This document shows positions 1 through 64,000 of a stretch of 64,000 nucleotides of DNA, in pieces. This DNA is from Rhizobacter sp. Root1221. Lineage in GTDB: Bacteria > Pseudomonadota > Gammaproteobacteria > Burkholderiales > Burkholderiaceae_C. The stretch spans positions 1,606-65,605 of the forward strand of contig NZ_LMDI01000013.1 of the NCBI RefSeq assembly GCF_001425785.1. Reading direction: 5' to 3'. The first letter of the stretch is position 1. Each line of letters begins with the position of its first letter. The translations under genes and the position numbers were made by a program. Below the pieces are notes generated by a model, which was not told where the DNA came from, did not search any database, and saw only the letters and a list, made by a program, of their open reading frames with translations.

Positions 1-264
1 TGGGTGGCACCCGAGGTGCCCAAGCGCGGCTGGTACAAGCTCTACGTCGAACACGTTCAACAGGCCCACCTGGGCGCCGACCTGGACTTCCTGGTGGGTG
101 GCAGTGGGGCCGAAGTGCCCAGGGAATCGGGCCCTGTGGGTGGCACCCGAGGTGCCCAAGCGCGGCTGGTACAAGCTCTACGTCGAACACGTTCAACAGG
201 CCCACCTGGGCGCCGACCTGGACTTCCTGGTGGGTGGCAGTGGGGCCGAAGTGCCCAGGGAATC
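1..264. repeat. 136-bp tandem duplication
   Basis: Positions 1-128 and 137-264 are identical over 128 bases, separated by the 8 bases at 129-136. This gives a repeat period of 136. The unit probably begins with those 8 bases, so its first copy starts just left of the window. Because 136 is not a multiple of three, the duplication shifts the reading frame of the dehydratase end that it duplicates. It may be a real recent duplication or an assembly artefact; perfect identity fits both. Confidence 0.95.
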
Positions 265-271
265 CCATTGA
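1..271 (+). CDS. 3' end of an IlvD/Edd-family sugar-acid dehydratase, disrupted by the duplication
   Basis: Both repeat copies encode the same C-terminal segment, with GWYKLYVEHVQQ, GADLDFLVG and PRES motifs. These resemble the end of IlvD/Edd dehydratases, a family that includes L-arabonate and related sugar-acid dehydratases. Only the second copy ends naturally, with PRESH followed by TGA at 269-271. The first copy is in a different frame and, if translated in its correct frame, runs past the duplication and on into the lactonase frame without a stop. The upstream part of the gene is outside the window. Followed by an SMP-30 lactonase and an aldose epimerase, a role in oxidative pentose or hexose breakdown is likely. 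Whether the protein is functional depends on whether the duplication is real. Confidence 0.5.
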   Translation, partial: GWHPRCPSAAGTSSTSNTFNRPTWAPTWTSWWVAVGPKCPGNRALWVAPEVPKRGWYKLYVEHVQQAHLGADLDFLVGGSGAEVPRESH

Positions 272-1176
272 AGTCCGAACTCTCCTCTCCGAAGCTCTTG
301 AGCCCTGTCCGTTGCGTGTGGCCTGCCAAGGCCATGCTGGGCGAAGGCACGATGTGGTCGCCGCGTGAGCAGTCGCTGTACTGGGTCGACATCCTCGGCC
401 GCACGCTGTACCGGTACCACCTCGACTCCGGCGCCCAGGCCCGGTGGCAGTTCGACGAGGAGATCTCGGCCGTGGCCGAACGCACCAGCGCGCCGGGCCT
501 GATCGTCACGTTGCGCAGCGGTTTTGCCTACTTCGACCCCGCCACCGGCGCGGTGGAGCGCTTGCACAACCCCGAGCCCGAGCGCACCGGGAACCGTTTC
601 AACGACGGCAAGTGCGATGCGCAGGGCCGCTTCTGGGGCGGCACCATGGACTTCGGCGCCACGCATCCCACCGGCGCCCTGTACCGCTACGAGGCCGGCG
701 GCCGGTGCGAGCGCATGGACGACGGCTACGTGGTGACGAACGGCCCCACGTGGTCGGCCGACGGGCGCACGATGTACTTCAACGACACGGTGCACCAGCA
801 GGTCAACGCGTTCGACCTGGACCCGGCCACCGGCACGCTGTCGAACAAGCGCCCGTGGCTGAAGCTCGCCCCGGGAGAAGGGTATCCCGACGGCATGACC
901 ACCGACGCCGCCGGCCGCCTGTGGATCTGCCACTGGGGCGGTGCGTGTGTCACGTGCCACGACCCGGTGACGGGCGAGGAACTGGCCCGCGTGGAGCTGC
1001 CCACGGCGCACATCACGAACGTGGCGTTTGGCGGGCCTGACTTCCGCACGCTGTTCATCACCAGTGCGCAGTACGAATTGTCCGCCGACCAACTGGCCGC
1101 GCAGCCGCTGGCCGGCTCGTTGTTCGCCGTCGAGGTGGACAGTCCGGGGCAGGCGCCCCACCGATTCGCCGGTTGA
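268..1176 (+). CDS. SMP-30/gluconolactonase family sugar lactonase
   Basis: A roughly 300-residue six-bladed SMP-30 beta-propeller. It carries the family opening GEGTMWSPRE followed by LYWVDI, the metal-site stretch NRFNDGKCD, and YPDGM plus HWGG near the C-terminus. Family members hydrolyse aldonolactones such as arabinolactone or gluconolactone to the acid using a divalent metal. The start is probably TTG at 268, overlapping the TGA of the dehydratase; TTG at 298 is the alternative, and ATG at 334 lies too close to the GEG motif. The frame is also open leftward through the duplicated region, so a fused dehydratase-lactonase reading frame exists on paper. The product would feed the dehydratase encoded just upstream. 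Confidence 0.85.
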   Translation: MKSELSSPKLLSPVRCVWPAKAMLGEGTMWSPREQSLYWVDILGRTLYRYHLDSGAQARWQFDEEISAVAERTSAPGLIVTLRSGFAYFDPATGAVERLHNPEPERTGNRFNDGKCDAQGRFWGGTMDFGATHPTGALYRYEAGGRCERMDDGYVVTNGPTWSADGRTMYFNDTVHQQVNAFDLDPATGTLSNKRPWLKLAPGEGYPDGMTTDAAGRLWICHWGGACVTCHDPVTGEELARVELPTAHITNVAFGGPDFRTLFITSAQYELSADQLAAQPLAGSLFAVEVDSPGQAPHRFAG

Positions 1177-1197
1177 CGTTCCTGGAGCCCACCTGCC

Positions 1198-2127
1198 ATG
1201 CCTGCCACCTCCTCGCCTCGCCATGAAGTTGTCTGGCTGCACCACGCCGGCCAGCGCCTGGGCCTGCTGCCCACGCTCGGTGGCGGCGTGGCCGCGTGGC
1301 AACTCGACCGGCCCGAGGGGCCGCTCGACCTGTGGCGGCCGTGGGACGGCCAGACGGAAGACATGTACAAGCTCGCGTCGTTCGCGATGGTGCCCTGGTC
1401 CAACCGCATCAGCGGTGGCGGCTTCGAGCACAACGGCCGGTTCTACCCGATGGCGCCGAACCGCGTCGGCGAGCCGTACCCGATCCACGGCGACGGCTGG
1501 CTGCAGCAGTGGACGTACAACCAGCGCCGGCCGGACACGATCGAGATGTCACTCGAATCGCGTGGCCACGGCGGCAACCCGTACGAGTACCACGCGGTGC
1601 AGACGTTCACGCTCGTGGATGGCGGGCTCGACCAGACGGTCCAGGTGACCCACCTCGGGGCCAAGACGATGCCGTACGGGCTCGGCCTGCACCCGTGGTT
1701 CCCGCGCACGGCCGGTTGCCGGTTGACGGCGCCGGTGCAGGGCGTGTGGCTGAGCGGCGCCGATCCCCTGCCCACGCGCCACAGCTCCGAATTCCCTGAC
1801 ACGTGGGACTTGCGGCGCCAGGCCGACGTGAACGGCACGCTGGTCGACAACGGGTACACCGGCTGGCCGGGCGACGCGTTGATCGAATGGCCCGAACACG
1901 GCCTCGAGATGTCGGTGAACGTGTTGTCGCTGCAGCAGCTTTGCATCGACGGCTACTGCCTGCTGTACCGGCCGCCCCAGGGCGAAGCCTTCTGTTTCGA
2001 GCCCATCACGCACCCGATCGATGCGTTTCACCTGCCGGGTCGTCCCGGCCTGCAGACGCTGCGCCTGGGTGACAGCATGAGCCTCTCCGTGCAGTGGCGC
2101 GTGCGCCCGGCATCGGCCGTGCGCTGA
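1198..2127 (+). CDS. aldose 1-epimerase family protein
   Basis: A 309-residue protein of the galactose mutarotase superfamily, close to family length. Visible features include WSNRISGG near residue 65, the HGDGWLQQW stretch, the GLGLHPWFPR motif and the late CFEPITHP segment that carries the conserved glutamate. It starts 21 bases after the lactonase, in the same direction, so the two are probably co-transcribed. Mutarotation of the free sugar would supply the anomer used by a sugar dehydrogenase ahead of the lactonase and dehydratase steps. The specific sugar cannot be read from the sequence. The gene ends convergently with iolB. Confidence 0.85.
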   Translation: MPATSSPRHEVVWLHHAGQRLGLLPTLGGGVAAWQLDRPEGPLDLWRPWDGQTEDMYKLASFAMVPWSNRISGGGFEHNGRFYPMAPNRVGEPYPIHGDGWLQQWTYNQRRPDTIEMSLESRGHGGNPYEYHAVQTFTLVDGGLDQTVQVTHLGAKTMPYGLGLHPWFPRTAGCRLTAPVQGVWLSGADPLPTRHSSEFPDTWDLRRQADVNGTLVDNGYTGWPGDALIEWPEHGLEMSVNVLSLQQLCIDGYCLLYRPPQGEAFCFEPITHPIDAFHLPGRPGLQTLRLGDSMSLSVQWRVRPASAVR

Positions 2128-2136
2128 TCGCGCGAA

Positions 2137-2160
2137 CCGGCCCTCGACAGGCCGGCCCTT
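2137..2160. terminator. weak hairpin between convergent galM-like gene and iolB
   Basis: CCGGCC at 2137-2142 pairs with GGCCGG at 2150-2155 around a seven-base loop. It lies between two convergent genes. There is no real U-tract on either side, so it is at best a poor intrinsic terminator. Confidence 0.25.
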
Positions 2161-2172
2161 GTCACTCGCGCC

Positions 2173-2979
2173 TCAGCCCTTGAGCATCCACTCGTGCGCG
2201 GGGTCGTTGCGGAAGACCCAGAACCGGTGGGGCCCGGCCATCACGTTGAGGTAGTACAGGTCGTAGCCGTGTGGCGCGACCACCGGGTGGTACCCGCGCG
2301 GCACCATGACCACGTCGTGGTCCTCCACGGCGCAGGCCTCGTCGAGGCTGCGGTCGTCGGTGTAGACGCGCTGGAAGGCAAAGCCCTGCGGCGGGTCGAG
2401 GCGGTGATAGTAGGTTTCCTCCAGCTGCGTCTCGGCAGGTGGCGATTCGACGTCGTGCTTGTGGGGCGGGTAGCTGGAAGAGTGCCCCGCTGGCGTCAGC
2501 ACTTCCACCACCAGCAGGTGGGCCGCGGTGGGGTCGTCGTGCGGCAGGATGTCGCAGATGTGGCGGGTGTTGCTGCCTTTGCCGCGCACGCTGCGGCGCA
2601 TCGTTGCCGGGTCGATCACGCGCACCTCGCGTGGCGCCTCGCCACCCGGGGCAGTGCACAGTGCCACCTCGGAGCGCCCGCGCGAGCGCACTTCCACCTG
2701 GCGTCCCGCTGGCACGTACACCGCGGCCGGCGACTTGGGTTCGAAGACGCTCGCGCGGTTGCCCAGCGATTCGTGCGTGACACCATCGACCGTCACGTCC
2801 ACGGTGCCGGCCAGCACCACCAGGCACAGTTCGCGCGTGCCGGTGTCGAGCGACTCGCGCTCACCATCGGCCAGGCGCAGTGCGCGAAACCCCACGTGTG
2901 TCCAGCCGGCGCGCTCGGGCGTCACCTCGACGATGTCGCGGCCGTCGTGCCGTGCCTTGACCAGCAGCGGGCTGACCAT
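2173..2979 (-). CDS. iolB: 5-deoxy-glucuronate isomerase IolB
   Basis: A 268-residue protein of the KduI/IolB cupin family, which isomerises 5-deoxy-D-glucuronate to 2-deoxy-5-keto-gluconate in myo-inositol catabolism. Visible features are the KGSNTRHICDILP stretch, the histidine-rich HSSSYPPHKHD metal site, and MVPRGYHPVVAPHGYDLYYLN near the C-terminus. The ATG at 2979 overlaps the iolE stop as TGATG; a GTG one codon upstream is also possible. It is the last gene of a seven-gene leftward operon and ends convergently with the aldose epimerase gene. Confidence 0.93.
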   Translation of the reverse strand: MVSPLLVKARHDGRDIVEVTPERAGWTHVGFRALRLADGERESLDTGTRELCLVVLAGTVDVTVDGVTHESLGNRASVFEPKSPAAVYVPAGRQVEVRSRGRSEVALCTAPGGEAPREVRVIDPATMRRSVRGKGSNTRHICDILPHDDPTAAHLLVVEVLTPAGHSSSYPPHKHDVESPPAETQLEETYYHRLDPPQGFAFQRVYTDDRSLDEACAVEDHDVVMVPRGYHPVVAPHGYDLYYLNVMAGPHRFWVFRNDPAHEWMLKG

Positions 2980-3902
2980 CACGCGGGCTCCGCCACGGGT
3001 GCGTCGAGCCGGTCGACGATGCGGCGCAGCGTGTCGTAGCCCTTTTTCGCGTAGGCGTAGCTGGGCGCGACCGCCGGGTCCTGCTCGGCTTCAACGACCA
3101 GCCAGCCTTCGTAGCCGGCGGCGTGCAGCGTGGCCAGCACGGCGTCGAAGTCGATCACGCCGTCGCCCGGCACGGTGAAGGTGCCGTTGATCACGCCGGT
3201 CAGGAAGCTCCAGCCTTCGTTGCGCGCCATCGCGATCACCTGCGGCCGCACGTCCTTGCAGTGCACGTGCACGACGCGATCGACGTGCCGCAACAGGTGC
3301 GCCACCGGGTCGACGGCGCCGCCATAGAACGCGTGGCCGGTGTCGAACAGCAGCCCCACGTGGCGAGGGTCGGTCTCGGCCATCAGGCGGTCGATGTCGT
3401 CCGGGGTCTCGACCCAGGCGCCCATGTGGTGGTGGTAAGCCAGCGTGATGCCGTAGGCGGCTCCCAGGTGTTCGCCGAAGGCGTTCAGCCGTTGGGCATA
3501 GCCCTGCCACTGGGCGTCGGTGGTGAAGCGCGGGCGCCGGGCCAGCGGCGTGTCGATCCGGCCCTGGATCGAGCCGGCCACCTCGCCGTAGACGACCACC
3601 CGGCAGCCGTTGTGGCGCAGCTTCTCCATGTGGGGGGCGCAGCGGACGATCTCGTCGTCGACCGAGCCTTCGGCCAGGTGGCCCGAGTACCAGCCGCTGA
3701 TGCAGGCCACGCCGTACCCGGCCAGCTTGGCGGCCAATGCTTCGGGGTCCGTGGGGAATTTGTTGCCGAGCTCGAATCCCTCGTACCCGATCTGCGAGCC
3801 CTCCGCGAGGGCGGTCTCCAGCGGCGTTTCGCCGCCGAGGGCGGGCAAGTCGTCGTTGCTCCAGGAAATCGGGTTGATGCCGATGCGTACGTTCCAGGTC
3901 AT
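2979..3902 (-). CDS. iolE: myo-inosose-2 dehydratase IolE
   Basis: A 307-residue sugar-isomerase-like TIM barrel. It opens with VRIGINPISWSNDD, typical of inosose dehydratases. Metal-site segments include LAYHHHMGAWVET, GLLFDTGHAFYGG and VHVHCKDVR, and the end has the VVEAEQDP motif. The enzyme dehydrates scyllo-inosose to 3D-trihydroxycyclohexane-1,2-dione, the substrate of IolD. The ATG at 3902 is preferred over the upstream in-frame ATG because the family begins at this point. It overlaps iolB by one base and follows iolD closely, so the three are one transcript. Confidence 0.94.
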   Translation of the reverse strand: MTWNVRIGINPISWSNDDLPALGGETPLETALAEGSQIGYEGFELGNKFPTDPEALAAKLAGYGVACISGWYSGHLAEGSVDDEIVRCAPHMEKLRHNGCRVVVYGEVAGSIQGRIDTPLARRPRFTTDAQWQGYAQRLNAFGEHLGAAYGITLAYHHHMGAWVETPDDIDRLMAETDPRHVGLLFDTGHAFYGGAVDPVAHLLRHVDRVVHVHCKDVRPQVIAMARNEGWSFLTGVINGTFTVPGDGVIDFDAVLATLHAAGYEGWLVVEAEQDPAVAPSYAYAKKGYDTLRRIVDRLDAPVAEPA

Positions 3903-3915
3903 GGTGAGTTCTTTC

Positions 3916-5772
3916 TCAGAGACGTTGGGTTTGCTTGCCAGCCCGGTAGAGGGCATGGGCGTCGTTCACTTCAGGGCGCTGCGAGATTTCCGGCACCGCG
4001 ACTTCCCACCAGCACCCGCCGTCGTCGGTGGTGCGGGTGTGGGTGGTGTCGATCACGATGACCTGCGTGCGCGTGGCCGCGCGCGCGCGCTGCATCGCGG
4101 CCTTCAGCGCGGGAATGCCGTCCACGTGCACGGACTCGGCGCCCAGGCTTGCGGCGTGCGCGGCGAAATCGATGCGCACGTCGTGGCCGCCCTCGGGCAC
4201 GCAGTCTTGCAGCAGGTTGTTGAAGTGCGCGCCGCCGGTGGCGGTCTGCAGCCGCTGGATGCAGCCGTAGCCGCGGTTGTCAAGCACCACGACGATGAGC
4301 TTGTGGCCGAGCATCACCGAGGTGGCGATCTCCGAGTTCATCATCAGGTACGAGCCGTCGCCGACCATCACGATCACTTCGGCGCCGGGGCACGCCATCT
4401 TGACGCCCAGCCCCCCGGCGATCTCGTAGCCCATGCAGGAGTAGCCGTACTCGACGTGGTAGCCGCCAGGGCGCGCCGCACGCCAGAGCTTGTGCAGCTC
4501 GGCCGGCAGCGTACCGGCGGCACACACGGCGATGTCGCGTTGCGGTGAATCGGGTGCCGAGTCGCGCACCGCGCCGATCACCTCGGCGTCATAGGGCGCC
4601 GCGCCGGTTGGCGCGGCGAGGGTCAGCTCGGTCACACGGGCGTTCCACGTTGCCGCGGCGGCCCGCGCGCGATCGGTCCAGGCCGGATCGGCCGCCCAGC
4701 CGCGGGTCTCGGCGGCCAGGCGGGTGAGGCCGACACGCGCATCACAGACGAGCGACTGGCCATGCCACTTGGCGGCGTCGAAGGCCTGCACGTTCAGGCT
4801 CAGCAGTTTCGCGCCGGTGAACAGGGTGTGCGAGCCGGTCGTGAAGTCCTGCAACCGCGAGCCCACCGCCAGCACCAGGTCGGCCTCGCGGGCCAGTTCG
4901 TTGGCCGCGGGCGAACCCGTGACGCCCACCGCGCCGAGGTTCATCGGGTGGTCCCAGGCCAGGCTGCTCTTGCCCGCTTGCGTTTCGGCGACGGGGATGC
5001 CGCATTGCAGCGCGAGCGCGGCCAGCGCCTCGCTGGCACCGCTGTAGAGCACCCCGCCGCCGGCGACGATCACGGGGCGGCGCGCGGCGCGCAAGGCGGC
5101 GATGGCGTGCGCCAGCTCGCCGGCATCGGGTTCCGGCCGGCGCAGGCGGATCGGCGCGGGGTGCAGGAAATCCAGCGGGCAGTCGAAGGCCTGCGTCTGC
5201 ACGTCCTGGGGCAGGGCCAGGCACACGGGGCCGCAGAGGGCCGGGTCGGTCATCACCTGGATCGCCCGAGGCAGCGCGGTGAGCACCTGCTCGGGGCGCA
5301 TGAGGCGGTCGAAGTAGCGCGTGACGGGACGCAGTGCGTCGTTCGCCGACAGGTCGCCGTGATGGAAGTCTTCCAGCTGTTGCAGGACCGGGTCGGGGGC
5401 ACGCGAGGCGAAGGTGTCGCCGGGCAGCAGCAGCACGGGCAGGCGGTTCACGTGGGCCAGCGCGGCGGCCGTCACCAGGTTGGTGGCGCCCGGGCCGATG
5501 GAACTGGTCACGGCCATGATGCGCCGGCGGAAATTTGCCTTGGCGTAGGCGATGGCGGCATGCGCCATGCCTTGCTCGTTGTGCGCGCGGTGGGTGGCCA
5601 GCGAACGGCGTTCCGCCCACAGCGCCTCGCCGAGTCCGGCCACGTTGCCGTGGCCGAAGATGGACCAGACGCCGCCGCAGTAGGGCAGCAGCGTGCCGTC
5701 GTCGAGTTCCACGCGCAGCGCGGCGAGGTGGCGCACGAGCGCCTGGGTCATCGTGATGCGTTCGGTTTTCAA
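3916..5772 (-). CDS. iolD: 3D-trihydroxycyclohexane-1,2-dione acylhydrolase IolD
   Basis: A roughly 618-residue thiamine diphosphate enzyme that opens the ring of the dione to give 5-deoxy-glucuronate. The N-terminal domain has YCGGVWSIFGHGNVAGLGE and the HNEQGMAHAA stretch with the catalytic glutamate. The C-terminal domain has the GDGSYLMMNSEI cofactor motif. I chose TTG at 5772, which overlaps the iolC stop, because GGAGG lies four bases upstream and the extra residues (LKTERITM) match how family members begin. ATG at 5751 is the alternative. Confidence 0.93.
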   Translation of the reverse strand: MKTERITMTQALVRHLAALRVELDDGTLLPYCGGVWSIFGHGNVAGLGEALWAERRSLATHRAHNEQGMAHAAIAYAKANFRRRIMAVTSSIGPGATNLVTAAALAHVNRLPVLLLPGDTFASRAPDPVLQQLEDFHHGDLSANDALRPVTRYFDRLMRPEQVLTALPRAIQVMTDPALCGPVCLALPQDVQTQAFDCPLDFLHPAPIRLRRPEPDAGELAHAIAALRAARRPVIVAGGGVLYSGASEALAALALQCGIPVAETQAGKSSLAWDHPMNLGAVGVTGSPAANELAREADLVLAVGSRLQDFTTGSHTLFTGAKLLSLNVQAFDAAKWHGQSLVCDARVGLTRLAAETRGWAADPAWTDRARAAAATWNARVTELTLAAPTGAAPYDAEVIGAVRDSAPDSPQRDIAVCAAGTLPAELHKLWRAARPGGYHVEYGYSCMGYEIAGGLGVKMACPGAEVIVMVGDGSYLMMNSEIATSVMLGHKLIVVVLDNRGYGCIQRLQTATGGAHFNNLLQDCVPEGGHDVRIDFAAHAASLGAESVHVDGIPALKAAMQRARAATRTQVIVIDTTHTRTTDDGGCWWEVAVPEISQRPEVNDAHALYRAGKQTQRL

Positions 5773-7718
5773 GCGGCCTCCTGGTGGGGTTTGCGGCTGG
5801 CGCGCCATGCGTCCACCAGCGCGGCGAAGTTGCCGGCTGTTTCAGCGACGAAGGCGTTGTCGTCGATCTCGCCTTTCAGCCAGCGCAGGCTCGGTGCGGC
5901 CCACAGCGTACGGCCGACCATGAAGCCCTTGACGATCGGATGGGTGGCTTGGGCGAAGCCGGCGGCCAGCGTTGCCAGCGGCTGGTTCAGCCCGAGGATC
6001 ACGACACCGCGGCATGTGGGGTCGCGCTCGGCGATCAGCTGTGCAAGCGTTTCCCAGGCGGCGCTGGCCATCGGTGCGAGCTTCCACCACTCGGGCTTGA
6101 AGCCGAGGTTGTAGAGGCGCTTGACGGCGCGCAGCACCGCGGTGTCGGCCGTCCCGGCGGCGGTGACGTTGTGCGGCGGAATCAACTCGAGCAGCAACTC
6201 GTGGCCGCTCTGGCGGGTGGCTTCCCACAGCTCGAGCAGGCGGGCCTCCTGGTCGAGGCGCAGGTCCACCGGGTCGTCGGGGTGGTAGTGCACCAGGCAC
6301 TTGACGACCTGCTCGCGGGGCCAGTGCGCCAGCGCCGAGCCGATCGTGTGCGTGCCGTCGAAACGCAGGGGCCGCGAACCGGGCAGCTCGATCGGGCGAC
6401 CCACCCACCAGCCGCGGCCCGTGGCCTGGTGCAACGCCGGCTCCCCGTAGACGCTGTCGATCAGCACGCCCAGCCGGCCGGCCAGCGAGCGGCTTTGCTC
6501 GACCTGCTCCGCGGCGCGGACCAGCAGCGCTTTCAGCACCGGCAGCCGCGTGACACTCGCGCCGGCCTCGCGGGCCATGTCGAAGAACTGGCTGCGGTGG
6601 TCGAACGCCATCACGTTGACTTCCGTCCACGCTTGGCGCGCCGCGGTGGTGCGGTGCAGGTGGGCGAGCTGGGCGTCGGCATCGACCTTCGGGTGACGCG
6701 AGCCGCTGAACCAGTGCGCCAGCTCCGCTGGCGTGGGCATCGCCGGCGCGCAGGCATGGCGCGAGACGACGATCGCGCCGCAGGCGTTCGCCAGGCGTGC
6801 CGCCTCGAGGAAGTCCTGGCCGTTGAGCAGGCCGGTCAGCAGCCCGGCGGCAAAGGCGTCGCCGGCGCCGAGCACGTTCAGGACCTCGACCTGTTCCCCC
6901 TGCACCGTGATGGCGGCGTCGATGTGTGCCGGCACGGTTCCCGGCACGAAGCTGCAGCCGAGCGGGCCGCGCTTGACGACGAGGGCCGCCGCCGTGACCG
7001 CGCGCACCCGGTGCAGCGAGGCGAGCAGGTCGCCCGGCACGCCCCCGGCGATCACGAACTCCTCCTCGGTGCCGATCACGAGGTCGAACTGCGGCAGCAT
7101 TTCCTGCAGGCTGGCGGTGACCCCCTCGTCGGCGACAAAGCGGCGCTCGCCCTCGCCGGGCTGGGTGAGGCCCCACAGCACGGGGCGATAGTCGATGTCG
7201 AGCACCCGCACCGTGCCGTGCCTGGCGGCAAAACCCAGTGCCGTGGCCGACGCCGCGCGCACCCCGGGCCGGGACAGGTGCGTGCCGGTGATCAGCAAGG
7301 CGCGGCACCCCGCGATGAAGTCTTCGCGGATCGCCTCGGCGTCGATGGCCATGTCGGCGCAGTTCTCGCGGTAGAAGAGCAGGGGAAACGTGTCCCGGTC
7401 TTTCAGCCCGAGCAGCACCAGCGCGGTCAGGCGCTCGGGATCCACTTGCACCATCGAGGTGTCGCAGCCCTCGCGCTGCAGCGTGCGCACGAGGAACCGG
7501 CCCATCTGCTCATTGCCCACGCGGGAGATCATGGCGCTGCGCAGGCCCAGCCTGGCCGCACCGAACGCGATGTTGGCGGAGCTGCCGCCGAGGTACTTCG
7601 CGAAACTCGAGGCGTCCTCGAGCGGGCAGCCGACTTGCTCGGCATAGAGGTCCACCGCCAGGCGGCCGAGGCAGGCCAGGTCGTGGTCGCGGCCTGTGGG
7701 GAAGTTCAGTCCGTCCAT
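5769..7718 (-). CDS. iolC: bifunctional 5-dehydro-2-deoxygluconokinase (IolC) with C-terminal DUF2090 aldolase-like domain
   Basis: A 649-residue fusion. Residues about 10-335 are a PfkB/ribokinase-fold kinase, with GGSSANIAFGAARLG near the N-terminus and the catalytic NVLGAGDAFAAGLL motif. It phosphorylates 5-dehydro-2-deoxygluconate. Residues about 355-640 match DUF2090, a TIM-barrel domain related to class I aldolases, with LLLELIPPHN and GFKPEWWKL segments. This domain probably supplies the IolJ step that cleaves the phosphorylated acid, and no separate iolJ is visible here. The ATG overlaps the ATPase stop (TGATG) and the end overlaps iolD, so translation is likely coupled. Confidence 0.93.
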   Translation of the reverse strand: MDGLNFPTGRDHDLACLGRLAVDLYAEQVGCPLEDASSFAKYLGGSSANIAFGAARLGLRSAMISRVGNEQMGRFLVRTLQREGCDTSMVQVDPERLTALVLLGLKDRDTFPLLFYRENCADMAIDAEAIREDFIAGCRALLITGTHLSRPGVRAASATALGFAARHGTVRVLDIDYRPVLWGLTQPGEGERRFVADEGVTASLQEMLPQFDLVIGTEEEFVIAGGVPGDLLASLHRVRAVTAAALVVKRGPLGCSFVPGTVPAHIDAAITVQGEQVEVLNVLGAGDAFAAGLLTGLLNGQDFLEAARLANACGAIVVSRHACAPAMPTPAELAHWFSGSRHPKVDADAQLAHLHRTTAARQAWTEVNVMAFDHRSQFFDMAREAGASVTRLPVLKALLVRAAEQVEQSRSLAGRLGVLIDSVYGEPALHQATGRGWWVGRPIELPGSRPLRFDGTHTIGSALAHWPREQVVKCLVHYHPDDPVDLRLDQEARLLELWEATRQSGHELLLELIPPHNVTAAGTADTAVLRAVKRLYNLGFKPEWWKLAPMASAAWETLAQLIAERDPTCRGVVILGLNQPLATLAAGFAQATHPIVKGFMVGRTLWAAPSLRWLKGEIDDNAFVAETAGNFAALVDAWRASRKPHQEAA

Positions 7719-8506
7719 CAGATGGTCACTCCTTCCAGGTCGCTCATCATTTCCTTCATCTCGGCGCCTCCGGCCATCATGTCGAGCACCGCCTCCTTGC
7801 TGATGTCGGCCTTGGCGAAGGTGCCCATCGACTTGCCGCGGTTCAGCAGCGTGAAGCTGTCGCCCACCGGGTAGGCGTGGTTCACGTTGTGGGTGATGAA
7901 GATGATCGAGATGCCGCGGTCGCGGGCCCGGTGGATGAGCTTGAGCACGTTGACACTCTGCTTGACCCCGAGCGCGGCAGTGGGCTCGTCCAGGATGAGC
8001 ACGCTCGCGCCGAAGTGGATCGCGCGGGCGATGGCCAGGCACTGCTTTTCGCCGCCGGACATGTTGCCGACCATCTGGTCCGCGTCCCGCACGCGGATGC
8101 CCATCTCGGCCAGCTTGGCCATCGCGGTGGTGGCCGCCAGCTCGTGGTCCATCACCGGCAGGAACCCGAGCAGCTTGCGGCGCGGCTCGCGGCCCATGAA
8201 GAAGTTGCGGGACACGCTCATCAGCGGCACCAGGGCGAGGTCCTGGTAGACCGTGGCGATGCCGGCATCCAGCGCCTCGCGCGGCGAGCGCAGGTGAACC
8301 GGCTGGCCATTGACGAGGTACTGTCCCTTGTCGGGTGCGTAGACGCCCGCCAGGGTCTTGATCAGCGTGCTCTTGCCGGCGCCGTTGTCGCCCAGCAGGC
8401 AGTGCACCTCGCCGCGCCGCAGGCGCAGGGTGACGCCGTTGAGCGCGATCACCGGGCCGAAGAACTTGCTGACGTTCTCGAGCTGCAGGATGTAGTCGGT
8501 GGTCAT
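7718..8506 (-). CDS. CUT2-type sugar ABC transporter ATP-binding protein, single nucleotide-binding domain
   Basis: A 262-residue ABC ATPase with Walker A GDNGAGKST, signature MSGGEKQ, Walker B LILDEPTAALG and switch histidine in FITHN. Many CUT2 sugar importers use one 500-residue protein with two ATPase domains, whereas this one has a single domain, as in FrcA-type systems, and must homodimerise. It sits between the permease gene and iolC, which points to inositol as substrate. The ATG at 8506 is chosen because the typical N-terminus (YILQLENVSKFFG) starts there; 14 bases separate it from the permease gene. Confidence 0.92.
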   Translation of the reverse strand: MTTDYILQLENVSKFFGPVIALNGVTLRLRRGEVHCLLGDNGAGKSTLIKTLAGVYAPDKGQYLVNGQPVHLRSPREALDAGIATVYQDLALVPLMSVSRNFFMGREPRRKLLGFLPVMDHELAATTAMAKLAEMGIRVRDADQMVGNMSGGEKQCLAIARAIHFGASVLILDEPTAALGVKQSVNVLKLIHRARDRGISIIFITHNVNHAYPVGDSFTLLNRGKSMGTFAKADISKEAVLDMMAGGAEMKEMMSDLEGVTI

Positions 8507-8520
8507 GGTCGTATCCCGCG

Positions 8521-9678
8521 TCACACCCGGCCCAGCGTCACACGCTTGCGGATGTAGTTGTTGAACAGCACCGCCGCCAGCAGCATGCCGCCAAGGAAGA
8601 CCCGGTACCAGTTGTTGTCGATGCTCGTGTAGCCGATGCCGATCTGGACGACGCCGAAGATCAGCGCACCCAGCGCGGCCCCGATCACCGAGCCGAAACC
8701 GCCGGTCAGCAGGCAGCCGCCGATGACCGCGGCGATGATGGCCTCGAACTCCTTTTGCAGGCCGCGGTCGGCGGCGGCGGAGCCCGCATCGGCCACTTGC
8801 AGCACGGCGAACAGCGTGGCGCAGAAGGCCATCAGGACGAACAGGCCGATCTTCACGCGGGCCACCGGGATGCCGACGTTCTTGGCCGCGTGCGGGTCGC
8901 CGCCGACGGCCAGCACCCAGTTGCCCAGGCGGGTGCGGGACAGCATGAAGGCACCCACGCCGGTCAGCAGCACCCACCAGACCATCACCTTGGGCACGCC
9001 GATCGCCAGCGCGGTGCCGTTGTCGCGGGCTGCCATCCAGCCGGCGCTGGCCAGCGCGTCGAACAGTCCGGTCAGCACGTGGCCCTGGAACAGCATCTGC
9101 ACCACCGGGTCGGCGACGATCAAGTCGCGCAGCACGGCGTCTGCGTTGCTCGACAGGATGGTCTTGCCGGTCATCAGCACCGAGATCGCCAGGCTCAGGC
9201 CGCGCAGGATGAAGTAGAAGGCAAGGGTGACAATGAAGCTCGGCAGCCCGGTCTTGATGACCAGCCAGCCGTTGACCGCCCCGAGCAGCATGGCGGTGGC
9301 GAAGGCGAACAGCACGGCGAGCCACACCGGCCAGCCCCAGTACAGGCAGGGGATCGCCATCATCATCCCCGCGAAACCGATCATCGAGCCGATGGAGAGG
9401 TCGAACTCGCCTGCAATCATCAGCAAGGCCGCGCCAACGGCGATGATGCCGAGGAACGCCGCGACGGTGCCCCAGTTGATCACCCCCTCGGCGCTGAACA
9501 TGCCCGAGCCGCCCGCACTGAGGCCGAACAGCACGAACACCAGCACGGTGCCCGACAGCGCACCGAACTCGGGCCGGGCCAGCAGCTTGCGCACGCGGCC
9601 GGTCTGGCGCAGGCGCTCATCCGCCGCCGCGGGCGGGCTGGAGATCGGAGTGGTGGGAGTGGGCATCGTTGTACGCAT
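8521..9678 (-). CDS. CUT2-type sugar (probably myo-inositol) ABC transporter permease
   Basis: A 385-residue inner-membrane protein with about ten hydrophobic helices after a 40-residue cytoplasmic N-terminus. It has the branched-chain/ribose-type permease stretch AGEFDLSIGSMIGF and the following GLPSFIVTLA motif, both standard for CUT2 permeases. It lies between the binding protein and ATPase genes of the inositol operon. Start is ATG at 9678; an in-frame ATG at 9666 is a possible alternative. Substrate is assigned by context only. Confidence 0.92.
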   Translation of the reverse strand: MRTTMPTPTTPISSPPAAADERLRQTGRVRKLLARPEFGALSGTVLVFVLFGLSAGGSGMFSAEGVINWGTVAAFLGIIAVGAALLMIAGEFDLSIGSMIGFAGMMMAIPCLYWGWPVWLAVLFAFATAMLLGAVNGWLVIKTGLPSFIVTLAFYFILRGLSLAISVLMTGKTILSSNADAVLRDLIVADPVVQMLFQGHVLTGLFDALASAGWMAARDNGTALAIGVPKVMVWWVLLTGVGAFMLSRTRLGNWVLAVGGDPHAAKNVGIPVARVKIGLFVLMAFCATLFAVLQVADAGSAAADRGLQKEFEAIIAAVIGGCLLTGGFGSVIGAALGALIFGVVQIGIGYTSIDNNWYRVFLGGMLLAAVLFNNYIRKRVTLGRV

Positions 9679-9765
9679 CGCAGTCTCTGGAAACGAAGTG
9701 GCGCACCCGGCCCGCGGTGGCGGGCAGGGAAGGGCGGGGCCGGTCCGGGCGCAGCCCGGTCCTGC

Positions 9766-10794
9766 TCAGCGGTACTGGCCCGCGTACTTCTCGACCTTGG
9801 GCAGCGTCTCGCGGGTGACGAAGCCCGGGCCCGAGCCGATGTGGCGGGGTCCATAGGCCGGCGCGAGCCCGTACTCCTCGAAGCGCTTGACGGTCGCGGG
9901 GTTGGCCTTGACGGCCTCGGCCACTTTGGCCAGGTCGGTGGTTTTCATGGCCTTCATCGTGGCCATCACCGCCACCGGGATGTAGCCCTGCAGGTACGGC
10001 TGCTGGTCGATGGCGAACTGCACCGAGCCGTCCTTGATGCCGCGGCTGATCTCGTCGGAGAGGTCGAATGTCGCGAACCAGATCTTGCCCTTCTGGCCGC
10101 CTTTCTCGAGCGCCTTGAGCGTCGGGTGGGCCGACGAGGGGCCCAACGCGAGCACGGCCTGCGTGGAGGGGTGCTGGCGCAGGTAGGCACTGACCTTCGA
10201 TTCGACGCCGGTCGGGTCGTCGCCGGCGTCGAGCGTGCTCGTCTTCGCATCGGCACCGATCGCATCGGCGAAGCCCCGGCAGCGTTCGAACGAGGCCGGG
10301 TTCGTGGCGTAGTGGTTCACGCACAGGAAGCTCTTGATGCCCGCGGCCTTGGCGCGCTCGCCGGCGCCCTTGCCGGCGGCGTACTCGGGCTGGCCGACGT
10401 GCATCAGCGCGCCGAGCTTCTCGCTCTGCTCGGGCGTGCCTGAATTGATGGTGATCAGCGGGATCTTCTTGTCGGTGATCTTCTTCATCGCGCCTTGCAG
10501 CACGTTGTAGTCGGCAATCGTCGTGATGACGCCGTCGTAGCCCTGCGCTGCGGCCTGCTCGATCAGGCGGGCCATGTCGGCCAGGTCGCCGTTGGGCGGG
10601 TTGCGGTAGTCGACGGTCACGCCGTAGTCCTCGCCGGCTTGCTTGACCGAGTTCTTGATGGTGTTCCACCAGGAATCCGAATCCGGCGCGTGGCTGATCA
10701 GCACGTACCGGCCCGCGGCATGGGCCGAGCCGGCGGCCAGGCAGACAGCCAAGGCCAGGGTGGTGAGGGCGGCGCGTTTGCTTGGGAATGACAT
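9766..10794 (-). CDS. periplasmic sugar-binding protein of the inositol-type ABC transporter
   Basis: A 342-residue protein with a signal peptide (MSFPSKRAALTTLALAVCLA, cleavage after AHA) and a periplasmic-binding-protein type I fold. Visible segments include LISHAPDSDSWWNTIKN, the TTIADYNVL stretch and SGTPEQSEKLGALMHVGQPEY. It is the first gene of the leftward inositol operon and would deliver the substrate to the permease. ATG at 10794 is chosen, rather than the upstream in-frame ATG, because it has an upstream GGAGG and is followed immediately by the signal peptide. The 87-base gap before the permease is larger than the other junctions. Confidence 0.92.
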   Translation of the reverse strand: MSFPSKRAALTTLALAVCLAAGSAHAAGRYVLISHAPDSDSWWNTIKNSVKQAGEDYGVTVDYRNPPNGDLADMARLIEQAAAQGYDGVITTIADYNVLQGAMKKITDKKIPLITINSGTPEQSEKLGALMHVGQPEYAAGKGAGERAKAAGIKSFLCVNHYATNPASFERCRGFADAIGADAKTSTLDAGDDPTGVESKVSAYLRQHPSTQAVLALGPSSAHPTLKALEKGGQKGKIWFATFDLSDEISRGIKDGSVQFAIDQQPYLQGYIPVAVMATMKAMKTTDLAKVAEAVKANPATVKRFEEYGLAPAYGPRHIGSGPGFVTRETLPKVEKYAGQYR

Positions 10795-10882
10795 TTCTGG
10801 CCTCCGGAGGTGTGCAGGGCGGCGGTTGCCGACGGTCCGCGGGCGGGATGCCCGGCAGGACAGGAGGAAGTCTAGGTCGATC

Positions 10883-10951
10883 GAAAACAAAATTCTTTCA
10901 GTGTATTCACTTAGAAAAGAGTTTCTATTTTCCGGCCGCTCCCTCTATGAT
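10883..10951. promoter_or_regulatory. divergent inositol control region with GAAA/TTTC palindromes
   Basis: The AT-rich centre of the region between the binding-protein gene and the regulator gene holds two palindrome-like elements. One is at 10883-10899, with GAAA at one end and TTTC at the other. The second is at 10914-10925, GAAA-N4-TTTC. RpiR-type inositol regulators in rhizobia are known to use GGAA-N6-TTCC sites, so these are reasonable operators for the neighbouring RpiR protein. TATGAT at 10946-10951 is a good -10 for the rightward regulator gene, although the matching -35 is weak. Confidence 0.5.
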
Positions 10952-10981
10952 TCCCAGCACCTGAAGCCACTGTTCCGAGCC

Positions 10982-11860
10982 ATGACGCCATCCCGCCCCG
11001 CCTCTGCCGTCGATGCGCTGCTCACGCGCATCACCGAGGAGTACGCCGGGCTCAGCAGGCAACTCAAGCTGATTGCCCGGCACGTCGAACAGCACCGGGA
11101 TCACCTGGGCCTGGAGAAGATCCAGGACGTGGCGGCGCGCTGCGGCGTGCAGCCCTCGGCCGTGGTGCGCTTTGCCAAGCACTTCGGCTTCACCGGCTAC
11201 AGCGAGCTGCAGAAAATCTTTCGCGACGGCATCTCGCAGCAGATCGCACCCAGCCGCAACTACCAGGCGCGGATCCGCGACGTGATCGACCAGGCGCAGG
11301 GCCGCCTGTCCAGTGCAGACATCGCCAGCGAGTTCATTGACGGCGCGATCGCCGGCATGCACGAGTTGCAGCGCGACCTGCATGGCTCCACGCTGGGCGA
11401 CGCGGTCGAACTGCTCGCGCACGCGCCTGCACTGTGGGTGGTGGGTGCGCGGCGCTCGTTCCCGGTGGCCTCGTACCTCGCCTACGCGCTGCAGCACACC
11501 GACAAGCCGGTCCATCTGGTCACGGGCGTCGGCGCGATGCACGAGGGCCAACTGCGCGGGCTGCGCGCGCAGGACGTGGTCATCGCCATCAGCTTCGCAC
11601 CGTACGCCAGCGAGACCCTGCTGGCCGCGCAGCTCGCCGCCTCGCGCGGTGCACGGCTCATCGCCATCACCGACAGCCGCATGAGCCCGCTGGCTGCCGA
11701 GGCCCAGGCCGTGTTGCTCGTCCACGAGAGCAGCACGTTCGGCTTTCGGGCGCTGACCAACGTGATGGCGCTGGCGCAAAGCCTGTTCATCGCGCTGGCC
11801 TACCGGCTCGAACTCGATTACCGCACCACCACCACCGCGCCGTCCGCCCTCGCCGGGTGA
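10982..11860 (+). CDS. RpiR-family transcriptional regulator, probable inositol regulator
   Basis: A 292-residue protein. Residues about 5-80 form the RpiR helix-turn-helix (IQDVAARCGVQPSAVVRFAKHFGF). Residues about 125-265 form a SIS sugar-phosphate-binding domain (LWVVGARRSFPVASYLAY, VVIAISFAPYASETL). Family members sense a sugar phosphate, and the obvious effector here would be the phosphorylated product of IolC. It is transcribed away from the transport and iol operon and directly upstream of iolG, so it probably represses both sides. ATG at 10982 matches the usual family start. The name iolR is an inference from context. Confidence 0.88.
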   Translation: MTPSRPASAVDALLTRITEEYAGLSRQLKLIARHVEQHRDHLGLEKIQDVAARCGVQPSAVVRFAKHFGFTGYSELQKIFRDGISQQIAPSRNYQARIRDVIDQAQGRLSSADIASEFIDGAIAGMHELQRDLHGSTLGDAVELLAHAPALWVVGARRSFPVASYLAYALQHTDKPVHLVTGVGAMHEGQLRGLRAQDVVIAISFAPYASETLLAAQLAASRGARLIAITDSRMSPLAAEAQAVLLVHESSTFGFRALTNVMALAQSLFIALAYRLELDYRTTTTAPSALAG

Positions 11861-11900
11861 CGGCCGCGTCCATCCACCGTCCTACCGACAGGGAGTTCCC

Positions 11901-12896
11901 ATGAAAAACGTCGCCGTCTTCGGCGCTGGCCGCATCGGCCGCATCCACGCCGCCAACCTGGCCGCGTTGCCCGGGGTCACGCTCAAGTACGTCTGTGATC
12001 CCGTCGGCGAAAACGCCGCGCAGCTGGCCGCGCAACTCGGTGCGCGGGTCGCGACGCCGGAAGCGGTGTTCGCCGACCCCGACATCGACGTGATCGCGGT
12101 GGCCTCGCCCACCGACACCCACAGCGACCTGATCGGCCGCGCCGCTGCCGCGAGGAAGCACATCTTCTGCGAGAAGCCCATCGACCTGTCGGTGTCGCGC
12201 GCCGAGGCCTGCGCCCAGGCCGTCAAGGACGCCGGCATCGCCTGCATGATCGGCTTCCAGCGCCGCTTCGACCCGACGTTCAACGAGGCCAGGGAACGCC
12301 TGGTGCGCGGCGAGATCGGCGTGCCGGAGATGCTGGTCGTCACCAGCCGCGACCCGGGGGCGCCGCCGGCGCAGTACCTCAAGGGGTCGGGCGGCATCTT
12401 CCGCGACATGTTGATCCACGACTTCGACGTGTTCCGCTGGATCCTCTGCGGCGACGGTGACGAGGCCGACACGCTTTATGCCACCGGCTCGGTGCTGATC
12501 GACCCCGAGATCGCCAAGGTGCCCGACATCGACTGCAGCGTGGTCACGATCCGCACGCGGCGCGGCCGGCTCGCCCAGATCAACACCAGCCGCCGTGCCG
12601 CCTACGGCTACGACCAGCGCTTCGAGGTGCTCGGTTCGGCGGGCATGCTCCAGTGTGGCAACCACCGGCCGAGCGAGGTGGTGCAGTCGGACGCGCAAGG
12701 CGTGCGGGCCGACAAGCCCGAGCACTTCTTCCTGCAGCGCTACCGAGAGGCCTACCGCCTCGAGGTCACGCACTTCTTCGACTGCCTGCAGTCGGGCCAA
12801 CCCTTTCGCACCACCATCGAAGACGGCGTGGCGGCGCAGAAGCTTGCCGACGCGGCGGCCCGGTCGCTGGAATCCGGCCAGGTGGTGACGCTGTGA
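11901..12896 (+). CDS. iolG: myo-inositol 2-dehydrogenase (Gfo/Idh/MocA family)
   Basis: A 331-residue NAD-dependent dehydrogenase. The N-terminal Rossmann motif is GAGRIGRIHAANL, followed by the EKPIDLS motif with the conserved lysine, and the catalytic stretch FRDMLIHDFDVFRW. It oxidises myo-inositol to scyllo-inosose, the first step of the pathway. A ribosome-binding site (GGGAGTT) precedes the ATG. The regulator lies 40 bases upstream and a second dehydrogenase overlaps the end by GTGA, making a three-gene transcript. Confidence 0.92.
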   Translation: MKNVAVFGAGRIGRIHAANLAALPGVTLKYVCDPVGENAAQLAAQLGARVATPEAVFADPDIDVIAVASPTDTHSDLIGRAAAARKHIFCEKPIDLSVSRAEACAQAVKDAGIACMIGFQRRFDPTFNEARERLVRGEIGVPEMLVVTSRDPGAPPAQYLKGSGGIFRDMLIHDFDVFRWILCGDGDEADTLYATGSVLIDPEIAKVPDIDCSVVTIRTRRGRLAQINTSRRAAYGYDQRFEVLGSAGMLQCGNHRPSEVVQSDAQGVRADKPEHFFLQRYREAYRLEVTHFFDCLQSGQPFRTTIEDGVAAQKLADAAARSLESGQVVTL

Positions 12897-13912
12897 CCGC
12901 GCCGCTGCGCGTGGGCATCGCCGGCCTCGGCCGGCTCGGCAAGCGCCATGCCGAACAGCTGGCGCGGCGCACGCAGGGGGCGCAACTCGTCGCGGCCTGC
13001 AGCCCGGTTACAGCCGAACTCGCCTGGGCGCGCGAGCACCTGGGCGTGGCCACGCTGCACGAGGACTTCGACACCTTCGTGCGCGACCCCGGGCTCGACG
13101 CGGTGGTGCTCGTCACCCCGACCACGCTGCATGCCGGGCAGGCCATCGCCGCGCTCGAGGCCGGCAAGCATGTGTTCATCGAGAAGCCGCTGTCGCTGGA
13201 CGTGGCGACTTGCGAGCGCGTCGAGGCGGTGGCACGACAGCACCCCGATCTCGTCGCGATGGTGGGCTTCGTGCGCCGCTTCGACACGAGCTACGCACAG
13301 GCCCGCGCAGACATCGAAGCCGGCGCCATCGGGCGGCCCTTCCTCGTGCGGTCCCAGACGTGCGACATGAACGATGCCGACGGATTTTTTGTCAACTTCG
13401 CACCCACCTCCGGCGGCATCTTCATGGACTGCAGCGTGCACGACATCGACCTGGCGCGCTGGATGCTCGGCAACCCGAAGGCCACGCGGGCTTTCGCCAG
13501 CGGCACGATCGCGCTGCACCCTCGCCTGGCCGACCACGGGGACGTGGACAACGGGCTGGCGATCGTCGAATTCGAAGGCGGGGCACGGGCGGTCTTCTAC
13601 GCCAGCCGCACGATGGCGCATGGCCACGAAACCAGCACCGAGGTCATCGGCACCGCCGGGGCCCTCACCATCGGCGTGGGCGCCCACCGCGACCGGCTGC
13701 AGACGCGCGACGCGCGCGGCGTGCACCACCGCGTGCTGAGCGATTTCTTCGAGCGCTTCGGCGACGCCTTCCGGCAGGAGATCGAGCACTTCGCCGCCGC
13801 ATGCCGCGGTGCTGCGCCGGTGCTGACGCTGTCCGATGCGACCGAGGCCACCCGCATCGGCCAGGCCATCACGCGGTCACTGAAGAGCGGTTTGCCCGAG
13901 GTCATTAAATGA
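12893..13912 (+). CDS. second Gfo/Idh/MocA oxidoreductase, inositol 2-dehydrogenase-like
   Basis: A 339-residue paralogue of the preceding gene. It has the Rossmann motif GIAGLGRLGKRHAEQL, then IEKPLSLD and the FMDCSVHDIDLARWM catalytic segment. The GTG start at 12893 overlaps the iolG stop, so translation is coupled. Its substrate may be another inositol isomer such as scyllo- or D-chiro-inositol, or an inosose; the sequence alone does not decide. A Fur-box-like sequence overlaps its stop codon, belonging to the next gene. Confidence 0.88.
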   Translation: MTAPLRVGIAGLGRLGKRHAEQLARRTQGAQLVAACSPVTAELAWAREHLGVATLHEDFDTFVRDPGLDAVVLVTPTTLHAGQAIAALEAGKHVFIEKPLSLDVATCERVEAVARQHPDLVAMVGFVRRFDTSYAQARADIEAGAIGRPFLVRSQTCDMNDADGFFVNFAPTSGGIFMDCSVHDIDLARWMLGNPKATRAFASGTIALHPRLADHGDVDNGLAIVEFEGGARAVFYASRTMAHGHETSTEVIGTAGALTIGVGAHRDRLQTRDARGVHHRVLSDFFERFGDAFRQEIEHFAAACRGAAPVLTLSDATEATRIGQAITRSLKSGLPEVIK

Positions 13913-13938
13913 AAACCATTCGCATTTGGTGATATGCT
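13910..13938 (+). promoter_or_regulatory. candidate Fur box and promoter of the Fur-like gene
   Basis: The stretch 13911-13930 contains ATTCGCATTT preceded by GAAAACC, resembling proteobacterial Fur boxes (about 10 of 19 positions of the classic consensus). TGAAAA at 13910-13915 and TATGCT at 13933-13938 form a plausible -35/-10 pair with 17-base spacing, so the box would sit across the promoter. It overlaps the stop of the upstream dehydrogenase and precedes the Fur-family gene by about 100 bases, which suggests autoregulation. Confidence 0.4.
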
Positions 13939-14033
13939 GGGGTGATCGATGCGGGCGTGATGGCAGGAGAGGGGTCCGAGACGTGGCCCGGCACGCCGAG
14001 GCGCATCGTTCATCCCCAGCAGAGTCCCGGCAC

Positions 14034-14438
14034 ATGGAACATTCCTTCGACCTGAAACACAACGGCCTGAAGGCCACGGCGCCCCGCGTCAAGATCCTCG
14101 AACTCTTCCGCGCCAGCGACCGGCGCCACCTGTCGGCCGAAGACGTGTACCGCCTGGTGCTGGCCGATGATGCCGACCTGGGCCTGGCCACCGTGTACCG
14201 CGTGCTGCACCAGTTCGAGGAAGCCGGCCTGCTGAAAAAGAGCCAGCTCGGCAACAGCAAGGCCGTCTACGAACTCAATGATGGCGAACGCCACCACGGG
14301 CACCTCGTGTGCACCCGCACCGGCGACGTGAAGGAGTTCTTCGACCCCGTGATCGAGGAGCGGCTGAAGGCCATCGCCACCGACCTCGGGTTCGACCTGT
14401 CCGACTACGTCATCACCGCGTACGGGCTGTCGCGCTGA
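14034..14438 (+). CDS. Fur-family metalloregulator with altered metal ligands
   Basis: A 134-residue protein with the Fur DNA-binding domain (GLKATAPRVKILELF, HLSAEDVYR, GLATVYRVLHQFEEAGL) and a short dimerisation domain with one cysteine (C93), a layout like Pseudomonas Fur. By alignment with that protein, one metal site is kept (H32, E80, H90, E101). In the other site two of four ligands are replaced: the usual HHDH is HHGH (G89) and the late histidine is Y125. It is therefore probably a Fur paralogue with changed metal response rather than the housekeeping Fur. ATG at 14034 is chosen because homologues start there. Confidence 0.85.
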   Translation: MEHSFDLKHNGLKATAPRVKILELFRASDRRHLSAEDVYRLVLADDADLGLATVYRVLHQFEEAGLLKKSQLGNSKAVYELNDGERHHGHLVCTRTGDVKEFFDPVIEERLKAIATDLGFDLSDYVITAYGLSR

Positions 14439-14465
14439 CGGCGAGGCGCCGTTGTGTCACGCGAT

Positions 14466-14484
14466 GGTCATGAATTGGTCATGA
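14466..14484. promoter_or_regulatory. paired GGTCATGA direct repeats upstream of the polygalacturonase
   Basis: GGTCATGA occurs at 14466-14473 and again at 14477-14484, eleven bases apart, about one helical turn. Each contains the palindrome TCATGA. They lie 126 bases upstream of the GH28 start in an otherwise AT-enriched leader, so they may bind a regulator. No convincing -35/-10 pair could be assigned. Confidence 0.35.
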
Positions 14485-14609
14485 CTTCACAATAGTTCGA
14501 CCATTAGACTTTAGGCGCGACGGCGCGCAAGCACTGCTCGAAAAATAGGCAATCCCTGCCGGGCACTGAAGTAGTCCGGCAGCCTCCTGGCCCTGGAAGG
14601 ACTTTGAAG

Positions 14610-16217
14610 ATGTTCCGCAGTACCCCCAATCGACGCCTGACCAAGATCGTCACGCTGGCAACGATGGTCGTGGGCTTGACCACGTCGATGTCGCACGCGT
14701 TCGCGGCCACCCGCTACAGCCCGACCCTTCCATTGGAGCCGAAGCTGCCGACGAACAACGTGTGCCAGACGGTGCCCGCCACGCTCACCCAGAGCGGTGG
14801 CAAGCTGCCGGACTCGGTGGACTCGGACATCTCGAAGTCGCAGCCGGACACCGCCCGCATCCAGGCCGCGATCAACGCGTGCGGCGCCGGCAAGGCGGTG
14901 CGCCTCGTGACCAGCGGCAGTGCCAACGCGTTCCTGTCCGGGCCGCTGGTGCTGAACAGTGATGTCACGCTGTGGGTGGACAGCGGGGTCACCTTGTTCG
15001 CTTCGCGCAGCCCGGTCGACTTCGACAACGGCGGCGGCAACTGCGGCAATGCGGCGGGCGACGGCAAGTCCTGCTACGCGCTGATCCGGTTGAAGAACGC
15101 GGCCAACAGCGGCGTCGTCGGCGACGGCATCATCGACGGCCGCGGTGGCAGCGTGCTGACCTCGGGTGCCCGGGCCGGGAAGATGACCTGGTGGGACGTC
15201 GCGAACCTCTTTGAGGCCACCGGCGCGAAGCAGAACAACCCGCGGCTGATCAACCTCATCGGCGGCACCAACTTCACGCTGTATCGCGTCACGTTGCAGA
15301 ACTCGCCGAACGCGCACGTGGTCGTCAGCGGGCTGAACGGGTTCGTGGCGTGGGGGACGAAGGTGCTGACACCATCGCTGGCCTACACGGTGGCCAACTA
15401 TGCATGCGCGGCCGGCACCATGCCCGACCCGGCGGTGGCGGCCACCAAGCCCAGCACCTGCTTCACGCCGGCCACGGCCGCCAACACCGACGGCATCAAC
15501 CCGGTCGAGAGCAGCAACGTGACGATCGCGTACTCGTACATCAGCACCGGCGACGACCACGTCGCCATCAAGGCCGCCGATGCCGCGGCGTCGAACATCT
15601 ACCTCGCCCACAACCACCTCTACTACGGCCACGGCGTGTCGATCGGCAGTGAAACCACCAAGGGCGTGAACAGCGTGCTGGTCGACGACCTCAGCGTCGA
15701 CGGTTTCGACGACGCGCAGGTCAACGGGCTTCGCATCAAGACCTACGACACCGTGGGCGGCGACGTGAACAACGTGACCTACTCGAACATCTGCATGCGC
15801 AACATCAAGCAGCCGCTGATCTTCGATCCGTACTACAGCTCGGGCAAGCACACCAACTCGCCCAACGTGCACGACATCGCCATCAGCGGCATGCATGTGC
15901 TGGCCAGCGCGAAGTACGGCGCCGGCAAGGTGATCTTCCGCGGCTACAACTACGGCAGCACGGCCAACCTGCTGACGATGGCACTGGACAACGTGGTCTT
16001 CGACTCGACGAGCTTCCTCACCTCCACGGGCAAGAAGGGTGGCCCGACGCAGCCGGACTACGCGACGCTCACGCTCGGCCCGGGCCCGGTCACCATTCCC
16101 TTTGCCGCATCGTCGGCCAACAAGTTCAGCATCGTCGATTCCCGCAAAGGTTCGGTGTCGGCCATCAACTGCGACAGCGCCTTCGTGAAGTTCCCGTCGG
16201 CCAATTCCCCGATCTGA
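14610..16217 (+). CDS. secreted glycoside hydrolase family 28 (polygalacturonase-like)
   Basis: A 535-residue protein with an N-terminal signal peptide (MFRSTPNRRLTKIVTLATMV, cleavage near AFA) and a right-handed beta-helix. The four GH28 signatures are present in order: NTDGINP, TGDDH, GHGVSIGS and LRIKT. These place the catalytic aspartates and the arginine/lysine that binds the carboxylate, so it should hydrolyse polygalacturonate or a related pectin. ATG at 14610 has GGAAGG nine bases upstream; TTG at 14604 is a weaker option. It stands alone, with a strong terminator downstream. Confidence 0.93.
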   Translation: MFRSTPNRRLTKIVTLATMVVGLTTSMSHAFAATRYSPTLPLEPKLPTNNVCQTVPATLTQSGGKLPDSVDSDISKSQPDTARIQAAINACGAGKAVRLVTSGSANAFLSGPLVLNSDVTLWVDSGVTLFASRSPVDFDNGGGNCGNAAGDGKSCYALIRLKNAANSGVVGDGIIDGRGGSVLTSGARAGKMTWWDVANLFEATGAKQNNPRLINLIGGTNFTLYRVTLQNSPNAHVVVSGLNGFVAWGTKVLTPSLAYTVANYACAAGTMPDPAVAATKPSTCFTPATAANTDGINPVESSNVTIAYSYISTGDDHVAIKAADAAASNIYLAHNHLYYGHGVSIGSETTKGVNSVLVDDLSVDGFDDAQVNGLRIKTYDTVGGDVNNVTYSNICMRNIKQPLIFDPYYSSGKHTNSPNVHDIAISGMHVLASAKYGAGKVIFRGYNYGSTANLLTMALDNVVFDSTSFLTSTGKKGGPTQPDYATLTLGPGPVTIPFAASSANKFSIVDSRKGSVSAINCDSAFVKFPSANSPI

Positions 16218-16239
16218 GCGTCGGGCGGAACGCGGGTCG

Positions 16240-16273
16240 AAGGGACGGCGATCGGGAGATCGCCGTCCCTTTT
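16240..16273 (+). terminator. intrinsic terminator after the polygalacturonase
   Basis: A perfect 13-base stem (16241-16253 with 16258-16270) around GGGA, extended by one A-T pair, followed by a short T-run. It starts 23 bases after the stop codon. Confidence 0.9.
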
Positions 16274-16419
16274 CGCTTGATGGCCGAAGGGCTCGATGCG
16301 CCACCATCGGGTGCTTACGCACCACTTGCCGCCTGGCAACTGCGAAAATGAAGCCATCGTGTGCACCTGGTGCTCAAGAATGGCGGCATCTTGTCCTGCC
16401 GGGAAGCTGGAAATTCGTT

Positions 16420-17451
<1,032 letters not shown>

Positions 17452-18901
17452 TTTGTCGCGGCCGTTGCCGCTCTGCTTGAACCCGCCGAACGGCACGGTG
17501 ATGTCGTCCTCGTCGTACTGGTTGACGTGCACGGTGCCGGCGCGCAAGGCCCGGGCCACGCGGTGGGCGCGGTCGATGTGGCTTGTCCACACGCTGGCCT
17601 GCAGGCCGTAGGTGCTGTCGTTGGCCAGGCGCACGGCCTCGTCCTCGGTCTTGAAGCGGATCACGCTCAGCACCGGCCCGAAAATTTCCTCGCGGGCGAT
17701 GCGCATGTCGTTCGTGACATGGTCGAACACGGTGGGTTCGACGAAGTAGCCGCCGCTGTCGGCGCGCGCCTGCAGGCCCCCGGCGACGAGCCTCGCCCCT
17801 TCGGCGTGGCCGGATTCGATGTACCCGAGTACGGTGCGCAACTGCCCGTCGTCGACGAGGGCGCCCATCTCGGTGTCCGCACCCAGCGGGTCGTCGGGCT
17901 GGTACTTCGGGGCTTCGCGCACCACCTCGGCGGTGAAGGCATCGGCCACGTTCTCGTGCACGAACACGCGCGACGGCGCGTTGCACGACTCGCCCTGGTT
18001 GAAGAACATGGACCCGGCCACGGTGCGCGCGGCCCGCGGCAGGTCGTCGAAATCGGGGAACACGACAAACGCCGACTTGCCGCCCAGCTCGTTGAACACC
18101 CGCTTGAGGTTGCTGCGCCCGGCGTACTCGAGCATCTTGCGGCCCACGCGGGTGGAGCCGGTGAACCCGATGGCGTCCACGTCCATGTGCAGCGCGAGCG
18201 CCTCGCCGGCCTCGTGGCCGAAGCCGGGCACCACGTTGAAGACCCCTTCGGGCAGGCCGGCCTCGATGGCCAGTTCGGCGAGCCGCATTGCCGTGAGCGG
18301 GGACTTCTCACTGGGCTTGAGCACCACGCTGTTGCCCGCGGCCAGCGCCGGGCCCAGCTTCCACGCCGACATGATCATCGGGTAGTTCCACGGCACCACC
18401 GCACCGACGACCCCCATGGGCTCGCGCGTGATCAGCGCCAGCGCGGTGTGGGGGGTGGGGGCGATCTCGCCGTAGACCTTGTCCACCGCCTCGGCGTACC
18501 AGGCGATGCAGCGTGCGGCCGACGGCGCGTCCACGCTCTGGCTGTAGCGCACGGGTTTGCCCATGTCCATGGTTTCGATGAGGGCGAGTTCGTCGCGTGC
18601 GGCGAGGATCTTCTCGGCGAACCGCAACAGCACCCGCTTGCGTGCGGCGGGCGCCTGGCGGGCCCAGTGGCCCGATTCGAAGGCGGCACGGGCGGAGGCC
18701 ACCGCGGCATCAACGTCGGCCTGGCGGCCCCGCGCCACGGGGGTCAGCACGCGGCCGTTGAGTGGCGAGACACAGTCGAAGGTCTCGCCGTCCAGCGCCG
18801 CCACGCGCTGGCCGCCGATGAAGGCGCGGCCGTCGTAACCCTGCTGCGCCGCGCGGGCATGCCAGTCGATCCGGGGTGCATTCATGGCGGTCTCCTGTGG
18901 G

Positions 18902-20275
18902 TCAGACCCAGCCGCGCCGGGTCAGGGCATCGAGGGTCAGGTCGAGGCAGCGGCGGATGAGTGCCGCCATCTCGTCGAGTTGGCCGATGGTCATCACGAG
19001 GGGCGGGGCCACGATCATCCGGTCGCCCACGGCGCGCATGATGAGTCCGTTGGCAAAGCAGTGGCCGCGGCACACCATGCCCACTTCGAGCGTGGGATCG
19101 AACACCGCGTTCGTGGCCTTGTCGCGCACCAGTTGCAGCGCGCCCATCATTCCGCACGTTTGTGCCTCGCCCACGAGCGGGTGGTCCGCCAGCTCGGAGA
19201 AGTGCCACGCGAGGTGCGGGCCCAGTTCGTCGTGCACGCGATCCACGAGCCCTTCTCGTTGCAACACCCGGATGCTCGCAATGCCCACGGCACATGCCAC
19301 CGGATGGCCCGAGTACGTGTAGCCGTGTGCGAACTCGCCACCCTTGTCGATCATCGTGCGGGCCACGCGGTCACCCACCATCACGCCGCCGAGCGGGATG
19401 TAGCCCGACGTCACGCCTTTCGCGAACGTCATCAGGTCGGGCCGGAAGCCGAAGGTTTCGCAGCCGAACCAGCGGCCCGTGCGGCCGAATCCGCAAATGA
19501 CCTCGTCGGAGACGAGCAGGATGCCGTACTGGTCGCAGATGCGCTGGATCTCGGGCCAGTAGGTGTCGGGCGGCACGATGACGCCACCGGCACCTTGCAC
19601 CGGTTCGCCGATGAAGGCGGCCACCCGGTCTGCGCCCACGGCGAGGATCTTCTCCTCGAGCCAGCGTGCGGCGATCACGCCGAACTCGTCACGTGTGTGG
19701 CCCTGGCCCTGCTCGAACCAGAAGGGTTGCTGGATGTGCACGATGCCGGGGATGGGCAGGCCGCCCTGGCTGTGCATGCCGCTCATGCCACCCAGCGAGG
19801 CACCGGCCATCGTGGAGCCGTGGTACGCGTTGTGGCGGCTGATGATCACGTCGCGCTTCGGTTTGCCCATCAGGTCCCAGTAGCGGCGCACGAGCCGCAC
19901 CACGGTGTCGTTGCCCTCCGAGCCGGACCCGCTGAAGAACACGTGCTTGAACTGCGGTGGGGTCACCTCGGCCAGCAGCTCCGCGAGTTCAATGGCCGGC
20001 GGGGTGGTGGTCTGGAAGAACGAGTTGTAGAACGGCAGTGTCTTCAGCTGGTGCGTGGCCGCGTCGATCAGCTCCTGGCGGCCATAGCCCAGGTTGACAC
20101 ACCACAGGCCCGACATCGCGTCGAGGATCTGGTGGCCTTCGCTGTCCCACAGGTAGATGTTCTCGCCGCGCGTGATCACGCGCGAGCCCTTGGCAGCGAG
20201 CGATTTGAAGTCGGTGAAGGGGTGCAGGTGGTGCGCGCTGTCGGCGGCCTGCCACTGCTGGGTGGTGCGGGTCAT
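18902..20275 (-). CDS. spuC: putrescine--pyruvate aminotransferase-like class III transaminase
   Basis: A 457-residue PLP enzyme of the class III (omega) transaminase family. It has MSGLWCVNLGYGR near the N-terminus, FFSGSGSEGNDT, the cofactor aspartate in LLVSDEVICGFGRTG, the Schiff-base lysine in TFAKGVTSGYIPLG, and HGYTYSGHPVACAV. This pattern matches SpuC, which transfers the amino group of putrescine to pyruvate. It lies 14 bases after puuA and 16 before puuC, so the operon offers a transaminase route from polyamines to aldehydes in place of an oxidase. Confidence 0.88.
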   Translation of the reverse strand: MTRTTQQWQAADSAHHLHPFTDFKSLAAKGSRVITRGENIYLWDSEGHQILDAMSGLWCVNLGYGRQELIDAATHQLKTLPFYNSFFQTTTPPAIELAELLAEVTPPQFKHVFFSGSGSEGNDTVVRLVRRYWDLMGKPKRDVIISRHNAYHGSTMAGASLGGMSGMHSQGGLPIPGIVHIQQPFWFEQGQGHTRDEFGVIAARWLEEKILAVGADRVAAFIGEPVQGAGGVIVPPDTYWPEIQRICDQYGILLVSDEVICGFGRTGRWFGCETFGFRPDLMTFAKGVTSGYIPLGGVMVGDRVARTMIDKGGEFAHGYTYSGHPVACAVGIASIRVLQREGLVDRVHDELGPHLAWHFSELADHPLVGEAQTCGMMGALQLVRDKATNAVFDPTLEVGMVCRGHCFANGLIMRAVGDRMIVAPPLVMTIGQLDEMAALIRRCLDLTLDALTRRGWV

Positions 20276-20289
20276 GGGGGCTCCCTGGT

Positions 20290-21657
20290 TCAGACGTGCA
20301 GCAGCAGGTGTTCGCGCTCCCAGGGGGAGATCACCTGCATGAACTCGTTGTGCTCGATCTCCTTGACCTCCGAGTACACGGTGATGAAGTCCTTGCCAAG
20401 CACCTCGTGCAGGTCGGTTTCATCGGCCAGCCAGCCGAGCGCCTCGCTGAGCGACCGCGGCAGCTGGTACTCGGACAGGTAGGCGTCGCCCTTGCACTCG
20501 GCCGACGGCTCGATCCTGTTCTTGATGCCCAGGTAGCCGCAGGCGAGGGTGGCCGCCAGTGCCACGTAGGGGTTCGCATCCGCGCCGATCACCCGGTTCT
20601 CGATGCGCCGCGCCGCGGGTGTGGCCACCGGCGAACGGATGCCCACCGTGCGGTTGTCGGTGCCCCACTGGATATTGATGGGCGCCGCGGTGGACCGGGC
20701 GAGCCGGCGGTACGAGTTGACGTAGGGGGCGAGCAGCGCCATGGCGGCCGGCGTGTACTTCTGCAACCCGCCGATGTACCAGAAGAACTCCTTCGACGGG
20801 GAGCCGTCCTCGTTGCTGAAGAGGTTGCGGCCGCTCACCGTGTCGATGATGCTCTGGTGCACGTGCATGGCACTGCCGGGTTCGTGGGCCATGGGCTTGG
20901 CCATGAACGTGGCGTACATCTCGTGGCGCAGCGCGGCCTCGCGGATGGTGCGCTTGAAGAAGAACACCTCGTCGGCCAGGCCCAGCGGGTGGTCGTGGAA
21001 GAAGTTGATCTCCATCTGCCCGGCACCCACCTCGTGGATCAGCGTGTCCACGTTGAGCTCCATCTTCTGGCAGTAGTCGTAGATGTCCTCGAACAACGGG
21101 TCGAACTCGTTGACCGCGTCGATGGAGTAGGCCTGGCGCGACGTCTCGGCACGGCCGCTGCGGCCGCGGGGCGGGCGCAGCGGCTGGTTGGGGTCGGTGC
21201 TGCGCTCGATCAGGTAGAACTCGAGCTCCGGTGCCACCACCGGGTCCCACCCCTCGGCGGTGTAGAGGTCGCACACGTGGCGCAGCACCGAGCGCGGGGC
21301 ATACGGGATCATGGTGCCGTGGCGGTCGAAGCAGTCGTGGATCACCTGGGCGGTGGGGTCCGCGGCCCACGGCACGATGCGCACGGTGCTGGGGTCGGGC
21401 CGCAGGTGCATGTCGCGGTCGGTGGCGTGGATCACGTCGTAGTACGGGCCCTCGGACGGGAACTCGCCCGTCACCCCGATGGCCACGATGGCCTCGGGGA
21501 GCCGCATGCCGCGGTCTTCGGTGAACTTCTCGCGCGGCAGGATCTTGCCGCGCGCCACCCCGGTCAGGTCGGGGACCAGGCATTCGATCTCGGTGACGTG
21601 GCGGTCGTTGAGCCACTGTTCGAGGTCGCTGAAGGAAAAATTGCTGTCGTGGGCCAC
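20290..21657 (-). CDS. puuA: gamma-glutamylputrescine synthetase-type glutamine synthetase
   Basis: A 455-residue glutamine-synthetase-fold ligase. It carries the metal and glutamate-binding segments VAPELEFYL, GAGQMEINFFHDHPL, GSAMHVHQS and NRTVGIRSP. Family members of this length, next to PuuD and polyamine transaminases, join glutamate to putrescine or other amines at the expense of ATP. The start is probably GTG at 21657, with AGGGG eight bases upstream; the open frame extends further but has no family similarity. It is separated from puuD by 71 bases. Confidence 0.9.
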   Translation of the reverse strand: MAHDSNFSFSDLEQWLNDRHVTEIECLVPDLTGVARGKILPREKFTEDRGMRLPEAIVAIGVTGEFPSEGPYYDVIHATDRDMHLRPDPSTVRIVPWAADPTAQVIHDCFDRHGTMIPYAPRSVLRHVCDLYTAEGWDPVVAPELEFYLIERSTDPNQPLRPPRGRSGRAETSRQAYSIDAVNEFDPLFEDIYDYCQKMELNVDTLIHEVGAGQMEINFFHDHPLGLADEVFFFKRTIREAALRHEMYATFMAKPMAHEPGSAMHVHQSIIDTVSGRNLFSNEDGSPSKEFFWYIGGLQKYTPAAMALLAPYVNSYRRLARSTAAPINIQWGTDNRTVGIRSPVATPAARRIENRVIGADANPYVALAATLACGYLGIKNRIEPSAECKGDAYLSEYQLPRSLSEALGWLADETDLHEVLGKDFITVYSEVKEIEHNEFMQVISPWEREHLLLHV

Positions 21658-21728
21658 CAGGGTTCCCCTGTTGTCGGACGTGGGCCGGGAGGACGCCCCG
21701 GCATGCGGCGAGCAGAACCAGGTGGAAC

Positions 21729-22529
21729 CTAACGATCGGGGGCAGGTTGGCGGCGCCGGTCGTGGTAGGCCTGGCATGCAGCGCCGAAGGCCTTGAAGAG
21801 CTTGATGGAAATGGGGTTGTTCGCGGCCTGCCACTCCGGGTGCCACTGCACGCACAGGTTGAAGGTGTTGCCGGGCAGCGAAAACGCCTCGATGAGGCCA
21901 TCGGGGGCACGGGCCTCCACGCGGAGCCCCGGCGCGAGGCGGTTGACGCCCTGGCCGTGCACCGAATTGACGCGGAACACCCGTTCTTCGAGGATGGCCT
22001 CGAGCGTGCCCCCGGGAATCACCTCGACCTCGTGCGCGAAGTCGTACTGGATCTCGCCGGGGCCGTCGGTGGCGCCGCGGTGGTCGTTCTGGCCGGGCAC
22101 TTCCTGCACGGCCTGGTGCAGGCTGCCGCCCAGGGCCACGTTGGCTTCCTGGAACCCGCGGCAAATGGCGAACAGCGGGATGCCGCGGGACAGCGCGCGG
22201 GGGATCAGCGGGAGGGTCCAGCCGTCGCGCACCGGGTCGAGCGGGAGGCTTTCGTCGTGCACCGCTTCGCCGAAGTGACTGGGGTGCACGTTGGACGGGG
22301 AGCCCGTGAGCAGGATGCCGTCGGCCATGTCGAGCAGGGCGTCGATTTCATCGACCGGCACTGTGGGCACCACGAGGGCGATGCCGCCGGCGAGGCGCGC
22401 GGCATCGACGTATTTCTGGCCCGCCACAAAAAACGGGTGGTAGCCCAACATGCGGCTGCATGCGGGGATCAGCACAAGGGGTTTGCGTTTTGTGGTGAGC
22501 GTGGAAAGGGTCGGGAGAGGGGCTTTCAT
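21729..22529 (-). CDS. puuD: gamma-glutamyl-gamma-aminobutyrate hydrolase PuuD
   Basis: A 266-residue class I glutamine-amidotransferase-like peptidase (family C26). The nucleophile cysteine lies in FAICRGFQEANVALGG and the His/Glu pair in VQWHPEW. It releases GABA from gamma-glutamyl-GABA. The N-terminal YHPFFVAGQKYVDAARLAG and LLTGSPSNVHPS are family-typical. Start is ATG at 22529. The 96-base gap upstream, to the transaminase gene, could hold a secondary promoter but shows no clear one. Confidence 0.92.
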   Translation of the reverse strand: MKAPLPTLSTLTTKRKPLVLIPACSRMLGYHPFFVAGQKYVDAARLAGGIALVVPTVPVDEIDALLDMADGILLTGSPSNVHPSHFGEAVHDESLPLDPVRDGWTLPLIPRALSRGIPLFAICRGFQEANVALGGSLHQAVQEVPGQNDHRGATDGPGEIQYDFAHEVEVIPGGTLEAILEERVFRVNSVHGQGVNRLAPGLRVEARAPDGLIEAFSLPGNTFNLCVQWHPEWQAANNPISIKLFKAFGAACQAYHDRRRQPAPDR

Positions 22530-22625
22530 TGGGCTTGCTGCACCACGGTTATTGGCCGCGGGACGTTGGGCTTGCTGGTCACCATGCTGAGCAACGAGTG
22601 TGCCCGCGTGGGCGCATAAGTCAAA

Positions 22626-23963
22626 TCACGCGGCGGATCGGATGGCCTCCGTCAGGGTCTTGAAGAGGCGGTCGATGTGATCGGGTTCGATGATGAGCGG
22701 AGGCGACAGCGCCACGGTATCGCCCGTGGTGCGCACCAGCACACCGCGCTCCCAGCAGTCCAGGAACACCTTGAACGCACGCGCGCCGGGTTGTCCGTCG
22801 ATCGGCGCGAGCTCGATGCCGGCCACCAGCCCCATCGTGCGCACGTCCACCACGTTGGGCAGCTCGCGCATGGCCCGGGCGGCCGCGCCGAACGGTTCGG
22901 CCATGGTGGCTCCGCGGGTCAGCAGGCCTTCCTCCGCATAGGTGTCGAGCGTGGCGATGGCCGCGGCACACGCGAGCGGGTGCCCCGAGTACGTGTAGCC
23001 GTGGAAGAACTCGATCACGTGCTCGGGGCCGGTCATGAACGTGTCGTGGATGTGCTGTTTCGCGAGCACCGCGCCCATGGGCACGCAGCCGTTCGTGAGG
23101 CCCTTGGCGAGGGTCATCAGGTCGGGGGTGACGCCGAACTTCGTGGCCGCGAACGGGGCGCCCAGCCGGCCGAACCCGGTGATGACTTCGTCGAAGATCA
23201 GCAGGATGCCGTGCCGGTCGCAGATGGCGCGCAGGCGCTCGAGGTATCCCTTGGGGGGCAGCAGCACGCCGGTGGAACCCGCCACCGGCTCCACGATGAC
23301 GGCCGCGATCGTGGAGGCGTCGTGCAGCGCGACGAGGCGTTCGAGGTCGTCGGCCAGGTCGGCCCCGTGTTCGGGCTGGCCCGCGGAAAAGAGGTTGCGC
23401 GGGTCGTGGGTGTGGCGCAGGTGGTCGACCCCGCCCAGCAACGTGCCGAACATCTTGCGGTTGGCCACCATGCCGCCCACCGAGATGCCGCCGAAGTTGA
23501 CGCCGTGGTAGCCGCGCTCCCGGCCGATCAGCCGGGTGCGTGATCCTTCGCCGCGCGCCCGGTGGTAGGCGAGGGCCATCTTGAGCGCGGTGTCGACCGC
23601 CTCGGATCCGGAGTTCGTATAGAAGACCTTGTTCATGCCCGGCGGTGCGATGTGCACCAGGCGTTCGGCCAGCTCGAACGACTTCGGGTGGGCCATGTTG
23701 AAGGGCGGGGCGTAGTCGAGTTCGCTCGCCTGGGCCCGGATGGCCTCCACGATGCGCGGCCGGGCGTGGCCGGCGTTGACACACCAGAGGCCGGCGATGC
23801 CGTCGAGCACCTCACGCCCTTCGGGGGTCCAGAAGTTCATGCCCTCGGCACGGGCGATGAGGCGGGGGGCCTGCTTGAACTGGCGGTTCGCGGTGAATGG
23901 CATCCAGTGCGCATCGAGCGCGGCCTGGGTTAACGGGACGGCGGTGCCGGGGGTGGCGGTCAT
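22626..23963 (-). CDS. beta-alanine/omega-amino acid--pyruvate transaminase
   Basis: A 445-residue class III transaminase, distinct from the SpuC-like one. The opening HWMPFTANRQFKQAPRLI is characteristic of omega-amino acid:pyruvate transaminases. It also has MNKVFYTNSGSEAVDTA, the aspartate in LIFDEVITGFGR, the lysine in TLAKGLTNGCVPMGA and FFHGYTYSGHPLAC. It could accept GABA, beta-alanine or putrescine and so complete the polyamine route. ATG at 23963 has a GGAG eight bases upstream and replaces an upstream in-frame ATG lacking family sequence. It is the first gene of the leftward operon. Confidence 0.88.
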   Translation of the reverse strand: MTATPGTAVPLTQAALDAHWMPFTANRQFKQAPRLIARAEGMNFWTPEGREVLDGIAGLWCVNAGHARPRIVEAIRAQASELDYAPPFNMAHPKSFELAERLVHIAPPGMNKVFYTNSGSEAVDTALKMALAYHRARGEGSRTRLIGRERGYHGVNFGGISVGGMVANRKMFGTLLGGVDHLRHTHDPRNLFSAGQPEHGADLADDLERLVALHDASTIAAVIVEPVAGSTGVLLPPKGYLERLRAICDRHGILLIFDEVITGFGRLGAPFAATKFGVTPDLMTLAKGLTNGCVPMGAVLAKQHIHDTFMTGPEHVIEFFHGYTYSGHPLACAAAIATLDTYAEEGLLTRGATMAEPFGAAARAMRELPNVVDVRTMGLVAGIELAPIDGQPGARAFKVFLDCWERGVLVRTTGDTVALSPPLIIEPDHIDRLFKTLTEAIRSAA

Positions 23964-24298
23964 CGGAAGCTCCGTGGGGTCGAGGGTCGATGCCAGTCTA
24001 GGACTTCCGCGCGGCCCGTGGTGCCGAACGGTGCGACGACCCACTGTGGCACTCGCATTCCACATTCAGAAACGGGGCTTTCATGTAGTGAAATCATGGC
24101 ATGCTGCGGCGCGGCAATCCTTATCTGATGGAGGAATGCCTTTTCACATCCAGAAATACGATGCCTAAGTCATTGATTTCATTGGGTGTTGCTTTTACTC
24201 TTATATAAGACATAAGTCTTCCTGCTCCACGGCTTCTTCTCTATGCTTGAGTTCACAGATTGCTCGTATTCACCTGTCTCAACCCCTAGGAGATCCAC
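23964..24298. promoter_or_regulatory. divergent control region between the transaminase operon and aceA
   Basis: This 335-base region has no gene that I can support. Close to aceA it holds the perfect palindrome CTTATATAAG at 24200-24209. Overlapping this, AAGAC and GTCTT flank a four-base centre at 24207-24220. Further left, CACATTCAGAAA (24061-24072) and CACATCCAGAAA (24145-24156) are a 12-base direct repeat with one mismatch. The palindromes are likely sites for a dimeric regulator of isocitrate lyase. TTGCTT at 24189-24194 is a possible -35. An AGGAG lies just before the aceA start. Confidence 0.55.
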
Positions 24299-25594
24299 AT
24301 GACGCAACTCACCCGCGAACAGCAAATTGCCGCCCTCGAGAAGGACTGGGCTGAAAATCCCCGCTGGAAGGGCATCAAGCGCGGCTACACCGCGGCCGAC
24401 GTGGTCCGTCTGCGTGGCTCGCTGCAAGTCGAGCACACCTACGCGAAGCGTGGCGCCGAGAAGCTGTGGAACCTGATCAACACCGAGCCGTTCGTCAACT
24501 CGCTCGGCGCGCTGACCGGCAACCAGGCCATGCAGCAGGTCAAGGCCGGCCTCAAGGCCATCTACCTGTCCGGCTGGCAGGTGGCGGGTGACGCCAACAG
24601 CAATGGCGAGATGTACCCCGACCAGTCGCTGTACTCGGTGGACTCGGTGCCCAAGGTCGTCAAGCGCATCAACGCCACCTTCGCCCGCGCTGACCAGATC
24701 CAATGGTCGGAAGGCAAGAACGACATCGACTACTTCGCCCCGATCGTGGCCGACGCGGAAGCCGGGTTCGGCGGTGTGCTGAACGCCTTCGAACTGATGA
24801 AGGCCATGATCGACGCGGGTGCCGCCGGCGTCCACTTCGAAGACCAGCTGGCCGCGGCCAAGAAGTGCGGCCACATGGGCGGCAAGGTGCTCGTGCCCAC
24901 GCGTGAAGCCGTCGCCAAGCTCGTGGCGGCCCGCCTGGCTGCCGACGTGTCGGGCGTGTCGACCGTGCTGCTGGCCCGTACCGACGCGGAAGCCGGCGAC
25001 CTGGTCACCACCGACGTGGACGACAACGACAAGCCGTTCCTGACCGGCGAGCGCACCGTGGAAGGTTTCTTCCGCACCCGCAACGGCCTGGAACAAGCCA
25101 TCAGCCGCGGCCTGGCCTACGCTCCGTACGCCGACCTGATCTGGTGCGAAACCGGCAAGCCGGACCTGGCTTTCGCCAAGGCCTTCGCCGACGCCATCCA
25201 CGCCAAGTTCCCGGGCAAGCTGCTGTCGTACAACTGCTCGCCGTCGTTCAACTGGAAGAAGAACCTCGACGACGCCACGATCGCCAAGTTCCAGCGCGAG
25301 CTGGGCGCGATGGGCTACAAGTACCAGTTCATCACGCTGGCCGGCTTCCACAGCCTGAACTACTCGATGTTCGACCTGGCCTACGGCTACGCCCGCAACA
25401 ACATGAGCGCCTTCGTCGAACTGCAGGAGAAGGAATTCGCTGCGGCCGAGAAGGGCTTCACCGCCGTGAAGCACCAGCGCGAAGTGGGCACGGGTTACTT
25501 CGACGCGGTCACCACCACGATCGAACGCGACGCATCGACCGCCGCGCTGAAGGGCTCGACGGAAGACGAACAGTTCTTCGACAACAACCACTGA
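24299..25594 (+). CDS. aceA: isocitrate lyase
   Basis: A 431-residue glyoxylate-shunt enzyme that splits isocitrate to succinate and glyoxylate. It has the catalytic-cysteine motif [14 protein letters not shown], the [13 protein letters not shown]-type metal segment (here [12 protein letters not shown]), the [10 protein letters not shown] stretch and the [11 protein letters not shown] signature. ATG at 24299 is preceded by AGGAG. It is monocistronic by spacing. Expression on acetate or fatty acids would use the palindromic region upstream. Confidence 0.97.
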
Positions 25595-25608
25595 ACCGTC
25601 ACGTGGGG

Positions 25609-25632
25609 CCGCGCGGCGAAAAGGCCGCGCGG
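25609..25632. terminator. GC hairpin after aceA
   Basis: A perfect 9-base stem (25609-25617 with 25624-25632) around GAAAAG lies 14 bases after the aceA stop, between convergent genes. No U-tract follows on either strand, so it may be a transcript-end stabiliser or a weak terminator. Confidence 0.4.
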
Positions 25633-25694
25633 ATGAGGAGACAGGGGCCCGGGGGCAAACGCGTCCGGGCTTTCTCGCGTGGGCGCACGAGACG

Positions 25695-26843
25695 TCACAT
25701 CGACGCTTCGAGCATCTCGCGGTAGTCGTCCCGGGTGGCCAGGCGCGGGTTGGTCTTGTGGCAGTGGTCCACCATGGCCCCGTCGATCACCCGCTCGAAC
25801 AGGTCCCGGGTGACCCCCATCACGGCGAGGCCCGACGGCAGGCCCAGCCGCGCGTTCAATGCCCGGATGGCCTCCGCCACGTCATGGCCGGCGGCGTCGC
25901 ACGATGGCAGCCCGATGGCGTGGGCGATGCGCTGCAGGCGCCGGTCCTTCACCATCGATTCCGCCGGGGCGTTGAAGCGCACCACCGCGGGCAGGAACAC
26001 CGCGTTCAACGTGCCGTGGTGCAGTTTCGAATTCACGCCACCGAGGCTGTGGCTCAGCGAGTGCACGCAGCCCAGCCCCTTCTGGAAGGCCATGGCGCCT
26101 TGCATGCTGGCGCTCATCATGTTCCAGCGGGCCTCGCGGTCGCTGCCGTCCTTCGTGGCCCGTTCGATGTGGGCCCATCCCCGTTCCAGGCCGTCGAGCG
26201 CGATGCCGTCGGCGGGCGGGTTGACGGCCGGGGCCATGAAGGTTTCCAGGCAATGGGCGATGGCGTCCATGCCGGTGGCGGCGGTCAGCAGGGGCGGCAG
26301 GCCGAGCGTGAGCTCGGGGTCGCAGATGGCGGCCTTGGGCATCAGCAGCCAGTTGTGGAACCCTAGCTTGCGGCCGTCGTCGACGATCACGATGGCACCG
26401 CGTGCCACTTCGCTGCCGGTGCCCGCCGTGGTGGGCACGGCGATGACGGGGGCCACCGCGGCGGTGATCTTCGGGCTGCCGCCTTCGATGGTGGCGTAGG
26501 TCTTCAGCGGGCCCGGGTGGGTGGCGGCGATGGCCACGCCCTTGGCGAGGTCCATGCTGGAGCCACCGCCCACGGCGACCAGGCCGTCACAGCCCTCGGC
26601 GCGGTAGACGTCGACGGCCGCGCGCACGGCGGCCTCGGTGGGGTTGAACGGGGTCTGGTCGTAGATGGCGTGGGGCCGGCCCGCGAGGGCGGCGAGGGCC
26701 TTGTCGAGCACACCCGCCTGGCGCACGCCGGGGTCGGTGACCACGAGCGGCTTGCGGATGCCAGCCCGCTCGCACTCCTCGGGCAGCAGGTTCACCGCGC
26801 CAAAATCGAGCTGGATCTGGGTGAGGTAGAGGATGGTGGCCAT
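25695..26843 (-). CDS. iron-containing (type III) alcohol dehydrogenase
   Basis: A 382-residue metal-dependent dehydrogenase. The cofactor segment is VAVGGGSSMDLAKG, then PTTAGTGSEVARGA. Metal ligands lie in MDAIAHCLET, VHSLSHSLGG and KLHHGTLN. Family members oxidise short alcohols or 4-hydroxybutyrate; the exact substrate cannot be read here. ATG at 26843 is chosen because homologous sequence begins at once, although the frame stays open further upstream into the start region of the divergent esterase. No operon partner is visible. Confidence 0.9.
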   Translation of the reverse strand: MATILYLTQIQLDFGAVNLLPEECERAGIRKPLVVTDPGVRQAGVLDKALAALAGRPHAIYDQTPFNPTEAAVRAAVDVYRAEGCDGLVAVGGGSSMDLAKGVAIAATHPGPLKTYATIEGGSPKITAAVAPVIAVPTTAGTGSEVARGAIVIVDDGRKLGFHNWLLMPKAAICDPELTLGLPPLLTAATGMDAIAHCLETFMAPAVNPPADGIALDGLERGWAHIERATKDGSDREARWNMMSASMQGAMAFQKGLGCVHSLSHSLGGVNSKLHHGTLNAVFLPAVVRFNAPAESMVKDRRLQRIAHAIGLPSCDAAGHDVAEAIRALNARLGLPSGLAVMGVTRDLFERVIDGAMVDHCHKTNPRLATRDDYREMLEASM

Positions 26844-26928
26844 GGGCAGGATGGGCAGGGGATCGAACACACTCAGTATGCTCTGGTCTGCGCCCCTTCC
26901 CGACCGCCCGACCTTCGATGGAAACCCT

Positions 26929-27873
26929 GTGATCTCGCCTTCCCCGAGCCCCGCGATGCGGGGCCTGCTCGACCGCATCCGCCGCGCCGGCCAGCCGCCG
27001 TTCCATACCCAGACCGCCGCCGAGGCTCGCGCGCTCTATGCCCGCAGCGCCGAGGTGCTGGACCTGCCGCGCGCGCCGCTTGCGCGGGTCGAGGACGTCA
27101 CCATCCCCGCATTCGATGGCACGCCGCTGCCGGCACGCCTGTACGCACCTTCGGCCGGACGCTTGCCGGTGATGCTGTACCTGCACGGCGGCGGGTTCAC
27201 CATCGGCAGCATCGAGACCCACGACAGCCTGTGCCGCCAGCTGGCCCTGCGCAGCGGGGCGGCGGTGGTGTCGCTCGGCTACCGCCTGGCACCCGAACAC
27301 CGGTTTCCGATGGCGGTGGAAGACACGTGGGCCGCGTTGCGCTGGCTGCACGAGGCAGGCGCCACGTCGCTCGGCCTCGATGCGGCGCGCCTGGCGATCG
27401 GGGGCGACAGCGCCGGTGGCACGCTGGCAGCAGTGACCGCGCTCTGGGCGCGCGACCAGGGCATTGCGCTGCGGCTTCAACTGCTCATCACGCCCGGCAC
27501 GGCGGATGTCGCCTCCATGCCATCGCGTGCGGCATTCGCCGAAGGTTTCCTGCTCGATGCCCGTACGATCGACTGGTTCTTCGACCACTACATCACGGTC
27601 TCCGGCCGGGCCGACTGGCGCTTCGCGCCACTCAACGCCGATGATGTCGAGGGGGTTGCGCCCGCGTGTTTCGTGCTCGCGGAATGCGACCCGCTGGTCG
27701 ACGAAGGTGTGGCGTACGCTGACCGTCTGCGTGCCGCCGGCGTGCCGGTCGACATCGACATCCAGCGTGGCATGACCCACGATTTCATCAAGATGGGCCG
27801 CGCGCTGCGCGAGGCCCAGGCCGCGCAGGCGTTTGCCGCCCGCGCACTGACCCACGCATTCGAGGCACCATGA
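26929..27873 (+). CDS. alpha/beta hydrolase, HSL-type esterase/lipase
   Basis: A 314-residue hydrolase of the hormone-sensitive lipase family. It has the oxyanion-hole motif YLHGGGFTIGS, the nucleophile serine in GGDSAGGTLAA, the acid in AECDPLVDEG and the histidine in GMTHDFIKMG. The start is uncertain: GTG at 26929 gives a family-like N-terminus, while ATGs at 26833 and 26878 would add residues that overlap or approach the divergent alcohol dehydrogenase gene. It overlaps the next gene by ATGA, suggesting a two-gene operon. Confidence 0.87.
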   Translation: MISPSPSPAMRGLLDRIRRAGQPPFHTQTAAEARALYARSAEVLDLPRAPLARVEDVTIPAFDGTPLPARLYAPSAGRLPVMLYLHGGGFTIGSIETHDSLCRQLALRSGAAVVSLGYRLAPEHRFPMAVEDTWAALRWLHEAGATSLGLDAARLAIGGDSAGGTLAAVTALWARDQGIALRLQLLITPGTADVASMPSRAAFAEGFLLDARTIDWFFDHYITVSGRADWRFAPLNADDVEGVAPACFVLAECDPLVDEGVAYADRLRAAGVPVDIDIQRGMTHDFIKMGRALREAQAAQAFAARALTHAFEAP

Positions 27874-28727
27874 AAAGAAGCGAGTTCCGATTCACCGAGC
27901 GCCTGCGCGTGCGCTGGGCCGAAGTCGACATGCAGAAGATCGTCTTCAATGGCCACTACCTGATGTACATCGACACCGCCGTGTCGGGCTACTGGCGGGC
28001 CATGGCGGCACCGTACGAGGACACGCTGAAGTACCTCGGCGGCGACCTGTTCGTCCGCAAGTCCACGCTGGAATACCACGCACCGGCGCGTTTCGACGAC
28101 GTGCTCGACGTGGGCATCCGCTGCGGCCGCGTCGGCAACTCGTCGATGGTGTTCAACGGCGTGGTGTTCCGCCAGGACGAGGTGCTCGTCAGCGCGGAGC
28201 TGGTGTACGTGTTCGCCGATGCAGTGGCCCCCACGCCGAAGCCGGTGCCCCAGGAACTGCGCGAGCTGCTGCAGAACTTCGAGGCGGGGCGGCCCATGAC
28301 CAACGTGCGCGTGGGGTCCTGGGACGAACTGGGCGCCGATGCCCACCGCATCCGCACCACCGTGTTCATCGAGGAGCAGGGCATCCCGGCCGAGATGGAA
28401 TGGGACGATGCCGACCAGGGGTGTGTGCACGCCGTGGCCTACAACCACTTCGGCGCCCCGTTGGCCACCGGCCGGCTGCTGGAGCACGTGCCGGGTGTCG
28501 CGAAGATCGGCCGCATGGCCGTCTCGCAGCCGATGCGTGGCAGCCGCGTGGGCAAGGCCGTGCTCGACGCGCTGATGAAAACCGCCCGCGAGCGCGGCTA
28601 CCGCGAAGCGGTGCTGCACGCGCAGGTGTCTGCGTCGCCCTTCTACGTGCGGTCGGGCTTCGTGCCGCGCGGGCCGGTGTTCGACGAGGTGGGGATCCCC
28701 CACGTCGAGATGGTGTGCGCGCTGTGA
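27870..28727 (+). CDS. FadM/YbgC-type acyl-CoA thioesterase fused to a GNAT acetyltransferase
   Basis: A 285-residue two-domain protein. Residues about 5-130 are a hotdog-fold thioesterase with the catalytic segment RWAEVDMQKIVFNGHYLMYID. Residues about 140-285 are a GNAT domain of the ElaA-like type, with RTTVFIEEQGIPAEMEWD, IGRMAVSQPMRGSRVGKAVL and FYVRSGFVPRGPVFDEVGIPH. The fusion is recognisable from other Burkholderiales. The thioesterase part would hydrolyse short acyl-CoAs; the acceptor of the acetyltransferase is unknown. It is translationally coupled to the esterase. Confidence 0.88.
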   Translation: MKRSEFRFTERLRVRWAEVDMQKIVFNGHYLMYIDTAVSGYWRAMAAPYEDTLKYLGGDLFVRKSTLEYHAPARFDDVLDVGIRCGRVGNSSMVFNGVVFRQDEVLVSAELVYVFADAVAPTPKPVPQELRELLQNFEAGRPMTNVRVGSWDELGADAHRIRTTVFIEEQGIPAEMEWDDADQGCVHAVAYNHFGAPLATGRLLEHVPGVAKIGRMAVSQPMRGSRVGKAVLDALMKTARERGYREAVLHAQVSASPFYVRSGFVPRGPVFDEVGIPHVEMVCAL

Positions 28728-28738
28728 GAGTCAGCCTC

Positions 28739-29698
28739 TCAGGCCGTGGCGCGCTTGCGCCGTGCCGGCGGATCGGGCTTGAGCAGCGTGCGCACGCGGG
28801 TTCGCCGCACGGGCTGGGCCATCTCCTGCGTCTCGGTGCTTTCCGTGACGGCTTCCTGCGCACTCGCGTGAGACGGGGGGGCTTCGGCGTAACGCGGCGG
28901 CCAGTCCTTCAGCAGTGATCGGCGCAGCAGTGCCATGCCACCGGTGGCGCTGAACGTGCGCTCGAACACGTGGGTCACGAGCCGCTTGTTGACCCGCTCG
29001 GCGATCACGAGCGTGGAGCAGCGTGTGCCATAGGTCTGGTCGGGGGTGCGGATGAACGCCGATGACAGCACCTTCTCCCATTCCGCCGACACCCCGGTGT
29101 TGGGCAGTTCGCCATCGTCGGCCGGGGTGCGGTCGCCCAACGCCTCGAACAACCGGGCGGCGAGTGCGTCGACGGTTTCGCAGGTGCCGACGGCCTCGCG
29201 CACCGCGTCCTTCAGCACCTCGACCTTCGGCCACGGGGTGTCGAGCGTGCCGTTGGAGAGGCCGTAGAGCCCCCGCTCGAGGCGCACCGGGTGCGAGCTC
29301 TGGTTCGTGGCGTAGAAGCAGTCGCCCCGCTGGAAATCGGCGGCGATCAGGTTGAAGCCGTTGTAGCCGCTGAGGGCGGTGCGCATCCAGAAGCGGTCGG
29401 TGGTGGCGTCGCCAGCGAGCCAGCGCTGCACGATCTCGCCGCGCGACGGTGCGCCGGCATCGCGCGGGGCGGTGGGCGCACGCACGTTGGTGACCATGGC
29501 CATGCGGCCTTCGGCGGTGAGGCCGAGCCAGGTGCCGCCGGCCTCCAGGTCACGGCCGCCCAGGATGTCCGGCAGGCCGGGGCCGGGTGACCACCACGCG
29601 AGGCGGGCGGCGGGCCGGTTGAAGAATTCGTCGCGGTTCCCCGCCACCACGAGGGGGAAGCGGCGCGACTGGTCGATGGCGAGGGTCAGCAGGCACAT
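28739..29698 (-). CDS. NRDE/TANGO2 family protein
   Basis: A 319-residue protein starting MCLLTLA and containing the name-giving NRDE motif in VVAGNRDEFFNRPAARLAWW. The cysteine at position 2 is typical of Ntn-hydrolase-like members of this family. Bacterial members have no firmly established reaction; the animal relative TANGO2 has been linked to lipid and heme handling. The last 60 or so residues are basic and less conserved. Its start overlaps the end of the DUF4936 gene by 13 bases. Confidence 0.87.
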   Translation of the reverse strand: MCLLTLAIDQSRRFPLVVAGNRDEFFNRPAARLAWWSPGPGLPDILGGRDLEAGGTWLGLTAEGRMAMVTNVRAPTAPRDAGAPSRGEIVQRWLAGDATTDRFWMRTALSGYNGFNLIAADFQRGDCFYATNQSSHPVRLERGLYGLSNGTLDTPWPKVEVLKDAVREAVGTCETVDALAARLFEALGDRTPADDGELPNTGVSAEWEKVLSSAFIRTPDQTYGTRCSTLVIAERVNKRLVTHVFERTFSATGGMALLRRSLLKDWPPRYAEAPPSHASAQEAVTESTETQEMAQPVRRTRVRTLLKPDPPARRKRATA

Positions 29699-29997
29699 GG
29701 TACGAAGACCTCGACGTGGCGCGCGGTGCAGCCCAGCGGCGCCAACGCCTCGGCCGCGGACTGTTCGATCGATTGTTCAAGCGCCTCGGTGACCCCGTCG
29801 GGGTGCCCGGGCAACGCGTAGGTTTCCATCCAGGTGTGCCATCCATCAGCCGGTTCAGGCCGGCGCAACAGGCGGGCCTGCAGGCCGGGGAACCGGTTCC
29901 GCAGGCGCGTCTGGTGCGCCATGACCTCGGACTGCAACGCGGTCGCGTCTGCCGTCTTCGCTCGATAGTAGATGAACAACTCGCGGGCGACGGCCAT
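29686..29997 (-). CDS. DUF4936 family protein
   Basis: A 103-residue protein recognised as DUF4936, a small family typical of Burkholderiales with a ferredoxin-like fold by its strand/helix pattern. Visible segments are ELFIYYRAKTADA, LRNRFPGLQARLLRRPE and TWMETYALP; it ends in RHVEVFVPCAC. The function is unknown. The 13-base overlap with the NRDE gene implies they are co-expressed. Start is ATG at 29997. Confidence 0.8.
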   Translation of the reverse strand: MAVARELFIYYRAKTADATALQSEVMAHQTRLRNRFPGLQARLLRRPEPADGWHTWMETYALPGHPDGVTEALEQSIEQSAAEALAPLGCTARHVEVFVPCAC

Positions 29998-30118
29998 GGT
30001 GGTGGGCAGGGGTTGTGAACTTGTCGACGCAGATGCCTCCCTTGGTCAGGGGGGTACCGGATTCTCGCCGCGAGGTGTGCAGCGTGTCACGAACGGGCGG
30101 CAAGCCCCTGCGGGGGCG

Positions 30119-31060
30119 TCAGTCGATCAGGGCAAGCGCTCCCAGCGCGCCGATGGCGCCCAACGCGCCCACGGCACCCGCTGCGCCGAGATTGCGCACG
30201 CGGGTCTTGAGCTGCTTGCCGGTGCGCCACGCGCCGGCCTTGGCTGCGTCGCGCCAGCGGTTCGCGCCCACGCCGGCCGGGTTCAGCTTCAGCCGTCGCA
30301 GGTGGTCGTTCAACACCATCGCGTCGGTCAGCAGCAGGTTTTCGTCGGTCTTGAAAAAGAGCGACAGCGAGATCGAGACTTCACTGGGGCCATTGCGCAC
30401 GTGGTGCCCCGCCACGAACGGGATGTGCAGCGTGTCGCCGGGCTGGAAGTCGTACGTGGTGGCGAGCGCGTCCATCTCCGGCCGCCACAAGGGCCGCTTG
30501 CCCGAGTACGCCACCAGGCTCTCGCGCACGTCGGCGTTCATCACGGCAGGGTCCCATTGCGGGAACACCGAGATCTGCTTGCTTCCCTGGAACTGCATCA
30601 GGAAGTTGGTGTAGCGGTCGATGTGGAACGGCGTGATGCTGTCGGGCGACGAGATGAACAGGTACATCTTCGGGTCGTTAGGCTGGCCGCGGGTGCCGGC
30701 GGCGTCGAGCACGCCGCGCACGTCCTTCATCAGCTCCCGGTACAGCGGGTGGAACGATCCGTCACGGTCCGGTTCGCGGATCATGATGTACGAGTTCGAC
30801 GTCTTCAGCGTGTCGATGGTCTCCTCGATCGACATGCCGTTCGCGTGGTCGCGGGCGGCGGTCTCGAAGTTGTCGCTGCGCTTCAACTTGCCGCTCGAGT
30901 AGTGCACCTGCCAGTCCGGCAGCGTGGGGATCATCCGGGCGAGGTTCGACATCTCGAGCGCCGGGTGGCCCAGCAGCCGGTGCTTGAACATGAAGGGTTC
31001 GCGGTCGAACAGGTCGGGCCGGACGTCCTCGGCGAAACAGGTCATGCGTGTACTGGTCAC
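30119..31060 (-). CDS. cupin-like (JmjC-related) domain protein with C-terminal hydrophobic helix
   Basis: A 313-residue protein of the cupin_8/JmjC-like type. The likely iron ligands are His and Asp of TPFHIDRYTNFL and a later histidine in PFVAGHHVRNG, which suggests a 2-oxoglutarate-dependent oxygenase fold. The core ends near residue 240. The last 30 residues form an Ala/Gly/Leu-rich hydrophobic stretch (AAGAVGALGAIGALGALALI) that could anchor the protein in the membrane. GTG at 31060 has GGAG eight bases upstream; ATG at 31045 is possible. Substrate unknown. Confidence 0.78.
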   Translation of the reverse strand: MTSTRMTCFAEDVRPDLFDREPFMFKHRLLGHPALEMSNLARMIPTLPDWQVHYSSGKLKRSDNFETAARDHANGMSIEETIDTLKTSNSYIMIREPDRDGSFHPLYRELMKDVRGVLDAAGTRGQPNDPKMYLFISSPDSITPFHIDRYTNFLMQFQGSKQISVFPQWDPAVMNADVRESLVAYSGKRPLWRPEMDALATTYDFQPGDTLHIPFVAGHHVRNGPSEVSISLSLFFKTDENLLLTDAMVLNDHLRRLKLNPAGVGANRWRDAAKAGAWRTGKQLKTRVRNLGAAGAVGALGAIGALGALALID

Positions 31061-31198
31061 GGGCGTTGCTCCAATGCGGTCTTCGATGAGACGGCAGTGT
31101 GCAGAGCCCGCAAGATGGGCGCAGTCACGCGTTCGAGGGGAGGGGGCGTGCCTCCCGCCGTGATCGTGAACTATTGACACCCCTGCCCGAGGGGGAGG

Positions 31199-32140
31199 TC
31201 AGTCAGCCGCTTCGGTGGTGACCTCGTAGGGCATGGGCGCCTGCGTGAGCAGCGGTCCGTCGGCGGCGCCCAGGTGCAGCGTGCCGTCGTTCAGTGCCGC
31301 GAGTTTCATCTCGGCGAGCACGCTGCTGCCACCGGGGGCTCCCGGCAGGGTCACCGCGTTGACCACCATGCCGGCGGGCTGGCCCGGGTCGGCGCTGTGG
31401 AAGATTTCCTGGCCGGCCGCAGCCGGGGCCGCACCGAAGAACAAGTAGGTGCGGCGCTTGATGGTGCCGCGGTACTGGCTGCGGGCCACGATTTCCTGGC
31501 CGGGGTAGCAGCCCTTCTTGAAGTCGACCCCGCCGATCAGTTCGTAATTCAGCATCTGGGGCACGAACTGGTCCACCGTGGGGGCCTCGATGGCGGCGAC
31601 ACCGCTCTGCACCTCGCCCCAGCGCCAGGCGGCCAGGTCGAGGGCGGGCAACGCGGGGGCGGCCGTGCCGGCCGGTGCCACCCACAGATAGCGGGCGGCG
31701 CTGGCCACGTCGGGCAGGCGAACCACGCTGGCACCATCACGTTCGGTGCGGCCCCAGATGGCGGCGGGTGCGGCGGCGCCCAGCCAGGCCGTGGCCGACG
31801 GGCCGGCGAGGCCCAGGCGCTGCAGGTCGGCCGTGGCGTCGGTGAGCTTGCACTTCGCGCGCAGCACGAACATCGACAGGCGCTTGAGCGTGGCGGGCAG
31901 CACGTCGGCGCTGCACAGCAGCAGCACCTCGTCGGCGGACGTCTTCCAGGCGGTGAAACTCGCGAGCAGCCGCCCCTTGGCCGAGCAGTAGCCGGCCAGG
32001 CGCGCGCGGGTGGTGTCGAGCAGCGCGAAGTCGTTGGTGAGCTGGCCGTGCAGGAAGGCGGCGGCGTCCGCGCCGGCGGCGCGGATGGCGCCGAGGTGCG
32101 CCAGGGGCACGGCGCCGTCGAGTGTGAAGTGGCTGGTCAT
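31199..32140 (-). CDS. ygfZ: folate-binding protein YgfZ/CAF17-like
   Basis: A 313-residue protein related to the glycine-cleavage T protein, needed for repair or assembly of some iron-sulfur enzymes. It has the hallmark motif KGCYPGQEIVARSQYRG and the early FLHGQLTNDF. The ATG at 32140 marks the start of family sequence; the frame is open far upstream only because it shadows mltG and tmk. It is divergent from mltG, with 66 bases between the starts. Confidence 0.93.
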   Translation of the reverse strand: MTSHFTLDGAVPLAHLGAIRAAGADAAAFLHGQLTNDFALLDTTRARLAGYCSAKGRLLASFTAWKTSADEVLLLCSADVLPATLKRLSMFVLRAKCKLTDATADLQRLGLAGPSATAWLGAAAPAAIWGRTERDGASVVRLPDVASAARYLWVAPAGTAAPALPALDLAAWRWGEVQSGVAAIEAPTVDQFVPQMLNYELIGGVDFKKGCYPGQEIVARSQYRGTIKRRTYLFFGAAPAAAGQEIFHSADPGQPAGMVVNAVTLPGAPGGSSVLAEMKLAALNDGTLHLGAADGPLLTQAPMPYEVTTEAAD

Positions 32141-32206
32141 GTGGCGATTATGATCACGGCCCCGTCCTCGCATTGTCCCTGGGGTCTCCGCCCCCATATC
32201 CACCTC

Positions 32207-33193
32207 GTGAAGTTCCTGCGCCGTTGCCTGTTGCTGATCGTGCTTGCCGCCCTGGCGGTGGGAGGTGCGGCCGTGTGGTGGTTGCAGGCGCCGCTGGCGC
32301 TGGCGGCCGACTCGGTCGAAGTCTCCATCGAACCCGGCACGTCGCCGCGCGAGGTGGCCAACCTGTGGTCGCAGGCGGGCGTGCGGTCGAATGCCTTCCT
32401 GCTGTACGAGTGGTTCCGCTGGTCGGGCCAGGCCCGCAAGATCCGGGCGGGCAGCTACCAGATCGGGCAGGGCACCACGCCGCGCGCGCTGCTCGACAAG
32501 ATGGTGCGGGGCGACGAGGTGCTCGCCAACGTGCGACTGATCGACGGCTGGACGTTCCGGCAGTTCCGCGCGGAACTGGCCCGCGCGCCCGACCTGAAGC
32601 AGACCACCGCCGGCATGAGCGAGGCCGAGCTGATGGCGGCCATCGGGGCCCCGGGCCTGCCGCCCGAGGGGCGGTTTTTCCCCGACACGTATGCCTTCAG
32701 CAAGGGGGCGAGCGACCTGGTGGTGCTCAAGCGCGCCCACCGCACCATGCAGCGGCAGCTGGCCGCGGCCTGGGAGGAGCGGGCCTCTGGCACGCCGCTC
32801 AAGTCGATGGACGAGGCGCTGGTGCTGGCGTCCATCGTCGAGAAGGAAACCGGCGTGGCCTCGGAACGCGGGCTCGTGGCCGGCGTGTTCGTCAACCGCC
32901 TGAAGATCGGCATGCCGCTGCAGACCGACCCCACGGTGATCTACGGGCTGGGGCCGTCTTTCGACGGCAACCTGCGCAAACGCGACCTGCAGACCGACGG
33001 CCCGTACAACAGCTACCTGCGCGCAGGCCTGCCGCCCACGCCCATCGCGATGCCGGGCAAGGCCGCGCTGCTGGCCGCCGTGCGGCCCGACCCCACGAAG
33101 GCGCTGTACTTCGTGGCCAAGGGCAACGGCACGAGCCAGTTCAGTGACAACCTCGCCGATCACAACCGCGCGGTCAACCAGTACCAACGCTGA
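32207..33193 (+). CDS. mltG: endolytic murein transglycosylase MltG
   Basis: A 328-residue protein with one N-terminal membrane helix ([18 protein letters not shown]) and a periplasmic YceG-like domain. It has the FFPDTYAF segment and the catalytic glutamate in [10 protein letters not shown], then [12 protein letters not shown] and [19 protein letters not shown]. It cleaves nascent glycan strands and limits their length. GTG at 32207 gives the expected short cytoplasmic N-terminus; ATG at 32150 would add 19 residues. It heads the mltG-tmk-holB-pilZ-tatD block. Confidence 0.94.
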
Positions 33194-33206
33194 AAGAGGT
33201 TTCCCC

Positions 33207-33818
33207 GTGGGTGGACGATTCATCAGCTTCGAAGGCATCGACGGTGCGGGCAAGTCCACGCACATCGAGGCGCTGGCCCAGCGCTGGCGCGCGGCCGGCC
33301 AGGAGGTGGTGCTGACCCGCGAGCCCGGGGGCACCGACCTCGCCGAGCGCCTGCGCGACCAGGTGCTGCACACCGCGATGGACCCGCTCACCGAGGCGCT
33401 GCTGGTGTTCGCCGCCCGGCGCGACCACCTGCGCGAGGTCATCCGTCCGGCGCTGGCCGCCGGCCACACCGTGTTGTGCGACCGCTTCACCGACGCCACC
33501 TTCGCCTACCAGGGCGGTGGCCGCGGTTTCGACCCGCACGTGCTCGCCACGCTCGAAGGCTGGGTGCAGGAAGGGTTGCAGCCCGCCTTGACGGTCTGGT
33601 TCGACCTGCCGGCCGCCACCGCCGCAGGGCGCCGGGCCGCTGCCCGCACGCCTGACCGCTTCGAGCAGCAGGACACCGATTTCTTCGAACGGGTGCGTGC
33701 CGGCTACCAGGCGCGCCTGGAGCAGGACCCGGGCCGGTTCGTGCGGCTCGACGCCGCCCGCACCCGCGACGAGGTGTGGGCCCAACTGGTCACCGAACTG
33801 GAGCAGCGCGGATGGTAG
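33207..33818 (+). CDS. tmk: thymidylate kinase
   Basis: A 203-residue kinase that phosphorylates dTMP. It opens with [15 protein letters not shown] (P-loop), followed by [12 protein letters not shown] and the [17 protein letters not shown] motif. The GTG start at 33207 has AAAGAGG seven bases upstream. It overlaps holB by seven bases, so the replication proteins are co-translated. Confidence 0.95.
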
Positions 33819-34816
33819 GTCCTGACGGCGCCCTGCCGCTCCCCTGGCTCGCCGGCCCGCTGGCCCACGCGCTGCGCACGCAGCAGGGACATGCGCTGCT
33901 CGTGCACGGCCCGCAGGGCATCGGCCAGTTCGAACTGGCGTTGTCGCTCGCCCAGAGCTGGCTGTGTGAACAACGCACGGGCGACCAGGCCTGCGGCCAC
34001 TGCGCCAGCTGCCACCTGGTGCAGGCCCGGTCGCATCCGGACCTGCTGGTGCTGCTGCCCGAGGCGCTGAGCGAGGCGCTCGGGTGGTCCACCGACGACA
34101 CCGCCAGCGACAAGGCGTCCAAGGCCAAGCCCAGCAAGGAACTGAAGGTCGAGGCCATCCGCGCCGCGGTGCTGTTCGCGCAGACCACGTCCGCGCGCGG
34201 GCGGGGCAAGGTGGTGCTGGTGCACCCGGCCGAGCGCATGAACATGATCTCCAGCAACACCTTGCTGAAGACGCTCGAGGAGCCGCCCGGCGCGGCCCGG
34301 TTCATCCTGAGCTGCGGTGCGCCCCAGGACCTGCTGCCCACCATCCGCAGCCGCTGCCAGGCCGTGCCGCTGGCGCTGCCCGACGCCGAGGTGGCCCGCC
34401 AGTGGCTCGCCAGCCACCAGGTGGCCCAGCCCGAGGTGCTGCTGGCGGCCGCCGGTGGCCAGCCGCTCGAAGCGCTCGCGTGGTCGAAGGACGGGCTCGA
34501 CGCCGTCACCTGGACACGCCTGCCCCGCCAATTGGCCGCGGGGGAGGCCGGCACGCTCGCCACCTGGCCGCTGCCTCGCCTGCTCGACGCGATGCACAAG
34601 CTTTGCCACGACGCCATGTGCGTGGCCTGCGATGCACCCCCCCGCTACTACCCGCCGGCGGCCCTGCCCAAGGCCGGGTCGGTGGCGGCGCTGAACGCCT
34701 GGTCCAAGGAACTCGGCACCGTGCTGCGCCACGCCGAGCACCCGTGGAGCGGCCCGCTGATGGTGGAGTCGCTGGTGCTCAAGGCGAGGAACGCCCTCGC
34801 GCCCCGCGCCAACTGA
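33812..34816 (+). CDS. holB: DNA polymerase III subunit delta'
   Basis: A 334-residue clamp-loader subunit. It has [17 protein letters not shown] (a degenerate P-loop lacking the lysine, as expected for delta'), the zinc cluster [30 protein letters not shown] and the SRC motif IRSRCQAV. A lysine-rich insert ([13 protein letters not shown]) precedes the RFC-type core. Start is ATG at 33812, overlapping the tmk stop. Forms the loader with delta and gamma/tau. Confidence 0.94.
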
Positions 34817-34868
34817 TGCGCATATCCCCTGGCCAACGCGCGGCCGCCGCTTCGTTACACTGCAGACC

Positions 34869-35270
34869 ATGAGCGAACCCACCGCCACCCCCCGTCCGAT
34901 GGGCACCACCACGCTGGCCGCCGCGAATGCACCGCGGCCCAGCGTGATCCAGCTCGTTTTCCGCGAAAAGGGCGCGCTGTACGCGGCCTACATCCCCGTC
35001 TTCACCGACGGCGGCCTGTTCGTGCCTACCACCCGTGAGTACAAGCTCGGCGAAGACATCTACCTGCTGCTGTCCCTCCCGGACGACCCACAGCGTTACC
35101 CGGTGGCCGGCAAGGTCGCCTGGATCACGCCGGCCAACGCGTCCGGCGGCCGCACCCAAGGGGTGGGCGTGCGCTTCCCCGGCGACGAAAAGACCCGCCT
35201 GCTGCGCCTGAAGATCGAGGAAATCCTCGGCACGTCGATTGCATCGGCCAAGCCCACCCAGACCATCTGA
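34869..35270 (+). CDS. pilZ: PilZ-domain protein, type IV pilus type
   Basis: A 133-residue protein with the PilZ fold (VIQLVFREKGALYAAYIP, GGLFVPTTREYKLGEDIYLLLSLPDD, VAWITPANASGG). It lacks the RxxxR motif that binds cyclic-di-GMP, as is usual for the PilZ proper found beside holB, which works in type IV pilus assembly. It sits in the conserved tmk-holB-pilZ-tatD order. Confidence 0.9.
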   Translation: MSEPTATPRPMGTTTLAAANAPRPSVIQLVFREKGALYAAYIPVFTDGGLFVPTTREYKLGEDIYLLLSLPDDPQRYPVAGKVAWITPANASGGRTQGVGVRFPGDEKTRLLRLKIEEILGTSIASAKPTQTI

Positions 35271-35312
35271 CCTTGCCGGCCGCGGCCTCCCTCGGCCGCC
35301 CCTTGCCTGCCC

Positions 35313-36092
35313 ATGTTCGTCGATTCCCACTGCCACCTGGCCTTCCCCGAACTGCGGGCCAAGCTGCCCGAGATCCGTGCCGCCATGGCCGAGGCCCGGG
35401 TCGATCGCGCGCTGTGCATCTGCACCACGCTCGAGGAATTCGACGACGTGCACTCGCTCGCCACGGAATTCGACAACTTCTGGTCGTCGGTGGGCGTGCA
35501 CCCCGACAACGAGGACGTGCGCGAACCCGACGTCGCCACCCTCGTGGCCCTGGCCGCCCGCCCGCGGGTGGTGGCCATCGGCGAGACCGGACTCGACTAC
35601 TACCGCCTGAACGGGCGCAGCGTGGCCGACATGGAATGGCAGCGCGAGCGCTTTCGCGTGCACATCCGCGCGTCGAAAGAAACGGGGCTGCCGCTCGTGA
35701 TCCACACCCGCAGCAGCTCGGACGACACCGTGGCGGTGCTGAAGGAGGAGGGCGGTGACGCCGGGGTTTTCCACTGCTTCACCGAATCCATGGCCGTGGC
35801 CCGTGCCGCGCTCGACCTGGGTTTCTACATCTCGTTTTCCGGCATCCTGACGTTCAAGAACGCGGCCGACCTGCGCGAGGTGGCCGCCTACGTGCCCCTC
35901 GACCGCTGCCTGATCGAAACCGACAGCCCCTACCTGGCGCCCGTGCCCTACCGCGGCAAGACCAACAACCCGTCCTACGTGCCCTATGTGGCCCGGCAGA
36001 TCGCCGAGTTGAAGGGGGTGCCGGTCGAGGCCATCGCCCAGGCCACCACCGAGAATTTCGAACGCCTGTTCCCCGTCCGCCAGCGTGTCTGA
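35313..36092 (+). CDS. TatD-family metal-dependent hydrolase
   Basis: A 259-residue TIM-barrel hydrolase. Metal ligands are seen in MFVDSHCHLAF, IGETGLDYYR, LVIHTRSSSDD, GVFHCFTES and IETDSPYLAPVPYRG. Family members act as metal-dependent deoxyribonucleases or related phosphoesterases. ATG at 35313 begins family sequence directly. It closes the replication/pilus block. Confidence 0.93.
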   Translation: MFVDSHCHLAFPELRAKLPEIRAAMAEARVDRALCICTTLEEFDDVHSLATEFDNFWSSVGVHPDNEDVREPDVATLVALAARPRVVAIGETGLDYYRLNGRSVADMEWQRERFRVHIRASKETGLPLVIHTRSSSDDTVAVLKEEGGDAGVFHCFTESMAVARAALDLGFYISFSGILTFKNAADLREVAAYVPLDRCLIETDSPYLAPVPYRGKTNNPSYVPYVARQIAELKGVPVEAIAQATTENFERLFPVRQRV

Positions 36093-36210
36093 CGGGACAA
36101 GGTTGTCTGGGAACTTCTGACACGCCGTTTGGCGCGGGGCCGACTTACCGGAAATGCCCCCGGTCCCTACAGTTCATGCATCGACTTCCCCTGTTCACCG
36201 GAGAATTCAC

Positions 36211-36423
36211 ATGCAGACCTCAGACACCCTGGCCATTGCCAACCCCTTCGCGCTGATGCTCAACCCGGCCGAAGTGTTCCAGGCCATCGGGCGGTCCGAT
36301 CGCCTCGAGCGTCTGCAGCGTCGTGTGTGCCGCCCGCTGGACAAGCCGCTGATCGCCCACGTGCCGGCCGATTTCAGCGACTACGACCACGCCATCGACG
36401 CCGAACCCGAAACCGATGAATGA
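36211..36423 (+). CDS. small conserved hypothetical protein
   Basis: A 70-residue protein with no recognised domain. It has an N-terminal segment NPFALMLNPAEVFQAIGRSD, a basic centre (RLERLQRRVCRP) and a strongly acidic end (DAEPETDE). The start is supported by GGAG eight bases before ATG 36211, and a terminator hairpin follows the stop, so it looks like a genuine monocistronic gene. An in-frame ATG at 36154 lacks a ribosome-binding site. Function unknown. Confidence 0.75.
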   Translation: MQTSDTLAIANPFALMLNPAEVFQAIGRSDRLERLQRRVCRPLDKPLIAHVPADFSDYDHAIDAEPETDE

Positions 36424-36429
36424 GGGTTG

Positions 36430-36452
36430 ACCGAGGGTAAACCCTCGGTTTC
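36430..36452 (+). terminator. intrinsic terminator after the small gene
   Basis: ACCGAGGG at 36430-36437 pairs with CCCTCGGT at 36442-36449 around TAAA, followed by TTC. It lies six bases after the stop codon and separates this gene from the ccm operon. Confidence 0.65.
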
Positions 36453-36500
36453 GCCTGGCCGCCTCGGCGCACCCGCGCCGTGTTGCAGAATCCAGGCCGC

Positions 36501-37118
36501 ATGTTGACCCTTCACGACCTCGCCTGCGCCAAGGGCGAACGCCTCCTCTTCAAGGGTGTGCATTGCACACTCGAACGCGGCGCATGGCTCCACGTCACCG
36601 GTGCCAACGGCATCGGCAAGACGAGCCTGCTGCGCCTGCTGTGCGGCCTCTCACCCCCCGCCACCGGAGAAATCCGGTGGGACGGCGAGCCCATCCAAGC
36701 GCTGGGTGAAACCTGGCGGCGCCAGTTGCTCTACATCGGCCACGACAGTGGCCTGCAGGGCATGCTCAGCGCACGCGAGAACCTGCGGGTGGCCGCGGCA
36801 CTGGCCGGGTCCCGCCCGTCCGACACCGAACTCACCGCTGCGCTCGCCCGGCTCGGCCTGGCCGGCCGCGCCCATCTGCCGGCCCGGTTCCTGTCCCAGG
36901 GACAGAAGCGCCGCGTGGCGCTCGCCCGCCTCGTGGACAGCACCGCGCCGGTCTGGGTGCTGGACGAACCCTTTGTCGCGATCGACGGTGAAGCGCTCCA
37001 GGTGCTGTCCGGGCTGATCGCCGCGCACCTCGAACGCGGTGGCCTGGCCGTGCTCACGAGCCACCAGGCCGTCGACATCCCCGGCCGTTCCGGCCAGTTG
37101 CTGGAGCTGACCCGATGA
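36501..37118 (+). CDS. ccmA: heme exporter ATP-binding protein CcmA
   Basis: A 205-residue ABC ATPase with Walker A GANGIGKTSLLRLL, signature FLSQGQKRRVAL and Walker B VWVLDEPFVAID. With CcmB, C and D it forms the complex that releases holo-CcmE during cytochrome c maturation. ATG at 36501 starts family sequence. It overlaps ccmB by ATGA. First gene of the nine-gene ccm operon. Confidence 0.95.
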   Translation: MLTLHDLACAKGERLLFKGVHCTLERGAWLHVTGANGIGKTSLLRLLCGLSPPATGEIRWDGEPIQALGETWRRQLLYIGHDSGLQGMLSARENLRVAAALAGSRPSDTELTAALARLGLAGRAHLPARFLSQGQKRRVALARLVDSTAPVWVLDEPFVAIDGEALQVLSGLIAAHLERGGLAVLTSHQAVDIPGRSGQLLELTR

Positions 37119-37792
37119 GCGGCGATCCCACCGTGTTCGCCACCGTGCTGCGGCGCGACCTGCAGGTGGCCATGCGGCAAAAGAGCGATGTGCTCATGTC
37201 GCTGGTGTTTTTCGTGATGGTGGCCAGCCTGTTCCCGCTGGCCATCGGGCCCGAGACGGCGCTGCTGCAGCGCATCGCGCCCGGCATCCTGTGGGTGGGG
37301 GCCCTGCTGGCCGCGGTGCTGTCGCTGCAGCGCATGTTCGCGGGCGACCACGCCGATGGCAGCCTCGAGCAGATGGTGCTGTCGCCCACGCCGCTGTACG
37401 TCACCGTGGCGGCGAAGACGCTCGCGCACTGGCTCGTGGCCGGGCTGCCGCTGGTGCTGGTGGGGCCGGTGCTCGGGCTGCAGTTCAACCTCGACCCGCG
37501 CAGCCTCGGGCTGCTGATGCTGTCGCTGCTGCTCGGCACGCCGGTGCTGAGCCTGGTGGGGGGCGTGGGCGCCGCGCTCACGCTGGGCGTGCGGGGCGGC
37601 GGGGTGCTGCTGGCGCTGTTGATCCTGCCGTTGTATGTGCCGGTGCTGATTTTCGGGGCGGGTGCCGTGGAGGCCGATGCGGCCGGGCTGGATCCGTCGG
37701 GCCACCTGCTGCTGCTGGGCGCGATGTTCGTGTTGAGCGCGTTTTTCGCGCCGTGGGCCACCACGGCTGCGTTGCGCATCTCGTTGGAGTAG
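37115..37792 (+). CDS. ccmB: heme exporter membrane protein CcmB
   Basis: A 225-residue protein with six hydrophobic helices. It opens with a cytoplasmic segment containing LRRDLQVAMRQKSDVLMSLVFF, followed by FPLAIGPE, and has the RMFAGDHADGSLEQMVLSP motif typical of CcmB. It is the permease partner of CcmA. The 135-base gap to ccmC is the only sizeable break in the operon; it contains TATAAG and a T-run but no promoter that I can support. Confidence 0.95.
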   Translation: MSGDPTVFATVLRRDLQVAMRQKSDVLMSLVFFVMVASLFPLAIGPETALLQRIAPGILWVGALLAAVLSLQRMFAGDHADGSLEQMVLSPTPLYVTVAAKTLAHWLVAGLPLVLVGPVLGLQFNLDPRSLGLLMLSLLLGTPVLSLVGGVGAALTLGVRGGGVLLALLILPLYVPVLIFGAGAVEADAAGLDPSGHLLLLGAMFVLSAFFAPWATTAALRISLE

Positions 37793-37927
37793 GCGATCGG
37801 CCTCGGGCCAGGGCCCGGGCAACTGTTATAAGTTGAAACCCCGAGGAGTCGCCCGCCCGGGGGCTGTGTTTCCCACAGTACATTCCGAGGCTGATTTTTT
37901 CGAACGAGAAGTTCACGCGGCAGCCGA

Positions 37928-38680
37928 ATGTCCTCAGCCACCAAGATCAACTGGTTCCGTTTTGCGTCTCCCCAGACCTTCTACCCTCTGGCCGGACGCC
38001 TGTGGGCGCTGTTCGCGCTGCTGGCCGCCGGCTTTGCCGTGGCCGGCCTCTGGGTCTCGTTTTTCGTGGCCCCGGTGGATGCCCAGCAGGGCCAGGGCTA
38101 CCGCATCATCTTCATCCACGTGCCTGCCGCCTGGATGGCCATGTTCCTCTACGTGGTGATGGCCGCCTGGGCGGCCGTGGGGCTCGTGTTCAACCTGCGG
38201 CTCGCCAGCATGATGGCGTCGGCGCTGGCACCCACCGGCGCGCTGTTCGCGCTGCTGTCGTTGTGGACCGGCGCGCTGTGGGGCAAGCCGATGTGGGGCG
38301 CCTGGTGGGTGTGGGACGCCCGGCTCACGTCCACGCTGATCCTCTTTTTCCTGTACCTCGGGTTCCTCGCGCTGCAGGCAGCCATCGACGACCCGCGGCG
38401 CGCCGACCGCGCCGGTGCGCTGCTGGCGCTGGTGGGCGTGGTGAACGTGCCCATCATTTATTTTTCGGTGAAATGGTGGAACACATTGCACCAGGGCGCC
38501 TCTGTCTCTGTGACCCGCTCGCCATCCATGGCGAGCGTGATATTGTGGGGCATGCTGCTGATGGTGATGGCATGCTGGATGTACGCGGCAGCCGCCTGCC
38601 TGTCGAGGGTGCGCAGCATCATCCTCGAGCGGGAGCGGCATGCGGATTGGGTGAAAGATGCAGTGGCACAGTCTCGGTGA
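37928..38680 (+). CDS. ccmC: heme-handling protein CcmC
   Basis: A 250-residue protein with six membrane helices and the tryptophan-rich periplasmic motif WGKPMWGAWWVWDARLTS that binds heme. Conserved histidines flank it (IFIHVPAAWMA and NTLHQGASV). It loads heme onto CcmE. Start ATG 37928. Its end overlaps ccmD by 23 bases. Confidence 0.96.
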   Translation: MSSATKINWFRFASPQTFYPLAGRLWALFALLAAGFAVAGLWVSFFVAPVDAQQGQGYRIIFIHVPAAWMAMFLYVVMAAWAAVGLVFNLRLASMMASALAPTGALFALLSLWTGALWGKPMWGAWWVWDARLTSTLILFFLYLGFLALQAAIDDPRRADRAGALLALVGVVNVPIIYFSVKWWNTLHQGASVSVTRSPSMASVILWGMLLMVMACWMYAAAACLSRVRSIILERERHADWVKDAVAQSR

Positions 38681-38828
38681 GTTTTTCGCGATGGGCGGAT
38701 ACGCCTTCTATGTTTGGGGTAGCTTCGGCGCCACGGTCCTGGCCCTCGGCATCGAGGCCGCCTTGCTGCGCGCCCGCCGCCGCCAGGCACTGGCGCAGGC
38801 CGCGCTCCCTCAGGACCTGATGCCATGA
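38658..38828 (+). CDS. ccmD: heme exporter protein CcmD
   Basis: A 56-residue single-span protein, too short for many gene callers. It opens [24 protein letters not shown], split here as an amphipathic lead ([14 protein letters not shown]) and the conserved YAFYVWGSF motif. A membrane helix ([13 protein letters not shown]) and a basic tail (RARRRQ) follow. It stabilises the CcmABC-CcmE complex. It begins inside ccmC and its stop overlaps the ccmE start (ATGA), exactly the expected position. Confidence 0.93.
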
Positions 38829-39265
38829 AACCCCGTCAGAAACGCCTGGCCTTCATCGTGGGCGGCGTGGCCAGCCTCGGCATCGCCACGGCCCTCGTGC
38901 TGAATGCCTTCCAGAGCAACCTCGTCTTCTTCTTCACGCCGTCGCAGATCGCCGCGGGCGAAGCCCCGAAGGACCGCACGTTCCGCATCGGTGGCATGGT
39001 GAAGGCCGGCAGCGTGCAGCGCACCGACCTCACCGTGCGGTTCGTCGTCACCGACACCGTGCGCGAAACCCCGGTCACGTACACCGGCATCCTTCCCGAC
39101 CTCTTCCGCGAGGCCAAGGGCGTGGTGGCGCAGGGGCGGTTGAACGCCGAAGGGCTGTTCGTCGCGAACGAGGTGCTGGCCAAACACGACGAGAACTACA
39201 TGCCCCCCGAAGCCCAGCACGCAGTGGACCAGGCCCAGAAGGCCGCGAGGACCTTGAAGCCATGA
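38825..39265 (+). CDS. ccmE: cytochrome c-type biogenesis heme chaperone CcmE
   Basis: A 146-residue periplasmic chaperone anchored by one N-terminal helix. It has the OB-fold segments and the heme-binding histidine in [13 protein letters not shown]. It carries heme from CcmC to CcmF. Start ATG 38825 overlaps ccmD; the stop overlaps ccmF. Confidence 0.96.
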
Positions 39266-41214
39266 TTCCCGAGATCGGTCACTTCGCGCTGATCCTCGCG
39301 CTGCTCGTCTCCATCGTGCAGGGGGTGCTGCCGCTCGTGGGCGCCCACCGCCAGCGGGCGGACTGGGTCGCGCTGGCGCGGCCCAGCGCCCAGCTCGTGT
39401 TCCTGCTCATCGCCGTGTCGTTCGGCTGCCTCGCGCAGGCGTTCCTCGCAAACGACTTCTCGGTGCTGTACGTGGCCCAGCATTCCAATTCGCAGCTGCC
39501 GGCCATGTACCGGTTCGCGGCGGTGTGGGGCGGCCACGAAGGGTCGCTGCTGCTGTGGGTGCTGATGGGGTCCGTGTGGGGCCTGGGCGTGGCCACGTTC
39601 TCGCGGCAGTTGCCTGACGACATGGTGGCGCGTGTGCTGGGGGTGCTGGGGCTGCTGGCGGTGGGGTTCCTGCTGTTCATCCTGGCCACGTCGAACCCGT
39701 TCACCCGCCTCGTGCCGGCCGCCGCAGACGGGCGCGACCTGAACCCGCTGCTGCAGGACCCCGGGCTCGTGTTCCACCCGCCCATGCTCTACATGGGCTA
39801 CGTGGGCTTCTCCGTGGCGTTTGCCTTTGCCATCTCGGCGCTGCTGTCGGGCCGGCTCGACGCCGCCTGGGCACGCTGGTCCCGCCCGTGGACCACGGCC
39901 GCGTGGATCTTCCTCACGTTCGGCATCGCGCTGGGCTCCTGGTGGGCCTACTACGAACTGGGCTGGGGGGGCTGGTGGTTCTGGGACCCGGTCGAAAACG
40001 CGTCGTTCATGCCGTGGATCGTGGGCACCGCGCTGATCCACTCGCTGGCCGTCACCGAAAAGCGGGGCACGTTCAAGAACTGGACCATCATCCTGGCCAT
40101 CAGCGCGTTTTCGCTGTCGCTGCTGGGCACCTTCCTCGTGCGCTCCGGCGTGCTGACGTCGGTGCACGCGTTTGCCACCGACCCCACCCGCGGCGTCTTC
40201 GTGCTCGGGTTCCTGACCGTCGTGGTGGGCGGGTCGCTGGGCCTGTTCGCCTGGCGCGCGCCGAAGGTGAGCGTGGGCGGCCATTTCGCCGTGGTGTCGC
40301 GCGAGGCGCTGCTGCTGCTGAACAACGTGCTGCTGATGACCGCGGCTGCCAGCGTGCTGCTCGGCACGCTGTACCCGCTCATCGTGGACGCGCTGAACCT
40401 CGGCAAGATCTCGGTGGGCCCGCCGTACTTCAACAGCGTGTTCGGCCCGCTGATGGTGCCGCTGCTGATGCTGATGCCGCTCGGCCCGCTCGCCCGCTGG
40501 AAGGCGGCCGACTGGCGCGACATGCTCGCCCGGCTGCGCCCTGCCATCGTGGTGGCCGTGATCGCCGCCGTGGCCGTGCCGTTCCTGATGGGCGCGTGGT
40601 CGTGGCTTGCCGCGCTCGGGGCGTTCCTGGCCGCGTGGATTGTCAGCAGCTCGGCCGTGCACGTCTGGCACCAGACCCGCCGCGGTACCATGCGGGCGCC
40701 GCTGTCGTTCTGGGGCATGCACCTCGCGCACTGCGGCATCGCCGTGTTCGTGGTGGGCGCCACCTTCGTGTCCACGTACCAGACCGAGCGCGACGTGCGC
40801 ATGGCCCCCGGCGACACCGTCGACGTGGGTGGCTACACGTTCCGCCTCGTGGGCGTGAGCGAGGTGCGCGGGCCCAACTACGTGGCCCAGCGCGGCGACG
40901 TGGAACTCTCCCGCAACGGCGAAGTGCTGCGTTCGCTGCACCCTGAAAAACGCAAGTACCTGTCATCCACGATGCCCATGACCGAAGCGGCCATCGACGC
41001 CGGCCTCACGGGTGACCGCTACGTGGCACTCGGTGAACCGCTCGACGCCTCCGCATGGAGCCTGCGCGTGTACCACAAGCCCTTTGTCGATTGGGTGTGG
41101 GGCGGTTGCCTGTTGATGGGCCTGGGTGGTTTGCTGGCCGCGGCCGACCGCCGCTACCGGCTGGGCAAGGCACGCACCGCGCCGGCCGTGGCAGCCCAGG
41201 GAGCCCCCGCATGA
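39262..41214 (+). CDS. ccmF: heme lyase CcmF
   Basis: A 650-residue protein with about 15 membrane helices. It has the heme-facing motif [19 protein letters not shown] and conserved segments NPFTRL and [18 protein letters not shown]. It joins heme to apocytochromes with CcmH and CcmI. It overlaps ccmE and ccmG by four bases each. Confidence 0.97.
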
Positions 41215-41735
41215 AAAAGCGTTTCCTGTGGCCGCTGGCCATCTTCATCGTGCTCGTCGGGTTCCTGGCCGTGGGCCTGAAACGCGACCCGAGCCTCGTG
41301 CCGTCCCCGCTCGTGGGCAAGCCCGCGCCGGTGTTCGACCTGCCGCAGCTCGATGCCACGGCGCGCTTCGCGCCGAAGGACCTGCAGGGCCAGGTGTGGA
41401 TCTTCAACGTGTGGGCGTCGTGGTGCGTGGCCTGCCGCGAGGAACACCCGGTGCTGGTGGCGCTGTCACGCGAGAAGCTGGTGCCGCTCGTCGGCCTCAA
41501 CTACAAGGACCAGCCCGCTGACGCGAAACTCTGGCTCGAGCGCCACGGTAACCCTTACACCCTGTCGGCGGTGGACGCCGACGGCCGCGTGGGCATCGAC
41601 TACGGCGTGTACGGCGTGCCCGAGACCTATGTGATCGACAAGGCCGGCGTGATCCGCTTCAAGCAGATCGGCCCGGTCACCCGCGAGGTGCTCGACGAGA
41701 AGATCCGGCCGCTGCTGAAGGAGCTGCAACGGTGA
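41211..41735 (+). CDS. ccmG: thiol:disulfide interchange protein CcmG/DsbE
   Basis: A 174-residue membrane-anchored thioredoxin. The active site is WASWCVACREEHP and the cis-proline segment is YGVPETYVID. It reduces apocytochrome cysteines before heme attachment. Start ATG 41211 overlaps the ccmF stop. Confidence 0.96.
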   Translation: MKKRFLWPLAIFIVLVGFLAVGLKRDPSLVPSPLVGKPAPVFDLPQLDATARFAPKDLQGQVWIFNVWASWCVACREEHPVLVALSREKLVPLVGLNYKDQPADAKLWLERHGNPYTLSAVDADGRVGIDYGVYGVPETYVIDKAGVIRFKQIGPVTREVLDEKIRPLLKELQR

Positions 41736-42214
41736 AGCGCTTCCTGCTGTCCGCCTTTGCTGCCTGGTGCCTGGTGGTGATCCCCGCCGCGGCCCGCGAA
41801 GCCGCCCCGCTGGCCGAAGACCCGGTGGTGGAGCAGCGCCTCATCCGCATCTCCGAGGACATCCGCTGCCTCGTGTGCCAGAACGAATCGCTCGCGGGCT
41901 CGCGCGCCGACCTCGCCAACGACCTGCGCCGCGAGATCCGCAAGCTGATCCACGAGGGCAAGACCGACGCCGAGATCACCGACTTCCTCGTCAGTCGCTA
42001 CGGTGACTTCGTGCTGTACCGCCCACCCGTCAAGCCGCTGACGTGGGTGCTGTGGTTCGGCCCGTTCCTGCTGGTGGTGGCGGGTGTCGTCTTCCTCGTG
42101 GCGTACCTGCGCCGCCGCCAGCAAACCTATGCCGCGTCGGCCGCTCCCGGGCTGTCTGACGACGAGCGCCGCCGCGCCCAGGCGCTGCTGGACGCCACGG
42201 ACCCCCGCCCATGA
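41732..42214 (+). CDS. ccmH: cytochrome c-type biogenesis protein CcmH
   Basis: A 160-residue protein with a signal sequence, the redox motif IRCLVCQNESLAGS and one membrane helix (FLLVVAGVVFLVAYL) before a basic tail. It takes part in apocytochrome thiol reduction at the heme lyase. The GTG start at 41732 overlaps the ccmG stop as GTGA. The CcmI portion is a separate gene here. Confidence 0.95.
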   Translation: MKRFLLSAFAAWCLVVIPAAAREAAPLAEDPVVEQRLIRISEDIRCLVCQNESLAGSRADLANDLRREIRKLIHEGKTDAEITDFLVSRYGDFVLYRPPVKPLTWVLWFGPFLLVVAGVVFLVAYLRRRQQTYAASAAPGLSDDERRRAQALLDATDPRP

Positions 42215-43425
42215 CCGCCTTCCTGTCCATTGCCGCGCTGCTGACCCTTCTCGTGATCGGGCGGCTGCTGTGGCCGTTGTTGCGCGGGTCGCGCGGCAGC
42301 ACGCTGACCGTGGCCCAGCTCAATTCCAAGGTCTACCGCGACCAGCTGCAGGAACTGGAACGCGACCTCGCCCGCGGGCAGCTGACCGAACCCGCCTACG
42401 CGGAGGCCCGTGACGAACTGCAGCGCCGCCTGCTCGAAGACGTGTCGGCCGCCCCGGCCAGCACCGCGGTTCCCGTGTCGACGTCGGGCCGCTGGACGGC
42501 GGTGGCGCTGGCCGTGCTGGTGCCGCTGGGCGCCGCCGGGCTCTACAACCGAGTAGGCAATGCCGCCGCCATCGACACACCCACGGCGCGCGCGGGGGCT
42601 GCACCCGAGGACGTGCTCCGTGCCGTCGAGCACCTGGCCGAGGCCCTGCGTAAATCACCCGACAACCTGGAGGGCTGGGTGCTGCTGGGCCGGGCCTACG
42701 CCCGCATGGAGCGGTTCGCTGACGCCGCCGCGGCCTACGAACGCGCCGCACCGCTGATCCAGAAGGACCCTGGCCTGCTCGTCGAACAGGCCGACGTGCT
42801 CGCCGCGGCCGCCGGTGACCAGCTCGAAGGCCGGCCCATGGAACTCGTCAAGCGGGCCCTTGCCCTCAACCCGAAACACCCGATGGGCCTGATGCTGATG
42901 GGCATGTCGGCCTACCGCAGCGGCGACCATGCCGGTGCCGTGGCCGAATGGGACAAGCTGATGGCCGTGCTGCCGCCCGATTCGCCCGAGGCACGCCAGG
43001 TGCAATCGAACATCGACCAGGCGCGGAGCGAGGGCAAGTTGCCGGCACCCACGGCGGCCCCGCCGGTGGCCGCGGCCACCGGCGCTACGGTGAGCGGCGA
43101 GGTGACGCTGGCCCCGGCGCTGGCCGCCCAGCTCAAGCCCGACGACGTGCTGTTCGTGATCGCCCGGCCCGACGACGGTTCGCGTGCCCCGGTGGCTGTG
43201 TTGCGCAAGCGCGTGGCCGACCTGCCGCTGACGTTCACCCTCGATGACAGCATGGCGATGATGCCCGAGCGCACGGTGTCGAAGACCAAGTCGGTGCTGC
43301 TGGTGGCGCGCATTTCACGTTCTGGCCAGCCCATGCAACAGCCGGGCGACCTGGCCAGCGAACCCAGCGCGGCCGTGGCGCCGGGCACGAAGGGTGTCCG
43401 CCTGGTGATCGACCGCCAGTTGTGA
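42211..43425 (+). CDS. ccmI: cytochrome c-type biogenesis protein CcmI (CycH)
   Basis: A 404-residue protein with two membrane helices around a cytoplasmic loop (NSKVYRDQLQELERDLARG), then a periplasmic TPR region (residues about 130-270, with NLEGWVLLGRAYARMERFADAAAAYERA). The C-terminal beta-rich part contains VTLAPALAAQLKPDDVLFVIARP. The TPR part presents apocytochrome to CcmF. Start overlaps the ccmH stop. Last gene of the ccm operon. Confidence 0.94.
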   Translation: MTAFLSIAALLTLLVIGRLLWPLLRGSRGSTLTVAQLNSKVYRDQLQELERDLARGQLTEPAYAEARDELQRRLLEDVSAAPASTAVPVSTSGRWTAVALAVLVPLGAAGLYNRVGNAAAIDTPTARAGAAPEDVLRAVEHLAEALRKSPDNLEGWVLLGRAYARMERFADAAAAYERAAPLIQKDPGLLVEQADVLAAAAGDQLEGRPMELVKRALALNPKHPMGLMLMGMSAYRSGDHAGAVAEWDKLMAVLPPDSPEARQVQSNIDQARSEGKLPAPTAAPPVAAATGATVSGEVTLAPALAAQLKPDDVLFVIARPDDGSRAPVAVLRKRVADLPLTFTLDDSMAMMPERTVSKTKSVLLVARISRSGQPMQQPGDLASEPSAAVAPGTKGVRLVIDRQL

Positions 43426-43480
43426 TCTCCAGCTCGTTTCCTGCAGCACGGCCACATTGCAGGACACGAGGAGGCAACCC

Positions 43481-46168
43481 ATGAAGTTCCCCGGGGGAGC
43501 CGCCTTGTGGGGGCTCGCCGGCGCCATCTTGTGCGCGGGATGGGGGCTGTGTGCCGTGGTGGCGCCGGTTCACGCCGGCACCACGGGCACGCCACCCGCG
43601 GCAGGTGAGTTCGTGACCTTCGAGAGCGGCCACGTGCGGCCCATGGCACTGTCCGGCAACGGGTTGCGCCTGTTCGTCGTCAACACCCCGGACAACCGCG
43701 TCGAGGTGTACGACACCGCACCCGGCACACCGGTGCTGACCGAGTCCATCCCGGTGGGTCTCGAACCCGTGGCGGTGGCGCTGGCCAGCGACAACCAGCT
43801 GTGGGTGGTCAACCACCTGTCCGACAGCGTGAGCATCGTAGACGTGTCCGTCAGCCCCGCCCGTGTGGTCAACACGCTGCTGGTGGGCGACGAACCGCGC
43901 GACATCGTGTTCGCCGGCACCGGCAACAAGTGGGCGTTCATCACCGCCGCCCACCGCGGCCAGAACGTCAAGTTCGACCCGAAACTCACCACCGCCGGCA
44001 CCGGCCGCGCCGACGTGTGGGTGTTCGACACCACCGCGCCCGGCACCGCGCTGGGCGGCACGCCGGTCACCGTGCTGAACCTGTTCGGCGACACGCTGCG
44101 CGCACTCGCCAGGAATGCCGCCGGCACGCGCGTGTACGCCGCGGTGTTCAACTCGGGCAACAAGACCACCATCCTCGCCAGCGACATCGGCGAGGGGGGC
44201 ATCACGAAGCCACCGCCCACCACGGCGGCCGATGGCGCCACGCAGCCGCAGACCGGGCTCATCGTGCAGAAGAACGCGGCCGGCAACTGGGTGGACAGCG
44301 GTGACCCGAAGACCGGCACCGCGGCGCGCACGTGGAACTCGCGCGTCAAGCTGAACCTGCCCGACTACGACCTGTTCACCATCGACACGAGCGGCCCCAC
44401 GCCCACGGTCACCACCACGCGCGTCACCGGCGTGGGCACCACGCTGTTCAACATCGCGGTGAACCCGTCGTCCGGCAAGCTGTACGTCAGCAACCAGGAG
44501 GCGCTGAACCTCACGCGCTTCGAGGGCCCTGGCACCCGGTCCAGCACGGTGCGCGGCCACTTCGTCGAAAGCCGCATCACGGTGATCGACGGCATGACCG
44601 CCTCGCCGCGCCACCTGAACAAGCACATCACCAGCTACGCCAGCACCACCGGCACCGCCGCCGAAAAAGCCGCCGCGCTCGCCACGCCCCTCGAGATGGC
44701 CGTGAGCCCGGACGGTGGCACGCTGTACGTGGCGGCCATGGGGTCCAACAAGCTGGGCCGCTTCAGCACGCAGGAACTCGAAGGAGACACCTTCACGCCG
44801 TCGGCCGGCAGCCATGTCGCGCTGACGGGCGGCCTGCCCACCGGCGTGGTGCTGGACCCGGGGCGCCACCTCGCCTTCGTGACCACGCGGGGCGACAACG
44901 GCGTGTCCGTCGTCGACACCCAATCGTTCACCGAGCAGGCCCACGTGAAGATGCACAACCCGGAACCGGCGGTAGTCACCAGCGGCCGCAAGTTCCTGTT
45001 CGATGCATCGCTCACGTCCAGCCGCGGCGATTCGTCGTGCTCGGGCTGCCACATCTTCGGTGACACGGACCACCTCGCGTGGGACCTGGGCAACCCGGAT
45101 GAACGCCGCGTGCAGAACCCGGGCGCCTACAACGTGAACATCCCGCGCCTGGGCCGCAACACCAACCTGCACCCGATGAAGGGCCCCATGGCCACGCAGA
45201 GCCTGCGCGGCCTGATGGGCAACGGCCCCATGCACTGGCGCGGCGACCGCACGGGCCAGGGCCGCAGCACCGGCGAGACGCTCGAGCAGCAGGCGTTCCA
45301 GGACTTCAACGCCGCATTCACCGCCTTGCTGGGCAACGCGGCGCAGCTGCCGGACGCCGACATGGCGGCCCTCACGAACTACGCGCTGAGCCTCAGCTAC
45401 CCGCCGAGCCCCGTCCTCAACCTCGACTTGTCGCTCACCACGGCGCAGGCGCAGGGGCAGCACATCTACAACACCGTCACGTCGGACACGCTGACCACCT
45501 GCAACGGCTGCCACGCCGTCAACGCCGTGCAGAACCAGTTCGGCACCGACGGCACGCTGGCCGTCGAAGGCGGTGGGGTGGACGAGGACATGAAGATCCC
45601 GCACCTGCGCAACATGTACGCGAAGGTGGGCATGTTTGCGCGCAACACGCAGGTCGCTGGCGCCCCGGATGCCGGGGACCAGATCCGCGGGTTCGGGTTC
45701 GACAACACCGGCGCGTCCGGCACGGTGGCCGGTTTCCTGGGCGCCGCGGTGTTCACGCTGAACGCCACGCAGCGCCACCAGGTCGAGCAGTTCGTGCTGG
45801 CCATGAACTCGGAGATGAATCCCATCGTGGGCCAGCAGGTCACCGTGACCCCCGCCAACGCGGGGCAGCGCGACGTCAGCGCACGGTTGAACCTCATCGT
45901 CGCGCGTGGCAAGGTGACGAGCCCGCGCGCCGAGTGCGAGGTGGTGGCCAAGGGCGTGATCGCGAACGTGCCGAAGGGCTGGGTGCACAACCGCGGCACC
46001 GACCAGTTCGTGCCCGACAAGTCGTCTGAAGCGGCACTCACGCTGACCGAGTTGCTGTCGGCCGCCGCGGCCGACGACGCCGCGCTGACCTTCACCTGCG
46101 CGCCTCCGGGCAACGGCACACGCGTCGGTGTCGCACGCACCGGCACGGCCATCCGCGACCGCGATTGA
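43481..46168 (+). CDS. large beta-propeller / di-heme c-type cytochrome
   Basis: An 895-residue exported protein with a signal peptide (cleavage near VHA). Residues about 40-500 form YVTN/YncE-like propeller repeats (LRLFVVNTPDNRVEVYD, LWVVNHLSDSVSIVDVS, GTLYVAAMGSNKLGRF). Two c-type heme motifs follow: CSGCH at 520-524 and CNGCH at 674-678, in a region like the di-heme peroxidase/MauG superfamily. GAGGAGG precedes ATG 43481. It begins 55 bases after ccmI, so it may be co-expressed with the machinery that attaches its hemes. The electron donor and substrate are unknown. Confidence 0.82.
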   Translation: MKFPGGAALWGLAGAILCAGWGLCAVVAPVHAGTTGTPPAAGEFVTFESGHVRPMALSGNGLRLFVVNTPDNRVEVYDTAPGTPVLTESIPVGLEPVAVALASDNQLWVVNHLSDSVSIVDVSVSPARVVNTLLVGDEPRDIVFAGTGNKWAFITAAHRGQNVKFDPKLTTAGTGRADVWVFDTTAPGTALGGTPVTVLNLFGDTLRALARNAAGTRVYAAVFNSGNKTTILASDIGEGGITKPPPTTAADGATQPQTGLIVQKNAAGNWVDSGDPKTGTAARTWNSRVKLNLPDYDLFTIDTSGPTPTVTTTRVTGVGTTLFNIAVNPSSGKLYVSNQEALNLTRFEGPGTRSSTVRGHFVESRITVIDGMTASPRHLNKHITSYASTTGTAAEKAAALATPLEMAVSPDGGTLYVAAMGSNKLGRFSTQELEGDTFTPSAGSHVALTGGLPTGVVLDPGRHLAFVTTRGDNGVSVVDTQSFTEQAHVKMHNPEPAVVTSGRKFLFDASLTSSRGDSSCSGCHIFGDTDHLAWDLGNPDERRVQNPGAYNVNIPRLGRNTNLHPMKGPMATQSLRGLMGNGPMHWRGDRTGQGRSTGETLEQQAFQDFNAAFTALLGNAAQLPDADMAALTNYALSLSYPPSPVLNLDLSLTTAQAQGQHIYNTVTSDTLTTCNGCHAVNAVQNQFGTDGTLAVEGGGVDEDMKIPHLRNMYAKVGMFARNTQVAGAPDAGDQIRGFGFDNTGASGTVAGFLGAAVFTLNATQRHQVEQFVLAMNSEMNPIVGQQVTVTPANAGQRDVSARLNLIVARGKVTSPRAECEVVAKGVIANVPKGWVHNRGTDQFVPDKSSEAALTLTELLSAAAADDAALTFTCAPPGNGTRVGVARTGTAIRDRD

Positions 46169-46202
46169 CGCTGTTCGAAGGGCCGCTCGGCATAGTTTGT
46201 AC

Positions 46203-46247
46203 ACATAGATATTGATGAAATGGCCTGTTTCGCTATAATCTATATGT
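46203..46247 (+). promoter_or_regulatory. hipBA promoter with flanking near-inverted repeats
   Basis: TTGATG (46212-46217) and a perfect TATAAT (46234-46239) are 16 bases apart. ACATAGAT at 46203-46210 and ATCTATATGT at 46238-46247 form a near-inverted repeat around the promoter, a likely autoregulatory operator. The -10 box ends only eight bases before the hipB ATG, so the mRNA would be leaderless or nearly so. Confidence 0.7.
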
Positions 46248-46616
46248 ATGCCGAAGACCGCCCGCGCCCTCCTGCAGCTCCCACCTTCGACGGCCGCCGC
46301 CATCGAGAAGCTGGGCGCCGACCTGGCTGTGGCTCGCTTGCGCCGCAAGGAGTCATTGAAGGCCTGGGCGAAGCGCATGGGGGTTTCCGTGCCCACGCTT
46401 CAACGGCTGGAAGCCGGTGACCCGTCGGTTGGCCTTGGCATCGTCGCGACGGCCCTCTGGCTCATCCAGCGCGACGGCGAGCTGAGAAATCTCGCCGCAC
46501 CCGAACACGACCAGGGTGCCATCGAGATGAATGTCCGCGAGGCCGTCGAGCTGGGTCGTGCGCGCGCCCAGGCTTCCGCGGAAGCCCGCATCAGCGCGAG
46601 CCGGACGAAGGGCTGA
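46248..46616 (+). CDS. hipB: HipB-like helix-turn-helix antitoxin/regulator
   Basis: A 122-residue protein. Residues about 25-75 form an XRE-type helix-turn-helix (LRRKESLKAWAKRMGVSVPTLQRLEAG). The C-terminal 45 residues are charged and helical. Its position directly before a HipA-like kinase (one base between stop and ATG) indicates the antitoxin and autorepressor of the pair. No ribosome-binding site precedes the ATG, in keeping with the promoter lying almost on top of the start codon. Confidence 0.85.
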   Translation: MPKTARALLQLPPSTAAAIEKLGADLAVARLRRKESLKAWAKRMGVSVPTLQRLEAGDPSVGLGIVATALWLIQRDGELRNLAAPEHDQGAIEMNVREAVELGRARAQASAEARISASRTKG

Positions 46617-46617
46617 G

Positions 46618-47931
46618 ATGCGCCTGGACGACTTGCACCTCTGGTTCCTGGGCGACCCGGCCACACCACGCCTCGTCGGCGCACTGAAGCTCGTGTCCGC
46701 CGGCAAAGGCGTCTCGTTGCACTACGGCAAGGCGTGGCTGGGCAGCGGATTCGCCCTGAGCGAGGACCTGTCGCTCGTCGATGTCGAGCACATGCCGCCA
46801 AGTCGCCTGGGGGCCGATGCGCAGCGCGCCGTCGGCGCGGTCGACGATGCGCGGCCGGACCGTTGGGGAGAGAAAGTCATCCGCTTCGTGGACAAGCCCA
46901 AGCGTCTCTCCCTCATGGAGTACCTGTACTACGCGGGCGACGACCGGTTTGGTGCGCTCGGCGTTTCCACGTCGGCCAGCACGTACAGCCCGCGAGCCGG
47001 GAGTGCACTTCCTCGGCTCGAGGAGGCACAGTTGCTCAGCGAGGTCGTGGCAAAGATCGAAGCCGCGGAGCCCCTCAGCGCCCTGGAGGCGAAGATCATC
47101 CGCGCGGGCGGCAGCCTCGGTGGCGCGAAGCCCAAGGCGCTCGTCGACATCGGCGGCGAGCAGTGGGTCATCAAGTTCTTCAATGGCGAGCCCGTCGACA
47201 CGCCGGTCATCGAGCATGCGACGATGACGCTTGCCAGGCGCGCGGGCATTGCCGTGGCCGAGACGCGTGTCGTCCACCTCGCCGGCGGGAACGCCATTGC
47301 CGTTCGCCGCTTCGACCGCGAACAGGGCCGGCGCATTCACAGCATCTCGGCGGGCACGGCCATCCGCGCGGCCACTGCGTCCGGAGACGAACCCGAGATG
47401 GGGTACCCCGAACTGGCGCGCATTCTCCGCCGCGTCGGCATCGCCCAGGACAACATCAACCAGCGGGATGCACGCGAACTCTTTCGCCGCATGGTGTTCA
47501 ACATCCTGGTCGACAACACCGATGACCACGAGAAGAACCATTCCCTGCTGGTCGTGAACCCGTTCGAGAATGGCCGCCTGAAGCTGGCGCCGGCGTACGA
47601 CGTCTTGCCAACCAACTCGGGGCAGGGCTACCAGGAGTTCATCTGCGGCGCCCAGGGCCGCGACTCGACGCTCGAGAACGCCATGTCGCAGTGCGATGCA
47701 TTCGGCCTGCTGCCCGCGGAGGCTGCGGCCGAAGTGGCGGCCGTCATCGACGTCGTGCACACATGGCAGGCGCACTTCGCGCAGGCCGGCGTGACGGCGC
47801 GCGACATCGACAGCCTGGCGGAGCGCATCGACGGCGAAGAACTCCTGGCCCAGCGCACCGATTTCGATCAGGCCAGGTTCCGGTCGGCAACGGCCAGGAA
47901 GAAACGAACGAGCCCTTTTCGGCGCAGCTGA
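46618..47931 (+). CDS. hipA: HipA-like serine/threonine kinase toxin
   Basis: A 437-residue HipA-fold kinase. It has the phosphate-binding loop GGSLGGAKPKA (about 164-174), the catalytic loop with D302 in NTDDHEKNHSLL and the metal-binding D328 in APAYDVLPT. All key residues appear intact. E. coli HipA phosphorylates glutamyl-tRNA synthetase; whether this relative does so is unknown. The ATG at 46618 follows the hipB stop by one base. Confidence 0.87.
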   Translation: MRLDDLHLWFLGDPATPRLVGALKLVSAGKGVSLHYGKAWLGSGFALSEDLSLVDVEHMPPSRLGADAQRAVGAVDDARPDRWGEKVIRFVDKPKRLSLMEYLYYAGDDRFGALGVSTSASTYSPRAGSALPRLEEAQLLSEVVAKIEAAEPLSALEAKIIRAGGSLGGAKPKALVDIGGEQWVIKFFNGEPVDTPVIEHATMTLARRAGIAVAETRVVHLAGGNAIAVRRFDREQGRRIHSISAGTAIRAATASGDEPEMGYPELARILRRVGIAQDNINQRDARELFRRMVFNILVDNTDDHEKNHSLLVVNPFENGRLKLAPAYDVLPTNSGQGYQEFICGAQGRDSTLENAMSQCDAFGLLPAEAAAEVAAVIDVVHTWQAHFAQAGVTARDIDSLAERIDGEELLAQRTDFDQARFRSATARKKRTSPFRRS

Positions 47932-48114
47932 CCCTGGCCAATCCCACGCGGATCGCTTCCAGGCGCATCGCTGTACCGGGTTCGCCGGTGGGCACTTTCG
48001 GCACCGGTCATGAGGTCGTGCCGTTGGCGGGTCCCCGCATGATGGTTCGTGTGGAATGCCATGGCGCCGTGTGTGTGGTTTGCCTGCGGTGTCCATCGCT
48101 CCACGGGAAACCAC

Positions 48115-48993
48115 ATGGCTCAGGAATCGAACGTCGACATCAAGGTCCGGTTGGGCGTGTTGGCCCATGCCAACGTGGGCCAGCCCGGGCGTCGTCTGGT
48201 GTGGCACCGCGCGGGCGGTTGGGTGCCGGTGCCGGCTCGCCGCAGCGGCCTTGCCGGCTGGCTGTCACACGCTGGTGTGTTGCCGGTGCTGGGGGTGCTC
48301 GGGATGGGGGCCCTGGTGGCGTGGCTGCTGCTGCACGCCGACGCGCCGCCGTCGGCTCTCGCTCAGGGTTCTGTTCCGGTACCCGCCGCTTCCTCACCAG
48401 CGAAGGCGCAAGTCCCATCGCCGGATGCCGGCCACCTCGGTGCTGCTGGCGCGGGCGAACCGGTTTCGCGCGCCGCCAGTTCGCCCGTGCCGGGGGTGCC
48501 ATCCCCTCCGCCGGGCGATCGGATGGCGCCGCGGCCTGAATGGGCCGCTGCATCTGGTGCAACGCCAGCGGGCATGGCTGTCGCACCAGCGCACGCTTTT
48601 CCTGCGCCCGACACTGGCGAGACTCGCGCACCCCGGCGGCCCACGCGCCCGCCTGCGTCGGGCCTGGCGGGTGAAATCGGCCAAGTTGCCGCCAACCCCG
48701 AGGCACGTTCTGCCCGTTCAACGCGGCGCCCAGGGCGTGGGCCTGCCGATCTGGCAGCACCTGCCGCTCCGGCATCGCAGGCGCCGCCCAACGACGGCGT
48801 GGTCGCCAGTCCCAACCGTTCGGACCTGCTGGTGGCCATCACCAGCGCCAACTCCATCGTGGTGCCCGACACGAAGGGGCTCCCGGCGTCGTTCCGCGTG
48901 GGTGAACGCCTGCCGTCGGGCGCCCGGTTGCTCAGGGTCGATCCACGCAGTGGCGAGGCTGAAACCGACCGCGGCCTGATCCGGCTGGAGTGA
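48115..48993 (+). CDS. membrane-anchored protein with PilP/GspC-like C-terminal domain
   Basis: A 292-residue protein of low complexity. A basic N-terminal region (1-50) is followed by one membrane helix (about 54-74, PVLGVLGMGALVAWLLL), then a 160-residue Pro/Ala linker. The last 57 residues (from about 236) resemble the beta-domain of PilP and GspC proteins: FRVGERLPSGARLLRVDP then RGLIRLE. Such proteins bridge inner-membrane and outer-membrane parts of pilus or secretion machines. ATG at 48115 begins non-repetitive sequence. It is followed at once by a bactofilin. The family assignment is tentative. Confidence 0.55.
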   Translation: MAQESNVDIKVRLGVLAHANVGQPGRRLVWHRAGGWVPVPARRSGLAGWLSHAGVLPVLGVLGMGALVAWLLLHADAPPSALAQGSVPVPAASSPAKAQVPSPDAGHLGAAGAGEPVSRAASSPVPGVPSPPPGDRMAPRPEWAAASGATPAGMAVAPAHAFPAPDTGETRAPRRPTRPPASGLAGEIGQVAANPEARSARSTRRPGRGPADLAAPAAPASQAPPNDGVVASPNRSDLLVAITSANSIVVPDTKGLPASFRVGERLPSGARLLRVDPRSGEAETDRGLIRLE

Positions 48994-48998
48994 ACAGC

Positions 48999-49586
48999 AT
49001 GAAATTCCACCTCGACCTCGACCTCGAACCCGGCCGCGTGCCGGACAGCCCCCATCCTGATCCAGACTACCGCCTGCGGAATGCACCCCATGGCGAGGAG
49101 GTGGCGCCGATCCAGGGCGGCCCGGTTGCGCACGTGCGCGTGCCCGTGCTCCACGCGGCCGTGCGGCCGCCGGTGGCACGGCCACCGCCGCCCGAGCCGG
49201 CCTGGTTCACCGCGTCACAGGCCGATGGGCCCACGCTGGTGGTGCCGGTGGGCGCGCGTGTGCGCGGCCATTGCCAGGCCCAGCACGTCTGGGTGCTGGG
49301 CGAGGTGGACGGGCACGTGTGTGCCACCAGCGGCACGCTGGTGGTGGCCGCCGGGGCCCGGGTTCGCGGCGGCGTGATGGGCGCCGCGGCCGTTGTCATT
49401 GCCGGCCGGGTGCAAGGCCGCCGGGGTCGTCCAGCCGTGGTGGCCCATGGCCGGTTGGACATCGCCTGCAGCGCGCACATCACCGGCACCGTGGTGCACG
49501 GGGTGGTGGCCCTGTACGAAGGCGCCCGCGTCGAGGGCGACCTGCTGCCGGTCGCACAAGGGTGGGATCGGTCCGGCACCGAGTGA
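48999..49586 (+). CDS. bactofilin-like polymer-forming protein
   Basis: A 195-residue protein. Residues about 65-180 form short hydrophobic beta-helical repeats (VVPVGARVRGHCQAQHVWVLG, then GEVDGHVCATSGTLVVAAGARVRG, split across turns). This is the bactofilin pattern. The N-terminus is proline-rich and disordered. Bactofilins polymerise at the membrane and localise partner machines. ATG at 48999 has GGAG eight bases upstream; GTG at 48990 overlapping the previous stop is the alternative. Both genes precede the transfer genes in the same direction. Confidence 0.72.
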   Translation: MKFHLDLDLEPGRVPDSPHPDPDYRLRNAPHGEEVAPIQGGPVAHVRVPVLHAAVRPPVARPPPPEPAWFTASQADGPTLVVPVGARVRGHCQAQHVWVLGEVDGHVCATSGTLVVAAGARVRGGVMGAAAVVIAGRVQGRRGRPAVVAHGRLDIACSAHITGTVVHGVVALYEGARVEGDLLPVAQGWDRSGTE

Positions 49587-49668
49587 GGCGTCGCGCGGCC
49601 GCGGGCGTTGCCGGTGGGGCGCGCAGGCCGGTCGTCTTGACCTGCCGTGCCGGCCCGGTGCGCACGTC

Positions 49669-49699
49669 AAAAAAGGGTGGCCCGCGCCTGCGGGCCACC
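49669..49699 (-). terminator. intrinsic terminator for the DUF1845 gene
   Basis: A perfect 10-base stem (49676-49685 with 49690-49699) around GCCT is followed, on the minus strand, by six Ts (49669-49674). It lies about 95 bases after the stop of the leftward gene. Confidence 0.85.
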
Positions 49700-49719
49700 A
49701 AGCCATGGCATGGCACTGC

Positions 49720-49738
49720 AAAAGGGGGGCGTTCGCCC
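49720..49738 (-). terminator. second, weaker hairpin downstream of the DUF1845 gene
   Basis: GGGC at 49727-49730 pairs with GCCC at 49735-49738 around GTTC. On the minus strand the stem is followed by CC and a T4 run. It lies between the stop codon and the stronger terminator, so it may be a first, leaky stop. Confidence 0.3.
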
Positions 49739-49794
49739 GGCATCAAACATCAAACGGGTGCCGCAGCGATCGTGTGGTGCACGTCGTCCGGACG

Positions 49795-50538
49795 TCACTC
49801 GCCGTGGGGTGTCTCAGGCGGCAGGACGGTCTCCGGGCCGGGGTCGCCGGCGTCTCCCGTGTGCAAGGGGCGGACGGGGGCCGGGGCCCGAGGGCGGTCG
49901 CCGCGCACCACCCGTGCCATGGCCCCGTACTGCTGCCGCACTTCGCCCGCGACCGATCGCAACGCCTGGCGCAGCACGGCCTCGCGTGACCGGCGCTCGC
50001 GGGTGTCGATCTGGCCGAGGAGCCAGAGGCGTTCGATGGTGGCGAATGCACCATCGGCCGCCAGCAGCACCTCGAGGCAGGTGCGGGCATGCGGGTGGAT
50101 GATGGGCACGGCGACCGTGGCCGGTGCGGCGTAGTGGATGGCGATGTCGGCCAGCCCGCCGGCTTCCAGCAGGGTGTTCGCCTGCTGGCTGGCGTCGGCA
50201 CATCTAGCGTGTGCGTCTTTCAGGCAGGCGGCGATGGCGGCGTCGGCCGCGTCGACTTGCCGAGGGTCCACGTCACGGAAGTTGCGCACGCGATCGAGAC
50301 CGCTCAGCCAATGGCTGAGCTGTTCGAAGTTGCGGCGATAGAACTGGCGCACGCGCAGGGTGTGGATCTCGCAGGGCAACAGCACCATGCCGCCCTGGAA
50401 CCCCTTGGCGAACGAAACCGGGGCGTCGGGCTCGCCTTCCGTGCAAAACAACTGGATGGGCTGCGGGTGCGGCTGCAGGTTCGGGACGGGTGATGGTGAA
50501 GTGCGGACAGTGGGCACGGCGATCTCCTGAAGAGGCAT
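49795..50538 (-). CDS. DUF1845/AcaB-like protein of integrative elements
   Basis: A 247-residue protein. The core (residues about 30-215) resembles DUF1845, named AcaB-like in conjugative elements: HTLRVRQFYRRNFEQLSHWL, then IHPHARTCLEVLLAADGAF and IERLWLLGQIDTRERRSRE. Such proteins are found in integrative conjugative elements and some act in regulation. ATG at 50538 has AGGAG-like bases upstream. It is divergent from the histidine kinase gene, with 90 bases between starts, and ends in two terminator hairpins. Family call is by remembered pattern, hence moderate confidence. Confidence 0.6.
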   Translation of the reverse strand: MPLQEIAVPTVRTSPSPVPNLQPHPQPIQLFCTEGEPDAPVSFAKGFQGGMVLLPCEIHTLRVRQFYRRNFEQLSHWLSGLDRVRNFRDVDPRQVDAADAAIAACLKDAHARCADASQQANTLLEAGGLADIAIHYAAPATVAVPIIHPHARTCLEVLLAADGAFATIERLWLLGQIDTRERRSREAVLRQALRSVAGEVRQQYGAMARVVRGDRPRAPAPVRPLHTGDAGDPGPETVLPPETPHGE

Positions 50539-50628
50539 CGACCTTAACGTCCCCGCTCCGGGGTACCCCCTTCGAAACCGGCGCGAAACGACGAGGGTGC
50601 GGCGAGCGCCTTGCTCCAGAATGTCGCC

Positions 50629-52404
50629 ATGCACTTCCCGATCCGGCTTCCTTTCCGCGGAGGACCCTTTGGCGCCGCGCTGCTCGCGGGCGCGCTGGCC
50701 TTGGGGTTGTCCGTGTCGATGTCGCGCTACCTGAACCGCGACCTGCTCGACGAGTTCAGTGACGCCTCGCAGTTGCTCCAGCGCCAGCAGGCGGTGGCCG
50801 CCGACCACGAGGCCGCCGCCGTGGCATTGATCGATCTCGCGCGCCTGCTGGCATCGCCGCGCGCCGATGCCGATCAGGAGGTGGCCCGGCAACTGGCCGT
50901 GTTCCACGGGCACGCCGAACGGCTGGCCGCCCAGCTCGGGCAACGTGCCGGTGCAGCCAGCACGCCGGTGTACGCCGACACCTTGCCCGCACTGCAGGCG
51001 TTCCCCGGCGCGGCCGGTCCGTCCGATCCGGCGCTCCTGCCACGCACGCTCGAAGCAGCCGACCGCCTCGCGCGGCTCGGCCGTGCGGTGCGATCGCAAG
51101 ACGAAGCCGAACGCCTGGCGCAGCAGGCCGCCATGATCCACCTGCGCACCCGCACGGTGGTGTTGTCCCACCTCATGTGCCTGATGTTCTCGCTCACCGC
51201 CGCCGTGGCCACCTTCGGGGTGCTGCTGGCGCGCCGCGAAGCGCGAACCCGCCGCGAGGCCGACGATGCGCGCCGTGCCGCGGTGGCCTCCGGCGAACAG
51301 GCCCAGGCGGCCAGCCGCGACAAGAGCAAGTTCCTCGGCATGCTGACCCACGAGCTGCTGACGCCGCTTCAGTCGATCATCAGCAGCATGGACATCATCG
51401 AGTCGAAAGGCCGGGTCGAGGCGGGTGAACCGCTGTTCCTGCGCCTGCGGGAAGGCACCCGCGCGTTGCGCGCGCGCCTGAGCGACCTGGTCGACTTCGC
51501 GAAGATGTCCGCGGGCCGCCTGGCGGTGAACCCGCGCAAGTTCCGCCTCGACCGGCTGGTGGAGGAGGTCATCGCCGACCACGAGGAGTCCGTGGTTCGC
51601 AAGGACCTCGACATCCACTGGACCCCCGGCCCCGACCTGCGCCAGGCCGTGGTCACCGACCCGCGCCGTGTGCGGCAGATCCTCGACAACCTGGTCTCCA
51701 ACGCCGTGAAGTACACGGAACGCGGTGGTGTCACGGTGCATGCCGCCGTGGAAGCGGCCGAGGCTGGCAGCGGGCGCCTGTGCCTGGAGGTGCGTGACAC
51801 GGGTGTTGGCATCGCGCCCGAGGCGCTGTCTCACATCTTCGATCCGTTCTACCGGGTCGCCGCGGCCACCCCGATGGCCGAAGGCAGCGGCCTGGGCCTG
51901 GCGGTGGTGCGCAGCCTCGTGGAACTGCTGCACGGGCAGCTCCATGCAGAATCCACGCCCGGCGCCGGTTCGCGTTTCGTGGTCTGGTTGCCCATCGCCA
52001 CCGCCGCGCCACTCGAGATCGCATCACCCCCGCCGCTCGGGCTGCCGCCGGTGCTCGTCGTCGACGATGCCCACGACGTGCGGGCCGCGTTGGCCGACGT
52101 GGTGCGCGGGTTGGGCTACGCGCCGTCCGAGGCGGGCAGTGGCTTCGAGGCCCTGCGGGCATTGGCCGAACGCCGCTTCGCTGCCGTGCTGCTCGACCTG
52201 GACCTGCCCGACCTGCCCGGTGGCGAAGTTGCCAGGCGCGTGCGCCAGGGTGACGGCCCGAACCGTGCCACCCACCTCGTGATGCTGTCAGCGTCGCATG
52301 CCGTCGATGCCGACGTCGAGCGCTGGTTCGACGCGCGGGCCGACAAACCTGTGGCCGCGGCGCAGTTGCAGGTGGCGCTCCAGGCGGCGGTTCTCGCGTC
52401 GTGA
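50629..52404 (+). CDS. hybrid sensor histidine kinase with C-terminal receiver
   Basis: A 591-residue membrane kinase. Two helices (about 13-33 and 178-204) flank a helical periplasmic sensor region. The phosphoacceptor H241 lies in LTHELLTPLQS, and the ATPase has NLVSNAVKYTERGG, DTGVGI and GSGLGLAVVRSLV. A receiver follows from about 473, with acidic D479/D480, phosphoacceptor D523 in LLDLDLPDLPGG and the late lysine in ADKPV. No HPt domain is seen, so one must be supplied elsewhere if phosphate is relayed. TTG at 50611 is an alternative start. It converges with the HTH-receiver gene. Confidence 0.9.
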   Translation: MHFPIRLPFRGGPFGAALLAGALALGLSVSMSRYLNRDLLDEFSDASQLLQRQQAVAADHEAAAVALIDLARLLASPRADADQEVARQLAVFHGHAERLAAQLGQRAGAASTPVYADTLPALQAFPGAAGPSDPALLPRTLEAADRLARLGRAVRSQDEAERLAQQAAMIHLRTRTVVLSHLMCLMFSLTAAVATFGVLLARREARTRREADDARRAAVASGEQAQAASRDKSKFLGMLTHELLTPLQSIISSMDIIESKGRVEAGEPLFLRLREGTRALRARLSDLVDFAKMSAGRLAVNPRKFRLDRLVEEVIADHEESVVRKDLDIHWTPGPDLRQAVVTDPRRVRQILDNLVSNAVKYTERGGVTVHAAVEAAEAGSGRLCLEVRDTGVGIAPEALSHIFDPFYRVAAATPMAEGSGLGLAVVRSLVELLHGQLHAESTPGAGSRFVVWLPIATAAPLEIASPPPLGLPPVLVVDDAHDVRAALADVVRGLGYAPSEAGSGFEALRALAERRFAAVLLDLDLPDLPGGEVARRVRQGDGPNRATHLVMLSASHAVDADVERWFDARADKPVAAAQLQVALQAAVLAS

Positions 52405-52423
52405 GAGGCCTCGTGAGCAGGTG

Positions 52424-53287
52424 TCAGCGCGGCGTGGGTGCCATGCCACGCCGCAGGTAGCTGGCCAGCACAGCCTGGCGGAATGGCTTCTCGAAGATGC
52501 CCACGGAAAACGCCTCGGCAAAGGGAATCAACGACCCTTCGGTTTCCGCCCCGGTGTGCAACGCGCCGGTGGTGATGGCGATGGGCACGCTGGGCTGCCG
52601 TGCACGGATCTGCCGAATGGCACCTTCGGCCGTGCCCCCACCCAGGAGCCAGTCGATCACATAGGCTTGGCACGGGCGGCGGTCCAGCGAACCCACCAGG
52701 TCTGCGGCCGCGTGGTAGGTGTGGACCACCATGCCTTCGCCTTCGAGCGCCATGGCGACCACCGCCGCAGCGTTGCTGTCGTCCTCGAGCAGGGCCACGC
52801 GTTGGCGCGGAGCGCTGCTGATGCGCAATGACGCGATGCTGTGGCGGGGGAGGCCCCGCGTGGCGTCGGCGTCACCGGGGTACACCGCCCAGCCGTCGGC
52901 CTGACGCACCGCCACCAGGTCGCAGAGGTCATCGGGCGCGAGCAACGGCCCCACCAGCAGTTGACCGGATGCCGGCAGGCCGGGCAGGTGGAGCCGCGCC
53001 GGTTCGGGCGCGCCTGCGCCGCCCGAGCGTTCCGCCGGACCGCCCGACACGCCGATCAACGTGTCGACGTCGGTGGCGAAATGGTCCGCGATGACCTTCA
53101 ACTCCGGTTGCGAGAACGACGACTCGCCCTTGAACTTGCGGAACACGCTGGTCTTGGCCAGCCCCAACAGCCCGGCCACTTCGGTGGTCTGCTTGTGCCG
53201 CGGGATGCCGCGGCCAAGCAGGAACGCCTTCAGCGCGGGGTAGGGGCCATCGTCGAGCGGGCCGTGCGGGTCGTGGTCGTCGTTCAT
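52424..53287 (-). CDS. regulator with N-terminal helix-turn-helix and C-terminal receiver domain
   Basis: A 287-residue protein with the reverse of the usual order. Residues about 25-80 form a helix-turn-helix (TTEVAGLLGLAKTSVFRKFKG). Residues about 160-285 form a receiver with all key residues: D169/D170, phosphoacceptor D212 in YVIDWLLGGG, T240 and K267 in FEKPFRQ. It faces the hybrid kinase tail to tail and is divergent from the FlhDC-like gene, so it is a likely phosphorelay output controlling the transfer genes. ATG at 53287; TATAAT lies on the minus strand 28 bases upstream. Confidence 0.85.
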   Translation of the reverse strand: MNDDHDPHGPLDDGPYPALKAFLLGRGIPRHKQTTEVAGLLGLAKTSVFRKFKGESSFSQPELKVIADHFATDVDTLIGVSGGPAERSGGAGAPEPARLHLPGLPASGQLLVGPLLAPDDLCDLVAVRQADGWAVYPGDADATRGLPRHSIASLRISSAPRQRVALLEDDSNAAAVVAMALEGEGMVVHTYHAAADLVGSLDRRPCQAYVIDWLLGGGTAEGAIRQIRARQPSVPIAITTGALHTGAETEGSLIPFAEAFSVGIFEKPFRQAVLASYLRRGMAPTPR

Positions 53288-53314
53288 GTCGGTGGCGGAG
53301 CGAAGGGCCGGGCG

Positions 53315-53433
53315 ATTATAGAAAGGATTGCGAAAGAAGTGCGGTCTGTGCCGTTCTAGGGGGTTGGGATTGCAATGTGGATTCAATGGCGGTGATGATT
53401 GCGAAATGAATGCAGCTGCAACGTAATTGCATT
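53315..53433. promoter_or_regulatory. divergent control region with repeated GATTGC motifs
   Basis: The minus-strand -10 TATAAT (53315-53320) serves the HTH-receiver gene. The ten-base GATTGCGAAA occurs at 53326-53335 and 53397-53406, GATTGCAAT at 53368-53376, and AATTGCATT at 53425-53433. The first copy lies between the expected -35 and -10 of the leftward promoter. These look like operator copies for the helix-turn-helix protein, controlling itself and the FlhDC-like gene. TTGCGA (53399) and CGTAAT (53422), 17 bases apart, are a possible rightward promoter. Confidence 0.6.
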
Positions 53434-53497
53434 GATAGGGCGAATCGCAGTTCTCGTTTGCCCGAGTTTGTTCCACCGTCGTCATCCCGGAGAACCC

Positions 53498-54793
53498 ATG
53501 GAAACCAACCCGATCCCGCTCCACGCCGCCTGTGTCGTCGACCAGAAGGACCTCAACGAGGCCGTCATCGGTGCTGTTGCGGCCGTGGCCCGGCAGAACA
53601 TCCACCACTGCGCAGAACTCTTCGGCATCAGCGTGCGCCTTGCCCAAAGGTTCGCGTCGATGGCCCTGCAATCCGACGACCGCACGAGCGACGTCGATCC
53701 CCTGGAGGACCTGGCCACCACCCCCACCGCGCTGTGGCGTGTGCACATGACTGTCGAGCACGTCGCCGAAATGCAGCGGGGCCGGGGTGGCCCGGCCCTG
53801 CCGCACCTCGAACGCTACCGGCCCATCGTCAAGGCGCTCAACGAGCAAGTCGTGCTCACGCTGCTGCGCTATGCCACGCAGCCCCGGCTCGCGGCCCTGG
53901 TGGGCGGGCTGGGCAGTGCCGACGTGATGGCGGCCATGTCGTCGGCGAGCTGCAGCACGCTGGTGCAGTCCGCAGGCCACCTCCCGCGGCCGTTGGTGGC
54001 CCTCACCGTCAACGAGGTGTACCTCGACCGCGTGTTCTCCACGCTGAGCGGTTTGCCGGTGGACGCCACGATGCGCTCGTTGCTCGCACGCACGCTGTGC
54101 CACTGGAACGACTTCGTGGCCATCAGCGCCGGCCTCGACCAGGAACTGGCGGAACCGCGGCGCGAACGTGTCACGAAGATCGGCCGGCCCACCGCCGTCT
54201 TCCTGCCCCCCGGCGAGGCCCGCACCATCCGCCAGCTGATCGACCACGGCGTCAGCACGAAGGCCATCCTGCAGTTCACCCGTTCCGAGGTGAATTCCGC
54301 CCAGGTGCGCCGCCTGCGCCACACCGCCGACGTGCGCCGCGCCATCGATTCCGACATCGATGCCGTCGATCCCGATCTTCCCCGCACCCACGACAGCAAT
54401 GCAGCGGTCTGGGGCAGCGCGGCGCGGCGGCTGCTCGTCACATCCATCTTTGCGCACCAGCGCATCCTGGTCTCGCTCGGCATGCCGCCGCACGCGGCGT
54501 TCGTGGAAGCGTACGAGTTCTATGCCATCCACCACCGCGACCCGTCGAACCCGCTCTCGCTGTCCCGCCTCATCAGCGCCGTGTTCACGCCCATGCGCGA
54601 GGGCCTCGTGCACCTGGGGCACTGCAGTGAGTGCGGCACCATGCACCTGTCGCACGACGGGCACCACAACGGCATCGAGTGCCCGGTGTGTGCCCTGGCG
54701 AAGTTCAACAAGCTGGGCCGCCCGTCCGCGTTCCGTGCCTCCCATTGGCTGCCACGCCCGCACACCCGTTCCACCCAGCCCCTTATGGCATGA
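53498..54793 (+). CDS. FlhDC-like transcriptional activator: two FlhD-like repeats fused to an FlhC-like domain
   Basis: A 431-residue protein. The C-terminal part (about 238-400) matches FlhC: ARTIRQLIDHGVSTKAILQF, then AFVEAYEFYAIHH and LSLSRLISAV, ending in a four-cysteine zinc site (C376, C379, C395, C398). Residues 18-82 and 112-172 resemble each other (DLNEAVIGAV and ALNEQVVLTL openings) and align with the FlhD pattern of an N-terminal helix, a middle LFGIS/GGLGS turn and a later LA helix. FlhDC relatives (SetDC, AcaDC) activate conjugation genes in other elements. GGAG precedes ATG 53498. The FlhC part is fairly secure; the FlhD repeats are my reading. Confidence 0.7.
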   Translation: METNPIPLHAACVVDQKDLNEAVIGAVAAVARQNIHHCAELFGISVRLAQRFASMALQSDDRTSDVDPLEDLATTPTALWRVHMTVEHVAEMQRGRGGPALPHLERYRPIVKALNEQVVLTLLRYATQPRLAALVGGLGSADVMAAMSSASCSTLVQSAGHLPRPLVALTVNEVYLDRVFSTLSGLPVDATMRSLLARTLCHWNDFVAISAGLDQELAEPRRERVTKIGRPTAVFLPPGEARTIRQLIDHGVSTKAILQFTRSEVNSAQVRRLRHTADVRRAIDSDIDAVDPDLPRTHDSNAAVWGSAARRLLVTSIFAHQRILVSLGMPPHAAFVEAYEFYAIHHRDPSNPLSLSRLISAVFTPMREGLVHLGHCSECGTMHLSHDGHHNGIECPVCALAKFNKLGRPSAFRASHWLPRPHTRSTQPLMA

Positions 54794-54794
54794 C

Positions 54795-54825
54795 TGGCAA
54801 GGGCGGCCCTCGGCCGTCTTTGCCA
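54795..54825. other. strong hairpin between the activator gene and the TraI_2 gene
   Basis: A 14-base stem (54795-54808 with 54812-54825), including two G-U wobbles, closes on a CTC loop. It starts two bases after the activator stop codon. No U-run follows on either strand, so it is not a standard terminator. It could protect or process the transcript, or tune read-through into the transfer genes. Confidence 0.6.
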
Positions 54826-54858
54826 AGAATGGTTGCCTCCAGACCCCACCGTGCCGCC

Positions 54859-56445
54859 ATGCTCAATTTCCTCAAACGTGCCGTCCTGCCTGGCGGCGTC
54901 CCGGCCGGGGTCGTCGGCCGCCTCGTGTCCGGTCCGCCGGTCCACACCGAGGAGCATCTTTCCATCGACGTTCCCCGCTACCCCCCGTCTGACCCGGGGC
55001 TGCCCGCCGCACCCGTGCCTGCCATCGTCGCCTCGCAGCGCGACCTGATCGATCGCTTGCGCCGGGTGTCCGGGTTCGACGACCCCACATTCGAGAGCCG
55101 GTGCCTCGCGCCCATCCAGGGCGTGGCCCGTTATGTTCACCTGCTGCCCGCCACGGCCTTCGAGCACTTCGCGGGCGCCGGTGGCCTCTTTCGCTACTGC
55201 GTCGAGATGGCGCTCTTCAGCCGCCAGGCGGCGGAGGGCCGCATGTTCGCCCACGCCGCCTCTGCCGAAGCGCGGCGCGACCTGGAGCCGCGCTGGAAAT
55301 ACGCCTGTTTCCTGGCCGGCCTGCTGAGCGAACTGCACCGTCCCCTGGCGGCGCTGGTCGTCACCGACCCCACCGGCCGCGTCTGGCCCACGTTCCTCGG
55401 CAGCCTCGATGCCTGGCTGCGCGCGGTCCAGGCGGAGCGCTACCACGTGGCATGGCAGGGGCGCCCTCCGGGTCTGCCCGCCAGTGCCGAGGGGGCTGCC
55501 GTTTTCGGCGACATCATCCCCAAAGGTGCGCTGGCCTGGCTTAACGAGGCCTCGCCCGCGCTGGTGGCCGAGGTGTTCGGCACCGCGCTCGGCCAAGCCG
55601 GCACGGGTGGAGGCGTGGCCTCGGTGGTGGGCGCCACACGCGAGCGGGTGCTCCATGTCGAGGCCAGCACGCGGCGTACGCGGTACGGGCAACTGCGCGT
55701 GGGCCATCACCTGGAACTGTACCTTGTCGATGCCATCCGGCAGCGGGTTGCGGCAGGCGGTTGGGGCGCCAACCCGAGGCAAGGGCCGCTCTGGTTTGGC
55801 ACCGACGGCCTGTACCTCGAATGGCCCGTGGCGGCAGGCGCGATCCGCGACGACCTCCTGCGCAACGGCACCCCGGGCATCCCGCTGTGTGCCTTTACCC
55901 TGGCCGAGGTGCTGGGGCGTGCCGGCGTGCTCGCCGAAGTGTCCCCAGGGAATTGGCTGTGGCCCATCTGCACCGGTCCGTGCCATGACACAGCGCCGCC
56001 ACCCACGCATTGCAGCGCGTTGAAGTTCGCCGAACCCCGGTCCGTGCTGGGTTACTCCGACGTGCAACCTGCGGCCCACCGGTTCCATGGCGTGGTCGAG
56101 CCCGGCGAACACGCCGTGTTGCCGGCACCCTCGCAGGGCTTGGCGCCGGCCGAGGCCCGCATGGTCGATCAGTGGCGCCAATCCCTCGGCGCCCGGCGCA
56201 CCGATCTCCTCGTGTGGCTGCCCGGCCGGGGCCTCGCCGTCTCGCAGGACCTGATCGCATCGTCCGGCGCCGACCTGGCCGCGGTGGCCACGTCCCTGCA
56301 TCGGCGGCATTGGCTGGGGCGTGGTGACTGGCCATCGCCCCACGCCCGCGCGGGGCTGCTCGCCTTTGCAGGCACCCTCAAGCCCGGGCTGGTGCTCAAC
56401 GAGGCAGGCGCCCGCCAACTGGGTCTGGCTGTGCCACCCACGTGA
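54859..56445 (+). CDS. TraI_2-domain (MobH-relaxase-like) protein with non-canonical HD site
   Basis: A 528-residue protein. Residues about 60-330 match the TraI_2 domain of MobH relaxases (ARYVHLLPATAFEHFAGAGGL, split as RYVHLLPATAFEH and AGAGGLFRYCVEM). In MobH proteins the metal-binding histidine of GGLLxH and the HD of LLHDIGKP are conserved. Here they read GGLFRY (Y113) and LLSELHRP (S157, E158). A C-terminal winged-helix segment (ARAGLLAFAGTLKPGLVLNEAG) is present. I recall a TraI_2 subgroup beside Trb systems with a similar ELxR pattern, so this may be subfamily-wide. ATG at 54859 is chosen from homologous starts. Confidence 0.75.
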   Translation: MLNFLKRAVLPGGVPAGVVGRLVSGPPVHTEEHLSIDVPRYPPSDPGLPAAPVPAIVASQRDLIDRLRRVSGFDDPTFESRCLAPIQGVARYVHLLPATAFEHFAGAGGLFRYCVEMALFSRQAAEGRMFAHAASAEARRDLEPRWKYACFLAGLLSELHRPLAALVVTDPTGRVWPTFLGSLDAWLRAVQAERYHVAWQGRPPGLPASAEGAAVFGDIIPKGALAWLNEASPALVAEVFGTALGQAGTGGGVASVVGATRERVLHVEASTRRTRYGQLRVGHHLELYLVDAIRQRVAAGGWGANPRQGPLWFGTDGLYLEWPVAAGAIRDDLLRNGTPGIPLCAFTLAEVLGRAGVLAEVSPGNWLWPICTGPCHDTAPPPTHCSALKFAEPRSVLGYSDVQPAAHRFHGVVEPGEHAVLPAPSQGLAPAEARMVDQWRQSLGARRTDLLVWLPGRGLAVSQDLIASSGADLAAVATSLHRRHWLGRGDWPSPHARAGLLAFAGTLKPGLVLNEAGARQLGLAVPPT

Positions 56446-56449
56446 CTCC

Positions 56450-58360
56450 ATGCGCATCGCCAATGCCTTGCGCCCGGCCCACGAGGCGCGGTCGGCACTC
56501 GCCTGGGGGCTGGCCTTCGCATACGGCCTCGTGCTCTGGGCCACGTTCCGCCCCGACACCCGCCTGGCTGCGGCCTGCTGTGGCGGCACGCTGGCGTTGT
56601 GCTTCTGGCGCGGCTTGCAGGCGCGCACCTTGTGGCGGTTCAAGGTCGCCCTCGCGGGGACGCCGGTGCAGCACGTGTCGAGCGCCACCTTCGACCGCGC
56701 CCGCCCCGCACTCCGTGGCGACCTGTGGCTCGGTTGGGGCTACCGCTGGCAACCCGAACACACCCAGCTCTGCCACGACGTGCTCAAGCGTTCCCTGCGC
56801 GACATCTACCCGCCGGCCTGGTTCCTGCGTCTGCATGGGGTGCGCCACGACCCCGCCGCAGCGAAGGGGTTGGCCTGGGTGCACGGGCTGGCCCCCGAGC
56901 GCGACGTGGTCGTGCCGTTCGCTGCGCTCGAGGGGCATACGGCGGTGCTCGCCGTCACAGGCGCCCTCAAGACGGTGTTGGCCCGCCTGCTCGTGCACCA
57001 GCTCGCGAGCCGGGGCGACACCGTGATCGTGCTCGACCCCAAGGGCGACAAGGGCCTGGAGCAGGTGTGCCGCGACGTGACCTTGCGCCTTGGGCAGGCG
57101 GAGCGCTTCCTCAAGTTCCATCCCGCATTCCCGTCGCAGAGTTTCCGCTTCGACGCGCTGGCCAACTGGGACCGCGACACCCAGGTTGCCTCCCGCGTCC
57201 GGCTGCTGATGGGACACACGGCCGAGGACCCGTTCAGTGCCTTCGTGTGGATGACCATCACCGACATCGTCCGGGCCTTGAAGCGCGCGGGGCGGCGGGT
57301 GACACTGCAATCGCTGCTCGACACGGTCCGCTCGCGCCACACCGCCGAGGCGCTGGCGCTGGAAGTGCTTGAAGCCTTTCTTGACGCGCGCCGGGCGGCC
57401 CATGTCCCAGGCGCTTCCGCTTCGGCGCCGGCCGCGGGCGGCGACACCGCCAGGCGCCCGGGCCGCCACGCCGCCGCAGCGTTCTCGGACCCCCGCCTGG
57501 CACATGCCGTGCACCGGTTCCGCACCGAGGTGCCTTCGGCCTCACAACCGGCGGACATCGCGGGTTACCTGTCGTCGCTGGAGGCCGATCCCCAGTGGTT
57601 CGCGAAGATGGTCGTGGGCCTCACGCCGATCCTGATGCGCCTGACCGCCGGCGACCTCGGTCCGCTGCTGTCACCCGACCACACCGACCTGGCCGACACC
57701 CGCCCGGTGTGTTCCACCCGGCAATGGATCGAAGGGCGACACGTCGTGTACGTGGGCCTGGATGCGCTCTCGGACACCGCGGTCGCCGAAAGCCTGGCCG
57801 CGCTGATGCTGGCCGACCTGGCCGGAACGGCCGGAGACCTCTACAACCACGGGCCCGCCGATGGCGCCGCGCCGCGCCGCGTGCACGTGCTGTGTGACGA
57901 GTGGGGCGATCTCGTCTGCGAGCCCGTGATCCAGCTCGCCAACAAGGGGCGCGGTGCGGGCGTGGTGTTGTACCTGTTCGGCCAGACCGTGTCGGACCTG
58001 GTGGTCAAGCTGGGTGACGAAGGCCGCGCCAAACGCATCCTCGGGAACATGAACAACTTCATCGTGGGTGCCACGTCCGACGCCGACACCCTCGACTTCA
58101 TGGCCCGCAAGTTCGGCGAGACCGTGGTTCGGCGAACCACGGTGTCCCAGGGGACCGGCCAGAAGACCGAGGACACCGGCCTCGAATACGCCGCCACCCG
58201 CCAGACCAGCGTGACCGAGCAGGCCCTGGAACTGGTGCCTCCCCAGGTGCTGATGAGCCTGCCCGATCTCCAATACGTCGCCATCGTCAACCGGGCCCAG
58301 GTGTACAAGGGACGCATCCCGGTGCTCACCTTCGATCCGCCGGCAAAGGGGCGCGCTTGA
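56450..58360 (+). CDS. TraD-like type IV coupling protein with degenerate Walker A
   Basis: A 636-residue protein with two N-terminal membrane helices, then GLAWVHGL and LEGHTAVL leading into the P-loop region. Where coupling proteins have a GxxxxGKT loop, this one reads AVTGALKT (168-175): both key glycines are replaced but the lysine and threonine remain. The following VIVLDPKGDKGL and the Walker B CDEWGDL (D483, E484) are kept, as are KRILGNMNNFIVG and later RQTSVTEQALELVP. It would link substrates to the secretion channel if ATP is still bound. Starts four bases after the TraI_2 stop and overlaps the DUF4400 gene. Confidence 0.8.
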   Translation: MRIANALRPAHEARSALAWGLAFAYGLVLWATFRPDTRLAAACCGGTLALCFWRGLQARTLWRFKVALAGTPVQHVSSATFDRARPALRGDLWLGWGYRWQPEHTQLCHDVLKRSLRDIYPPAWFLRLHGVRHDPAAAKGLAWVHGLAPERDVVVPFAALEGHTAVLAVTGALKTVLARLLVHQLASRGDTVIVLDPKGDKGLEQVCRDVTLRLGQAERFLKFHPAFPSQSFRFDALANWDRDTQVASRVRLLMGHTAEDPFSAFVWMTITDIVRALKRAGRRVTLQSLLDTVRSRHTAEALALEVLEAFLDARRAAHVPGASASAPAAGGDTARRPGRHAAAAFSDPRLAHAVHRFRTEVPSASQPADIAGYLSSLEADPQWFAKMVVGLTPILMRLTAGDLGPLLSPDHTDLADTRPVCSTRQWIEGRHVVYVGLDALSDTAVAESLAALMLADLAGTAGDLYNHGPADGAAPRRVHVLCDEWGDLVCEPVIQLANKGRGAGVVLYLFGQTVSDLVVKLGDEGRAKRILGNMNNFIVGATSDADTLDFMARKFGETVVRRTTVSQGTGQKTEDTGLEYAATRQTSVTEQALELVPPQVLMSLPDLQYVAIVNRAQVYKGRIPVLTFDPPAKGRA

Positions 58361-58995
58361 CGCGGCGATCCCACCTGGCCGCGTGGCTGCTGCTGTGCCT
58401 GGCCGGGCTGGTGGTGTGGCCGTGGTGGATGGGGCCCGAGCGGCTCGTGGAGCGCGCCCGCGACGAAGCGGCGGTCACACACCGGGCGTTCGGACCACGT
58501 GTGGCCGCGGTGCTGCTGTCCGCGGCCGGTGGGGCGCAGGTGGTGTTCGGCCACCACGGCATCGATGACCTGGTCCGCAGCGGGGGCCGGGTGTCGCCGC
58601 CCGATGCCCGCCAGGATCGCTACCTCTCGGTGGTTTCGCGCCTGGTCGTGTCGCAGGCCGAGCGCTACCTCGTGGCCCTGCGCCTCCAGTTCCACACCAC
58701 CGTACTGCGGGCGCTCGGCGTGGGGGCCTGGTGTGTGCTGCTGCTGCCGTTGTGCGCTGCCGCGGTCGTGGACGGCATGGTGCAGCGCGCCGTCAAGGCC
58801 GCCACGTTCGGCTACCAGAACCCGGCCGCTTTCGCGGTGGCGTCCCACCTGTTCATCGCGAGCGCCATGGTGCCCATCGCCGTGCTCGTGGTGCCGTTTG
58901 CGGTGCCGCCGCTGTTCATGCCGGCATGGCTGGCCGCCGCGTTGCTGCCGCTGTGGGTCGCCATCGCGCACATGCAGCCGGTCTTCACGCGATGA
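58357..58995 (+). CDS. DUF4400 family integrative-element membrane protein
   Basis: A 212-residue protein with about four hydrophobic segments (residues near 8-25, 118-140, 155-185 and 188-205). The VVDGMVQRAVKAATFGYQNPA stretch, split as VVDGMVQRAVK and FGYQNPAAF, is typical of DUF4400, usually found next to TraD in integrative conjugative elements. Its start overlaps the TraD-like stop by four bases. It is probably a partner of the coupling protein in the inner membrane; the exact role is not known. Confidence 0.75.
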   Translation: MTRRSHLAAWLLLCLAGLVVWPWWMGPERLVERARDEAAVTHRAFGPRVAAVLLSAAGGAQVVFGHHGIDDLVRSGGRVSPPDARQDRYLSVVSRLVVSQAERYLVALRLQFHTTVLRALGVGAWCVLLLPLCAAAVVDGMVQRAVKAATFGYQNPAAFAVASHLFIASAMVPIAVLVVPFAVPPLFMPAWLAAALLPLWVAIAHMQPVFTR

Positions 58996-59077
58996 CCTGA
59001 ACACGACCCCGCGGGCGGGCACTTTCGGGGCCGCTTGTGCAGGTGGTCCGCGCCCGGGTACTTCCAGAATCGTGGGC

Positions 59078-60055
59078 ATGGAACACCCCGGCCTGTCGTT
59101 TGCACTGATGTCCGTCGAGCCCTTGCGCCCGCTGATGGAAGACCACGAGGTCATCGAAATCTCCATCAACGCGCAGGACGTGTGGGTCGAGCGCCTGGGG
59201 CGCTCACCCGAGCTCACCGGCCTCCAGCTCACCGACAACCAGGTGGTCGGCATGATCGTCAACCTCGCGAACATTTCGCGCCGCGAGGTCGACCTGCACG
59301 ACGGCAACAAGCTCGCCATCGTGTCGGCCCGCCTGCCGGGCTTTCGCATCGAGGCCCAGCTGTCGCCGGTGGCGGTCAACGGCCCGTACGTGTCGATTCG
59401 CCGCCACAACAGCCGCGTGCTCACGCTCGACGACTACGTCCGCGAAGGCCAGCTCGCCGCATCCCATGCGGCCTTCCTGCGCCGCGCCGTGCAGGCCCAC
59501 GAAACCATGCTGGTGGTGGGTGGCACCAGCACCGGCAAGACCACATTCCTCAACGCGCTCATCCAGGAAATCGACCGCAGCGAACGCCTGCTGCTGATCG
59601 AAACCATCCCCGAGCTGGTGGTGCCGCACCGCAACGTCGTGCGCCTCGAGGCCGACGACGAGCAGGGCTACCCGGTCCACCGGCTGCTGAAGTCCGCCCT
59701 GCGCAGCCGCCCCGACCGCATCCTCGTGGGCGAGGTGCGGGGCGGCGAAGCCTTCGACTTCATGGACGCCGCCAACACGGGCCACCCCGGGTCCATGGGC
59801 ACGGTGCACGCGAACTCCGCCCGCGAAGGCATCGACCGCCTCGAGAACCTCGTGCTCGAAGGCCGCCCGGCCATGCCGCTGTCCGCCATCAAGACCCGCA
59901 TTGCCCAGACCTTCAACCTCGTCGTCCACATGGAGCGCCGCCGCATCGGCGACCGCTGGGTGCGCCGGCTGGGTGAAGTGCTGCAACTCGCCGGGTACGA
60001 CATCCCAAGCCAGACCTACCGCACCCAAACCGTCTTCACCCAGGAACCCGCATGA
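59078..60055 (+). CDS. trbB: TrbB/VirB11-type secretion ATPase
   Basis: A 325-residue hexameric ATPase that powers pilus assembly and substrate transfer. It has Walker A GGTSTGKTT (148-156), the IETIPELV Asp-box region, ILVGEVRGGEAFDFMDAANTG-type Walker B (split as ILVGEVRGGEA and DAANTGHPGSMGTVHANS). All catalytic motifs are intact. ATG at 59078; GTG at 59072 is possible. The order trbB-C-D-E-J that follows is that of RP4 and Ti-plasmid Trb systems. Confidence 0.93.
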   Translation: MEHPGLSFALMSVEPLRPLMEDHEVIEISINAQDVWVERLGRSPELTGLQLTDNQVVGMIVNLANISRREVDLHDGNKLAIVSARLPGFRIEAQLSPVAVNGPYVSIRRHNSRVLTLDDYVREGQLAASHAAFLRRAVQAHETMLVVGGTSTGKTTFLNALIQEIDRSERLLLIETIPELVVPHRNVVRLEADDEQGYPVHRLLKSALRSRPDRILVGEVRGGEAFDFMDAANTGHPGSMGTVHANSAREGIDRLENLVLEGRPAMPLSAIKTRIAQTFNLVVHMERRRIGDRWVRRLGEVLQLAGYDIPSQTYRTQTVFTQEPA

Positions 60056-60411
60056 AACGTTTCCCGACAGCCTTCCGCGCGCCGCGCCCCATCACCTTGC
60101 CTGCAGCCGCATTGCTCGCGCTGGCGTCCGCCTTGGTCCTCGTGCCACAACCGGCCGAAGCGGCATCCGTGTTCAACGGGTTCCCCCTCGTCGACGACGT
60201 GCTGTGCGGCTTCTTTGCCTACAGCCGCACCAAGCTCGCCCCCATGATCGCAGGCATCGTGCTGATCTTCTCCGTCGTGGGGCACTGGCTCGGCAGCGGC
60301 AAGATGTGGAGCACCATGTTGTACGTGGGTCTCGGGCTGGGCATCGTGCTCGGCGCCGGATCGGCGCTGGCGTCGTACACCGGCGTGGCCGCCAGCTGCA
60401 TCGCATCATGA
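60052..60411 (+). CDS. trbC: TrbC/VirB2-type pilin
   Basis: A 119-residue prepilin. An N-terminal signal (ITLPAAALLALASALVLV, cleavage near AEA) precedes a mature part of about 80 residues with two hydrophobic helices (MIAGIVLIFSVVGHWLG and MLYVGLGLGIVLGAGSALA). A cysteine pair (C56 region and C near the end) may form a disulfide. It would be the major pilin of the transfer pilus. Start overlaps the trbB stop (ATGA). Confidence 0.87.
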   Translation: MKRFPTAFRAPRPITLPAAALLALASALVLVPQPAEAASVFNGFPLVDDVLCGFFAYSRTKLAPMIAGIVLIFSVVGHWLGSGKMWSTMLYVGLGLGIVLGAGSALASYTGVAASCIAS

Positions 60412-60713
60412 CCCGAAGCAGCTCCGTGTTTCACATGAGCCTGAACCGGCCGCGACTGGTGGCAGGTGTGGGTTCCGAAGCCTTCGGCCTCATCGTGGTG
60501 ATGGGGGTGATGGCGATGAACCTGCGCAGCCTGCCCATTGCGCTGAGCATCCCGCCCATGTTCCTGTTCCTGCGCTGGGTGTATCGCAAGGATGCCGTGC
60601 TGCTGAAGGCCTTCCTGGGCTACCTCAAGCAGGCCGACCTGTACGACCCCTGGGTGCGCGCGCCCGTGGCGGCGCAGCGCCCGCCCGGTTTCGGAAGGGG
60701 GCTGTTTTGCTGA
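60408..60713 (+). CDS. trbD: TrbD/VirB3-type inner-membrane protein
   Basis: A 101-residue protein with the VirB3 pattern: a short lead (MSLNRPRLVAGVGSEAFG), two membrane helices (LIVVMGVMAMNL and IALSIPPMFLFLRWV) and a conserved end with DPWVRAPVAAQ. It partners VirB4. The ATG at 60408 overlaps the trbC stop; the end overlaps the TTG of trbE. Confidence 0.87.
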   Translation: MTRSSSVFHMSLNRPRLVAGVGSEAFGLIVVMGVMAMNLRSLPIALSIPPMFLFLRWVYRKDAVLLKAFLGYLKQADLYDPWVRAPVAAQRPPGFGRGLFC

Positions 60714-63214
60714 ACCTCCGCCATCTCACGTCCGCCTACAACCAGGGCACCCGCAGCTATGCCGAGCTGCTGCCATGGTTCAAGGACGTCACCCCCGGGC
60801 TCGTGCTGAACCTCGACGGCAGTCTGCTGGCCGCGTTCGAATACTGCGGGAACGACATCGAAAGTTCCAATGAACACGAGCGCGCCGCGTGCCTCGACTC
60901 GGTGGACGTGGCCTGGAAAGCCTTCGACGACCACAACACCGTGTGGACCTTCCTGGACAAGCGGCGCAAGCAGTATGGCGAGGCCAGCACCATCGCCAAC
61001 CCGGTGGCCCGGTACGTCGACGACACCTGGCGCGCGCGCATCGACAACGGGCAGCTGGGTGTGCTGCGCCACGTCCTGTGCATCGCCTACCAGCCGTTCG
61101 GCGGCAGCGCCGGCTTCTTCGACGAGGTGGGTGACCGCGTGGTGTCGCGTGGCCAGTCGTTTCCCCAGGCGCTGGCGGGCATTGCACGGCAACGGCTGTC
61201 CCGCAAGACCCAGATCGAACGCATGGAAGGCCGGCTCACGGCAGCCATCGATGCCTTCGAAGCCCAGCTGACTCAATTTTTCAACACGCTGTCGGCCCGG
61301 CTGGCGCTCAAGCGCCTGCTGCGCGAGGAGTTGCGGGCCGAACTCGCCAACCGGGCCAACATCGCGTCGCCGCGCGCGGCGGTGAACGTGCCACCCGATG
61401 GCCTGTACTTCCTGAACACCCTGGTGCCCACCGACACCCTGTACCGCGAGGCCGGCGGCACCATCCGCTTCGAATCGTCCGCCGGGTGCCGCTACGTCAC
61501 GATGCACAGCGTCAAGGCCTACCCCGGCGAGGCCCAGAACGCCCCCATCGAACAATTGCTTGGGGTGGCCAGCGACTTCACGCTCGCCAGCATGTTCCGC
61601 TTCGTCGACACCGAACGGGCCAAGAAGCTCATCCAGGACCAGGAGCAGCACTACCGGTCCAACGTCAAGGGGCCGCTCGTGCAGGCCATGGAGAAGCTCA
61701 CCGGCATCGAATCCGAACGGGTCAACCACGGCATGGCGGCACTGGCCGACGACGCCCAGACCGCGCTGATCGAACTCACGAAGGAGTCCGTGGGCTACGG
61801 CTACCACGCCATGGCGGTGCAGGTCATCGCCGACACGCGTGAAGACAACCAGCAGGCGTCCCAGCACATCTACGCCATCCTGAACAACGCCGGGTACGGC
61901 CTCGTGAAGGAGAACGTGAACGTGTTGTCGGCGTTCGCCGTGACGCTGCCCGGCGCGGCCGACGCCGTGCTTCGCACGAGCCTCGTCAGCACGCGCAACA
62001 TGTCCGACCTCACCATCGTGCGCACGCTCAACAGCGGCCTGGCGAACAACCCGCACCTCTCCGAGCAGCGTGGGGTGTTCAGCGAACCGCTGGTGTTGTT
62101 GCCCACGCGCACCGACGTGCCCGAGCGGTTCTCGCTGCACGTGGGCGACGTGGGGCACTTCATGGTGGTGGGCCCGGCCGGCGCCGGCAAGACCACGTTG
62201 ATGAACTTCCTGATCACGCACTGGCAGCGCTATGCACCGTGCCGGGTGATCGTGGTCGACAAGGGGTTCTCCAACTACATCACGCTGAAGGCGCTGGGTG
62301 GCGAGTACATCAGCCTGCAGGACGGGCAGGTCGATGCCGCGATGAACCCGGCCCGGTGGATCGCGCGCCCGGCCACGGTGCCGAAGTTCCGCCGCTGGGT
62401 CGAACTGGCGTTGCGGGCGTTCGACGACACCCCGCTCACGCCCGAGAACGTGCAGGTGCTCGACAAGGCCATCCTTCTCGCCGCCGGCCAGGGCGGTGCC
62501 CACACGCTGTCGAAGCTCTACATGCTGATCGCGGGGCAGGACAAGGCGCTGGCGAGCCGCCTCCATGCGTGGACCCGTGCCTCCGATCGCTATGGCATGT
62601 TCTTCGACAACCCGGAGGACCGCTTCGCGCTGTCCGACGTCACCGGCATCGAGGTGGGGGGGCTCCTGGCCGACCACAGCCTCGCGCCGGCCATGCTCGC
62701 GTACCTGTTCGAGGTGGTGGAAGAAAAGGTGGACGACGCCACCCGCCCCACGCTGATCTACCTCGAGGAAGCCTGGTACCTGCTGCAGAACGCAGCGTTC
62801 CGCCACATGTTCGAAGACTGGATCAAGACCATGCGCAAACGCAACGCGTGCGTGGGCATCGCCACCCAGTCGCTGAAGGACGTGCGTGACAGCCCCATCA
62901 GCGCCACGTTGAACGACAACATCAAGACGCGCATCTTCCTGCCCAACCTCCAGGCCTTCGACAGCCGCGACGTGTACCGCGACATGCTGGGCCTGCAGGA
63001 CCACGAGATCGAGGTGATCCGCAACGCACGGCAGAAGCGCGACTACTACATCGTGCAGGACACCCGCCGGCGGCTCGTCGACGTGCAACTGCCGCCCGAG
63101 ATCCTGTCGCTGACCCGCAGCGATGCGCGGGCAAAGAAGATCTTCCAGCGCGAACTGGCGCGTGGTGGTGACAACTGGTTGGCCAGGTACATGCAGGAGG
63201 TGATTCATGGTTGA
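60707..63214 (+). CDS. trbE: TrbE/VirB4-type secretion ATPase
   Basis: An 835-residue ATPase. The N-terminal half (to about 430) is the VirB4 CagE/TrbE domain; the C-terminal half has Walker A GPAGAGKTT (489-497) and Walker B LIYLEEAWYLL, with ATQSLKDVRDSPI later. All motifs are intact. The TTG start at 60707 has GGAAGGGGG upstream and overlaps the trbD stop. It is the energising core of the secretion channel. Confidence 0.94.
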   Translation: MLNLRHLTSAYNQGTRSYAELLPWFKDVTPGLVLNLDGSLLAAFEYCGNDIESSNEHERAACLDSVDVAWKAFDDHNTVWTFLDKRRKQYGEASTIANPVARYVDDTWRARIDNGQLGVLRHVLCIAYQPFGGSAGFFDEVGDRVVSRGQSFPQALAGIARQRLSRKTQIERMEGRLTAAIDAFEAQLTQFFNTLSARLALKRLLREELRAELANRANIASPRAAVNVPPDGLYFLNTLVPTDTLYREAGGTIRFESSAGCRYVTMHSVKAYPGEAQNAPIEQLLGVASDFTLASMFRFVDTERAKKLIQDQEQHYRSNVKGPLVQAMEKLTGIESERVNHGMAALADDAQTALIELTKESVGYGYHAMAVQVIADTREDNQQASQHIYAILNNAGYGLVKENVNVLSAFAVTLPGAADAVLRTSLVSTRNMSDLTIVRTLNSGLANNPHLSEQRGVFSEPLVLLPTRTDVPERFSLHVGDVGHFMVVGPAGAGKTTLMNFLITHWQRYAPCRVIVVDKGFSNYITLKALGGEYISLQDGQVDAAMNPARWIARPATVPKFRRWVELALRAFDDTPLTPENVQVLDKAILLAAGQGGAHTLSKLYMLIAGQDKALASRLHAWTRASDRYGMFFDNPEDRFALSDVTGIEVGGLLADHSLAPAMLAYLFEVVEEKVDDATRPTLIYLEEAWYLLQNAAFRHMFEDWIKTMRKRNACVGIATQSLKDVRDSPISATLNDNIKTRIFLPNLQAFDSRDVYRDMLGLQDHEIEVIRNARQKRDYYIVQDTRRRLVDVQLPPEILSLTRSDARAKKIFQRELARGGDNWLARYMQEVIHG

Positions 63215-63980
63215 TGTGAAACGTGCGGTGGCGACGGCGCTGGTCCTGTCGCTCGGTCTGGGCGTGGCGCCCGCGCGGGCCTTCCCGGTCATCGACGCGG
63301 CGAACCTGATCCAGAACTTCATGGCCGCGTACCAGTCCCTCCAGCAGGTGACCACGCTCTATTCGCAACTGCAGACGCAGTGGCAACAGCTTCGAACCAT
63401 GCAGCAGCAGCTCAAGACGATGGACCCGTCGCAGATCGCCGGCATCGTGGGCGACATCACCGGCATCGAGGAGCTGCACCAGATCGAGCGCGCGCTGGCC
63501 GCCCACCGTGACCTGCTCGGTTCGATCAAGAAGGTCAAGGACGGTTTCGACGAGCGGCTCGACACCGCGAAGCTGATGAAACTCACTTGGAAGGAGTACG
63601 TGGCGTGGGAGCAGAACCGCCTCGCCCGGCGGGAGGAGGGCGCGATGGCGAGGGTCAACGCCGAGATCCATGCCATGAAACGCATCGAGAGCGACTACGA
63701 GTTCGCTCGCGAGCAGGCGTCGAAGATCGCCAGCACGTCCGGCACACACGAGGCGGTGCAGCAGATGAACGTGCAGATGAACCGCGTGATCCAGCAGAAC
63801 GCGGAGCTGATGCGCCAGCTGTCAACCGCGTTCGGCCGGGCCACGGCCGAGCGCGAGATGCAGGAGGCCGAAGACAAGGCCCGGGCGAAGGCCCAGGAAG
63901 ACGCCTACCGCGCGGTGGCCGAGGCCGCGCGGGTGGCCGACCGGGCCGCCATCGAAAAATGGTCGGCCGGGCGTCGGTGA
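63207..63980 (+). CDS. trbJ: TrbJ/VirB5-type minor pilin
   Basis: A 257-residue exported protein with a signal peptide (MVDVKRAVATALVLSLGLGV, cleavage after ARA). The mature part is almost wholly helical with coiled-coil stretches (LQTQWQQLRTMQQQLKTM, REMQEAEDKARAKAQED). It resembles VirB5-like TrbJ, which caps the pilus tip. ATG at 63207 overlaps the trbE stop by eight bases. Confidence 0.87.
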   Translation: MVDVKRAVATALVLSLGLGVAPARAFPVIDAANLIQNFMAAYQSLQQVTTLYSQLQTQWQQLRTMQQQLKTMDPSQIAGIVGDITGIEELHQIERALAAHRDLLGSIKKVKDGFDERLDTAKLMKLTWKEYVAWEQNRLARREEGAMARVNAEIHAMKRIESDYEFAREQASKIASTSGTHEAVQQMNVQMNRVIQQNAELMRQLSTAFGRATAEREMQEAEDKARAKAQEDAYRAVAEAARVADRAAIEKWSAGRR

Positions 63981-64000
63981 TGCCAAGGCCCTCTGGCGGC
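63980..64000 (+). CDS. start of the next trb-operon gene (partial)
   Basis: An ATG at 63980 overlaps the trbJ stop (TGATG) and opens the frame MPRPSGG before the window ends. By the usual order the next gene would be trbK or trbL. Only seven codons are visible, so the identity is a guess from position. Confidence 0.35.

Follow-up and report, generated by a model that had tools for sequence, protein, structure and literature searches.

FlhDC is the master regulator of flagella, and relatives of it switch on the transfer of large conjugative elements. The flagellar complex is described as a D4C2 heterohexamer, with the DNA wrapping around FlhC (PMC3510510). Whether an activator of this kind can also be made as a single chain is the question raised by an open frame on the forward strand (53498..54793, with GGAG directly 5' of its ATG) of the window, as we call the whole 64,000-nucleotide stretch of DNA analysed here. 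The product, a protein of 431 amino acids (P0001), had been read in the initial annotation as a tandem FlhD-FlhD-FlhC chain. This reading is borne out by the open frame and its relatives, by profile comparison with shuffled controls, by conserved zinc cysteines, by a predicted fold of moderate confidence that matches FlhDC entries best in the PDB, and by the separate FlhD and FlhC genes found at the same operon position in related loci, so that the domain architecture of the window protein is well supported. The fused protein is a novel form of an activator whose kind, that of FlhDC, is otherwise known; no fused FlhDC was seen in titles or abstract openings among the literature matches listed. 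It resembles FlhDC in the FlhC fold, in the four zinc cysteines and in having two FlhD-like units per FlhC-like unit (2:1), and departs from it in being one chain instead of two proteins and in being unmatched by the Pfam families FlhD or FlhC. We consider it probable that the protein works as a single-chain FlhDC-type activator, in which each chain would supply one D2C protomer and two chains the D4C2 composition, and which would control the mobH-traD-trb genes in the window and in a sister species.

The C-terminal part is FlhC-like

Standard searches pass over this protein. P0001 has no Pfam or NCBIfam family at E≤10, FlhC (PF05280) and FlhD (PF05247) included, a sequence search of the PDB with P0001 gave no convincing match, and a profile of the fusion family compared with the PDB by sequence did not retrieve any FlhDC chain at E≤10. 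The FlhC-profile search on which the initial annotation had staked its reading therefore divides: the Pfam FlhC family stays blank, whereas a widened FlhC profile, built in this analysis by iteration (as was a widened FlhD profile), does match. The latter gives 22-29 bits for all seven fusion proteins, one from each genome carrying the gene, against 8.9 for the best of 10,500 shuffles and 3.5 for the best of 985 background frames; the shuffles returning any score numbered 5,321 for the FlhC profile and 6,157 for the FlhD profile, each out of 10,500. By hhalign, the FlhC part aligns with the widened FlhC profile at 97% over 150 columns (E 1e-10). Together with VIA-align and the cysteines, this places the FlhC-like part at residues 232-405 (54191..54712, forward strand).

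The four zinc cysteines proposed from the first inspection of the sequence (C376, C379, C395 and C398) are present, and the arrangement C-x2-C ... C-x2-C recurs in 7/7 fusion proteins. The same four columns hold cysteine in 31/31 canonical FlhC sequences, in 26/26 other FlhC-like domains and in 39/40 cells of ten tandem-FlhC domains. When three fusion sequences served as the query against 399 genomes of the order, hits at E≤0.1 came from 18 genomes, the own genome among them, and the best row after the own gene (G285, residues 327-409, E 7.8e-5) was a flagellar FlhC, preceded by FlhD and followed by MotA and MotB. A canonical FlhC is also present in the own genome in addition to the fusion; it lies on contig C49 and is the only FlhC match of that genome by Pfam up to E 1. 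In a tree of 74 FlhC domains, from which matches shorter than 85 profile positions and a duplicate of the window locus were left out, the seven fusion domains form one clade with support 1.0. The tree leaves this clade unplaced: its sister grouping with the second copy in FlhC-FlhC genes has support 0.16, and the canonical FlhC clade itself has support 0.12.

Structure prediction with AF2 on a seven-row alignment reached pLDDT 76.7 and pTM 0.78, with the five models spanning 54.9-76.7; with three sequences only, pLDDT was 42.7. Against a PDB library of 350,542 chains, the top three Foldseek rows were 2avu_E, 8j56_C and 8j56_F (probability 0.99-1.00, E-values 0.12-0.22), all of them chains of FlhC length. 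Two of these, 2avu_E and 8j56_C, are named FlhC, and 8j56_F was assigned to FlhC, like 8j56_B to FlhD, from the composition of the entry and the chain lengths. VIA-align gave Z 9.2 to 8j56_C (model residues 231-401) and 8.5 to 2avu_E, over about 150 residues and with the next listed chain at 4.5, in a range that calls for caution, since for helical proteins a Z below about 13 may carry little meaning and moderate values are common. The C-terminal half is thus predicted to adopt the FlhC fold. Entry 8j56 contains four FlhD and two FlhC chains, which is the composition that two fused chains would give.

The fusion gene and the genes of MobH-type loci

The fusion gene had been placed directly upstream of transfer genes, and it does end 65 bases before the ATG, as chosen by us, of a MobH-type relaxase gene (TraI_2, 54859..56445; Pfam 2.6e-57). 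The genes that follow are all on the forward strand and encode a TraD/TraG-like coupling protein (ORF 56321..58360, true start probably later; TraG-D_C 2.9e-17), a DUF4400 protein (58357..58995; 1.4e-21), a T2SSE/VirB11-type ATPase (ORF 58499..60055, true start again probably later; T2SSE 3.1e-40), a TrbC/VirB2 pilin (60052..60411; 5.9e-7), a VirB3-like protein (60408..60710; 2e-6) and a TrbE/VirB4 ATPase (60707..63214; CagE_TrbE_VirB 1.1e-12). After TrbE come an ORF without a Pfam match, TrbL and then a zinc dehydrogenase gene. The set of transfer genes looks partial among the ORFs scanned, with no VirB8/9/10-type match in the window transfer cluster (54859 to L090:3341). Past the cluster lies a gene for an RlaP-family nucleotidyltransferase (L090:3696-4484, forward strand). 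About 17 kb separate the fusion gene from a glycine dehydrogenase gene (Pfam) in the window contig, and about the same distance separates the fusion gene of the sister species (G010) from what is, by sequence, the likely counterpart of that gene.

That the gene heads a conjugation-type island, as was first suggested, holds for the window and for G010, the only 2/7 carriers in which TraI_2 was found. In the other five, which include all four genomes of genus g288 that keep the fusion, no TraI_2 relaxase was found (completeness is 65% for G112 and 88% for G687), and because of this, heading a conjugation island is not the general setting of the fusion. Another reading, rather unlikely in our judgement, keeps the FlhDC-type architecture but sees in the protein a chromosomal regulator with other target genes. 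Its place before the transfer genes of two species would be inherited, and it may no longer control transfer. The retention of the gene in 4/4 g288 genomes, where a dN/dS of 0.16-0.17 in two pairs indicates purifying selection, is consistent with this reading, as is the way in which the window cluster runs out, with TrbL, the dehydrogenase gene and no VirB8/9/10-type match among the ORFs scanned; it is opposed by the fact that in both the window and G010 the fusion is co-oriented with mobH and lies just before it, in the position that FlhD and FlhC occupy in other MobH operons, and that conservation between the two species extends to the mobH and traD frames. Activation of conjugation genes by the fusion is likely in the window species and G010, and is not proposed as a general function.

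The comparison with other MobH operons rests on 17 further loci, retrieved from 200 family genomes with the window TraI_2 as query. Eleven have an upstream match to the FlhC profile, counted when on the same strand and within a 1.5 kb flank, and 10/11 of these also have an FlhD-profile match; at another MobH locus (G063), FlhD and FlhC frames lie about 4.5 kb upstream. Two plasmids carry FlhD, FlhC (in one case FlhC-FlhC), mobH, traD and DUF4400 in this order. Fusions of a different kind occur at such loci. FlhC-FlhC tandems were found at L068, L071, L088, L100 and L110, the last two being among the 11 MobH loci, and TraI_2 lies downstream at L068 and L070. The own genome has an arrangement of FlhD, FlhC-FlhC and a MobH locus on its contig C1 (L113:6843-8301, reverse strand). 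In five cases (L113, L068, L071, L088 and L114) the FlhC-FlhC tandem adjoins an FlhD-like gene, and in 4/5 of them the second FlhC copy matches chiefly the later half of the profile. A gene at L105 (3031-3612, reverse strand; G076:C176) has the FlhD-FlhD form, matching the FlhD profile twice; FlhC, as a gene of its own, and a MobH relaxase come after it, and it is an intermediate state of fusion. The FlhD plus FlhC-FlhC and the FlhD-FlhD plus FlhC genes of MobH-type loci share with the window gene the operon position before TraI_2, but they join FlhC to FlhC or FlhD to FlhD, whereas the window fusion joins all three units. No account of these MobH-locus fusions appeared among the literature matches listed.

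Conjugation activators have been described in several element families. SetCD of SXT/R391 and AcaCD of IncA/C are activators of conjugation genes reminiscent of FlhDC and, compared here by description only, have separate C and D subunits, unlike the fusion (PMC4344509). BisDC of ICEclc is a conjugation activator with an FlhC-like subunit; DUF2857 is found in BisC and a ParB domain in BisD, where an FlhD domain was not detected (PMC7423338); Pfam, by contrast, finds neither DUF2857 nor a ParB domain in P0001.

The FlhD-like repeats

Both N-terminal repeats had been taken as FlhD-type, and each of them does match the widened FlhD profile. This profile was widened with 17 FlhD-like frames from stretches also holding FlhC-like genes, and its final version leaves out two FlhC frames (L077 and L078). 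Comparison of the fusion family with it by hhalign places repeat 1 at residues 8-98 (53519..53791) and repeat 2 at residues 99-185 (53792..54052), both on the forward strand. In the numbering of G537, repeat 1 (residues 8-84) aligns at 84% over 69 columns with a score of 32.5, where the best of 150 column shuffles reached 20.5, and repeat 2 (residues 85-180) at 59% over 76 columns with a score of 28.0, where the best of 150 column shuffles reached 19.9. Between the repeats and the FlhC-like part runs a linker (residues 186-231; 54053..54190, forward strand), with two helices predicted by AF2 (190-199 and 203-218) and less than 0.5% with both the FlhD and the FlhC profile by hhalign.

As single sequences, four of the seven fusion proteins, all of them from g288, reach 21.5-24.4 bits against the widened FlhD profile, above the best of 10,500 shuffles (14.0) and the best background frame (4.6). 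The window protein alone reaches 5.0 bits, a value that is not significant and is attained by 40 of 10,500 pooled shuffles, and G010 and G112 reach 1.7 and 1.1 bits; the FlhD identity of the window repeats thus follows from their alignment with the g288 relatives. In Pfam, three other fusion proteins had no FlhD row at E≤1. The likeness of the two repeats to each other, also part of the first reading, stands in part: there is no direct match between them (hhalign 2.2%), and they are linked through FlhD. Their predicted folds are alike, as had been anticipated, with an identical order of elements in the AF2 model, namely helices 8-33, 35-42, 46-59 and 68-73, strand 80-82 and helix 86-94 in repeat 1, and helices 102-124, 129-136, 141-149 and 152-159, strand 167-169 and helix 173-180 in repeat 2.

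It might be argued that only the C-terminal half is FlhC-like and that the N-terminal half is an unrelated helical region for sensing or dimerisation, resembling FlhD by chance. The lack of a significant FlhD score for the window protein alone would fit this, as would the weakness of the structural match to an FlhD chain (8j56_B, Foldseek rank 28, probability 0.54, E 6.1, TM 0.58 of the target, 81 columns) and the failure of a profile of canonical FlhD alone, although with 31 sequences the latter is too narrow (repeats below 2%). We regard such a coincidence as improbable, given that both repeats cover most of the FlhD profile in 4/4 g288 proteins with scores above those of the shuffles, that at the corresponding operon position FlhC usually has FlhD as its partner immediately upstream, and that an FlhD-FlhD gene exists at L105.

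Relatives and selection

The full-length fusion was found in seven genomes of three genera, own genome included, in each case as one open frame, with sequences 33-80% identical to the window protein. In 7/7 genes the FlhC-like and FlhD-like units share this frame, whereas FlhC proper is a separate subunit with its gene beside flhD. The sister species G010 shows 80% and G112 36% identity, and together with the own genome these are the 3/199 genomes that matched in one set. In the family search at E≤0.01, 11/399 genomes matched, six of them over the full length (the own genome, G112 and four of g288, where 4/4 genomes have the gene); three g72 genomes gave a weak match to residues 54-120 (E 2.8e-4 to 0.004). 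No relative of the fusion was found in the plasmid collection, the viral contigs or the first scan of genome contigs.

Between the window and the sister species the whole chain has dN/dS 0.19, which indicates purifying selection, and the parts have 0.22 (repeat 1), 0.18 (repeat 2), 0.17 (linker) and 0.13 (FlhC part). A decaying gene, or an artefact of assembly joining neighbouring genes, could be suspected from the rarity of the fusion (3/199 genomes, or 6/399 at full length, own genome counted in both) and from the absence of homologues in plasmids and in the first contig scan, but this reading is refuted by the seven open frames in three genera, the dN/dS of 0.19 speaks against it, and we give it practically no weight.

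A model for the assembly of the proposed activator

Starting from the domain make-up, the conservation and the neighbours of the fusion as observed here, we favour the single-chain activator and propose the following model. Residues about 8-98 and 99-185 would be FlhD-like units packing against each other as an in-chain FlhD dimer, and residues about 232-405 would form an FlhC-like unit that includes the zinc site. One D2C protomer would then correspond to each chain, and dimerisation of two chains would reproduce the D4C2 make-up of the flagellar complex. In the window and the sister species the assembly would bind DNA and most likely activate the downstream mobH-traD-trb genes, and perhaps also its own promoter.

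The assembly of a 2:1 hexamer and the contacts between FlhD and FlhC are hard to dissect with four identical FlhD chains. In the fusion the two FlhD units are not identical and stand in a covalently fixed order, so that each position can be mutated separately. The FlhD-FlhD and FlhC-FlhC fusions suggest, in turn, that several interfaces of this one complex have become locked in the course of evolution, and they can therefore be compared as natural experiments.

The divergent regulator and the intergenic gap

In 7/7 loci the fusion gene adjoins a divergent gene, on the reverse strand in the window (52424..53287), for a regulator with a BetR domain and a receiver domain. BetR is above the Pfam cut-off in 7/7 neighbour proteins, and Response_reg is above it in the four g288 proteins and below it in the window, G112 and G010. 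Residues E168-D169-D170, D212, T240 and K267 (window numbering) are invariant, as they are in active receivers. In our model this protein would relay a signal by controlling the shared promoter. Near its gene, the window has a hybrid histidine kinase with a receiver domain (50611-52404, forward strand); in G010, the ORF in the corresponding place is without a Pfam match.

Homologues of the BetR-receiver protein occur at E≤1e-12 in 31/399 family genomes, and the six best (E<1e-130) belong to exactly the six fusion carriers of this set, the next having E 3e-61. Weaker homologues stand upstream of FlhD plus FlhC-FlhC genes at L068, L088, L113 and L114, which are 4/5 of the loci where an FlhC-FlhC tandem adjoins an FlhD-like gene, with no BetR-type gene upstream at L071; the homologue at L088 is marginally below the BetR cut-off and has no receiver match. 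The fusion and its neighbour together appear to be one version of a control module used by MobH elements as well. Among 30 BetR-receiver loci scanned, nine (the six fusion loci, L136, L137 and L148) have an FlhD or FlhC match in their flanks, and 21 have none in these short flanks, from which it follows that a link to FlhDC is not a general feature of BetR-receiver proteins. The next closest homologues (L127-L131, five genomes of genus g70, E about 1e-60) likewise have no FlhD or FlhC match within 1.5 kb. BetR-receiver proteins in themselves are more widespread.

A broader scenario, on which we are evenly divided, would see the fusion as a natural FlhD2C protomer, two of which form an FlhD4C2-like ring, with the fusion fixing the subunit ratio. 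It would have arisen within a BetR-receiver/FlhDC/MobH module of mobile elements, one genus having since lost the transfer operon and kept a chromosomal regulator.

The 210-base gap between the two divergent genes (53288-53497) contains two copies of ATTGCGAAANNANTGC, 71 bases apart, which were located as exact matches within the gap on the forward strand: ATTGCGAAAGAAGTGC (53327..53342) and ATTGCGAAATGAATGC (53398..53413). The equivalent gap of G010 also has two copies, and since these four sites were the source of the pattern, their presence is no test of it. There are no exact matches elsewhere in the own genome or in G010, nor any to a reversed control pattern, and this absence suggests a local switch, for which ATTGCGAAANNANTGC would be a candidate operator on sequence grounds. 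Inverted repeats precede the fusion gene as well, differing between the loci. Their arms are 9 nt long in the window and 12 nt long in G010, and those of the FlhD4C2 box, at 17-18 bp, are longer than either (PMC3510510).
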